In this document: positions 1 through 33,984 of the stretch, piece after piece
How positions within the stretch are numbered: the first letter of the stretch is position 1
How the letters are laid out: every line of letters starts with the position of its first letter
IMG/VR virus record: IMGVR_UViG_3300048922_000073
Coordinates: 1-33,984 of that record
Origin: a virus
Length of the DNA: 33,984 bases
Direction: 5' to 3' (one strand)
The notes under the pieces: generated by a model
Seen by the model: only the letters and a program-made list of their open reading frames with translations
Told to the model about the DNA's origin: nothing
Databases searched by the model: none
Program-made: the position numbers and the translations under genes

Positions 1-178
1 TGCAGATGACGGCTGGGATCCTTACCTGGAGCTGACCGCGAGCTACAACTTCCTTGGCGACTGGAGCGTGTACGGTACCGGCCGCTATGAGCGTCTGAGC
101 GACGAAGTGAAGGATAGCCCGATGGTTGATAAGTCCTGGGCAGGCATCTTCTCTGTGGGCGTGAGCTACAAGTTCTGA
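1..178 (+). CDS. mipA: MipA, MltA-interacting outer membrane protein (3' end only)
   Basis: Only the last 58 codons are inside the window (codons begin at base 2; TGA at 176-178). The encoded tail contains RLSDEVKDSPMVDKSW and ends in VSYKF, closely matching the C-terminus of enterobacterial MipA, an outer-membrane beta-barrel scaffold for the murein hydrolase MltA and PBP1B. The alternating aromatic pattern and terminal Phe are typical of BAM-assembled outer membrane strands. It is host chromosome and marks the left side of the prophage insertion. It is followed by a palindromic terminator that seems to be the phage attachment site. Confidence 0.9.
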   Translation, partial: ADDGWDPYLELTASYNFLGDWSVYGTGRYERLSDEVKDSPMVDKSWAGIFSVGVSYKF

Positions 179-214
179 TTGTGCATTAATTCAGTGCAAT
201 CTATGCATCAAAAC

Positions 215-230
215 GGGGCGCTAGCGCCCC
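215..230. other. attL: attL core (probable)
   Basis: The 16-mer is repeated at 32788-32803 with a single central mismatch (A versus T). If recombination occurred inside it, the outer flanks rejoin as AAACGGGGCGC-T(A/T)-GCGCCCCGTTT, a longer perfect inverted repeat lying between the convergent mipA and yeaD genes, as expected of a bidirectional host terminator. A perfect IHF consensus lies on the phage side. Inferred, not proven. Confidence 0.7.
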
Positions 231-235
231 TTTTT
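215..235 (+). terminator. mipA terminator, overlapping the attL core
   Basis: Perfect 16-base palindrome GGGGCGCTAGCGCCCC (215-230) followed by TTTTT. It is a typical intrinsic terminator 36 bases after the mipA stop. The same stem recurs at the other prophage end, so the T-tract here may be phage-derived. Confidence 0.8.
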
Positions 236-265
236 AACATCCATGAAAACAGTGACTTATATTCA

Positions 266-278
266 AATCAAGCATTTA
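266..278 (+). promoter_or_regulatory. IHF-binding consensus, left attachment arm
   Basis: AATCAAGCATTTA fits WATCAANNNNTTR exactly, 36 bases inside the attL core. P2-family and lambda integration need IHF to bend the attP arms. A matching site exists in the right arm. Confidence 0.55.
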
Positions 279-289
279 CCCTTACAACG

Positions 290-318
290 AAACCAACCAA
301 AACCCCTTTAAACCAACC
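290..318 (+). repeat. Two direct repeats AAACCAACC, candidate Int/Cox arm sites
   Basis: AAACCAACC occurs at 290-298 and 310-318, exactly 20 bases (about two helical turns) apart, next to the IHF site. Related AACCAATC words recur at 1173-1180 and 4608-4615. Spacing and position suit integrase arm-type or Cox sites. No gene is evident in 179-447; an 85-codon frame there has no ribosome binding site or recognisable product. Confidence 0.4.
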
Positions 319-423
319 CTGCGAGGGCAAAATGTGGACACTATATGTCTGTGACAAAGTGGTGCAATATGTCGATGCGTTTGCACTGTCAAGGGGAGGT
401 GAGGGAAGGGGGCAAGGTATTAA

Positions 424-446
424 AAAACCCGCCTGAGCGGGTTTTA
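424..446 (-). terminator. Terminator of the 448-1077 gene
   Basis: On the minus strand AACCCGC-TCAG-GCGGGTT is followed by a T-run, directly after the stop of the leftward gene. It is a compact intrinsic terminator with A-rich/T-rich flanks on both sides, so it may act in both directions. Confidence 0.8.
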
Positions 447-447
447 A

Positions 448-1077
448 CTATGGGAGTGGTAACTCAAGTCGCGAGATGATTGCCAGCCTGTGCTGATAGT
501 TGTCTACATCACCCCATAACCACATTTGATATTTTCCGACATCATCTTCTGCACCGATAGTTTTTAGCTCACCGCTCATTACATCGTAGGCATAAACGTT
601 TAAGCCATAACCAAGTGCTTCATACATGCGTGCCAGCCAGAAAGACATACCTTCATTGGTCTGGTTAACATCGGATACAACGACATCGTAACGTTCAATC
701 AGATAACCGAAGAATAGCTTCGCAGGGATACCCGCCAGTACAACGTTGTGTTGTGGCTTACGAGTACGCCATACCAAAACCTGAGATACGGGGCGGCAGT
801 TCAGTGCGCGATCGTTGTGTGTCACGACTCGGTTGTAGTAAACCACTTCTTCAGTAACTTCATTAAGAAGTGCTAATTCAAAGTGTTCCTGAGGAACATC
901 AAGTCGTCTGTCAACCCGCACTAGCTTATAGCCAGGCGGTAAGACTAATTCACGCACATCATGGGCGACTTCAACACCACCAACTAAAGACAGATACAAC
1001 GCATGGTTGCGATCTGCTTCAACCAGGTGGCTGAAATCAGCGGCAATCTTGTCAATGTGTATCAGATTCTTTGGCAT
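448..1077 (-). CDS. Accessory (moron-like) protein between integrase and attL, unknown function
   Basis: 209 residues, no signal peptide or membrane segment. The second half (about residues 110-180) contains VLAGIPAKLFFGYL, YDVVVSDVNQTNEG and GLNVYAYD. This resembles a family of small phage proteins predicted to have an acyltransferase-like fold, recalled only loosely and not a firm assignment. The gene is a self-contained unit: a near-consensus promoter 55 bases upstream, its own terminator immediately downstream, and a location between int and the attachment site. That arrangement is typical of genes a prophage expresses during lysogeny, such as exclusion or lysogenic-conversion genes. Function is inferred from context only. 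Confidence 0.8.
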   Translation of the reverse strand: MPKNLIHIDKIAADFSHLVEADRNHALYLSLVGGVEVAHDVRELVLPPGYKLVRVDRRLDVPQEHFELALLNEVTEEVVYYNRVVTHNDRALNCRPVSQVLVWRTRKPQHNVVLAGIPAKLFFGYLIERYDVVVSDVNQTNEGMSFWLARMYEALGYGLNVYAYDVMSGELKTIGAEDDVGKYQMWLWGDVDNYQHRLAIISRLELPLP

Positions 1078-1139
1078 AGGTTTCTCTTTGGTTAGTCAGC
1101 CAGCGTTAAAATTTTTTAAAATCTTTTTGCTGTATGGAC

Positions 1140-1168
1140 ATAGTATAACCGGAAAGCCCCCTTATCAA
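1140..1168 (-). promoter_or_regulatory. Sigma-70 promoter of the 448-1077 gene
   Basis: Minus strand TTGATA (1168-1163), 17-base spacer, TACTAT (1145-1140). Five of six bases match the -35 consensus, four of six the -10, and the spacing is ideal. It predicts a start near 1133 and a leader of about 55 bases. No phage operator is seen over it, so constitutive expression is plausible. Confidence 0.75.
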
Positions 1169-1239
1169 GGGAAACCAATCTAACCAAGTCTATTCGTAGC
1201 TAATCATAGCTATTCATTTACACCAGAGTAGTCGCGCTT

Positions 1240-2214
1240 TCAGTAGAGGTTAACCAGCGGGTTTAACGTCACTGCATCAGCCAAGTGATCGGGTGAGAAG
1301 TGCGCGTAAACCATCGTCTGGTTAATGCTGGAATGGCCCAGAATGCGCTGTAAAACGAGGATGTTGCCGCCGTTAGCCATAAAGTGGCTGGCAAAGGTGT
1401 GACGAAATACATGTGTGGCCTGACCTGCGGGGATTTCAGGGGCAACGCGTTTAAGTGTCTTACGCGCCAGATCGTAATCAATGTTTGGGAATAGCAACCG
1501 GCCTTCGCCCTCTGTGATCTCCTTCGCCAGTTCGGCGGTAATGGGAACGGTTCGGTGCTGCCCGTTTTTGGTTTCGGTGTAAGTGACTCGATCACTGTAT
1601 ACGCGATCGCGTGTGAGCCTGGCCGCTTCATTCCAGCGGGCGCCGGTTGAAAGGCATAGCTTTGCAGCTTTCAGGTTGTCGCCTTCGAAAGCTGCGAGAA
1701 CGCGGCGGATCGCGTCTTTGGTCAGGAAGCCTAATTCTGTTTGGGGTAATTTCAGTTCGCTGAGTTCGGTTAATGGGTTTTGATCGTGGAATAAACCCAA
1801 CTCCCGCAGCTTGTTGAACATGGCTTTTAGATCGCGATGTTCATTGTTCACGGTCTTACGGGCAATGCCATCAGTGATGCGCTGTGCGCGGTACTGGGCA
1901 AAAGCTTCGGGGGTAACGTCGATTGCGCGCGGGAATCCTAACCGGCGATCGGTTGCCTTAAGTTTTACGTGGCGATTCTCGCCATCTTTCAACGTGCTGC
2001 CGCAGCGATCCCACCAGAGAGTAATCAGGTCGGATAGAGAGCTTCGATCCCTTGGTTTATCAACCCATTCTTTATTGTTATGAGTGGCAATAGCCCAGCG
2101 TTCATATTGCTGGGCCTCTGCTTTGGTAGGGAATTTTTTACGGATACGTTTGCCATTGCGACCTTGCGGGCGGACATCAACCTGCCAGCCGCCAGAGATT
2201 TGTTTTACTGTCAC
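1240..2214 (-). CDS. int: Tyrosine recombinase, P2-type integrase
   Basis: 324 residues, close to P2 Int (337). N-terminal arm-binding region rich in Arg/Lys (residues 1-55), core-binding SAM-like domain (about 58-150), catalytic domain from about 160. The catalytic set is visible: R193 (TGARWNEA), K216 (TETKNGQHR), H268 and R271 (HVFRH), H294 (GHSS) and nucleophile Y303 (MVYAHFSP). It catalyses integration at, and with Cox and IHF excision from, the mipA/yeaD site. The start is GTG at 2214, seven bases after the stop of the upstream membrane-protein gene, so it is translated from the lysogeny operon. The 3' end faces attL, the normal P2 arrangement. Confidence 0.95.
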   Translation of the reverse strand: MTVKQISGGWQVDVRPQGRNGKRIRKKFPTKAEAQQYERWAIATHNNKEWVDKPRDRSSLSDLITLWWDRCGSTLKDGENRHVKLKATDRRLGFPRAIDVTPEAFAQYRAQRITDGIARKTVNNEHRDLKAMFNKLRELGLFHDQNPLTELSELKLPQTELGFLTKDAIRRVLAAFEGDNLKAAKLCLSTGARWNEAARLTRDRVYSDRVTYTETKNGQHRTVPITAELAKEITEGEGRLLFPNIDYDLARKTLKRVAPEIPAGQATHVFRHTFASHFMANGGNILVLQRILGHSSINQTMVYAHFSPDHLADAVTLNPLVNLY

Positions 2215-2220
2215 GCCGCA

Positions 2221-2646
2221 TCATCCAAACAGATATTTTGCAACAGCAAGAGCAATACCAGCAGTTCCGATCAGCGTAGCCATGAACCATCTGGTTTGTG
2301 CCGTGATCTCTTTGTGAATGTCAACAAACTTCAGGTTCACATCAGAGACGGCTTTATGAAAGTCTGCTTTGGTCAGAAACTCTTCTGAGCGTATTGCCAG
2401 TTTGTTAACGTCAGCACGTACGGACTCAAGATCCGACTTCGTTGCAAAATTTTCTGAACGCGCCATCAGTACCGCAACGTCCATCCTGATTTGTGAAGTA
2501 TCGCTTTCCAGCTTTTCGATACGTTTGATGATTTCAGTCATACCGTTATCTCCGCCATCACCGCCATCGTTATGGCCTTTCTTTATCGTATCAGAAAAAG
2601 ATAATGGGACATCACGTAAAGGGTAGACATTGTTTGAATCACTCAT
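2221..2646 (-). CDS. Coiled-coil protein with C-terminal membrane anchor, unknown
   Basis: 141 residues from ATG at 2646. This start overlaps the stop of the preceding gene (ATGAGTGA), indicating translational coupling; a longer in-frame extension to 2721 would run inside that gene. Residues about 38-115 form heptad-like repeats with twin motifs FATKSDLESV and FLTKADFHKA. Residues about 118-139 (WFMATLIGTAGIALAVAKYLF) are one hydrophobic helix at the extreme C-terminus. This layout resembles small phage membrane-tethered coiled coils (XhlA-like in shape only). Its place in the repressor-int operon implies expression in the lysogen, where a membrane-anchored protein could act in superinfection exclusion; that role is inference. 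Confidence 0.75.
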   Translation of the reverse strand: MSDSNNVYPLRDVPLSFSDTIKKGHNDGGDGGDNGMTEIIKRIEKLESDTSQIRMDVAVLMARSENFATKSDLESVRADVNKLAIRSEEFLTKADFHKAVSDVNLKFVDIHKEITAQTRWFMATLIGTAGIALAVAKYLFG

Positions 2647-3106
2647 AAGAAGTCCCGCCAAAATTTGCCAAATACCATTCAACCCATTCCACTGCCGGTG
2701 CGGCCCGATAAATGTGCACATGACCGCAATTCAGGCACGATACGCGATAATCAACAATCCCAAGTCTCGGAAAATCGTTAGGTTGGTTGAAAGTGGGGGT
2801 AACATAAGGATGCATTTGAGCGATAAGCCATTGCCTTTTTTCCTCTGCTGATTTTTTAGAATGCATGTCAGCGGGGGAGGGTTTAGGGATGGTTCTGCTT
2901 TCAGGTACTGAAAGCTTTGTCGAGCCACAAGACAGACACACTTGTGAAGCATTTTTTTCCGCCAGAAACTTACCAAATAGGGCTGGACTCACCTTTTCCA
3001 GTCGTTGAAGAAGCTTATTCCTTTCAATGGTTTTTTGGATATCCGATTGCTCTTGCGCTTCTGCTAAATCTTTAAGTTCTTTAAGAACCTTTTCATAATC
3101 ATCCAT
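2639..3106 (-). CDS. Zinc-ribbon-like small protein, unknown
   Basis: 155 residues. A charged helical N-terminus (about 1-35) is followed by two Cys pairs, CLSCG near residue 57 and CLNCGHVH near residue 124. Together they could form one split four-Cys zinc site; the text between is polar and rich in Lys, Ser and Pro. No catalytic motif is seen. The start ATG at 3106 has AGGA eight bases upstream. Its stop overlaps the start of the membrane protein gene, so the two are likely made in fixed ratio and may work together. It is a lysogeny-block accessory gene absent from P2 itself. Function unknown. Confidence 0.75.
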   Translation of the reverse strand: MDDYEKVLKELKDLAEAQEQSDIQKTIERNKLLQRLEKVSPALFGKFLAEKNASQVCLSCGSTKLSVPESRTIPKPSPADMHSKKSAEEKRQWLIAQMHPYVTPTFNQPNDFPRLGIVDYRVSCLNCGHVHIYRAAPAVEWVEWYLANFGGTSYE

Positions 3107-3261
3107 TTACAAATCCTGATTGCATAAAATTACTCAATAATCTCTATGGGCTTTTAATTGCTTACGGCTTAAAAAATTTGCGGATGGCTTTTACTGCGCT
3201 CCTTCCGGATGAACGTCTACCATCCAGCAATCCGAACCCATGATTTTATTGTCATCACAGG
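3107..3261 (-). other. Intergenic gap in the lysogeny block with a weak hairpin
   Basis: 155 bases without a gene. On the minus strand GGATGG and CCATCC arms about 30 bases apart precede GCAAATTTTTT, a possible weak terminator after the BRCT gene. If active, it would separate C-BRCT from the downstream genes to int. I see no clear second promoter. Confidence 0.3.
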
Positions 3262-4143
3262 CTAAACCATGAAGCTTTGCCATTGCTCTTCACTGATGAT
3301 TTTTAAGGGAATATTTTTGTTGTCTCTATAATCAACAGCCTTCTCGATCTTCCTTCCATGACTTTGGTACATCCAATCTTTGGAGCTTAGGGTTCCGACA
3401 ATGAGATAGTTAATTTTCATTGTTACGCTGTCGCATACCTTTGCACCTGCTGCTTCGATATCAGCTTTGCACTTACTTCTTTTCCCATGAAGAAAGTCAC
3501 CAGTGAGGCATACAACTGCTCCTGATAAATCAAGCGATTCAATGTCATCTATTGGCAATCGTGTTGACATTCCATCTACAACCCCGTTTGCCAAGTCGCA
3601 ACCAGTGAAAGCAACCAGTCCTTCTTTTAGTGACTCGCGTTCTTCAGGAGTAATGACACCATCTTTAAGAATTTCGGTAACGAGTTGATACAGTTCTTTA
3701 CCTGGATAATTGTTCTTCAGGGCCCCGTTACTTGTTAGCCACCAACTGAGATACTTAATTTCTTCATCAAGCAACTGATGGTCTGCAAGCATACCTTTGC
3801 AAAGACCTTCAAGCAGATGACGGTCTGCTTCTTCTGAGTAAAGATCCAAGCTGGGAGTATCAAGAATTTGCTGTTGAATTTTAAGAAGATCTGCCTTAAA
3901 GAACTTAAGTTCAGTTTCAGTAGCTACACCATCTGCGAGAATATCTGCCGCTCTATTTCGTATGGCCCGGACACAATAATTGCGGCTTATTACTTCGGCT
4001 TCCATGAGCCAGGTGTCAAGAAAAAGCACTTCGTTTTGAGTGACCTTTCCATCGCTTAAAATTCCATCTATTAAGCTGATCAGATTCGTTAAAAGCTTGT
4101 CTTTGTTGCGCACATAATTGAACTTGCTGTATTCAGTTTCCAT
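3262..4143 (-). CDS. TerB-like helical repeats fused to a BRCT domain
   Basis: 293 residues from ATG at 4143, which has GAGA seven bases upstream; an ATG four codons earlier lacks a good site. The N-terminal two thirds hold four acidic helix-loop repeats of the TerB/DjlA type: ILSDGKVTQNE, ILADGVATETE, a degenerate MLADHQLLDEE, and ILKDGVITPEE. The C-terminal about 90 residues (from LDLSGAVVCLTGDF) form a BRCT domain like that of NAD-dependent DNA ligase, with NYLIVG, DWMYQSHGRKIEKA and ISEEQW. BRCT domains bind DNA ends or phosphopeptides. Stand-alone TerB-BRCT proteins of this length occur in bacteria without a firmly known role. It lies directly downstream of the C repressor, so it is probably made in the lysogen. 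Confidence 0.85.
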   Translation of the reverse strand: METEYSKFNYVRNKDKLLTNLISLIDGILSDGKVTQNEVLFLDTWLMEAEVISRNYCVRAIRNRAADILADGVATETELKFFKADLLKIQQQILDTPSLDLYSEEADRHLLEGLCKGMLADHQLLDEEIKYLSWWLTSNGALKNNYPGKELYQLVTEILKDGVITPEERESLKEGLVAFTGCDLANGVVDGMSTRLPIDDIESLDLSGAVVCLTGDFLHGKRSKCKADIEAAGAKVCDSVTMKINYLIVGTLSSKDWMYQSHGRKIEKAVDYRDNKNIPLKIISEEQWQSFMV

Positions 4144-4247
4144 ACTTAGTCTCATTTAAATTTCAATAAAAACAGTAAACTAGACCCACGTGTATCTTTC
4201 AAAGCATATGCCGCCAGAACCCCAGTTCTTATAGATTTTGTAGACGG

Positions 4248-4544
4248 TTAACCAACCTTCTGGTCGTTTGGGGGGCTGGATGTTTTGTTTTGCCCATCAG
4301 GGGAGAGAGCCGGGGATATTTGCCCAGATTCAGGTGCAATCTGATCAGTCATCAGCCACAGCGAATATTTACTAAATCGCGGGTGCTGTGTGTATTTGGT
4401 CAGCGTATCGCTTCCGATATTTGCTATGCGCCCCGTTTCGTAGCGCTTCATTGTGGGCACTGGAATGCCTGTGATTTCAGCGAGTTCCTCGCGTGTTAAC
4501 CCTTCAGCTTCTCTTATCTCGCGTAATTTTTTTCCAATCGTCAT
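4248..4544 (-). CDS. C: P2-type C repressor (lysogeny maintenance)
   Basis: 98 residues, essentially the length of P2 C (99). The start is ATG at 4544 with GGAG ten bases upstream; a longer frame to 4565 would run into the operator. The helix-turn-helix is residues 11-36 (GLTREELAEITGIPVPTMKRYE). The C-terminal half carries SLWLMTDQIAPESGQI, nearly the same as P2 C. There is no RecA-cleavable domain, so by analogy with P2 it is a small dimeric repressor not directly SOS-inducible. It should repress the rightward early promoter by binding the repeats at 4549-4601. It heads the leftward lysogeny block that ends in int. Confidence 0.93.
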   Translation of the reverse strand: MTIGKKLREIREAEGLTREELAEITGIPVPTMKRYETGRIANIGSDTLTKYTQHPRFSKYSLWLMTDQIAPESGQISPALSPDGQNKTSSPPNDQKVG

Positions 4545-4548
4545 TGGC

Positions 4549-4606
4549 AGGGTTCTCCAAAGCACCCTTACATTTAGCTCAAGGGTTCTTTAAGGAACCC
4601 TGTCAA
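4549..4606. promoter_or_regulatory. C/Cox operator region between divergent C and cox genes
   Basis: AGGGTTC occurs at 4549-4555 and 4582-4588 (33 bases, about three turns apart), and its inverse GAACCCT at 4595-4601. The latter two form the near-perfect palindrome AGGGTTCTTTAAGGAACCCT. A consensus TTGACA lies leftward at 4606-4601 but without a convincing -10. A rightward TTACAT (4568) with a 17-base spacer meets only a weak TAAGGA. Downstream, AACCAATC and AACCGATC tandem words (4608-4625) may be Cox boxes. Confidence 0.6.
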
Positions 4607-4638
4607 AACCAATCTAAACCGATCGTAAAGGATAGCCC

Positions 4639-4983
4639 ATGTCGACAACGCGGAAAAGCACCACTGAAAAGGCTGCGTCTTCAAAGGTGCGTAAAATCAC
4701 AGATTTACCCGTTTGCGGTTCAAAAGAACGCGAAGCTATGACGCTTGCCCTTGCTCATTTGACTGAGAAAGGTATCAAGCCGCGCATGACGCTGAAAGAG
4801 TTTGCAGAGTTTTACGATATGGACTTGCGCCAGGTGCAAAGCGATGCAGAGCGTAGGTATCTGCCGCTGGTACCACGTACAACCCCAGGACGCAGAGAAT
4901 TGCTACAGGTCAACATGGTGGCGTATTACGCCCGCATGTATTTAGACAGCTTCAATCATCTGGATAAAGCCGCCACTTTTTGA
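4639..4983 (+). CDS. cox: Cox-like excisionase / early regulator
   Basis: 114 residues, first gene of the rightward early operon and divergent from C, the P2 cox position. Residues about 50-100 contain MTLKEFAEFYDMDLRQVQ followed by RRYLPLVPRTTPGRRELLQVNMVAYY. This is the pattern of P2-family Cox proteins: a winged-helix N-part, then LP, GR and a valine-rich strand. The first 45 residues are a Lys/Ser/Thr-rich extension not present in P2 Cox (91 residues). The start has AAAGGA seven bases upstream. Cox proteins repress the lysogenic promoter and direct Int to excise. Assignment rests on position plus partial motif. Confidence 0.7.
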   Translation: MSTTRKSTTEKAASSKVRKITDLPVCGSKEREAMTLALAHLTEKGIKPRMTLKEFAEFYDMDLRQVQSDAERRYLPLVPRTTPGRRELLQVNMVAYYARMYLDSFNHLDKAATF

Positions 4984-4999
4984 AAGAAGGTGAATGGAA

Positions 5000-5188
5000 A
5001 TGGAAGAGAATAATAACGCTTCAAAGTTTATACAGATTCTGAATCATCAGATTCCGGCAATGCAGAGAGAGCTAACTATTTCTACCGATTGCGGACATAT
5101 TGATATCACTGATTCCGAATTAAAGGAAAAGATTGCAGCGCTTATCTATAAACATTACGACGGCAAATTACTTGCAATGGGGCGTTAA
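5000..5188 (+). CDS. Small early protein, unknown
   Basis: 62 residues from ATG at 5000, which is nine bases after AAGAAGG; an ATG two codons earlier (4994) is too close to that site. Acidic and helical, no membrane segment, no recognised motif. It is followed two bases later by the next gene, so part of the early operon. P2 and 186 carry several such small genes between cox and A. Confidence 0.65.
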   Translation: MEENNNASKFIQILNHQIPAMQRELTISTDCGHIDITDSELKEKIAALIYKHYDGKLLAMGR

Positions 5189-5189
5189 T

Positions 5190-5393
5190 ATGAGCCAGTT
5201 AGTAACCTTGAGTCGTCACTCATATTTATATCGTGGCTTCACTATTCAGAAATGCCCGCGTAATCCTTTTACGCTGAAACACTCTTACAGAATTTCCAGC
5301 AATGGAGATTATTACGGGCGTGACTTTGCTTTAGCGGAAGCCATGCGCACGGTTGACCAGATGTTTAAGCAAGGGGGCAGTAATGCACGATGA
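5190..5393 (+). CDS. Small early protein, unknown
   Basis: 67 residues. ATG at 5190 follows the previous stop by one base (TAATATG), with GGGGCG upstream. Sequence features are YLYRGFTIQKCP and DYYGRDFALAEAMRTVDQM, suggesting a small alpha/beta fold. It overlaps the next gene by 11 bases. Not recognised; the tight packing supports it being real. Confidence 0.65.
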   Translation: MSQLVTLSRHSYLYRGFTIQKCPRNPFTLKHSYRISSNGDYYGRDFALAEAMRTVDQMFKQGGSNAR

Positions 5394-5613
5394 TGGCCCA
5401 TCACTGGCAAGCCTGCTTAAGCACGGGTGCCAGGTCACACACTTCAAGAACTCACGCGGCTGGCTGGAAACACCAGACGGGCAATTCTTTAAGCCTGAGC
5501 CTAGCAGGGTTCAATTTATTAAGGGAATGAGTAAGCCCTTTGTTTATACGAAGAAGATAAACAAAGGATTGCTTTTTAACCTTGTTAATTCTTTGAGAAA
5601 TTTAATCGGCTAA
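5383..5613 (+). CDS. fil: Fil-like filamentation protein (phage 186 Fil family)
   Basis: 76 residues from ATG at 5383, preceded by AAGGGGG. The N-terminus SLASLLKHG, then VTHFKNSRGWLETPDGQFF and VQFIKGMSKPFVY, match the short family named after phage 186 Fil, which blocks host cell division when expressed after induction. In 186 Fil is an SOS gene. No LexA box is seen here, so control probably comes from the early operon. The C-terminus is basic and more AT-rich than the neighbours. Confidence 0.7.
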   Translation: MHDDGPSLASLLKHGCQVTHFKNSRGWLETPDGQFFKPEPSRVQFIKGMSKPFVYTKKINKGLLFNLVNSLRNLIG

Positions 5614-5656
5614 TAACGCCAGTTAAATAGTAATTAAAAAACAGTCTTCACTGTCG

Positions 5657-5672
5657 TCACTTAATTAAGTGA
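5657..5672. promoter_or_regulatory. 16-base perfect palindrome upstream of the TerB-like gene
   Basis: TCACTTAATTAAGTGA at 5657-5672 lies in the only sizeable gap (5614-5702) of the early operon. It is not a LexA box. It could be a dimeric regulator site or a weak hairpin. A second small hairpin, ATCCT-AAAA-AGGAT (5687-5700), puts the Shine-Dalgarno of the next gene in its 3' arm. Confidence 0.4.
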
Positions 5673-5702
5673 TGGCGCTTTCACTCATCCTAAAAAGGAT
5701 AA

Positions 5703-6143
5703 ATGGCATGTTTAATAAACTGTTTGGAAAAAAAAGTAGCAGCGGCAAAAGTTGAACTTAAGAAAGTAGAAAATCGCGATCTGATGGAAGCTATTGTCGG
5801 CGGTTGTCTTTTGGTATCTGCCGCCGATGGCGAGATCGAAAAAGAAGAAACCAGCAAGCTGGATCAGCTTATCCGCTCTAACCCGCGCCTTGCGCATTTC
5901 GGCAATGAAATCACATCCACCATTAACCGCTATACGGAACAGCTTGAAGCTGGCTTCCGCGTTGGCCGCATGAACATTTTGCGCGAAATCGACGACATCA
6001 AAAACGATCCGAAAGAAGCCGAAGAAGTCTTCGTCAACATGCTGACTATCGCCGAAGCGGACGGCCAGATCGAACAGGAAGAACAGAAGGTGCTGGAAGA
6101 GGTCGGGCGCCGTCTGGGGCTGCGTGTTGAGGATTATTTCTGA
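5703..6143 (+). CDS. TerB-like protein
   Basis: 146 residues if begun at 5703. Two TerB-type acidic helix-loop units are clear, SAADGEIEKEE (about residues 38-48) and IAEADGQIEQEE, each in a helical bundle typical of the tellurite-resistance TerB fold; its biochemical role is uncertain. The start is odd. AGGA (5696-5699) is only three bases from ATG 5703 but eight from ATG 5708. The 5708 frame begins MFNKLFGKK, a more natural N-terminus, then leaves the main frame after an A8 run (5728-5735). One A fewer would fuse the two. It overlaps the next gene by TGATG. Confidence 0.8.
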   Translation: MACLINCLEKKVAAAKVELKKVENRDLMEAIVGGCLLVSAADGEIEKEETSKLDQLIRSNPRLAHFGNEITSTINRYTEQLEAGFRVGRMNILREIDDIKNDPKEAEEVFVNMLTIAEADGQIEQEEQKVLEEVGRRLGLRVEDYF

Positions 6144-6325
6144 TGCTGCGCGTGCTGGATTCACTACGTCCGGCGCTGGCCCTGATGTTGGCCTTCATGG
6201 TCGTAGCAGTGGATTTCACCAGCTACCTGCTTTCGGTGATTGGCGACGTCTTCTTCGTTGGCGCTCTTCTTCTCCTTGTCTGGCCTGCCCTCAAGTCAGC
6301 TAACCAATCAGCGGATCACCAGTAA
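6143..6325 (+). CDS. Small two-helix membrane protein
   Basis: 60 residues, starting inside the stop of the TerB-like gene (TGATG), so translationally coupled. Two hydrophobic helices, about residues 9-30 and 34-50, with a short polar tail. No family recognised. The coupling suggests a membrane partner for the TerB-like protein; that is inference. Confidence 0.7.
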   Translation: MLRVLDSLRPALALMLAFMVVAVDFTSYLLSVIGDVFFVGALLLLVWPALKSANQSADHQ

Positions 6326-6328
6326 CAG

Positions 6329-6350
6329 ATTGCCGGGGAAACCCGGCAAT
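6329..6350 (+). other. Stable intra-operon hairpin with GAAA tetraloop
   Basis: ATTGCCGGG-GAAA-CCCGGCAAT, a perfect nine-base stem with a GNRA loop, sits between the membrane protein and the next small gene. Only TTCTG follows, so it is a poor terminator. It may be an mRNA-stabilising element or partial attenuator inside the early operon. Confidence 0.55.
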
Positions 6351-6367
6351 TTCTGAGGCTTCGAATC

Positions 6368-6580
6368 ATGACTAAACGCGATCAATATAACTTCATCCTG
6401 CACGTTCTCTTACCTGCTGTTGAGCGTGAAGGGCTGACGATTAAAACCCGCCGCGATGGTGAGTTAACCCTTTCTTCTGACGATCCCTCTGTTTCCTGCT
6501 TTATCGACGACATGCGCCAGCGCCTTACCACGGCGTTGCAGCGTCCGGCTGTTCCATCTTCCCCTTACGGAGTCCTGTAA
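6368..6580 (+). CDS. Small early protein, unknown
   Basis: 70 residues, soluble, with N-terminus MTKRDQYNFILHVLLPAVER and a central DGELTLSSDDPSVSCFIDDM. Its TAA is directly followed by the ATG of the methylase gene. Part of the early replication operon of P2-like phages; function not recognised. Confidence 0.65.
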   Translation: MTKRDQYNFILHVLLPAVEREGLTIKTRRDGELTLSSDDPSVSCFIDDMRQRLTTALQRPAVPSSPYGVL

Positions 6581-6581
6581 A

Positions 6582-7553
6582 ATGATCCGCCCGTTCATCA
6601 AATGGGCAGGGGGTAAAACCCGTGTCCTCCCTGACCTGCTGCCGCATCTTCCTAAAGCCGACTGCCTGATCGAACCGTTCGTAGGCGGCGCATCGGTATT
6701 TCTGGCGACTGAATACCGCCGCTATGTGCTGGCTGATATCAACCCGGATCTTATTAACCTGTATCGGGAAGTCACCCGCTACCCGGACTTAGTGATCGAT
6801 GCGGCCCGCGAACTGTTCAACAGTAAGAACAGCCCGCAGGGTTACAACGAAGTCCGCGCCGCGTTCAATAAGCAGGTGGGTACGGTAAAAAGCGGTGGGT
6901 TGCGTTATGGCGCTGAAATGGCGTGCATTATGCGCGCTGCTCAATTCCTGTATCTGAATCGCCACGGTTATAACGGCTTATGCCGATACAGCCGGAAAAC
7001 CGGCTTTAACGTGCCGTTTGGCAAGTATAAGAGCGTCTACTTTCCTGAAAATGAAATCCGCCTGTTTGCCGAAAAGGCCAACGATACAAAGGCAATATTT
7101 CTTTGCGCGCCGTTCCAGCGTTCTCTACAGGTCGTCACGGGTGGCGATGTTCTCGTTTACTGCGATCCGCCTTACCTGCCTGAAAGCAAAACAGCCGATT
7201 TTACCCAATACCACACTGAACCATTCACGGAAGACAACCACCGCCAGTTAGTCCAGGCACTGCTGGAAGTTAACCGTAAGCATGGCGTGAAGGTCGTCAT
7301 TTCCAATAGCGACACCGAAGCCTCCCGCGCGATTTATCAGCCTTTCAAGATGCACGAAATAAGCGTGCAACGTTCCGTCAGCACTGACAAAGACAACCGC
7401 CAGAAGGCCAAAGAAGTGATCGGCGTGCTGCCTGTCTGCGACTGCTGCGGGCGTTACGACGGAGGTTGCCCTGATTGTGGCGCCGTGATGGGTGATGCGA
7501 CTTACAACGCGATGGTTGCGGCAGGCACGTTTGACGATCTGGAGGCGTTTTAA
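6582..7553 (+). CDS. dam: DNA adenine methylase (Dam) with C-terminal Cys cluster
   Basis: 323 residues. Motifs of the D12-class GATC methylases: FIKWAGGKTRVL (residues 5-16, the AdoMet site), IEPFVGGASVF (about 32-42) and catalytic DPPY at 195-198 (YCDPPYLP). The core normally ends near residue 275. Here it is followed by about 45 residues with C286, C288, C289, C296 and C299 (CDCCGRYDGGCPDCG), which look like a small zinc knuckle and then an acidic tail. Orphan phage Dam enzymes protect phage DNA from restriction or alter methylation-sensitive control; no restriction enzyme gene is adjacent. Phage 186 carries a Dam in the same region. The stop overlaps the next start. Confidence 0.93.
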   Translation: MIRPFIKWAGGKTRVLPDLLPHLPKADCLIEPFVGGASVFLATEYRRYVLADINPDLINLYREVTRYPDLVIDAARELFNSKNSPQGYNEVRAAFNKQVGTVKSGGLRYGAEMACIMRAAQFLYLNRHGYNGLCRYSRKTGFNVPFGKYKSVYFPENEIRLFAEKANDTKAIFLCAPFQRSLQVVTGGDVLVYCDPPYLPESKTADFTQYHTEPFTEDNHRQLVQALLEVNRKHGVKVVISNSDTEASRAIYQPFKMHEISVQRSVSTDKDNRQKAKEVIGVLPVCDCCGRYDGGCPDCGAVMGDATYNAMVAAGTFDDLEAF

Positions 7554-7732
7554 TGAATCTTATAGACGCCTGGATCATTGAAATCATAAGCGTGAGTCGT
7601 GGCGAGATTGTGCCGTATTGGTTGGTTGAGGCGAAAGTAACAGCTTATGGAAGGGAATCAACAACCACAATTCTGAAGAAATCAGAAGAGGAAGCCAAAG
7701 CCGTTAAAGTAGGGGATGTAGTTCAAATATGA
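7553..7732 (+). CDS. Small early protein between dam and A, unknown
   Basis: 59 residues, beginning in the dam stop (TAATG) and ending in the A start (ATGA), so coupled on both sides. Sequence begins MNLIDAWIIEIISVSRGEI and ends EAKAVKVGDVVQI. The pattern suggests a small beta-barrel-like fold. Not recognised, but the four-base overlaps on both ends and coding pattern make it credible. Confidence 0.7.
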   Translation: MNLIDAWIIEIISVSRGEIVPYWLVEAKVTAYGRESTTTILKKSEEEAKAVKVGDVVQI

Positions 7733-10095
7733 CCACGGCAACCCGTGGCCGTCGCGCCCCTTCTCCACCTCCACCGTATCCGGGTAGCACTGACAATGCT
7801 ACCCCTTACGCTTATGGCGGGAACAAACCATACCAGCCGATTGGCGTTGATGTAGCGCCGGGGCTGGATGGTTTCGACTACCTCACGCCGGACGGCACGC
7901 GTAAGCATATTGCGTTCAGTGAATTGGTAGCGGAGGACGAAAAGCCGGAACGCAGTAAGCTGCTGCGTCGCCGCCTAGCTTCTCTTCCGCAGTATGTCCG
8001 CCGCCACTTTGCCGCGAAGCTTGATGCGCTGGATGCGAAAGACCGCAAAGCGGCAGATCACTGGCTGGTTAATACCTTTGAGCGCCACGTATTAACGCAT
8101 ATTGATAGCGTGAACAGTGTTTACCAGCCTAACACTGTGATGCCCGGTATTCTGCTGCCAATCCGCGATCAGCTTTTCCGTATGCTCTGGGCAGGGAAGA
8201 AAGAGTTAAAAAGACTGGCTTATACGCTTGCCGATATCTTTACGAGCGAGTTTATACGCGAGTCCGATCACCAATTGGCGCGCACCGGCGATCCTGAGTT
8301 CGCGGCGCTTTCTGGCTATGGCCGTATTGCGTCGCTGGCGGTGCATCTAAAAACGCCGATCCCCGGATGGACAGCGTATTGCAATGAAGAACTTGAAGCG
8401 GAGGACGCGTTACGCGCGGTTCTCCGTCTTGAGTCACCGCAGTGGTGGTTAAACCGCCTGCGCCGTATACATGCCCGGTGGCGTGAGCATTTGATGATCG
8501 CAGCGGGATACGTCCAGAAAAAATCTTCTCCATACAGTAGCGCCCCGTGCCTTACGGAATGGCTGGCCCAGAAAAAGGCTAACCGTGAATACCTTAAGGC
8601 TATGGAACTGGAAGACCAGGACACGGGCGAGCGCATTTCCCTGATCGATAAAGTCGCCGGCAGTGTTGCCAATCCGGCCAACCGTCGCCGAGAACTCATG
8701 ACGAGAATGCGCGGATTTGAAGATCTGGCGAAGCTGGAAGGGCTGGCCGGTGACTTCTACACGCTGACAGCGCCTTCCCGCTATCACGCTATGCAGCATA
8801 ACGGGCGCCGTAATAACAAATACTGTGGCGCGTCGCCGCGTGAGACACAGCAATATCTTTGCAAAGTCTGGGCGAGAACCCGCGCCGCATGGAAGAGAAA
8901 AGGGATCCGCGTTTTCGGCTTTCGTGTTGTTGAACCGCACCACGATGCAACGCCACACTGGCACTTACTTCTTTTCATGCGCCCGGAAAAGGTCGAACAG
9001 GCGCGCGATATCTTCCGAAAATATGCCCTGAGAGAAGACGGCAACGAGCCGGGCGCGTGGGAGCACCGCCTTGAATTTAAACCGATTGAGGACGCTTTAG
9101 GCAGCGCAACCGGCTACATAGCGAAATACATTTCGAAGAATATCGATGGCTTCGCGCTGGATGGTGAGAAGGACGACGAAACCGGGGAAGACCTGAAAGA
9201 AATGTCACTCCGCGTTAGCGCGTGGGCGTCGCGCTGGTCAATTCGCCAGTTTCAGCAGATCGGCGGCGCGCCGGTCACGGTATATCGGGAACTTCGCCGC
9301 CTGGGCGATCGCGAACTGGTGTTACACCCTGAACTGGAAACCGCCCGGCAGGCCGCTAACGGTGGCGAATGGGATAACTACGTATTAGCCCAGGGTGGCC
9401 CGTTGGTTGAGCGCGATAAGCTGCGCATCCGTCTGAACTATGAAACCACTGAAAATGGCAATGCCTACGGCGATAACGTCCAGCGAATCACTGGTATTTA
9501 CTGCCCGATTACGGGCAATGACTCTTTGATCTTCACCCGCACCACACAATACAAAATCGTGCCGAAGCGCCAGAGCGCTGACGGTATGGCCGTTGACGTT
9601 GGTTTTTCAGGCGGCAGCGCCGCCCCTCGGAGTTCTGTCAATAACTGTACGCGGGATCCCGCGACAGGTGCAGACGGTCTTGAACATGCTGATCACGAAG
9701 TGGGCGAGACGGTGAATTTTGATGCGCTTTCCCGGCAGGAAAAGAGGGTGCTGGCGCAGCGACTTAATGACGATGTGCGGAGTAAACGTAAAAAGCGGCC
9801 ACCGGAACGGGAAGAGGGGGTCGGGCTATCAGTCAAAGAGCAGCAGATCAGTGAACTGCTGGCGCTGCGCGGGGTTGATGCCAGCGCCAGAATGGTCAGA
9901 TCGATTATGGCCGGTGCGTCAGTGGCGTGCGGTGATCTCATTATGACCGTGCAGGATGGGCGGCTGATATCGCGCAACCGAGCCGCGTCGGGGCTGGATA
10001 AACTGCCGTCGCAGGTGATGGCGGCGAAGAAAAAGACAAGCGACCTTTTGAACAGAATGAAGGTGGCTTTTTCGAACGCAAACGGCGATGCATGA
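7729..10095 (+). CDS. A: gpA, rolling-circle replication initiator (HUH endonuclease)
   Basis: 788 residues (P2 gpA is 761). The metal-binding HUH motif is H410-W-H412 (in ATPHWHLLLF), and the paired catalytic tyrosines are Y463 and Y467 (GYIAKYISKN), with the spacing of P2 Y450/Y454. gpA nicks the phage origin, joins covalently to the 5' end and starts single-stranded rolling-circle replication with host Rep. The N-terminal 30 residues are Pro-rich; the C-terminal 150 residues are charged and less conserved. ATG overlaps the previous stop (ATGA). The origin lies inside the gene near codon 630. Confidence 0.96.
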   Translation: MTTATRGRRAPSPPPPYPGSTDNATPYAYGGNKPYQPIGVDVAPGLDGFDYLTPDGTRKHIAFSELVAEDEKPERSKLLRRRLASLPQYVRRHFAAKLDALDAKDRKAADHWLVNTFERHVLTHIDSVNSVYQPNTVMPGILLPIRDQLFRMLWAGKKELKRLAYTLADIFTSEFIRESDHQLARTGDPEFAALSGYGRIASLAVHLKTPIPGWTAYCNEELEAEDALRAVLRLESPQWWLNRLRRIHARWREHLMIAAGYVQKKSSPYSSAPCLTEWLAQKKANREYLKAMELEDQDTGERISLIDKVAGSVANPANRRRELMTRMRGFEDLAKLEGLAGDFYTLTAPSRYHAMQHNGRRNNKYCGASPRETQQYLCKVWARTRAAWKRKGIRVFGFRVVEPHHDATPHWHLLLFMRPEKVEQARDIFRKYALREDGNEPGAWEHRLEFKPIEDALGSATGYIAKYISKNIDGFALDGEKDDETGEDLKEMSLRVSAWASRWSIRQFQQIGGAPVTVYRELRRLGDRELVLHPELETARQAANGGEWDNYVLAQGGPLVERDKLRIRLNYETTENGNAYGDNVQRITGIYCPITGNDSLIFTRTTQYKIVPKRQSADGMAVDVGFSGGSAAPRSSVNNCTRDPATGADGLEHADHEVGETVNFDALSRQEKRVLAQRLNDDVRSKRKKRPPEREEGVGLSVKEQQISELLALRGVDASARMVRSIMAGASVACGDLIMTVQDGRLISRNRAASGLDKLPSQVMAAKKKTSDLLNRMKVAFSNANGDA
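9610..9641 (+). other. ori: Phage replication origin (gpA nick region)
   Basis: Inside A. CCTCGGAGTTCTGTCAA (9625-9641) closely resembles the P2 gpA nicking sequence as I recall it (CCTCGGAGTCCTGTCAA). It is directly preceded by the hairpin GGCGGC-AGC-GCCGCC (9610-9624), as expected of rolling-circle origins. P2 also carries its origin within A. Confidence 0.7.
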
Positions 10096-10250
10096 AGAAG
10101 CATTATACTGTGGAATAGCTGTTTCTTTATTGTGCAACCAAGCGGTTATTTGGCTTCAGTTATCCGGAATTGTTTTAGGATTCACAGAATTGAGTGGTTT
10201 TATTTATGTATATCTATGAGGCCACTTGGCAAAAACTCATGGGATTTAAA

Positions 10251-10562
10251 ATGACTGATATAACTAAAGACGATCTATTGTACAAAGACTACAACTGGAA
10301 AGCGAAAGCGCAGGGTGATGATCCAACAAAACGGAAAGCAGATGGTGATCGTTTCAGCCGTCATGAAGGTTATGAAATGCTTTATCTGCTCAATACGGGA
10401 TTTGGAAACAGTTCTGAGCTATCTATTGAAACCAAACAGCGGATTGAATGGGCCATTCGTGAGCATTTGCCAGCAGGTACGCAATCGCGGACTGACGTAG
10501 TTGATTGGGTAGTAAAAAATAACGAGGCCATCAAAACGGCATATGCGAAAGTAAAAAAATAG
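10251..10562 (+). CDS. Accessory protein in the A-to-portal slot, unknown
   Basis: 103 residues from ATG at 10251 (GGGA seven bases upstream); in-frame starts further up have no ribosome site. Soluble and charged: DDLLYKDYNWKAKAQGDD at the N-terminus, RFSRHEGYEMLYLLN centrally, VVDWVVKNNEAIKTAYAKVK at the end. It is more AT-rich than the phage core and ends at a strong terminator. In P2 the same interval carries old and tin, which exclude other phages, and P2-like phages use it as a hotspot for anti-phage genes. Function is unknown; the context makes a defence or anti-defence role a candidate. Confidence 0.75.
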   Translation: MTDITKDDLLYKDYNWKAKAQGDDPTKRKADGDRFSRHEGYEMLYLLNTGFGNSSELSIETKQRIEWAIREHLPAGTQSRTDVVDWVVKNNEAIKTAYAKVKK

Positions 10563-10579
10563 CTTTAACTTGTTATTCA

Positions 10580-10606
10580 AACACCCCACATGTTGGGGTG
10601 TTTTTT
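10580..10606 (+). terminator. Strong terminator after the accessory gene
   Basis: ACACCCCA-acatg-TTGGGGTGT stem followed by TTTTTT, 18 bases after the stop. It should insulate the early operon and the accessory gene from the cos region. Confidence 0.9.
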
Positions 10607-10743
10607 GTTGGTGATAAATTGATGCATTAAATCGCACGTAAATGCACAACTTTTATGATGGTGATTTTTCAAGAGCAGACCAGACGGGGCGGGCCTTCCG
10701 CTGGTCTGCACATTTGCACAAAAAAGCGGGGTTTCTGCGTGCG

Positions 10744-10762
10744 GGCGAGGCGGGGGAATGAG
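10744..10762. other. cos: cos site (cohesive end, 19 bases)
   Basis: GGCGAGGCGGGGGAATGAG matches the P2/186 cohesive end GGCGAGGCGGGGAAAGCAC over its first 12 bases and sits exactly where P2 has cos, between A and Q. The non-coding interval 10607-10972 also holds the Q terminator and GC-rich flanks likely to be terminase binding sites. No gene is seen in it. Confidence 0.75.
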
Positions 10763-10867
10763 CGCGCGCTGAGGGGTGGGATAGGGTCGGTATTATCTGC
10801 GCCGATTTTCGCGCCGCTGCGCCTCGCTGCAGCGTCGTTTTCGGTTCGCCGTGGTGGTTTGAGGCAA

Positions 10868-10902
10868 AAGAAAAGCCCCTGCCAGCGGGCTGCTGAGGGG
10901 CT
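10868..10902 (-). terminator. Terminator of the leftward P-Q transcript
   Basis: On the minus strand AAGCCCCT and AGGGGCTT arms, enclosing a 15-base loop that can itself pair, are followed by TTCTTTT. It lies about 70 bases after the Q stop. Confidence 0.75.
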
Positions 10903-10972
10903 TATGTGCGGTGTGGTCAGTTGCGGCCGTGCTGGCCGTTCCACGGTGGTGGTGAGTGTGTCCGGGCTGGCG

Positions 10973-12021
10973 TCAGATCGCTGCCTGCAATAGTGCGTAA
11001 GGGTTGAAGCGCACCACATCGATCCCCAGCCAGTCGTTTAACTCTTTCAGGCTTTCTTGTATCGGGGCCAGTTCGTTGATGGAAAACACCTTCGCCGCTT
11101 TCTCTACGTCGCCAAAGCCACCGGAGTTATTCGGCATTACCCCCATCAGAACGGGCGGCACGCGGTGCGCGGCTAACAGGTCGTCGCGGGTGGCGTCTTT
11201 GATGCCGGTAAACTCATCCTTCGCCGCCACCTGGCTGAACGGCATAATTTGCAGGCCGTCTTTTTTCCGCCCGCCGCGTAGACAAACAGGTTTTTAAAAG
11301 CACCGTTGCCGCGTGCATCTTTCAGCGACTTCTTAAGCTTTTCCACATCGTTATTATTCGCTACCGGGTCAGTGAGGTAGACGATCACCCCCGCATGACT
11401 GCCGTTAATGTAGTAGTTGCGGCGAAATACCGTTGCTTCACCGTTCAGCATGGCGCTTTGTAGCGCGGCCAGATATTCCGGCGCGCCGTAGATCTCCTGG
11501 TGCGGGCTGGGGTTCTTGATCTGGCAGACGCTGCCCGGTTCGAACGCGTGATCGTCAACGTAGCGCGGAACAAACCAGAATTGCGCCGGGTCTATGCCGC
11601 GCCGCGTATATTTTGCCTGGCTGTGCCGCAGCTCGATCGGCTGGCCGAGTCGGTTGCGGCGGCATTCCATGTAACAGTTACCGAAAATTAAATAATCCTG
11701 CACCAAGGCGGTGAACTCCTGCCGGGTCAACAGCGGGTGCGGTATGTAGCAACTGGCGATAACATTGCGTTTAAATATCAGCGGTGACTGGTGATAGGCG
11801 GCAACGTCGAACATGCGCGCCAGCCCGTAGGGGCTGATCGGTGGTTCATACCAGCGGCCATTGTTATGGCATTCGAGGCACTCCATAAGAGACGCGCGAT
11901 CGTTGACTGCGATCGGGTCGCCAAAGCTGAAAGATTCCACGCTTTCCAGCGGGGTGGCTGCGTTGCTGGCCGTGCTGGCTGGCGCAGCAGTTGGCGCCCT
12001 GAATTTCTTTTTGCCGCTCAA
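10973..12021 (-). pseudogene. Q: Portal protein gpQ, broken by a one-base frameshift
   Basis: Two reading frames together cover P2 Q (344 residues). The first, from TTG 12021 with GGAGGAG six bases upstream, runs through GRWYEPPISPYGLA, YTRRGIDPAQFWFVP, FRRNYYINGSHAGVI and NLFVYAAGGKK, then leaves the family at about residue 253 and ends at 11173. The second continues with DGLQIMPFSQVAAKDEF, DLLAAHRVPPVLMG and GGFGDVEKAAKVF to 10973. The break is at a T6 run (11261-11266; A6 on the coding strand); one extra A restores a 349-residue protein. The portal dodecamer is essential for packaging, so the prophage would make no particles unless this is a sequencing error or a slippage site. Confidence 0.88.
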
Positions 12022-13734
12022 TTAAAACTCCTCCACAAAACTGCCGTTATCGCCGGTCACTTCCGCGCCGATCGGTTCGTTATAAATGCCCTGCATAGTT
12101 GCCCATGCCAGATCGCCGTGATTGCTGCCACGGGCCCGATCGGACTGGTAGGTAATAACGCCGCCTGCGGTGACTTTACGCACGGTCATAAACGACTGTG
12201 CGAGATCCATCATTCCGGCGTCGAACTCAAAGCGCCCGGCACGAATGACCATCAACATTTTGAGCACCATCGACCGCTTAAGAACCGGTGAATAGTTGTA
12301 TTTAACCGCCTGCGGGAAGAACTTGATCACCAGTTGATAAACCGCATCGCCGATCCCTGTGCCGTCGATAGCAATGTGCTGCACGTTGTAGCGGGTGGTG
12401 ATCTCTTTAATAAATTTGGCCTGCTCTTCGTACTCCATGCCGCGTAACTGGTGGCGCTCTACCGCGCGGAACTTACCACCCGGCACGGCTGGCGGAGCCA
12501 GCACAACCAGCCCGGCGCTGTCGCCTTTGCCGCTGCTGCCGTTGGGGTCATAGCTTACCCAGACAGGGCGGTTACCCAGCGGGCGGGGTGCAAACGGGTT
12601 CCAGTCCGGCCACGCGTCCGGCATGTAGCCATCAACGCCGCAGCCCAGAATTGCGTTGTAGTCGAAGGCGCGTTCCCCGGCTTTAACGAACATGCAGCCG
12701 TACAGGTTGGCGTATTCATCGGGGGAGTTCTCGTTACGGATTTCATCGGTATCAACCAAATCGAAGCCGAGCTTCACGGCGTCTTCCAGCGTGACTATCT
12801 GGCGCCAGATGTTATCTCTGCCCAGCTTGCCGTTTTTGAGCGCCTTATAACTGGTGTCGATATCCACCCGATCAGCCCGTGAACGGTGCTTATTGAACTG
12901 ATCGCCAGTCCAGAAGGGATAGGCTTCATGTTCTTCACTGGAAGGCGTAGAAAAGTAGGTGCGGCGTAGCCCTTTGTGGGTCGCCATGCCTGCGGCGACT
13001 TTGCGCAGGTTGATGAAGTTGCTGATCCAGAAGGCTTCATCCATGTACAGATCGCCGGTGTAGCTCTGTGCCGTCGCGGCAGAGGTGCCGAGAAAGTACA
13101 GCGTTGCGCCGTTGCTCAATACGATGGCGTCGCCGCCTTTGAGTTCTACACCGATTTCCTGTGCCAGCTTCTGAATGAACCGCTTGAACTGGAACGCCTG
13201 GGCACGGCTGGCTGACAGGAATATCTGGTTATTTCCGGTTTCCAGCGCACGCAACAGCGCTTGGCGGGCAAAGTACCAGGTGGCACCAATTTGGCGCGAT
13301 TTGAGGATAAAGCGGTTACGCCGGTTCCACTGTTTGAACCAGCGTTTTTGATGCTCGTATAGCGAATCAAAGACCAGGGCGCGAAGCTGGGTTATCTGTT
13401 CTTCGGTGAAATGGTTTTTCGGGGTCTTCGCCTTCTTCTCTTTCTCCTGGTCGCGTCGCTCATGCCGTTCAAAGCGGTCAAGCTGGCGCGCCAGCAGGTC
13501 AATTTCTTTGAAGTCCTTCGGGGTTTTGTCGTCCTTTTCCACCAGGCGCAGGTAACGAACATGCGTGCGATCCTGCACCCGCTGCATGGGGGTGGCTTTA
13601 TCCCATTCATAGCGGCGGCGCCAACTGTAGATCGTGTTAATGCTCACCCCGATTTCCTTAGAAATCTGAGTGATGCTAAACGCCTGCCAGTAGAGGCTTT
13701 TGGCTTTTGTGCTTAGGTCTTCGGCTGTATTCAT
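12022..13734 (-). CDS. P: Terminase large (ATPase) subunit gpP
   Basis: 570 residues (P2 P is 590). An N-terminal helix-turn-helix (about 10-42, FSITQISKEIGVSINTIYSW) is typical of P2 gpP. Walker A-like ILKSRQIGAT (143-152) and Walker B LYMDE (229-233) power DNA translocation. The C-terminal nuclease fold shows VSYDPNGSSGKGDSAG and IAIDGTGIGD with its acidic residues. With gpM it cuts at cos and packages DNA into gpN procapsids through the portal. Q begins at the very next base after its stop. No Shine-Dalgarno precedes ATG 13734, and the inferred late start site is only a few bases upstream. Confidence 0.95.
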   Translation of the reverse strand: MNTAEDLSTKAKSLYWQAFSITQISKEIGVSINTIYSWRRRYEWDKATPMQRVQDRTHVRYLRLVEKDDKTPKDFKEIDLLARQLDRFERHERRDQEKEKKAKTPKNHFTEEQITQLRALVFDSLYEHQKRWFKQWNRRNRFILKSRQIGATWYFARQALLRALETGNNQIFLSASRAQAFQFKRFIQKLAQEIGVELKGGDAIVLSNGATLYFLGTSAATAQSYTGDLYMDEAFWISNFINLRKVAAGMATHKGLRRTYFSTPSSEEHEAYPFWTGDQFNKHRSRADRVDIDTSYKALKNGKLGRDNIWRQIVTLEDAVKLGFDLVDTDEIRNENSPDEYANLYGCMFVKAGERAFDYNAILGCGVDGYMPDAWPDWNPFAPRPLGNRPVWVSYDPNGSSGKGDSAGLVVLAPPAVPGGKFRAVERHQLRGMEYEEQAKFIKEITTRYNVQHIAIDGTGIGDAVYQLVIKFFPQAVKYNYSPVLKRSMVLKMLMVIRAGRFEFDAGMMDLAQSFMTVRKVTAGGVITYQSDRARGSNHGDLAWATMQGIYNEPIGAEVTGDNGSFVEEF

Positions 13735-13742
13735 GGCAACAG

Positions 13743-13798
13743 GCTATCGCGCTCGCGCGCGCAACAATATCGCCGCTGGTTGTCGCCTGAGTCCGACA
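13743..13798 (-). promoter_or_regulatory. Leftward late promoter (P, Q)
   Basis: Ogr-type dyad TGT-N12-ACA at 13798-13781 read leftward, then ACAA...TTGTT (13783-13760), a GCGCGCGCG tract (13762-13754) and a -10-like GATAGC (13748-13743). It shares this layout with the V and D promoters. There is no -35 hexamer, as expected for an activator-dependent promoter. Confidence 0.65.
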
Positions 13799-13838
13799 AA
13801 GTGAAGGCTTTGCGCCTTCCGGCTGCAAAGGGAATGAT
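13781..13838 (+). promoter_or_regulatory. Rightward late promoter (O, N, M, L and on)
   Basis: The same dyad TGT-N12-ACA (13781-13798) read rightward; a -10-like AATGAT at 13833-13838 puts the dyad centre near -55, the P2 rule. It shares the activator site with the P promoter. The O start at 13888 lies downstream of the inferred transcript start. Confidence 0.7.
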
Positions 13839-13887
13839 TGGGGCACTGGTTAATATCAATCGCTTACCAACCCGGAGCTTTGTCACC

Positions 13888-14733
13888 ATGCCAATGACAA
13901 ATTTTTTCCGCGCCGCAGTAGAGGGCGCAACCTGTGACGGCCGCGTGCTGGAACGTCAGCACATCACCGAAATGGCCGAACAGTACGATCCCCAGGTCTA
14001 TGGCGCCCGCGTCAATCTGGAGCACATTTTAGGCTGGTCGCCGACAAGCGATTTCCGCGCGTATGGTGATGTGGTCGAGACTAAAACCGAAGAGATTGCC
14101 GAAGGCCCGTTAAAGGGCAAGCTGGCGCTTCTGGTAAAGGTGGACGCCACGGACGAACTGGTCGAACTGAAGAAGAAACGCCAGAAAATCTACCATAGCG
14201 TTGAGGTGCATCCGTCCTTTGCCGATACCGGCAAGGCCTACCTTATGGGGCTGGCCTGTACCGATAACCCGGCGAGCCTGGGCACCGAAATGATGAAGTT
14301 TTGCACCCAGAACGCCAGCGCCAACCCACTGGCTGCGCGTCACTACGCACCTGAATGCTTCTTCACTGAAACCCTGGAATCATCCCTCGAATTTGCGCAG
14401 GAAGAGCCGCCAGCGTCCGACACCGGGAAGAACTTCTTTTCCCGTATCAAGGAAATGCTGACCGGAACCCGCCAGCACTTCGATCGTGAAAATGGCGATA
14501 TCCGCCAGGCGGTTGAACTGGTAGCGGAAAGCCAGGGTGAATTGCTGGACAAGATGGAAAAACTGAGCGCAGGGCAGCTTAAGAATAAGCAGACCGCCGA
14601 AGCAGTGGATAAGTTGCGCTCTGAGTTCGACGAGATGAAAGCGCAGCTTTCTACCCAGGACGCCAGCAAATACCGCCGCACGGAAGCGACCGGCGCAACT
14701 GAAAAATCTAACGCCCAGCTTGCTGACTGCTGA
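13888..14733 (+). CDS. O: Capsid scaffolding protein and protease gpO
   Basis: 281 residues from ATG 13888, preceded by GGAG (13874-13877). A longer frame opens at TTG 13780 but would start inside the promoter. P2 O is 284 residues with catalytic D19, H48, S107; here D17 (CDGR), H46 (NLEH) and S104 (IYHSVEV) take those places. The N-terminal serine protease matures the capsid proteins, and the C-terminal coiled region (about 190-260, QAVELVAESQGELLDKMEKL) scaffolds gpN shells. It is the first gene of the rightward head operon. Confidence 0.95.
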   Translation: MPMTNFFRAAVEGATCDGRVLERQHITEMAEQYDPQVYGARVNLEHILGWSPTSDFRAYGDVVETKTEEIAEGPLKGKLALLVKVDATDELVELKKKRQKIYHSVEVHPSFADTGKAYLMGLACTDNPASLGTEMMKFCTQNASANPLAARHYAPECFFTETLESSLEFAQEEPPASDTGKNFFSRIKEMLTGTRQHFDRENGDIRQAVELVAESQGELLDKMEKLSAGQLKNKQTAEAVDKLRSEFDEMKAQLSTQDASKYRRTEATGATEKSNAQLADC

Positions 14734-14773
14734 TCGCCGCCAGTAACGAAGGAACAGTACAGGAAATATAACT

Positions 14774-15820
14774 ATGCGTAATTCTACCCGTGAGTTGTTT
14801 GATGCGTATCTTGAGCGACAGGCTGAACTGAATCACATCAATAAGTCCCACGTAACAAAGTCGTTCAGCATTGATCCAAGCGTTGAGCAGACGCTTGAAG
14901 ACAAGGTGCAGCAGTCTTCAGAAATGTTGAAGCTGATTAGCATCTACGGCGTTAACGATCAGACCGGCGAAAAAATCGGTCTGGGTGTGAGCGGCCCGAT
15001 TTCCAGCACCAACAATTCCACCACCGATCGCCGTCAGCCTGTTTCCGTCACGGCGCTGGATTCGAACAAGTACACCTGTAATAAGGTGAACGCGGATACT
15101 TTCGCCTCTTATGCGCAGCTTGATGCGTGGGCTAAATTCCCGGATTTCCAGCAGCGTCTGAGCAATCAGATCATTCAGCGTATCGCGCTTGACCGCATCA
15201 TGATCGGCTTTAACGGAACCAGCTATGCGGATAAGTCCGACCGCAACGCTAACCCGCTTTTGCAGGATTGCGGTATCGGCTGGCTGCAACAGTACCGCGC
15301 GAATGCGCCGCAACGTGTCATGAAAGATATCACCGTGACCAGCCGCGACGATTCCAACCAGGTGATCGCTAAAGGTGATTACGGTAACTACGATTCGCTG
15401 GTTTATGACGCGGTTAACTCACTGATGGACGAGTGGTACAAAGATTCGCCCAATCTGGTGGTGATCACCGGTCGTAATCTGACGGTTAGCCGTTCGTTCC
15501 CGATCATCAACGCTGTCAGCACCAATAACCCGAACTCCGAAGCGCTGGCCGGTCAGTTGATCGCATCGCGTAAGACGATCGGCAACCTGCCTTCGTTCAT
15601 CGCGCCTTTCTTCCCTGATGGCAGCATGTTTATCACTTCGTGGGAAAACCTGTCGATTTACTGGCAGGAAGGTGCGCACCGCCGCCGCATTGTGGAAGAG
15701 CCGGAATATAACCGCGTATCTACCTACAGTTCGTCAAATGATGCCTATGTTGTTGAAGATTACGGCTTCGGCTGTCTGATCGAAGGCATTACCGCTGCAG
15801 AACCAGCACCGGCACCATAA
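14774..15820 (+). CDS. N: Major capsid protein gpN
   Basis: 348 residues (P2 N is 357). HK97-fold capsid family of P2: the N-terminus MRNSTRELFDAYLERQAELN is the segment trimmed by gpO in P2. Also seen are VSGPISSTNNS, the KFPDFQQRLSNQIIQRIALDR helix, and IEGITAAEP at the end. It forms the icosahedral shell around the scaffold. AGGA lies nine bases before the ATG. The gene is very similar in arrangement to P2 and intact. Confidence 0.96.
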   Translation: MRNSTRELFDAYLERQAELNHINKSHVTKSFSIDPSVEQTLEDKVQQSSEMLKLISIYGVNDQTGEKIGLGVSGPISSTNNSTTDRRQPVSVTALDSNKYTCNKVNADTFASYAQLDAWAKFPDFQQRLSNQIIQRIALDRIMIGFNGTSYADKSDRNANPLLQDCGIGWLQQYRANAPQRVMKDITVTSRDDSNQVIAKGDYGNYDSLVYDAVNSLMDEWYKDSPNLVVITGRNLTVSRSFPIINAVSTNNPNSEALAGQLIASRKTIGNLPSFIAPFFPDGSMFITSWENLSIYWQEGAHRRRIVEEPEYNRVSTYSSSNDAYVVEDYGFGCLIEGITAAEPAPAP

Positions 15821-15862
15821 ATCAGCGCAGGCCAGCTAACTGCTGGTCGCTTTGGGGGCATC

Positions 15863-16717
15863 ATGTTGACACCTGCTCAACAACATTTTAATCGCGTGAT
15901 GGCTGAACGCCGCCACGCCAGCCGTGAGCCGTCGCAGCTTGAAATGACGGCATACGAAACCATGCTTCACCGCCTGCGACTGGATAAAGCCCGTTTGAGC
16001 CGTGTCCAGTCCCAGAAGGCTAAAGCGGATTTAAAACGCGAACTCCTGCCGGACTATCAGCCGTGGATCGAAGGCGTACTTACGGCAGATTCCGGCCAGT
16101 CTGACGACGTGTTAACCACCGTCATGATCTGGTGTTGTGACTGCGGAAACATCGCCGAAGCCCTGCGCATTGGTCAGTACGTATTGCGCCATAAGTTGCC
16201 GATGCCGGATCAATATCGCCGCACCACCGCCACCGTACTGGTGGAAGAAATTTGCGATCCCGTCCTAGCTGCGTTCAAAGCTAATCCGGCTGTTGCGCCG
16301 GTCGCCGCTGACCTGCTGGAAGCTTTACGGGGCTTAACCCTGAACGAAGATATGCCGGATGAGGTGCGCTCAAAGCTGCTTAAGGCGCTGGGCTATACGC
16401 TGCGCCTGACTGACAACGTTGAATCGCTTACCGCTGCGGTTGAATACCTGCGCCAGGCGGCAGTGTTGAACCCGAAAAAAGCAGGCGTAACCCGTGATAT
16501 TGAGCTTCTGCAACGTGCGCTTAAGAAGTCCGGGCAATCTGCTGACGATGAAGGCGCAGACGGCAAGCCAGAAGCAAACAACACCGAAACCGAAACCCAG
16601 ACGGCAACGCCGCCAGCGCAGCCAAAAGCGAAGCGGGAAACCAAAAAGCCCGCCGCTAAAAGCAAGCCGGCAGCGAAGAAAAGAACCACGACAGCCCGCC
16701 AGAAGGCGGCGTCATAA
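15863..16717 (+). CDS. M: Terminase small (endonuclease) subunit gpM
   Basis: 284 residues versus 247 in P2. The N-terminal part MLTPAQQHFNRVMAERRHAS, then WIEGVLTADSGQSDDVLTTVMIWCCDCGN, is diagnostic of P2 gpM, which with gpP cuts cos. The excess length is a C-terminal tail (from about residue 222) rich in Lys, Ala, Pro and Thr (KKPAAKSKPAAKKRTTTARQ), histone-H1-like and probably disordered, which could add nonspecific DNA binding. Spaced 42 bases after N. Confidence 0.93.
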   Translation: MLTPAQQHFNRVMAERRHASREPSQLEMTAYETMLHRLRLDKARLSRVQSQKAKADLKRELLPDYQPWIEGVLTADSGQSDDVLTTVMIWCCDCGNIAEALRIGQYVLRHKLPMPDQYRRTTATVLVEEICDPVLAAFKANPAVAPVAADLLEALRGLTLNEDMPDEVRSKLLKALGYTLRLTDNVESLTAAVEYLRQAAVLNPKKAGVTRDIELLQRALKKSGQSADDEGADGKPEANNTETETQTATPPAQPKAKRETKKPAAKSKPAAKKRTTTARQKAAS

Positions 16718-16819
16718 CCGAACGTGCCCCCGCGCACCCAGGCGGCACGGCAGGCGAAAACAGGCAACGCCGCGTCTTCGTCCTGCCGTCCACCGCCTGA
16801 CTTATACGGAGTAGAGATC

Positions 16820-17308
16820 ATGAGTCTGGTAGCCACTGAGCCAGTACGGCCACCATCCGATCCAGTGCCTGATGATGGCGGCGCGAAAGTTGAAAGCCTG
16901 CCATTCTGGCCGGTCATTTCGCTGGCTGAACTACGCCGCGCGATGCGTCTTGATGGGCAGGTGACAACCGATCGCCTGATGTCGCGAACGGTGGAAGCGG
17001 TGGCCCATGTTAATGATCAGCTTTTCCTGTGGCGCCAGGTGCAGATTGATGCGGGCTATGAGTCATTGGCAGAAATTCCGGCCAGTCCGGTGAATGGCAC
17101 TTCCGTGAAGGTATGGCGCTATAAAAACGCCGTGTATTCACTCACTAAGGCGCTGTTGATTGAAGGCTACCGCGATATTGACACCACCAGTAAAGGCGAA
17201 GACCACGCGGCGGCATTGAGCACGCAGATCGATACGCTGTGGCGGGATGTGCGCTGGTCAATCCGTGATATCCAGGACGAAAGCCGGGGCCTGGCGGAGT
17301 TGGTGTAA
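16820..17308 (+). CDS. L: Head completion protein gpL
   Basis: 162 residues (P2 L is 169). The start ATG 16820 follows GGAGTAGAG; an upstream in-frame extension to 16724 is proline/Ser-rich junk with no ribosome site. Conserved features: FWPVISLAELRRAMRLDG, VAHVNDQLFLWR, GYRDIDTT and IRDIQDESRG. gpL completes the packaged head before tail joining. Its stop overlaps the X start (TAATG). Confidence 0.92.
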   Translation: MSLVATEPVRPPSDPVPDDGGAKVESLPFWPVISLAELRRAMRLDGQVTTDRLMSRTVEAVAHVNDQLFLWRQVQIDAGYESLAEIPASPVNGTSVKVWRYKNAVYSLTKALLIEGYRDIDTTSKGEDHAAALSTQIDTLWRDVRWSIRDIQDESRGLAELV

Positions 17309-17508
17309 TGAACGTTCAGGCGCAGCAAAACGACACGATCGACCTGCTTTGCTGGCGCTATTACGGCAGAACAGCAGGTGTTACCGAGGCGGTGATCGAT
17401 GCCAATAAGGGCATTTCCGCCGCCACTGAGTTGCAGGCCGGGCAGATTGTCTACCTGCCAGAGATCCAGCCGCCAGCCCAGCGGGAAACCGTGCAGCTAT
17501 GGGATTAA
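17308..17508 (+). CDS. X: Tail protein gpX (LysM-like)
   Basis: 66 residues (P2 X is 67). Starts in the L stop. YYGRTAGVTEAVIDANKG and LQAGQIVYLPE are the LysM-like repeat of P2 tail protein X, a small tail component. Intact. Confidence 0.92.
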   Translation: MNVQAQQNDTIDLLCWRYYGRTAGVTEAVIDANKGISAATELQAGQIVYLPEIQPPAQRETVQLWD

Positions 17509-17518
17509 GGGGGAGGGT

Positions 17519-17854
17519 ATGCACGACACACCACCGGGATTACTCGAACAAACAATGAAATGGATCGCTACTTATCTGCCGACACTGTTTGCGGCTGGTG
17601 CGGCGCTGAGTATTTCGGCGCTAATGAGCCTTTACGATGGGCAGTCTTTGCTTAAAACAGCCACCGGATCGCTGGTATGTGGGATTGTCACGCTTGCTGT
17701 GGCCGGTTCGCTGGAATATCTGGGGCTTCCGTCCAACGCGGTAACGTTCGTGGGCGCCTCAATCGGATTTATGGGCGCGGATAAAGTCCGCAACAAAGTT
17801 ACCGGGTTTATCGAAAACCGAATCGGAGGGATGAAAGGTGGAGATGAGCAATAA
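17519..17854 (+). CDS. Y: Holin, lambda/P21-type family
   Basis: 111 residues from ATG 17519, with GGGGGAGGG just upstream. Three hydrophobic helices at about residues 17-35, 47-66 and 72-88, then a charged cytosolic tail VRNKVTGFIENRIGGMKGG, matching the lambda-family holin class. It holds the P2 gene Y position but is longer than P2 Y (93). It forms the inner-membrane lesion that frees the endolysin. It overlaps the endolysin start by 11 bases. Confidence 0.88.
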   Translation: MHDTPPGLLEQTMKWIATYLPTLFAAGAALSISALMSLYDGQSLLKTATGSLVCGIVTLAVAGSLEYLGLPSNAVTFVGASIGFMGADKVRNKVTGFIENRIGGMKGGDEQ

Positions 17855-18278
17855 CGGCATCAACATGCTGAAAGGCTTTGAAGGGTGCAGGCTGACCGCT
17901 TATCAGGATTCTGTAGGCGTCTGGACGATCGGTTATGGATGGACTCAACCCGTCAACGGCGTGCCGGTTGGCAAGGGCATGACCATCACGCAGGAAACTG
18001 CCGATAGCCTGTTGCGTAGCGGTCTGGTGCAGTATGAAAAAGGCGTTACGGGGCTCGTTAAAGTCACCATCAATCAAAATCATTTCGATGCGCTGGTTGA
18101 TTTTGCCTACAACCTGGGCGTAAAGGCGCTGGAAGGTTCCACACTGCTGAAAAAGCTGAATGCTGGCGATTTCACCGGGGCTGCGGCTGAGTTTCCGAAA
18201 TGGAATAAAGCAGGCGGCAAGGTGTTGCCGGGGCTGGCTAAGCGCCGGGAAGCCGAGCGCACGTTATTTCTGGCCTGA
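17844..18278 (+). CDS. K: Endolysin, T4-type lysozyme (GH24)
   Basis: 144 residues from ATG 17844 (AAAGGTGGAG upstream). The catalytic triad spacing E13-8-D22-5-T28 (GFEGCRLTAYQDSVGVWTIGYG region) is that of T4 lysozyme E11/D20/T26. It cleaves the NAM-NAG bond of murein. There is no signal-anchor (SAR) segment, so it should need the upstream holin for release. It is followed by the 55-base repeat rather than directly by the spanin genes. Confidence 0.93.
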   Translation: MSNNGINMLKGFEGCRLTAYQDSVGVWTIGYGWTQPVNGVPVGKGMTITQETADSLLRSGLVQYEKGVTGLVKVTINQNHFDALVDFAYNLGVKALEGSTLLKKLNAGDFTGAAAEFPKWNKAGGKVLPGLAKRREAERTLFLA

Positions 18279-18287
18279 TCATTTTTA

Positions 18288-18343
18288 ACTGTGCTGGCCG
18301 TGCGTATCGAGCGCGGTCATTTTTGACAGTGCTCCAGCACGTC
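18288..18343 (+). repeat. 55-base intergenic repeat, copy 1
   Basis: Shares GTGCTGGCC-x-TGCGTATCGAG, then GTC-x-TTTTT, then GTGCT-xx-AGCACG with 25402-25456, about 80 per cent identical by eye. Ends in an inverted repeat GTGCTCCAGCAC. Lies in the 101-base gap between endolysin and Rz. Unknown function. Confidence 0.7.
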
Positions 18344-18379
18344 CGGTATTGACGGTGTGAGCTGGCGAGAGGTTTTGAA

Positions 18380-18910
18380 ATGGAGCTGTTATCACGCTGG
18401 AAAGTGATTGTTTGTTTTGTGCTGGCCGCTGCTGCTGTATGGGGTTTTAGCCACTGGCGTTACAGCGCCGGTTACGGTGATGCCGATCAGCACTGGCGTG
18501 AAAAGTGGGCGCAACGTGATGCACGCGACGCCACCGCGCTGGCACAAAGGCAGGCTGAGGCCAGGGCAGAAGAACAACGCCGACAAGGTGAAATTGATGC
18601 GATCAGAAAACAAACCAGCCAGCAACTTGCTGGCGTGCTGGCTGATGCCGATCGTGCCCGTGCTGCTTCTCGTGGGCTGCACGACAGGGCCGACAAACTC
18701 GCCAGGCAACTGGCAGACCGTGAACGCGCCTGCGGTGCCGGAACTCCCGGCAGAAGCGAGGCAGAAACCAGCGGCGCCGTACTGCTCGCCGACCTGTTCC
18801 GCCGCGCTGACGATCGAGCGGGGGATCTGGCAAGAGAAGCTGACGAAGCAAGAGCCAGAGGATTAGCCTGTGAGTTATCCTACAAACTAATTTCCTCCAG
18901 AAATAAATAA
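18380..18910 (+). CDS. Rz: Inner-membrane spanin (Rz / LysB-like)
   Basis: 176 residues. The N-terminal signal anchor (about residues 7-25, WKVIVCFVLAAAAVWGFSHW) is followed by a long charged coiled coil (35-120) and a Cys-containing tail, the architecture of i-spanins such as lambda Rz and P2 LysB. It spans the periplasm to meet the outer-membrane spanin and fuse the membranes at the last lysis step. A complete Rz1 gene is nested in another frame. Confidence 0.88.
   Translation: MELLSRWKVIVCFVLAAAAVWGFSHWRYSAGYGDADQHWREKWAQRDARDATALAQRQAEARAEEQRRQGEIDAIRKQTSQQLAGVLADADRARAASRGLHDRADKLARQLADRERACGAGTPGRSEAETSGAVLLADLFRRADDRAGDLAREADEARARGLACELSYKLISSRNK
18597..18866 (+). CDS. Rz1: Outer-membrane spanin lipoprotein (Rz1 / LysC-like), nested in Rz
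   Basis: 89 residues in the +1 frame inside Rz, ATG 18597 with AGGTG six bases upstream. Basic N-terminus, hydrophobic stretch MPIVPVLLLVGC with the lipobox LVGC; C28 would be the lipidated residue. The mature part is Pro-rich (VNAPAVPELPAEARQKPAAP), typical of o-spanins. Full embedding, as in lambda Rz/Rz1, supports both calls. Confidence 0.85.
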   Translation: MRSENKPASNLLACWLMPIVPVLLLVGCTTGPTNSPGNWQTVNAPAVPELPAEARQKPAAPYCSPTCSAALTIERGIWQEKLTKQEPED

Positions 18911-19011
18911 CGAGTTGAACTATATTGAATAGACCTCTGAAGTAAAGTTGTTGAGGTTACTTAATAATACCATCGTTGTTGTTTCTTCTTTCACCTAAGA
19001 GAGTGGTTATT

Positions 19012-19926
19012 ATGTCTATCACAGCAAAAAATAGTACGTATGACCTATATGCAGAAGTCGAACAATCTGTATGCGATAAGCTATTAGGTTCAGTTAAATA
19101 CCCATTCAAAGTACTAGAGCAGAGGCAAGATTTTCCAAAAGATGAGAAGCTTCCAACTAGTGCAATGGGTCTTTATAAATTATCTAAAGAGGAAGTTTCA
19201 GACCTGCTTAAAGATAGTTTACGAAAAGTTAAAGGTTCTGAAGGAAGCAATTCTTCAATTCACAGTCAGGTTTTCTCTTTTGCGGGTTCAGTAATCCAGC
19301 AAGCGAAAAGCGTGGTTGATGCCGCAAAATCTGCGGGAGATAAGTATCAAGGCCCAGATGTCAAGGAAATGCAAAAAATTGTTGATGGTGGCATTGAGGG
19401 ACTTGTTAACACGTTAGGTGATTTTGATATATATTTTTGGTGTTCATATTTGGCAGTTAAACTTAATAAACAGCCAAAATTATTACTGGCTTCACCTGTG
19501 ATAACTCTTGATGATATTAAAGTGGAGGTTACTGCAACTGGAGAGATATGGGCAAAATATCCTTGGTGGAACTGCCATCAGTGGTGTACGCAATGGGATA
19601 AAATCCATAAATTTGATAAGATTGCGAGTTTGACAGTTTCTCCTGAACTCAAAGCAAAAGCCCATGCGGACTTATCACTCAATGGCACACTGTTAAGTGC
19701 TACAGCGACAGTTGACGAGCTAAGACTTAATTATGACATCTTGGATAAGATACCATTAGAAGGTATTGCTAATGACCAATTAGGAAATACCCCTATTTTT
19801 GTGTTTGATGCATCAAAATTAGTATCCACTGTTCCTCTGTTAGAATCTAAATTTGTTATTAGTTCACTAGTTCTGCCATCTAGCAGTTCATCAATAGGTA
19901 TTGGTGTTGTTCTCAAACAATTATAA
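19012..19926 (+). CDS. AT-rich accessory protein inserted between lysis genes and R, unknown
   Basis: 304 residues from ATG 19012 with GAGAG upstream; an in-frame extension to 18976 has no ribosome site. No signal peptide and no clear membrane helix. The N-terminal half is helical and polar (KSVVDAAKSAGDKYQGPDVK). The middle has a striking aromatic/Cys cluster, WAKYPWWNCHQWCTQW (about residues 184-199). The C-terminal 100 residues look beta-rich and end in serines and glycines. Base composition is clearly AT-richer than flanking late genes, it has its own terminator, and P2 has nothing here, all signs of recent acquisition. No family recognised; a lysogenic-conversion or exclusion role is possible. 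Confidence 0.85.
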   Translation: MSITAKNSTYDLYAEVEQSVCDKLLGSVKYPFKVLEQRQDFPKDEKLPTSAMGLYKLSKEEVSDLLKDSLRKVKGSEGSNSSIHSQVFSFAGSVIQQAKSVVDAAKSAGDKYQGPDVKEMQKIVDGGIEGLVNTLGDFDIYFWCSYLAVKLNKQPKLLLASPVITLDDIKVEVTATGEIWAKYPWWNCHQWCTQWDKIHKFDKIASLTVSPELKAKAHADLSLNGTLLSATATVDELRLNYDILDKIPLEGIANDQLGNTPIFVFDASKLVSTVPLLESKFVISSLVLPSSSSSIGIGVVLKQL

Positions 19927-19932
19927 CAAACC

Positions 19933-19961
19933 AGAGGGTTAGGATTTCTTAACCCTCTTTT
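19933..19961 (+). terminator. Terminator of the AT-rich accessory gene
   Basis: AGAGGGTTA-ggatttct-TAACCCTCT perfect nine-base stem followed by TTTC, seven bases after the stop. It stands between the lysis genes and R, so it could reduce read-through into R and S. Confidence 0.8.
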
Positions 19962-19973
19962 CTGGAATTGATG

Positions 19974-20468
19974 ATGCTTAAACCTGATTTACTGCGCCAG
20001 ATGATAAGCCAGCATGTGCCATGGCTGCGCGAGAATCCCGATAATCTGGCTGTTTACCTGCGTAAAGGCCGTATGGTCAGCACCGGCCAGCGTGCTGCTG
20101 CGTTTGAGTATCGCTATACGCTGGAAGTGCTGGTGATGGATTATCCGGATTCTGTGGATACTATCAGTGTGCCAATACTTGCATGGGCGCGTTTATATCA
20201 GCCTGATCTGTTGTTTAACCCGGACCGGCAGCAGAACGGCATAACATTCGAAGCCGAAATTCTGAGTAACAGCACGATGGATATTCTCTTCCAGATTCAA
20301 ACTGACGAATCAGTGATCGTTACCAGCGAAGATGGCGAGATCGTCACCCGCCACCGTGCTGACCCCGCGCCGGGGCCAGAAATTGGTGCGTGGTCACTGG
20401 TATTTAAAGATGAGGTCAGCGGCGAAACATGGCAGGACAACAAACCGATCCCCTCTTCCAGCAGTTAG
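19974..20468 (+). CDS. R: Tail completion protein gpR
   Basis: 164 residues (P2 R is 155). Start taken at ATG 19974, seven bases after GGA; ATG 19971 and TTG 19968 are alternatives. Conserved: MLKPDLLRQMI, VYLRKGRMVSTG, YRYTLEVLVMDYPD, ILAWARLYQPDLLFNPD. gpR with gpS caps the tail tube for head joining. Its end overlaps the S start by 40 bases. Confidence 0.9.
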   Translation: MLKPDLLRQMISQHVPWLRENPDNLAVYLRKGRMVSTGQRAAAFEYRYTLEVLVMDYPDSVDTISVPILAWARLYQPDLLFNPDRQQNGITFEAEILSNSTMDILFQIQTDESVIVTSEDGEIVTRHRADPAPGPEIGAWSLVFKDEVSGETWQDNKPIPSSSS

Positions 20469-21103
20469 ACAACTGGTTAGCCAGCGCTGCCGCGCAGCTT
20501 TCGCCGGGCCACCGCCGCAAGCTGACGCGTAACGTTGCAATCGGGTTGCGTAAGCGCCAGCAAAAGCGTATCGCGAGCCAGAAGAACCCCAGCGGTGAAA
20601 GCTATCAGGCTCGCCGCCGAAAAATCCTTCGTACCCAGGGCGGTATTAAATTTCTCTGGGCAAAAGATGATGGTACGCCAGAAGTCAGGGAGCTTCGCAA
20701 CTGGCGCCGTAGTGGCGGACGATCGCAAGTCGGAGGGGATAAACGAAAAATTACGGGTTATGACGTTGACCGAAATGAAATACGAACGTTCTTTCGCCGT
20801 GATATCCAGCGCTATATTGAAATCAATCTCAACCAGTCCAAGCAGAACCGCACCAGAAAGGATCCGATGTTCCGCAAGCTGCGCACCGCACGCTTTCTTA
20901 AGGCTTACGGTACGGGCGGCATGGCAGTGGTTGGCTTTCAGGGACATACCGCCGAAATCGCCAGCGTTCACCAGTACGGTGAAGTCGATAACGTGGTGCC
21001 GGGTGCCCGTGCACGTTACCCGGTGCGTGAACTCCTGGGCATGACCGAGGGGGATTTAGACTGGCTGGCCGATACTGTTGTTGCCTTCATGCAAGAGATT
21101 TGA
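20429..21103 (+). CDS. S: Tail completion / virion morphogenesis protein gpS
   Basis: 224 residues, longer than P2 S (150). The N-terminus LFQQLDNWLASAAAQLSPGHRRKLTRNVA and the C-terminus TAEIASVHQYGEVDNV, YPVRELLGMTEGDL match the phage virion morphogenesis family. The extra length is a central segment (about 70-145) rich in Arg/Lys. It overlaps R. The last gene before the V late promoter. Confidence 0.9.
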   Translation: MAGQQTDPLFQQLDNWLASAAAQLSPGHRRKLTRNVAIGLRKRQQKRIASQKNPSGESYQARRRKILRTQGGIKFLWAKDDGTPEVRELRNWRRSGGRSQVGGDKRKITGYDVDRNEIRTFFRRDIQRYIEINLNQSKQNRTRKDPMFRKLRTARFLKAYGTGGMAVVGFQGHTAEIASVHQYGEVDNVVPGARARYPVRELLGMTEGDLDWLADTVVAFMQEI

Positions 21104-21104
21104 T

Positions 21105-21162
21105 TGTCACCAACCCGCCACAATGGCGCCGCGTTGTTTGCGCGCGCGCGACTCATGATACT
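21105..21162 (+). promoter_or_regulatory. Late promoter of the baseplate operon (V onward)
   Basis: TGT-N12-ACA at 21105-21122, then ACAA-N10-TTGTT (21120-21138), an 11-base GC-alternating tract (21140-21150) and a -10-like GATACT (21157-21162); no -35. It predicts a start near 21168 and a leader of about 90 bases before V. Confidence 0.7.
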
Positions 21163-21260
21163 GACTGCATAACCCAAAAGCCGAAACGGTCGTAAAGCCT
21201 GCTACCGGGTGGAAGCGACGCCGGACAGCGTAACCGGCACCACGGGAAACAGTCAGCACT

Positions 21261-21890
21261 ATGAATTTAAACGAACTCTACCGCCTTATCTGCAATCTCG
21301 CCCGCATTGGCACCGTGCTGGAAGTGGACACGGAAAAGTATCTTGCACGCGTCGAAACCGGCGAGAACAAAATCGACTGGATCCGCTGGGCAGTGCCGCG
21401 CGCCGGTGAAGCCGTGACGTGGTGGGCGCCGACAGTGGGCGAACAGGTTTATATTTTGTGCCCCTGCGGTGAGATGGAGACGGCATTCATTGCCGGAAGC
21501 CTTTACAGCGAAGACGCACCGCCGCCAGATGCTGGTGCTACCTCCTGCGTGATCCTGCACCCGGATGGCGCCCGTATCTCATATGACCCGGAGGCCAGCG
21601 CGCTGGTTGTCAGCGGGGTGAAAACGGCAAGCGTCACCGCGTCGGAATCCATTACCGCCACAGTGCCGGTGGTAACGGTCAAGGCAGACACGCGCGTTAC
21701 CCTGGACACCCCGGAAGTGGTCTGCACCAACAAGTTGATCACCGCTACGCTGGAAGTGCAAAAGGGCGGGGAAATGAAGGGCAACATTACCCATTCAGGC
21801 GGATCGCTTTCGTCTAATGGTGTCGTTGTCCATTCGCACAAACATAGCGGCGTCCAGTCCGGTGGCAGTAATACAGGTGGCCCGGTATGA
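21261..21890 (+). CDS. V: Baseplate assembly protein gpV (spike)
   Basis: 209 residues (P2 V is 211). An N-terminal OB-like domain (GTVLEVDTEKYLARVETG, TVGEQVYILCPCGE, FIAGSLY) is followed by a beta-helical repeat region (about 115-175) and the metal-binding tip HSHKHSGVQSGGSNTGGP. In P2 gpV the tip holds iron through His residues; the HSHKH motif is kept. It pierces the outer membrane. Overlaps W by four bases. Confidence 0.95.
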   Translation: MNLNELYRLICNLARIGTVLEVDTEKYLARVETGENKIDWIRWAVPRAGEAVTWWAPTVGEQVYILCPCGEMETAFIAGSLYSEDAPPPDAGATSCVILHPDGARISYDPEASALVVSGVKTASVTASESITATVPVVTVKADTRVTLDTPEVVCTNKLITATLEVQKGGEMKGNITHSGGSLSSNGVVVHSHKHSGVQSGGSNTGGPV

Positions 21891-22249
21891 GTACAGTCCG
21901 TTACAGCGGTATGAATGCCAGTTCAGGCCATGCCATCACCGACAACGAGCATATAGCGCAGTCTATCGGCGACATTATGTTAACGCCGATCGGTTCCCGT
22001 GTGATGCGCCGTGCTTACGGTTCGCAGCTTTTCAACCTGATTGATCAACCGGTCGATAACGCCATAACGAAGCTGCGCGTTATGTCTGCCATCTACAGCG
22101 CCCTGTATTTATGGGAACCGCGGATCTCTCTGACCAGTATCACCCTGAGCGCGCCGGGTGCCGGTCGGCTGGTTGCCACTATCCAGGCCAATCGCACCGA
22201 CAATCAGACGCCATTTAACGCCGATATCACATTGAGGGGCCAGGCATGA
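21887..22249 (+). CDS. W: Baseplate wedge protein gpW
   Basis: 120 residues (P2 W is 115). GP25/lysozyme-like baseplate wedge family: HIAQSIGDIMLTPIGSRVMRR and LFNLIDQPVDNAI are diagnostic. Overlaps V and J by ATGA. Structural component of the baseplate. Confidence 0.95.
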   Translation: MSTVRYSGMNASSGHAITDNEHIAQSIGDIMLTPIGSRVMRRAYGSQLFNLIDQPVDNAITKLRVMSAIYSALYLWEPRISLTSITLSAPGAGRLVATIQANRTDNQTPFNADITLRGQA

Positions 22250-23157
22250 GCGGAACGATCGATTTATCGCAGCTACCGCCGCCCGTGGTGGTTGAACCGC
22301 TGGACTTCGAAACGCTTTTCGCGCAGCGCAAGGCCGCATTTATTGCGATGTACCCGGAAGATGAACAGGAAGAGATCGCCCGCACGCTTGAGCTTGAATC
22401 GGAGCCGATCACCATGCTGCTGGAAGAGAATTGCTATCGCGAATTGCTGTTGCGCCAGCGGGTGAACGAAGCGGCCCGCGCGGTGATGCTGGCTTATTCC
22501 ACAGATAGCGATTTGGATAATCTGGCGGTCAATTTCAACGTTGAACGTCTGACCATTCAGGAAGAAGACGACAGCGTTACCCCGCCAATTGAAGCCGTGA
22601 TGGAGTCAGACCCGGATTTACGCACGCGTACCCAGCAGGCTTTTGAAGGTCTGAGCGTGGCCGGGCCAACGGCGGCGTATGAATTTTGGGGGCGTTCAGC
22701 AGACGGGCGCGTAGCCGATATTTCGGCGGTCAGTCCTACGCCTGCCTGCGTCACCATTTCGGTGCTGTCGCGTGAGGGTGACGGAACGGCCAGCGATGAT
22801 CTGCTTTCCGTGGTCGCTGCTGCCCTGAACGATGAAGAGGTGCGTCCGGTGGCCGACAGGGTAACGGTGCAGTCTGCGGAGATTGTGCCGTATCAGATCG
22901 ATGCAACGCTTTACATCTATCCGGGGCCGGAAGCCGAACCCGTCCGGCAGGCATCGGAACAACAATTACAGGCGTATATTGCCGCGCAGAATCGCTTAGG
23001 GCGCGATATACGTCTTTCAGCTATCTACGCCGCCCTGCACGTCGAAGGCGTCCAGCGCGTGCAACTGGCGCAGCCTGTTGCGGATATCGTGCTGAGTGAC
23101 TACCAGGCATCGCACTGCACCGAATACACCATAACGGTGGGTGGTTACGATGAGTAA
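22246..23157 (+). CDS. J: Baseplate wedge protein gpJ
   Basis: 303 residues (P2 J is 302). Baseplate J family: DLSQLPPPVVVEPLDFETLF at the start, AYSTDSDLDNLAVNFNVERL, and the LDNLA region typical of gpJ. Overlaps W and I by a few bases in one translation-coupled operon. Confidence 0.95.
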   Translation: MSGTIDLSQLPPPVVVEPLDFETLFAQRKAAFIAMYPEDEQEEIARTLELESEPITMLLEENCYRELLLRQRVNEAARAVMLAYSTDSDLDNLAVNFNVERLTIQEEDDSVTPPIEAVMESDPDLRTRTQQAFEGLSVAGPTAAYEFWGRSADGRVADISAVSPTPACVTISVLSREGDGTASDDLLSVVAAALNDEEVRPVADRVTVQSAEIVPYQIDATLYIYPGPEAEPVRQASEQQLQAYIAAQNRLGRDIRLSAIYAALHVEGVQRVQLAQPVADIVLSDYQASHCTEYTITVGGYDE

Positions 23158-23764
23158 TGACCTGTTACCACCCAGCGCCAGCCGAATGGAGCGAGTCGCA
23201 GCCCGCGTCTGCGCGTCGTTGGGGGAAGTGCCCGTGCCGCTTCGCCAGTTGTGGAACCCGTGGACGTGTCGGGCTGATCTGTTGCCCTATCTGGCGTGGG
23301 CCTTCTCCGTTGATCGCTGGGATGAGGCCTGGCCGATCAGCACGAAGCGTAAGGCGGTATCCGATGCGTTCTACCTGCATAAGTACAAGGGTACAACGGG
23401 CGCCATGCGACGGGTTGTTGAGCCGTTCGGCTTCTTCATTCGGGTTAACGAGTGGTGGAACATTGATACCGCACCGGGCACCTTCACGCTGGATATTGGC
23501 GTGGAAGACCAGGGCATTAGTGAAGAAACCTATCAGGAACTTGAACGCCTGATCGCCGATGTGAAGCCGTGCAGCCGTCATATGCTGGGAATGTCTCTTC
23601 ACCTGCAAACAACCGGAGATTTGTATATCGGCGCGGGCAGTTATTCCGGCGATACGCTGACCGTATACCCGTATTTCCCTGAAACCATAGCCGTGGGCGG
23701 TGATGATTACACCGGGGCGGCAATCCATTTAATTGACACCGTGGAGATCGCAAGTGGCGACTAA
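23150..23764 (+). CDS. I: Tail protein gpI (baseplate wedge)
   Basis: 204 residues from ATG 23150, inside the J stop; a GTG three codons earlier is less likely. LLPPSASRMERVAARV, LLPYLAWAFSVDRWDEAWP and KYKGTTGAMRRVVEPFGF are signatures of P2 gpI, which links baseplate and fibre. Slightly longer than P2 I (176), with a C-terminal extension. Overlaps H by 11 bases. Confidence 0.95.
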   Translation: MSNDLLPPSASRMERVAARVCASLGEVPVPLRQLWNPWTCRADLLPYLAWAFSVDRWDEAWPISTKRKAVSDAFYLHKYKGTTGAMRRVVEPFGFFIRVNEWWNIDTAPGTFTLDIGVEDQGISEETYQELERLIADVKPCSRHMLGMSLHLQTTGDLYIGAGSYSGDTLTVYPYFPETIAVGGDDYTGAAIHLIDTVEIASGD

Positions 23765-24776
23765 ATATTATGCCGTGCTAACCAATGTGGGCGCGGCGAA
23801 ACTGGCAAATGCCACGGCATTGGGTGCGCAGGTTGAGATCACCCAGATGGCTGTAGGCGATGGTAACGGCGCATTGCCGACGCCGAAACCGGCACAAACG
23901 GCGCTGATTCATGAGCTGCGACGCGCACCGCTCAATAGTCTGAGTATTGACCCGAACAACGCCAACCAGATTATTGCCGAACAGGTGATCCCCGAAGACG
24001 TGGGCGGGTGGTGGATCCGTGAAATTGGCCTGTTTGATAAATACGGCGATATGATTGCCGTAGCAAACTGTGCGGAAACCTATAAACCGCAGTTGCAGGA
24101 GGGGAGCGGACGCGTGCAGGTTGTGCGCATGATCCTGATCGTTAGCAGCACCGCCGCCGTGACGCTAAAAATTGATCCTTCGGTAGTGCTGGCAACCCGC
24201 CAGTATGTTGATGATCAGATAATCCAGGTGAAAACCTATGTTGATCAGCAACTGGCTGCGCACGTTGCTGCGGCTGATCCGCATACGCAATATTTGCTTG
24301 AGTCGGATATTGATAAATATTTCCCTGTGGGTTTCCCGCTTCCGTGGCCGCAGGCAACGCCGCCAGGTGGTTGGTTTAAATGCAATGGTGCAACGTTCGA
24401 TAAGGTCAAGTATCCGAAGCTGGCGACGGTTTACCCTTCTGGCGTATTACCAGATTTGCGCGGTGAGTTTTTGAGAGGTTGGGATGACGGGAGAGGGGTT
24501 GATGTTGGGCGTGCAATCATATCATCGCAGGGTGATGCCATTCGAAATATCATAGGCAAGTTTGGTAATTGTCAGTTATTTCCTAGCATTTATCACGATG
24601 GTGCATTTGCCGGTACTGTTGAAAATGTTTCACAAACTTTTGGCTTAACTCTCGCGCCTTCAGAACAAGGTAATGGGGTTATAAACTTTAGCTTTGATGC
24701 ATCTAAAATCGTTCCTGTTGCCAGTGAAAACCGGCCGCGCAACGTCGCATTTAACTACATTGTGAGGGCTGCATAG
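23754..24776 (+). CDS. H: Tail fibre gpH, short form with tail-collar tip
   Basis: 340 residues, half of P2 H (669). The start is GTG 23754 (GGAG eight bases upstream), giving KYYAVLTNVGAAKLANATALG, the conserved P2 H head, followed by the gpJ/gpI-binding domain to about residue 150. There is then a short coiled shaft and a collar-type domain FPLPWPQATPPGGWFKCNG. The last about 90 codons (from 24500) are distinctly AT-richer than the rest, indicating that the receptor-binding tip was exchanged. It ends SENRPRNVAFNYIVRAA, normal for collar fibres, so not a truncation. Confidence 0.9.
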   Translation: MATKYYAVLTNVGAAKLANATALGAQVEITQMAVGDGNGALPTPKPAQTALIHELRRAPLNSLSIDPNNANQIIAEQVIPEDVGGWWIREIGLFDKYGDMIAVANCAETYKPQLQEGSGRVQVVRMILIVSSTAAVTLKIDPSVVLATRQYVDDQIIQVKTYVDQQLAAHVAAADPHTQYLLESDIDKYFPVGFPLPWPQATPPGGWFKCNGATFDKVKYPKLATVYPSGVLPDLRGEFLRGWDDGRGVDVGRAIISSQGDAIRNIIGKFGNCQLFPSIYHDGAFAGTVENVSQTFGLTLAPSEQGNGVINFSFDASKIVPVASENRPRNVAFNYIVRAA

Positions 24777-25372
24777 TGGCACAGGCAAAATTAAACGGCG
24801 AAATGATTGCCACGGTGGCGGGTGATGTGACCGTGTTTAACTACGATGGTAAGACACGCGAATATCTTTCTTCATCAATTGAATATCTGGCGGTAGGCGT
24901 AGGACTTCCAGCAAACTCCTGTACCGATGCACCTGGCGAAGTTAAAGCAGGTTCGGCCATTTGCCGGACGGAAGATTTTACCGCCTGGGAATACGTCGCC
25001 GATCATCGTGGTGAAACGGTGTACAGCACTGAAACAGGCGAATCGTTGATCGTTTCTTTGCCTGGCGATTACCCAGAAGGCACCACTATGCTGGCACCTT
25101 CGACACCTTACGATACGTGGAACGGTAGCGAGTGGGTGACGGATACGGAAGCGCAGCACGCGGCGGACGTGGAAGCGGCGGAGCAACAGAAAGCTGCGCT
25201 ACTGCTTGAGGCGCAGGCAACGATCAGTCTCTGGCAGACGGAGCTACAGTTAGGCATTATCAGCAATGAAGATAAAGCCAGCCTGATTTCCTGGGTGAAC
25301 TACATCAAAGCCTTGCAGGCGGTGGACACCTCGAAAGCGCCGGATATCACCTGGCCGGATAAGCCGGAATAA
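24776..25372 (+). CDS. G: Tail fibre assembly chaperone gpG
   Basis: 198 residues (P2 G is 175). GTG start overlapping the H stop (TAGTG). The C-terminal half has YDTWNGSEWVTDTEAQHAAD, then LISWVNYIKALQAVD and DITWPDKPE, the tail-fibre-assembly signature. It should fold the adjacent H tip. It is the last gene of the rightward V-G operon. Confidence 0.92.
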   Translation: MAQAKLNGEMIATVAGDVTVFNYDGKTREYLSSSIEYLAVGVGLPANSCTDAPGEVKAGSAICRTEDFTAWEYVADHRGETVYSTETGESLIVSLPGDYPEGTTMLAPSTPYDTWNGSEWVTDTEAQHAADVEAAEQQKAALLLEAQATISLWQTELQLGIISNEDKASLISWVNYIKALQAVDTSKAPDITWPDKPE

Positions 25373-25401
25373 GTTTTCATTCCGGCACGCATGGCCGGTT
25401 C

Positions 25402-25456
25402 TAACCGTGCTGGCCATGCGTATCGAGTACAGTCGTTTTTAACGGTGCTGTAGCAC
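25402..25456 (+). repeat. 55-base intergenic repeat, copy 2
   Basis: Second copy of the element at 18288-18343 (GTGCTGGCC-x-TGCGTATCGAG ... GTGCTGTAGCACG). Located in the gap between G and the inverted U gene. The 5' CCGTGCT can also pair with the 3' AGCACGG. Confidence 0.7.
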
Positions 25457-25486
25457 GGTCAGTTATGGCAGTGCCGCCAGGAGGGG

Positions 25487-25510
25487 AAGCGGGCAAAGGC
25501 CCGCTTTTCT
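25487..25510 (+). terminator. Terminator between G and the convergent U
   Basis: AAGCGGGC-aaag-GCCCGCTT perfect eight-base stem followed by TTCTT rightward; it serves the V-G transcript and touches the U stop. The leftward side has no T-run beyond TT. Confidence 0.8.
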
Positions 25511-25959
25511 TATATCGAAAGGTTGGTTTTCACCAGAGAGAAGAGATCGTCGGTGGTCGTTTCGGCCAGCTTTTCCCGTATGTCCTCGCTTACCCGTTTC
25601 AGGTTGAGCGTAAAATCAATTTTCTTTGCCTTCCCGTCCTTAAAAAACTCCGTCCGGTTTTGTGTGATCTGCTCAATGACATACATGCCGTAGATCTTGC
25701 CCGTGCCTTCTATCAGGGGCCACGGGCGCCCGGAAAAAGCCATAGTTTCCAGCATGAAAAGCGACACATCACCGCCGCTTATTTCGGAGTACAGCGTGCC
25801 GCTGAGTACGATAGGTTCTTCATCTGCGCCAATGAACTGATAGCGCGGGGATTTCCCCACGCGATCGTTTTTGACGTGCCGCCAGGAGTTGGTTTTATTC
25901 GCACTCTGGTAAGGCGTGGTTTGCAGTGAAAAGGGGAACATCCCCAGAATCATCATCAT
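25510..25959 (-). CDS. U: Tail terminator protein gpU
   Basis: 149 residues (P2 U is 159). MILGMFPFSLQTTPYQS, then YQFIGADEEPIVLSGTLYSEISGG, WPLIEGTGKIYGMYVIE and KKIDFTLNLKRV are the P2 gpU signature. It caps the tail tube end. It is on the minus strand and ends the leftward FI-U operon; in P2 this gene points the same way as G and D and is followed by D. Confidence 0.95.
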   Translation of the reverse strand: MMMILGMFPFSLQTTPYQSANKTNSWRHVKNDRVGKSPRYQFIGADEEPIVLSGTLYSEISGGDVSLFMLETMAFSGRPWPLIEGTGKIYGMYVIEQITQNRTEFFKDGKAKKIDFTLNLKRVSEDIREKLAETTTDDLFSLVKTNLSI

Positions 25960-25969
25960 GATATTGCCC

Positions 25970-28915
25970 TTAGACGTGATCGGTCAGTTGGGAGCGCTTG
26001 CGTCGGTCGGCCTGCTGCTTCGCTAACGCAAGTTCTTCGCGCACGCGCCTGATAATGCTTTCTTCATCCAGTTTCTGGCCGCTAAAGTCGAAGCTGAGGT
26101 TATATACATCGCCACCCGGCGCAGGCATCAGCGCAGCGACGGAAGCCGCAGACGGCGACGCCGAAACGGGCACCCGTGCGGCGGGCTTCTCAACCTGCCA
26201 CGGCGTAACGGAAGCGATCAGCGATCCGGCCTGCTGCGTCACCCAATCCGTAAGGGATGGTAGCTGGTGCTGCGCCTGCTTAAGCGGTTCCGAATATCCG
26301 CCCCGGATCGGGATATAGGGCTGCTTATTCTTGAAGACGATTTCGCCGGGCCCGTCTTTCTTCTCCGTGGTATTGGTGGCGATTTTGTCCAGGCTGCTGC
26401 TCATCTTCGGCACGATGTTGGCCGGACCCTTGAGCGAGTTAATTAAGCTTTCCTGTTTTTTCTGCTGGTCAATGGCCTGCTGTTGCTTCTGGTTGGTTTT
26501 CTTCTGTTGATCGTCTTTCGGCGACCAGTTCCAACCCTTTTTAACCATTTTCTTTTGCTGCGGATCCCACTCCCAGACAACAGGGTCTTTGTGCATACTC
26601 TCCGCAGCTTGCTGCGCTGCTTTTGTTGCGTCGGGGATGGCGCCGAGTTTCTCAAGTATCCATCCAATCCCGTTAGCGACGGCTTGAATAGGTAGCGTCA
26701 GTGCGCTAATTGCGGCCCCTACAACCTTGCCGAACGTTTCTCCTGCACTGGTGCAAGATGCCAGCGCTTCACTGGAAAACTGGATCGGTTCCAGCAGTTT
26801 GGTAAACCATTCCCAGACGCCACTGATCGCGTTGCCGATACTGTCAAAAATCGGGGCCAGTGGTGCAAAGACGGCATTAAAAGCCTGCGTGATTGGTTGA
26901 AGGCCAGCCATCAGGCCGGTAAAGAACCCGCTGAAAAATGCCTTGATCGGTTGCCAGAATTTAATGACGGCCACTGCTACCGCAGCAAAGAGCGCAATCA
27001 GCCCCCAGACGGGCGCAGAAATGCCAGCCAGTAGAGTGATAAGCGGGCCGAATACCATGCGACCGACGCTTAGCAATGACTGCATAGGCGAGCCAGCAAG
27101 CCACTGGAAAGCACCACCCAGGCGCATTACTCCGCCAGTCAGCCGCGCTATTCCTCCTTCCCCGGCCAACGTGGTGAAGCTGAGGCGAACAAGTGCCATC
27201 GGTACCAGCACTGCGCCAATGGACAGCATCAGACCACCCACGACAACCAGCAACGCGCCTATGGCTGCGGTGATTTTCATGATTGAACCAACCAGCGACG
27301 GGTTTGCCTCAACCCAGCGGCGGACGCTGCCAACCACCTTACTGACGGTAAGCATGATATCCATCAGCGGTTCGCGGAGCGTTTCACCTGCTGAACTGAA
27401 TGCGTTAACCGCGCCGGTTTTGGTCAGTTGCCACTGAGCAGAAAGGGAAGCTTTGTTGATGTCAGATTCACGATTCATAGAGCCTTTAGCGGCTGCGCCC
27501 TGCGTCAGTTCTATCTGGCGGCGTAGTTCGCGCAGGTTGTTCGCAAGTTTCTGCGCATCATCGCCGAACTCTTTACCGAAAATCTGGGTAAGGTTGGCTA
27601 CCTGCTGATCCGGGGCCAGTTTTTTGGACGCTTCCAGCACTGAAATGATTGTGCCCATCGCGTCCACTGACATGCTCTTCTGGACTTTTTCGGCGCTGAG
27701 GCCGAGGGCGTCCAGACCTTGCATAAAATTTTTGCCCTGAACCGTAGCGATTGATAGTTCGCGCACCATTGCATTGGTGGCGCTGGCGGCAACTTCCGCA
27801 GGGGTGCCGAGCGTCAGAAAAGTGGAACCTAGCGCGGCGGCTTGCTTGTAATCCAGTTGGCTGGCAAGCCCGCCAACGCGCTGGAGCACGTCGATAATAT
27901 CGGAGCCTTTCGACTTCGCGTTATCGTCCAGGTAGTTTATGGCGTCGCCCAACTGTTCAATATTCTGGGTAGGGATTTTATACAGCCCTGCAATTTTACC
28001 CAGGCTTTCAGAAAGCTGATCGGCGGGTAGTTCAAAGGCTACCGAAGCCTTTGCCGCCATGCTGGCAAAAGCCAGCAGATCGGCTTTTTGCTTTTGCCAC
28101 GGATCATCGCTGTTTGCGACGCCCATACGCGCGCCGCCTTCGACCAGGGCGGCATAGTCAACAGCACCGTTAGCCATTGGCAGCTTTTCGCTGGCATCCA
28201 TGATCGCCCTTTGCATTTCTTCATACTGCGGGGTGCGGTTGCCGCTGTCGTCACGCAAGCCGTTTACCTGTTTGGCTACGCCCTTCATTGCGTCTTCAAG
28301 GCTGCTGTAGGATTTCACCGCAGCGGCGACAGGTACGAGGGTTGCCGCGCCCACGGCGGCAGTTTTCATCCCCCCGCTCATCATCTTTTCGCCGGTTTCT
28401 TTGGCACGGCTGTAACGGGCCTGCGCCTGGTTAACGGCGTCAAGCCGTCGCTGCTGTTCGGCAAGCTGGCGGTTGTATTGCGCGGTGCGCTGGTTGATCT
28501 GTTCCGTCGCCCGGCTGGCGCTGCTGATCGCAATGCCTTCGCTGTAGAAGCTGGCGCGCAACTGGTTAAGCTGCGTCTGCTCGCCTTTCTGCTGCTGGGT
28601 TAACTGGCGTATGGCTGCACGTTGCTGATTGAGGGCGGCAACCTGTTCGGCGCTGCGCTGGCGTAACGGGCCATAAGCCGCCGTCATTTGCCGGGCCTGT
28701 TCTTTCGCCTGGGCCAGTTGTTCGGTAGTTTTTTTATTGGCTGCGGTGAGGCGGTCAAAGCTGGTTGCCTGACGCTCAAGCCCTTGAATGCTGGTTTTGG
28801 TCTGGTTGATTTGAGACGCCAACGCGGCGGCACTCTGGCGAGCCGCGTTGACAGGGCGGGACATATTATTCAGGGCGCTGAATGCCACCCTGATATTTAA
28901 ATTGCGGTCTGCCAT
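25970..28915 (-). CDS. T: Tail tape measure protein gpT
   Basis: 981 residues (P2 T is 815). The N-terminal 190 residues form long Gln/Ala-rich coiled coils. The region from about 210 (TAAVGAATLVPVAAA) holds the conserved tape-measure core. Hydrophobic helices lie around residues 545-580 and 620-655. A Lys/Gln-rich low-complexity part (about 800-840) precedes the tail. The protein sets tail length and is ejected with DNA. Its ATG follows the E+E' stop directly (TAAATG), as in P2. Confidence 0.95.
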   Translation of the reverse strand: MADRNLNIRVAFSALNNMSRPVNAARQSAAALASQINQTKTSIQGLERQATSFDRLTAANKKTTEQLAQAKEQARQMTAAYGPLRQRSAEQVAALNQQRAAIRQLTQQQKGEQTQLNQLRASFYSEGIAISSASRATEQINQRTAQYNRQLAEQQRRLDAVNQAQARYSRAKETGEKMMSGGMKTAAVGAATLVPVAAAVKSYSSLEDAMKGVAKQVNGLRDDSGNRTPQYEEMQRAIMDASEKLPMANGAVDYAALVEGGARMGVANSDDPWQKQKADLLAFASMAAKASVAFELPADQLSESLGKIAGLYKIPTQNIEQLGDAINYLDDNAKSKGSDIIDVLQRVGGLASQLDYKQAAALGSTFLTLGTPAEVAASATNAMVRELSIATVQGKNFMQGLDALGLSAEKVQKSMSVDAMGTIISVLEASKKLAPDQQVANLTQIFGKEFGDDAQKLANNLRELRRQIELTQGAAAKGSMNRESDINKASLSAQWQLTKTGAVNAFSSAGETLREPLMDIMLTVSKVVGSVRRWVEANPSLVGSIMKITAAIGALLVVVGGLMLSIGAVLVPMALVRLSFTTLAGEGGIARLTGGVMRLGGAFQWLAGSPMQSLLSVGRMVFGPLITLLAGISAPVWGLIALFAAVAVAVIKFWQPIKAFFSGFFTGLMAGLQPITQAFNAVFAPLAPIFDSIGNAISGVWEWFTKLLEPIQFSSEALASCTSAGETFGKVVGAAISALTLPIQAVANGIGWILEKLGAIPDATKAAQQAAESMHKDPVVWEWDPQQKKMVKKGWNWSPKDDQQKKTNQKQQQAIDQQKKQESLINSLKGPANIVPKMSSSLDKIATNTTEKKDGPGEIVFKNKQPYIPIRGGYSEPLKQAQHQLPSLTDWVTQQAGSLIASVTPWQVEKPAARVPVSASPSAASVAALMPAPGGDVYNLSFDFSGQKLDEESIIRRVREELALAKQQADRRKRSQLTDHV

Positions 28916-29376
28916 TTAGTGATCTCCACCACTGCGCGCAGCCGCCTGATCACGCCATAACAGTATTTCCTGTACCGTCATGGCGTCCATCTCTACCGGC
29001 CGCCAGTGGAATATGACGGCTATATCTGCCATCAGGTCTTCTATGCATTCGCAGGGGCATCGGATGATTCGTTGCCCGTATCCGTCGCGGTCAGATCCGA
29101 AGAGGGTTGCAAAAAATCAACCACCGCGTTGGCTAACTGGCAAAAATCCCAGGTATCCATACGGGCAATCTCATCGGCTGTTAATGCCGGAGCGGTAACG
29201 CGGGGCAGCAGAATAACCAGCGCGTCATAGTTGGACGTCAGCACGTCATAGGCTTTTAAGCCGCGCAGTGATCCAGCCTGTTTAAGCACGGAAGTGATCG
29301 CCACTTCGGTGATTTTGGTATTACCGCGCGTAATAGGGGCGGTAAGAGTAACGGTGTATTCTTTGGTCTTGCTCAT
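28916..29376 (-). CDS. E': Tail assembly chaperone E+E' (made by -1 frameshift)
   Basis: The first 89 residues come from E; then a -1 shift at T-TTT-TTG (29116-29110) adds 64 residues. The E' part ends with VIFHWRPVEMDAMTVQEILLWRDQ, the expected E' signature. Total 153 residues (P2 E+E' is 142). The fusion is the tail assembly chaperone that binds the tape measure, analogous to lambda gpGT. The new frame stops exactly at the T start. Confidence 0.9.
29041..29376 (-). CDS. E: Tail protein gpE
   Basis: 111 residues without frameshift. ATG 29376. YTVTLTAPITRGNTKITEV and MDTWDFCQLANAVVDFL match P2 gpE (91). It is the major product of the E/E' pair and works with the rarer fusion in tail assembly. 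The last 22 residues (after the slip site) are the normal-frame tail. Confidence 0.92.
   Translation of the reverse strand: MSKTKEYTVTLTAPITRGNTKITEVAITSVLKQAGSLRGLKAYDVLTSNYDALVILLPRVTAPALTADEIARMDTWDFCQLANAVVDFLQPSSDLTATDTGNESSDAPANA
29110..29116 (-). other. Programmed -1 ribosomal frameshift site in E
   Basis: Heptamer T-TTT-TTG in phase with the E frame (codon GAT TTT TTG; TTG is codon 89). It is the same type of heptamer reported for P2 E/E'. No strong stem-loop just downstream was checked. Confidence 0.85.
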
Positions 29377-29390
29377 GGTGCCGGGTTTCC

Positions 29391-29906
29391 TTATAGGCCG
29401 ATGTTAGCGCGGTGTTTTTCCAGCACATCCACACCGGCAACTTTGTAGATCATGTTGAGCACATCAACTTCAATAATCTCTTCGCCGTTGATGGTCAGCT
29501 TGTAATAGGTGTTTTTCAGGGTGTACTTATGCGAAGTGTCATCCCCGACTTTTGCTGAACCGGGATCCAGTTCAGTGAAGCGGCCACGCGTCTGGATTTC
29601 GCACGGTACAGCGTCGCCGGTCGCATCGTCCTGATAAGAGCCAGCAAAACGTGTTTGCATCCCGTCCGCAGTGGTAACGCCCCATTTTTTCAGCAATCCG
29701 GCATCCAGACCGCCAAGCGTGATATCCATATCCAGGGCGCCAGCGTCGAAGCCCAGATCCACCGCAACCGAACCCGGCATACCGCCCGCCTGGTAGTCTT
29801 CGGTTTTTTTGGTGATTTTGGCGGGGGTTATTTCCGGCACCATGCCGAAGTAGTTATCCCCGTCAAAGAACATATTGAAATATTTAAGTTTCTTAGGCAG
29901 TGCCAT
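29391..29906 (-). CDS. FII: Major tail tube protein gpFII
   Basis: 171 residues (P2 FII is 172). ALPKKLKYFNMFFDGDNY at the N-terminus, then EITPAKITKKTEDYQAGGMPGSV and LEKHRANIGL at the C-terminus are diagnostic. Forms the inner tail tube. Twelve bases after the sheath gene. Confidence 0.96.
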   Translation of the reverse strand: MALPKKLKYFNMFFDGDNYFGMVPEITPAKITKKTEDYQAGGMPGSVAVDLGFDAGALDMDITLGGLDAGLLKKWGVTTADGMQTRFAGSYQDDATGDAVPCEIQTRGRFTELDPGSAKVGDDTSHKYTLKNTYYKLTINGEEIIEVDVLNMIYKVAGVDVLEKHRANIGL

Positions 29907-29918
29907 AAGCGCCCCCGG

Positions 29919-31112
29919 TTAGTTATTCACTGCGCTGGAAAACGTAGCGAAATATTCGTCGGTGAACTCCTGTACCAGGCTGAGATTTTCCAGCGGTGGA
30001 ACAGGGGTGTAGTTGTACTTAATGGTCAGTTGACCATTGCGCAGGGTTTCCGAGGTATTCGGTTCCGGGTCATACCAGCAGCGGGCGCCCAGCAGCTTGC
30101 CAGCCGTCACATATGAGGTCAGCTTCTTATTGATGCCGTCCACAATGTCCTTAACCAGCGACGGGGTAAGCGGTTTATCAACATAGGCGAAATGGGCTTC
30201 GGCGACGGTATCCGCAACGATCTGCGCAGTTCGGGTATAGCTTTCGAAGATATACGTTTCCGCGTCGCAGGTGCGCGATCCCCAGATGCGGTAGCCGTCC
30301 TGCTTGATCAGCGTGGTAACGCCTGCTGCGTTCAGTTCGTCGGCGTCGGTATCGGTGCCCTGCAACGTGAAATAGATATCCCGATCCATCCCCAGCACGT
30401 TATTAACGGGCACGTTGGAAATGGTTTTATGCCAGCCCTGCGTTGCGTCGATTTTGGCGCGCATCCCAACCGCATGGGCACCCACGGGCACGGTGGCATT
30501 CGCCTCGGCGTTGGTGTCGTAGCAGATGAAATTAGGCCAGATAACCATCATTTCACGCTGGGAGAACTGTTCGCGGTATTCCTTCACTTCGGCGATGGTG
30601 TTGCAGCCGTTCGCTGCCACGTAAGCAAACGCGCGCAGCTTTTCGGCAATGACGCCGAGTTGTGCGGCTACCGCTTCCGTATCAAGCCCAGGAACAGCCA
30701 GTACACGCGGGCGCACGCCTACGCGCATTTCGGCAGACAGCAGCGCGTACATGCCGGTAAAGCGCCCGTTTGCATCGGTGCCGCCAATAACCAGTTGATC
30801 CTGTGTCTGTGCGGTGCCGCCTTCTGGTGGAACAATTTTTGACGCATCGGCAACGCGGATCACAATGGTTTGCGGGCTGGTCTGGTCTGAAATCGCTTTC
30901 AGGGTGGTAAACAGGGTGCCGGTTTTGCCTGCTTTGCCCAGCATGTTAGCCACGCGGGTGATCAGTACAGGGGTATCCAGCGGGAACGCGTCTTCGTCCG
31001 CATCATCAGCGGTGCAGACAACGCCGATCACCGCCGAATCAATGTCGGTGATCATCGTGCTAAGGTCGGTGGTTTCCGTGACGGTTACACCGTGATGGTA
31101 GTTAGTGGCCAT
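29919..31112 (-). CDS. FI: Tail sheath protein gpFI
   Basis: 397 residues (P2 FI is 396). YHHGVTVTETTDLSTMITD, RVADASKIVPPEGG, VLAVPGLDTEAVAAQLG and the C-terminal AHFAYVDKPLTPSLVKDIVDGIN are typical of P2 contractile sheath. First gene of the leftward tail operon, with a late promoter directly upstream. Confidence 0.96.
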   Translation of the reverse strand: MATNYHHGVTVTETTDLSTMITDIDSAVIGVVCTADDADEDAFPLDTPVLITRVANMLGKAGKTGTLFTTLKAISDQTSPQTIVIRVADASKIVPPEGGTAQTQDQLVIGGTDANGRFTGMYALLSAEMRVGVRPRVLAVPGLDTEAVAAQLGVIAEKLRAFAYVAANGCNTIAEVKEYREQFSQREMMVIWPNFICYDTNAEANATVPVGAHAVGMRAKIDATQGWHKTISNVPVNNVLGMDRDIYFTLQGTDTDADELNAAGVTTLIKQDGYRIWGSRTCDAETYIFESYTRTAQIVADTVAEAHFAYVDKPLTPSLVKDIVDGINKKLTSYVTAGKLLGARCWYDPEPNTSETLRNGQLTIKYNYTPVPPLENLSLVQEFTDEYFATFSSAVNN

Positions 31113-31144
31113 GTATTTGCCTCGCCAGTTTAATGACTGCGAAT

Positions 31145-31202
31145 ATCATTGCGGCAATGGCAGGCTGATGCGATGAATAAGGGTTGTCAGCAATCTGCAA
31201 CA
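31145..31202 (-). promoter_or_regulatory. Leftward late promoter of the FI-U operon
   Basis: The dyad TGT-N12-ACA (31202-31185) read leftward, with AATGAT at 31150-31145: the same hexamer at the same 52-base offset as the O promoter. The start would be near 31139. It shares the activator site with the D promoter. Confidence 0.7.
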
Positions 31203-31245
31203 ATGACGGGGCGTTGTTCATGCGCGCGCGCGTGGCGACGATGTA
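31185..31245 (+). promoter_or_regulatory. Rightward late promoter of D
   Basis: TGT-N12-ACA at 31185-31202, ACAA-N10-TTGTT (31200-31218), an 11-base GC-alternating tract (31222-31232), and a -10-like GATGTA at 31240-31245. Layout as in the V and P promoters, but two bases longer. A TATGAT at 31252 is a less likely alternative. Confidence 0.6.
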
Positions 31246-31269
31246 CCCCATTATGATGAAGGGGTTGAT

Positions 31270-32388
31270 ATGGACACGACAGAAAACCGATATTCGCCGC
31301 GCCCGGCGTTCAGTATTGAAATTGAAGGTAATCAGCTTACGGCGCTGGATAACCGGCTGATCTCCCTTTCCCTGACAGATAACCGGGGCTTTGAAGCGGA
31401 CACGCTGGATCTGACTCTGGATGATGCAGACGGGCAGGTAGCATTACCATCACGCGGCGCAAAGATATCGGTGGCGCTGGGCTGGGATAATGATCCATTG
31501 GTTTTTAAGGGCGTCTATACGGTTGACGAGATCGGACACGCTGGCCCGCCTGACCAGCTAACGATCAGTGCCAGAAGCGCAGATTTCCGCGATACCTTCA
31601 ACGTGAAGAGGGAATATAGCTGGCACGATATTACCGTGGGGGATGTGGTCGCCAGCATTGCCAGCCGCTACGATCTGCGTGCGGGTGTCAGCGAAGAACT
31701 GGCGAAGATTGAGATAGACCACGCCGATCAGACGAGTGAATCAGATATCAGTTTCTTAACGCGCATGGCCGAAATGCTGGGCGCGGTGGCAACCATTAAA
31801 AACGGTATGCTTCTGTTTATCACGCCGGGCAAGGGAGTGACGCAAAGCGGCAAGCCGTTGCCGGTGATCGAGATCGTCCGGTCAAGCGGTGATAAACATC
31901 GGTTTAACGTAGCTGACCGCGACGCGTACACGGGCGTAACTGCATACTGGCTTGATCTCAACTTTGGCAAAAAACCATCCACTACCGTGAAGAAAACCAC
32001 CCGCAGACGACGAACCAGCCAGGCCAAAAAGAAAGAGCCCGCATCAAGCAAAAAAGAGGGTGATTATCTGGCCGGGGCCGAAGGTAACGTTTTTGTTATC
32101 CGTAAAACCTTCAAGACGGAAAAGGCGGCGCAGCGTGCCGCTGCGGCTAAGTGGCGGGAGTTGCAGCGTGGAGCGGCGACGTTCAGTATCACCCTGGCGC
32201 GTGGCCGCGCAGATTTGTACCCGGAACAGCCCGCCAGCGTCTACGGCTTTAAGTCCACGATTGACAGTGGGAACTGGACGATAACGCGGTGCGTTCACGA
32301 TATTGGCGGGGGAGGGTTTACCACGTCGCTGGAACTGGAAGTAAAAATCGACGACTGGACAGCGGAGAGTGACGATTCAACGCCTTAA
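31270..32388 (+). CDS. D: Tail protein gpD
   Basis: 372 residues (P2 D is 387). RPAFSIEIEGNQLTALDNRLISLSLTDN, FEADTLDLTLDD, and QTSESDISFLTRMAEMLGA mark the phage late-control protein D / baseplate hub family, related to the T4 gp27 hub. Residues about 240-265 are a very basic insert (KKTTRRRRTSQAKKK, KKEG) in the central linker. RBS GAAGGGG before ATG 31270. In P2 D ends the F-D operon; here it has its own promoter, read away from U. Confidence 0.93.
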   Translation: MDTTENRYSPRPAFSIEIEGNQLTALDNRLISLSLTDNRGFEADTLDLTLDDADGQVALPSRGAKISVALGWDNDPLVFKGVYTVDEIGHAGPPDQLTISARSADFRDTFNVKREYSWHDITVGDVVASIASRYDLRAGVSEELAKIEIDHADQTSESDISFLTRMAEMLGAVATIKNGMLLFITPGKGVTQSGKPLPVIEIVRSSGDKHRFNVADRDAYTGVTAYWLDLNFGKKPSTTVKKTTRRRRTSQAKKKEPASSKKEGDYLAGAEGNVFVIRKTFKTEKAAQRAAAAKWRELQRGAATFSITLARGRADLYPEQPASVYGFKSTIDSGNWTITRCVHDIGGGGFTTSLELEVKIDDWTAESDDSTP

Positions 32389-32398
32389 GCGTTATACT
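32369..32398 (+). promoter_or_regulatory. Possible ogr promoter
   Basis: GTGACG (32369), 18-base spacer, TATACT (32393-32398), within and just after the D stop. P2 ogr likewise has a promoter of its own besides read-through from D. Moderate match only. Confidence 0.4.
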
Positions 32399-32436
32399 TG
32401 CGTTGATATTAACCAGTCCTGAAAGGAGGCCCGCGT

Positions 32437-32679
32437 ATGGCAATGCGCTGTCCTCGCTGCCGTGCAATAGCAAAAACCAGAACCAGCGTTGAGCTGAGTT
32501 TGCTTGTACGGCGCAGCTATCACCAGTGTCAAAATATGTTGTGCGGGTACTGTTTTACCAGCATGACGGAAATAGACGGTTCACTAAACCAGACCCAGCC
32601 AGCGCCCGGCGCGATGGTTCCGCAAGATGTTTTTCCCCGAAGCCATCATGGAGAGGATCAGCTAAGTTTGGTTTTATAG
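32437..32679 (+). CDS. ogr: Late transcription activator Ogr (Delta-like zinc finger)
   Basis: 80 residues (P2 Ogr is 72). C5-x2-C8 (CPRC) and C31-x4-C36 (CQNMLC) make the Ogr zinc site, with RTSVELSLLVRRSYHQCQN between; C39 is extra. Ogr binds TGT-N12-ACA near -55 and contacts RNA polymerase alpha to turn on late genes; three such sites exist here. AAAGGAGG precedes the ATG. It is the last phage gene before the terminator and attR. Confidence 0.93.
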   Translation: MAMRCPRCRAIAKTRTSVELSLLVRRSYHQCQNMLCGYCFTSMTEIDGSLNQTQPAPGAMVPQDVFPRSHHGEDQLSLVL

Positions 32680-32690
32680 CAGCCGCAGAT

Positions 32691-32717
32691 AAGCCCCAGA
32701 ACGTTGGGGCTTTTTTT
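32691..32717 (+). terminator. ogr terminator
   Basis: AAGCCCCA-gaacgt-TGGGGCTT perfect eight-base stem and a T7 run, 12 bases after the ogr stop. Confidence 0.92.
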
Positions 32718-32761
32718 ATGTGTAGCCAATTTGTGGTCGCGAAATATTGATACTTGATTAA

Positions 32762-32774
32762 TATCAATAGGTTA
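32762..32774 (+). promoter_or_regulatory. IHF-binding consensus, right attachment arm
   Basis: TATCAATAGGTTA fits WATCAANNNNTTR exactly, 14 bases inside the attR core. It lies at the edge of an inverted repeat ATTGATA-N9-TATCAAT. Mirrors the left-arm site. Confidence 0.55.
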
Positions 32775-32787
32775 CGTGTGGTATAGT

Positions 32788-32803
32788 GGGGCGCTTGCGC
32801 CCC
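32788..32803. other. attR: attR core (probable)
   Basis: GGGGCGCTTGCGCCCC, the counterpart of 215-230. Its right flank GTTTGCTTT is host DNA and completes the palindrome with the left flank AAAAC of attL. The yeaD stop is 27 bases beyond. Confidence 0.7.
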
Positions 32804-32829
32804 GTTTGCTTTAGCGTGGTGCAGGGAAA

Positions 32830-33714
32830 TTATCGCTTAACAATGCGAATCGTCTGCCCTAAACGAGACGGTTTTTCCTCACTCGCTTTTTGCGGGTTGC
32901 TCACGCAAGCGGTTTCCACGCAGACAAACGTTTTGTAGCCATCATCCGTCATGTCGGCCATGCTGACGGACAGCGCAGGGCCCGGGTTCCAGCCCACCAC
33001 GTCGCTGTGATGATGATGGACCACTTCAATGCCGCGGTTCAGGGCGCCATCGTGGATCACGCTGCACGCTTCCGGGTGCAGGTAAACGCGATCGGTACGG
33101 TCAGGGAATGCCTGAACGCCGTCACTCAGTTTGCCTTCTTTCGCGTTATCGACTTTATCAATATAGGTATCGCCCAGGCCGCTCACCTTCACGGCGCTGA
33201 TATCACCCACGTTGAAATAGGTGTGAAGGGCAGAGGTGGTTTCGAACTCGCCGTGAGCTTCCAGTTCGATTTCACAGGTTTTACCCAGCTTGAAGCGGGC
33301 ATACAGGGTGAAATCGTACGGCCAGAGGGCGCGGGTTTCATCATTAGCCTGCAGCTCAAAGGTCAGCACTGCGCCGTTGTCATCTTCGTTATGCGCTTTC
33401 AGCGTCCACTGCTGGTTACGGGCAAAACCGTGAGACGGCAAACCCGGCTGTGCGGACGGGCCGAACCACGGCCAGCAGATCGGTACGCCACCGCGGATTG
33501 CGGCCCCTTTTTTGAAAGAGGTCGCATCGCTCAGCCATAAGCCTTCAGCTTCGCCTTCCGGTTTCCAGGAGAGCAGGTGCGCGCCGTTCAGCGCCACGGA
33601 CGCTTTCACGCGAGGATGGTCAACGACGATAACGTCGGCACCATCAATCTGACGGCGGGAGAGCACAGGGGTAAGTTGTTCGACTACCGGAAGTGCAAAA
33701 ATTTTATTAATCAT
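32830..33714 (-). CDS. yeaD: Glucose-6-phosphate 1-epimerase YeaD
   Basis: 294 residues, the same length as E. coli YeaD. Galactose-mutarotase-like fold: HLLSWKPEGEAEGLWLSDA, GGVPICWPWFGPSA, PSHGFARNQQW (catalytic His region), and HTYFNVGDISAVKVSGLGD; the C-terminal VCVETACVSNPQ carries the catalytic Glu. It interconverts alpha and beta glucose-6-phosphate. Host gene, downstream of and co-directional with gapA, intact despite the insertion 27 bases beyond its stop. Confidence 0.95.
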   Translation of the reverse strand: MINKIFALPVVEQLTPVLSRRQIDGADVIVVDHPRVKASVALNGAHLLSWKPEGEAEGLWLSDATSFKKGAAIRGGVPICWPWFGPSAQPGLPSHGFARNQQWTLKAHNEDDNGAVLTFELQANDETRALWPYDFTLYARFKLGKTCEIELEAHGEFETTSALHTYFNVGDISAVKVSGLGDTYIDKVDNAKEGKLSDGVQAFPDRTDRVYLHPEACSVIHDGALNRGIEVVHHHHSDVVGWNPGPALSVSMADMTDDGYKTFVCVETACVSNPQKASEEKPSRLGQTIRIVKR

Positions 33715-33741
33715 TAAGCAATCCTCTGTCTAAAAACAATA

Positions 33742-33766
33742 AAAAAGGCGACCGAAGTCGCCTTTT
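33742..33766 (-). terminator. Terminator between gapA and yeaD
   Basis: AAAAGGCGAC-TTCG-GTCGCCTTTT on the minus strand, a strong stem with UUCG loop and T-run. It ends most gapA transcription. Confidence 0.9.
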
Positions 33767-33788
33767 TGGATCAAGCACTCATCTCAAC

Positions 33789-33984
<196 letters not shown>

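Follow-up and report, generated by a model that had tools for sequence, protein, structure and literature searches.

The late promoters of P2 depend on the activator Ogr, which binds at a site of the TGT-N12-ACA type located ~55 bp ahead of the start. In P2 itself (record NC_001895) the tail genes from FI to D lie on one strand, as a preliminary description of the locus studied here had assumed, and a single annotated activator site is common to the divergent O and P operons (pO/pP). The P2 order is also found in ENT90, Fels-2 and Yersinia phage vB_YenM_42.18, as well as in phage 186, in which the genes, D included, run one way. A second order is annotated in the GenBank records of phages SEN4/5, P88, phiT5282H, 3LV2017 and Shae_phiSM, where the segment U-T-E-FII-FI reads opposite to V-W-J-I-H-G and D, and a fragment of phage KSP20 has FI and D in divergent orientation. 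We describe a locus with this second order and consider how it may have arisen.

Architecture of the inverted tail block

The window, i.e., the whole stretch of 33,984 nucleotides that was analysed (IMG/VR record IMGVR_UViG_3300048922_000073), carries a P2-like prophage and shares the orientations of these inverted-block phages, with U-T-E-FII-FI turned against both V-W-J-I-H-G and D. The preliminary description, made from the sequence alone, had FI-FII-E-T-U reading leftward and G, D and ogr rightward, with all five block genes intact and in the internal order of P2; the ORF coordinates and the matches to P2-type Pfam families agree with this (Table 1). The window accordingly departs from the classic P2 late operon, in which FI to D are co-directional and form one transcript unit from pF. 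The slippery heptamer T TTT TTG lies in frame in E at 29116-29110, and the -1 frame beyond it is open, so the E/E' frameshift is kept, as annotated in P2. A terminator had also been placed where G and U converge; this holds up for rightward transcription of G, where the hairpin has a U-rich tail, and not for leftward transcription of U, where the hairpin is followed by UUCCCC. Past ogr there is an aldose 1-epimerase gene (32830-33714) that is probably host flank, and the two window ends, compared in a search for att sites, share no exact repeat of 10 bp or longer.

Table 1. Features of the inverted tail block and its neighbours in the window.
Feature	Position	Strand	Basis
H, tail-collar fibre; left neighbour, in P2 orientation	23733..24776	+	Pfam PF12571, PF07484
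G, tail fibre assembly protein	24776..25372	+	Pfam PF02413
Terminator-like hairpin in the G/U convergence gap	25482..25511	+	fold of both strands
U, tail protein; left end of inverted block	25510..25959	-	Pfam PF06995 (GpU); tree
T, tape measure protein	25970..28915	-	Pfam PF10145
E' extension, -1 frame after slippery T TTT TTG	28916..29110	-	open frame, sequence
E, tail assembly chaperone	29041..29376	-	Pfam PF10109
FII, tail tube	29391..29906	-	Pfam PF04985
FI, tail sheath; right end of inverted block	29919..31112	-	Pfam PF04984 + PF17482; tree
Ogr-type dyad TTGT-N12-ACAA in the FI-D gap	31184..31203	.	motif search, conservation
D, baseplate hub; outside block, divergent from FI	31270..32388	+	Pfam PF05954 (GPD); tree
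ogr, late-gene activator	32437..32679	+	Pfam PF04606

The gap between G and U also contains a copy of a 60–100 bp hairpin element that recurs between genes in inverted-block phages (25377-25470 and 18271-18365 in the window; at 7523, 15006 and 31271 in locus L001, and at 8339 in L086). The element is carried by ~70 inverted-block loci and by none of the P2-type loci, and copies from Senquatrovirus and Novemvirus members, whose sheaths are ~57% identical, can be up to ~90% identical. Salmonella phage SI7 and its kin also carry the element, close to gene A. We rejected it as the agent of the inversion, given that the window copies at 18271 and 25377 are direct repeats and that none lies in the FI-D gap, and as a host repeat, since in five host genomes there was one copy, located beside the prophage sheath block. 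The element may be mobile, a terminator or a recombination linker.

Orientation was called by tblastn with marker genes in 538 sequences that came from sheath-protein scans of viral and genome contigs, together with the window and named phages, and that included a few repeats of one phage. The inverted order was found at 320 sheath loci (219 full, 101 partial) and the P2 order at 199 (134 full, 65 partial), counts that are not frequencies, because named sheath genes were the seeds of the viral sample; the remaining loci were either too short (15) or rearranged (2). The several hundred inverted loci come from many Enterobacterales genera and include isolated phages and complete chromosomes (e.g., of Yersinia aleksiciae and Providencia rettgeri), which bears out the earlier suggestion of a settled alternative architecture. 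Among 248 genomes drawn evenly from one taxonomic order, with the pairing of sheath and D hits judged by eye from coordinates, two genomes, including the seed genome, had the inverted order, and ~20 strong sheath loci had the P2 order; the inverted form is thus a widespread minority.

Two prophages in the sample have unusual arrangements near the fibre genes. In a degraded E. coli prophage (L129, 1-18425) D, FI and U are turned as a whole relative to V-W-J-I; we did not accept this as a third gene order, as the break lies inside the fibre gene H and points to a fibre-linked rearrangement or misassembly. In a Trabulsiella prophage (L397) gene I and the start of the fibre gene (15785-17529) are reversed from the usual direction beside an invertase gene, and a second, partial invertase is located at 21000.

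The activator site between FI and D

The dyad in the FI-D gap of the window, TTGTCAGCAATCTGCAACAA, has its centre ~82 bp from the start of FI and ~76 bp from that of D. The pF site in the P2 record is centred 83 bp from FI, and in inverted phages, too, a box lies ~80 bp from FI, within the FI-D gap. TGT-N12-ACA occurs six times in the window versus 6.5 expected, which is without significance, so the argument for the box rests on its placement and conservation. Among the inverted representatives, the exact dyad was present in 16 of 26 FI-D gaps (shuffled mean 1.1), and for 25 inverted and 32 P2-type representatives it was possible to align a box located ~78–88 bp upstream of FI. The FI-proximal half of the site, which is the distal half for D, reads ACA or AGA in 23 of the 25 inverted and is often CCA in P2-type representatives, a comparison that ignores relatedness; in addition, the D-side logo of the inverted phages keeps GCGACAACaAaaagc and further positions ~30–45 bp from the box centre. 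We found no clear box in one inverted locus (L404) or in several P2-type phages (ENT90, other Pantoea/Erwinia). In the inverted phages, no clear signal came from boxes upstream of V, which were taken as a unidirectional control.

Based on these comparisons, we infer that one activator site serves two divergent late promoters, those of FI and D: being a near-palindrome, the site could also support a second late promoter, directed toward D. The preliminary description had FI and D share a divergent late promoter, and for this putative promoter the placement and conservation of the box provide comparative support. It is also conceivable that D is expressed by read-through or from a promoter of its own that is unrelated to the box, the box being for FI only. 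Consistent with this, the D half-site is changed in the P88/phiT5282H branch, whose members have AGA for ACA and so are off consensus on the D side, and there is a rightward sigma-70-like match at 31122-31149, although such matches occur at chance level in the region. However, the FI-proximal half is better kept in the inverted than in the P2-type phages, and the conserved D-side sequence stands at a fixed distance from the box; we therefore regard a box-independent D as unlikely.

Origin and exchange of the block

Our trees were quick and unrooted, that of the sheath protein FI comprising 76 representatives of which 26 were inverted. All 26 fell on one side of a single FI branch (SH-aLRT 100); the inverted loci were likewise split off by one branch in the U tree (SH-aLRT 99) and, despite the position of D outside the inverted block, by one branch in the D tree (SH-aLRT 100). 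FI, U and D of the window are all within the inverted branch, and sheath identity between loci of opposite orientation reaches 59% at most. The preliminary description had proposed looking among relatives for a stable inverted clade, and for these three genes the inverted loci do lie together on one side of a branch. A single, ancient and fixed inversion is the simplest reading of the one-branch splits and of the low sheath identity across orientations, and we conclude that the inverted block is an old, stable layout, neither damage nor a switch. As the P2 order is present in prophages of Burkholderia, Ralstonia and Pseudomonas, the ancestor was probably P2-like, with the direction of change taken from these outgroups.

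We propose that in an ancestral P2-like phage the segment from pF through FI-FII-E-T-U would have been inverted once, with one breakpoint in the gap between G and FI and the other where U meets D. Having moved with FI, the Ogr site would have come to lie between FI and D, where its near-palindromic form could have driven a second late promoter toward D, as at the O and P promoters of P2; D would still have been expressed, and the phage would have remained viable. The block from U to D may since have been kept as one orientation-fixed cassette that spread through Enterobacterales phages and, exchanged as a whole, was combined with different baseplate and fibre modules. A single inversion, an Ogr site serving both sides and an exchanged U-to-D cassette together are our best explanation of the data (probability roughly 0.8).

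Alternatively, the inversion could have arisen independently more than once, in several P2-like lineages. In favour of this, the tree of the baseplate gene J divides the inverted phages into several groups, with eight label changes, four to five of them forced by the best supported branches, and a single inverted clade is rejected for J (p-AU 3.5e-5). In contrast, the trees of FI and U, from the block, and of its partner D each have the inverted phages behind a single branch, and module exchange is the better account of the J splits, which makes repeated origin improbable. For instance, two Morganella prophages, one inverted (L387) and one with the P2 order (L449), are 92% and 87% identical in J and I, respectively, and share a baseplate/fibre segment (17007-19680 in L387, 4740-7416 in L449) with 82% DNA identity over 2.7 kb, whereas their FI, D and U proteins are only 54%, 49% and 41% identical; such a shared segment beside diverged FI, D and U is indicative of module exchange. 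Since J disagrees with the split in FI, U and D, orientation follows the U-to-D block rather than the rest of the phage. We speculate, at about even odds, that the U-to-D genes with a two-way Ogr promoter constitute a self-contained cassette produced by one inversion, in which a palindromic site rescued the stranded D, and that this cassette moves between phages of both layouts; if so, orientation belongs to the cassette and not to the phage lineage.

A programmed, reversible flip of the tail block, like that of fibre segments under Gin-type invertases, is very improbable. Gin-type invertase genes do lie at the boundary of the fibre genes and the tail block in 60 inverted and 50 P2-type loci; however, the G-U gap of the window contains no invertase gene, and of the two marks of a programmed inversion, inverted repeats at the ends and both orientations among near-identical relatives, the first is missing at the block flanks in the window and the second throughout, as orientation never differs between loci with more than 59% sheath identity. 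The lack of flanking repeats and of near relatives in the opposite orientation indicates that the block does not switch. As these invertase genes sit at the fibre/tail edge of 110 loci of both layouts, a past invertase error is nevertheless a possible cause of the inversion. To an assembly error hiding a true P2 orientation, or a dead rearrangement in one contig, we give next to no credence: the window is a single viral contig, but all its genes are intact, and the relatives, which the preliminary description had named as a possible refutation, show the order of the window hundreds of times, in independent contigs, closed chromosomes and isolated phages.

Comparison with named phages

The preliminary description had also allowed that the order might already be well described, and in part it is: the architecture of the window is known, being annotated in public genomes of named phages, and its novelty is limited to that extent. 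We found no prior description of the single-origin, cassette and promoter readings. In the terms searched, the inversion is not discussed in the papers on SEN4/5 (PMC5261728), P88 (PMC5285337), Serratia PP4 (PMC9826266), a C. rodentium prophage (PMC6456863) or an Enterobacter prophage (PMC12851794), and within a partial coverage of the literature no text on the inversion was found for SEN4/5, P88 or P2-like gene order. The locus suggests a route by which half of a tail operon can be reversed without loss of a needed gene, namely via a palindromic activator site able to act on the gene at its other side as well. In addition, block orientation provides a clean marker by which the exchange of cassettes among P2-like phages of enteric bacteria can be followed, and annotators should be aware that Peduoviridae do not all have the P2 gene order.

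The closest known phages are Salmonella phages SEN4 and SEN5 (Senquatrovirus, Peduoviridae), which have the gene order and orientations of the window and a similar G-U gap. SEN5, an isolated phage, matches the window with 94% DNA identity over 76% of the query (23500-33900), and most structural proteins of SEN4/5 are 85–99% identical to those of the window; the two differ from it in the fibre region and in G (37% identity). Escherichia phage P88 and Citrobacter phage Shae_phiSM (Xuanwuvirus) share the inverted U to FI and the divergent D, but have sheaths only ~56% identical to that of the window, a Gin-type invertase beside U and the box half-site AGA. Enterobacter phage phiT5282H (Novemvirus) and Klebsiella phage 3LV2017 (Reginaelenavirus) also have the inverted block and divergent D, and represent separate branches within the inverted group. 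P2, 186 and Fels-2 have the same genes as the window in the same internal order, with an Ogr/B-type box ~80 bp upstream of FI; unlike the window, they have a co-directional FI to D operon in which D directly follows U.
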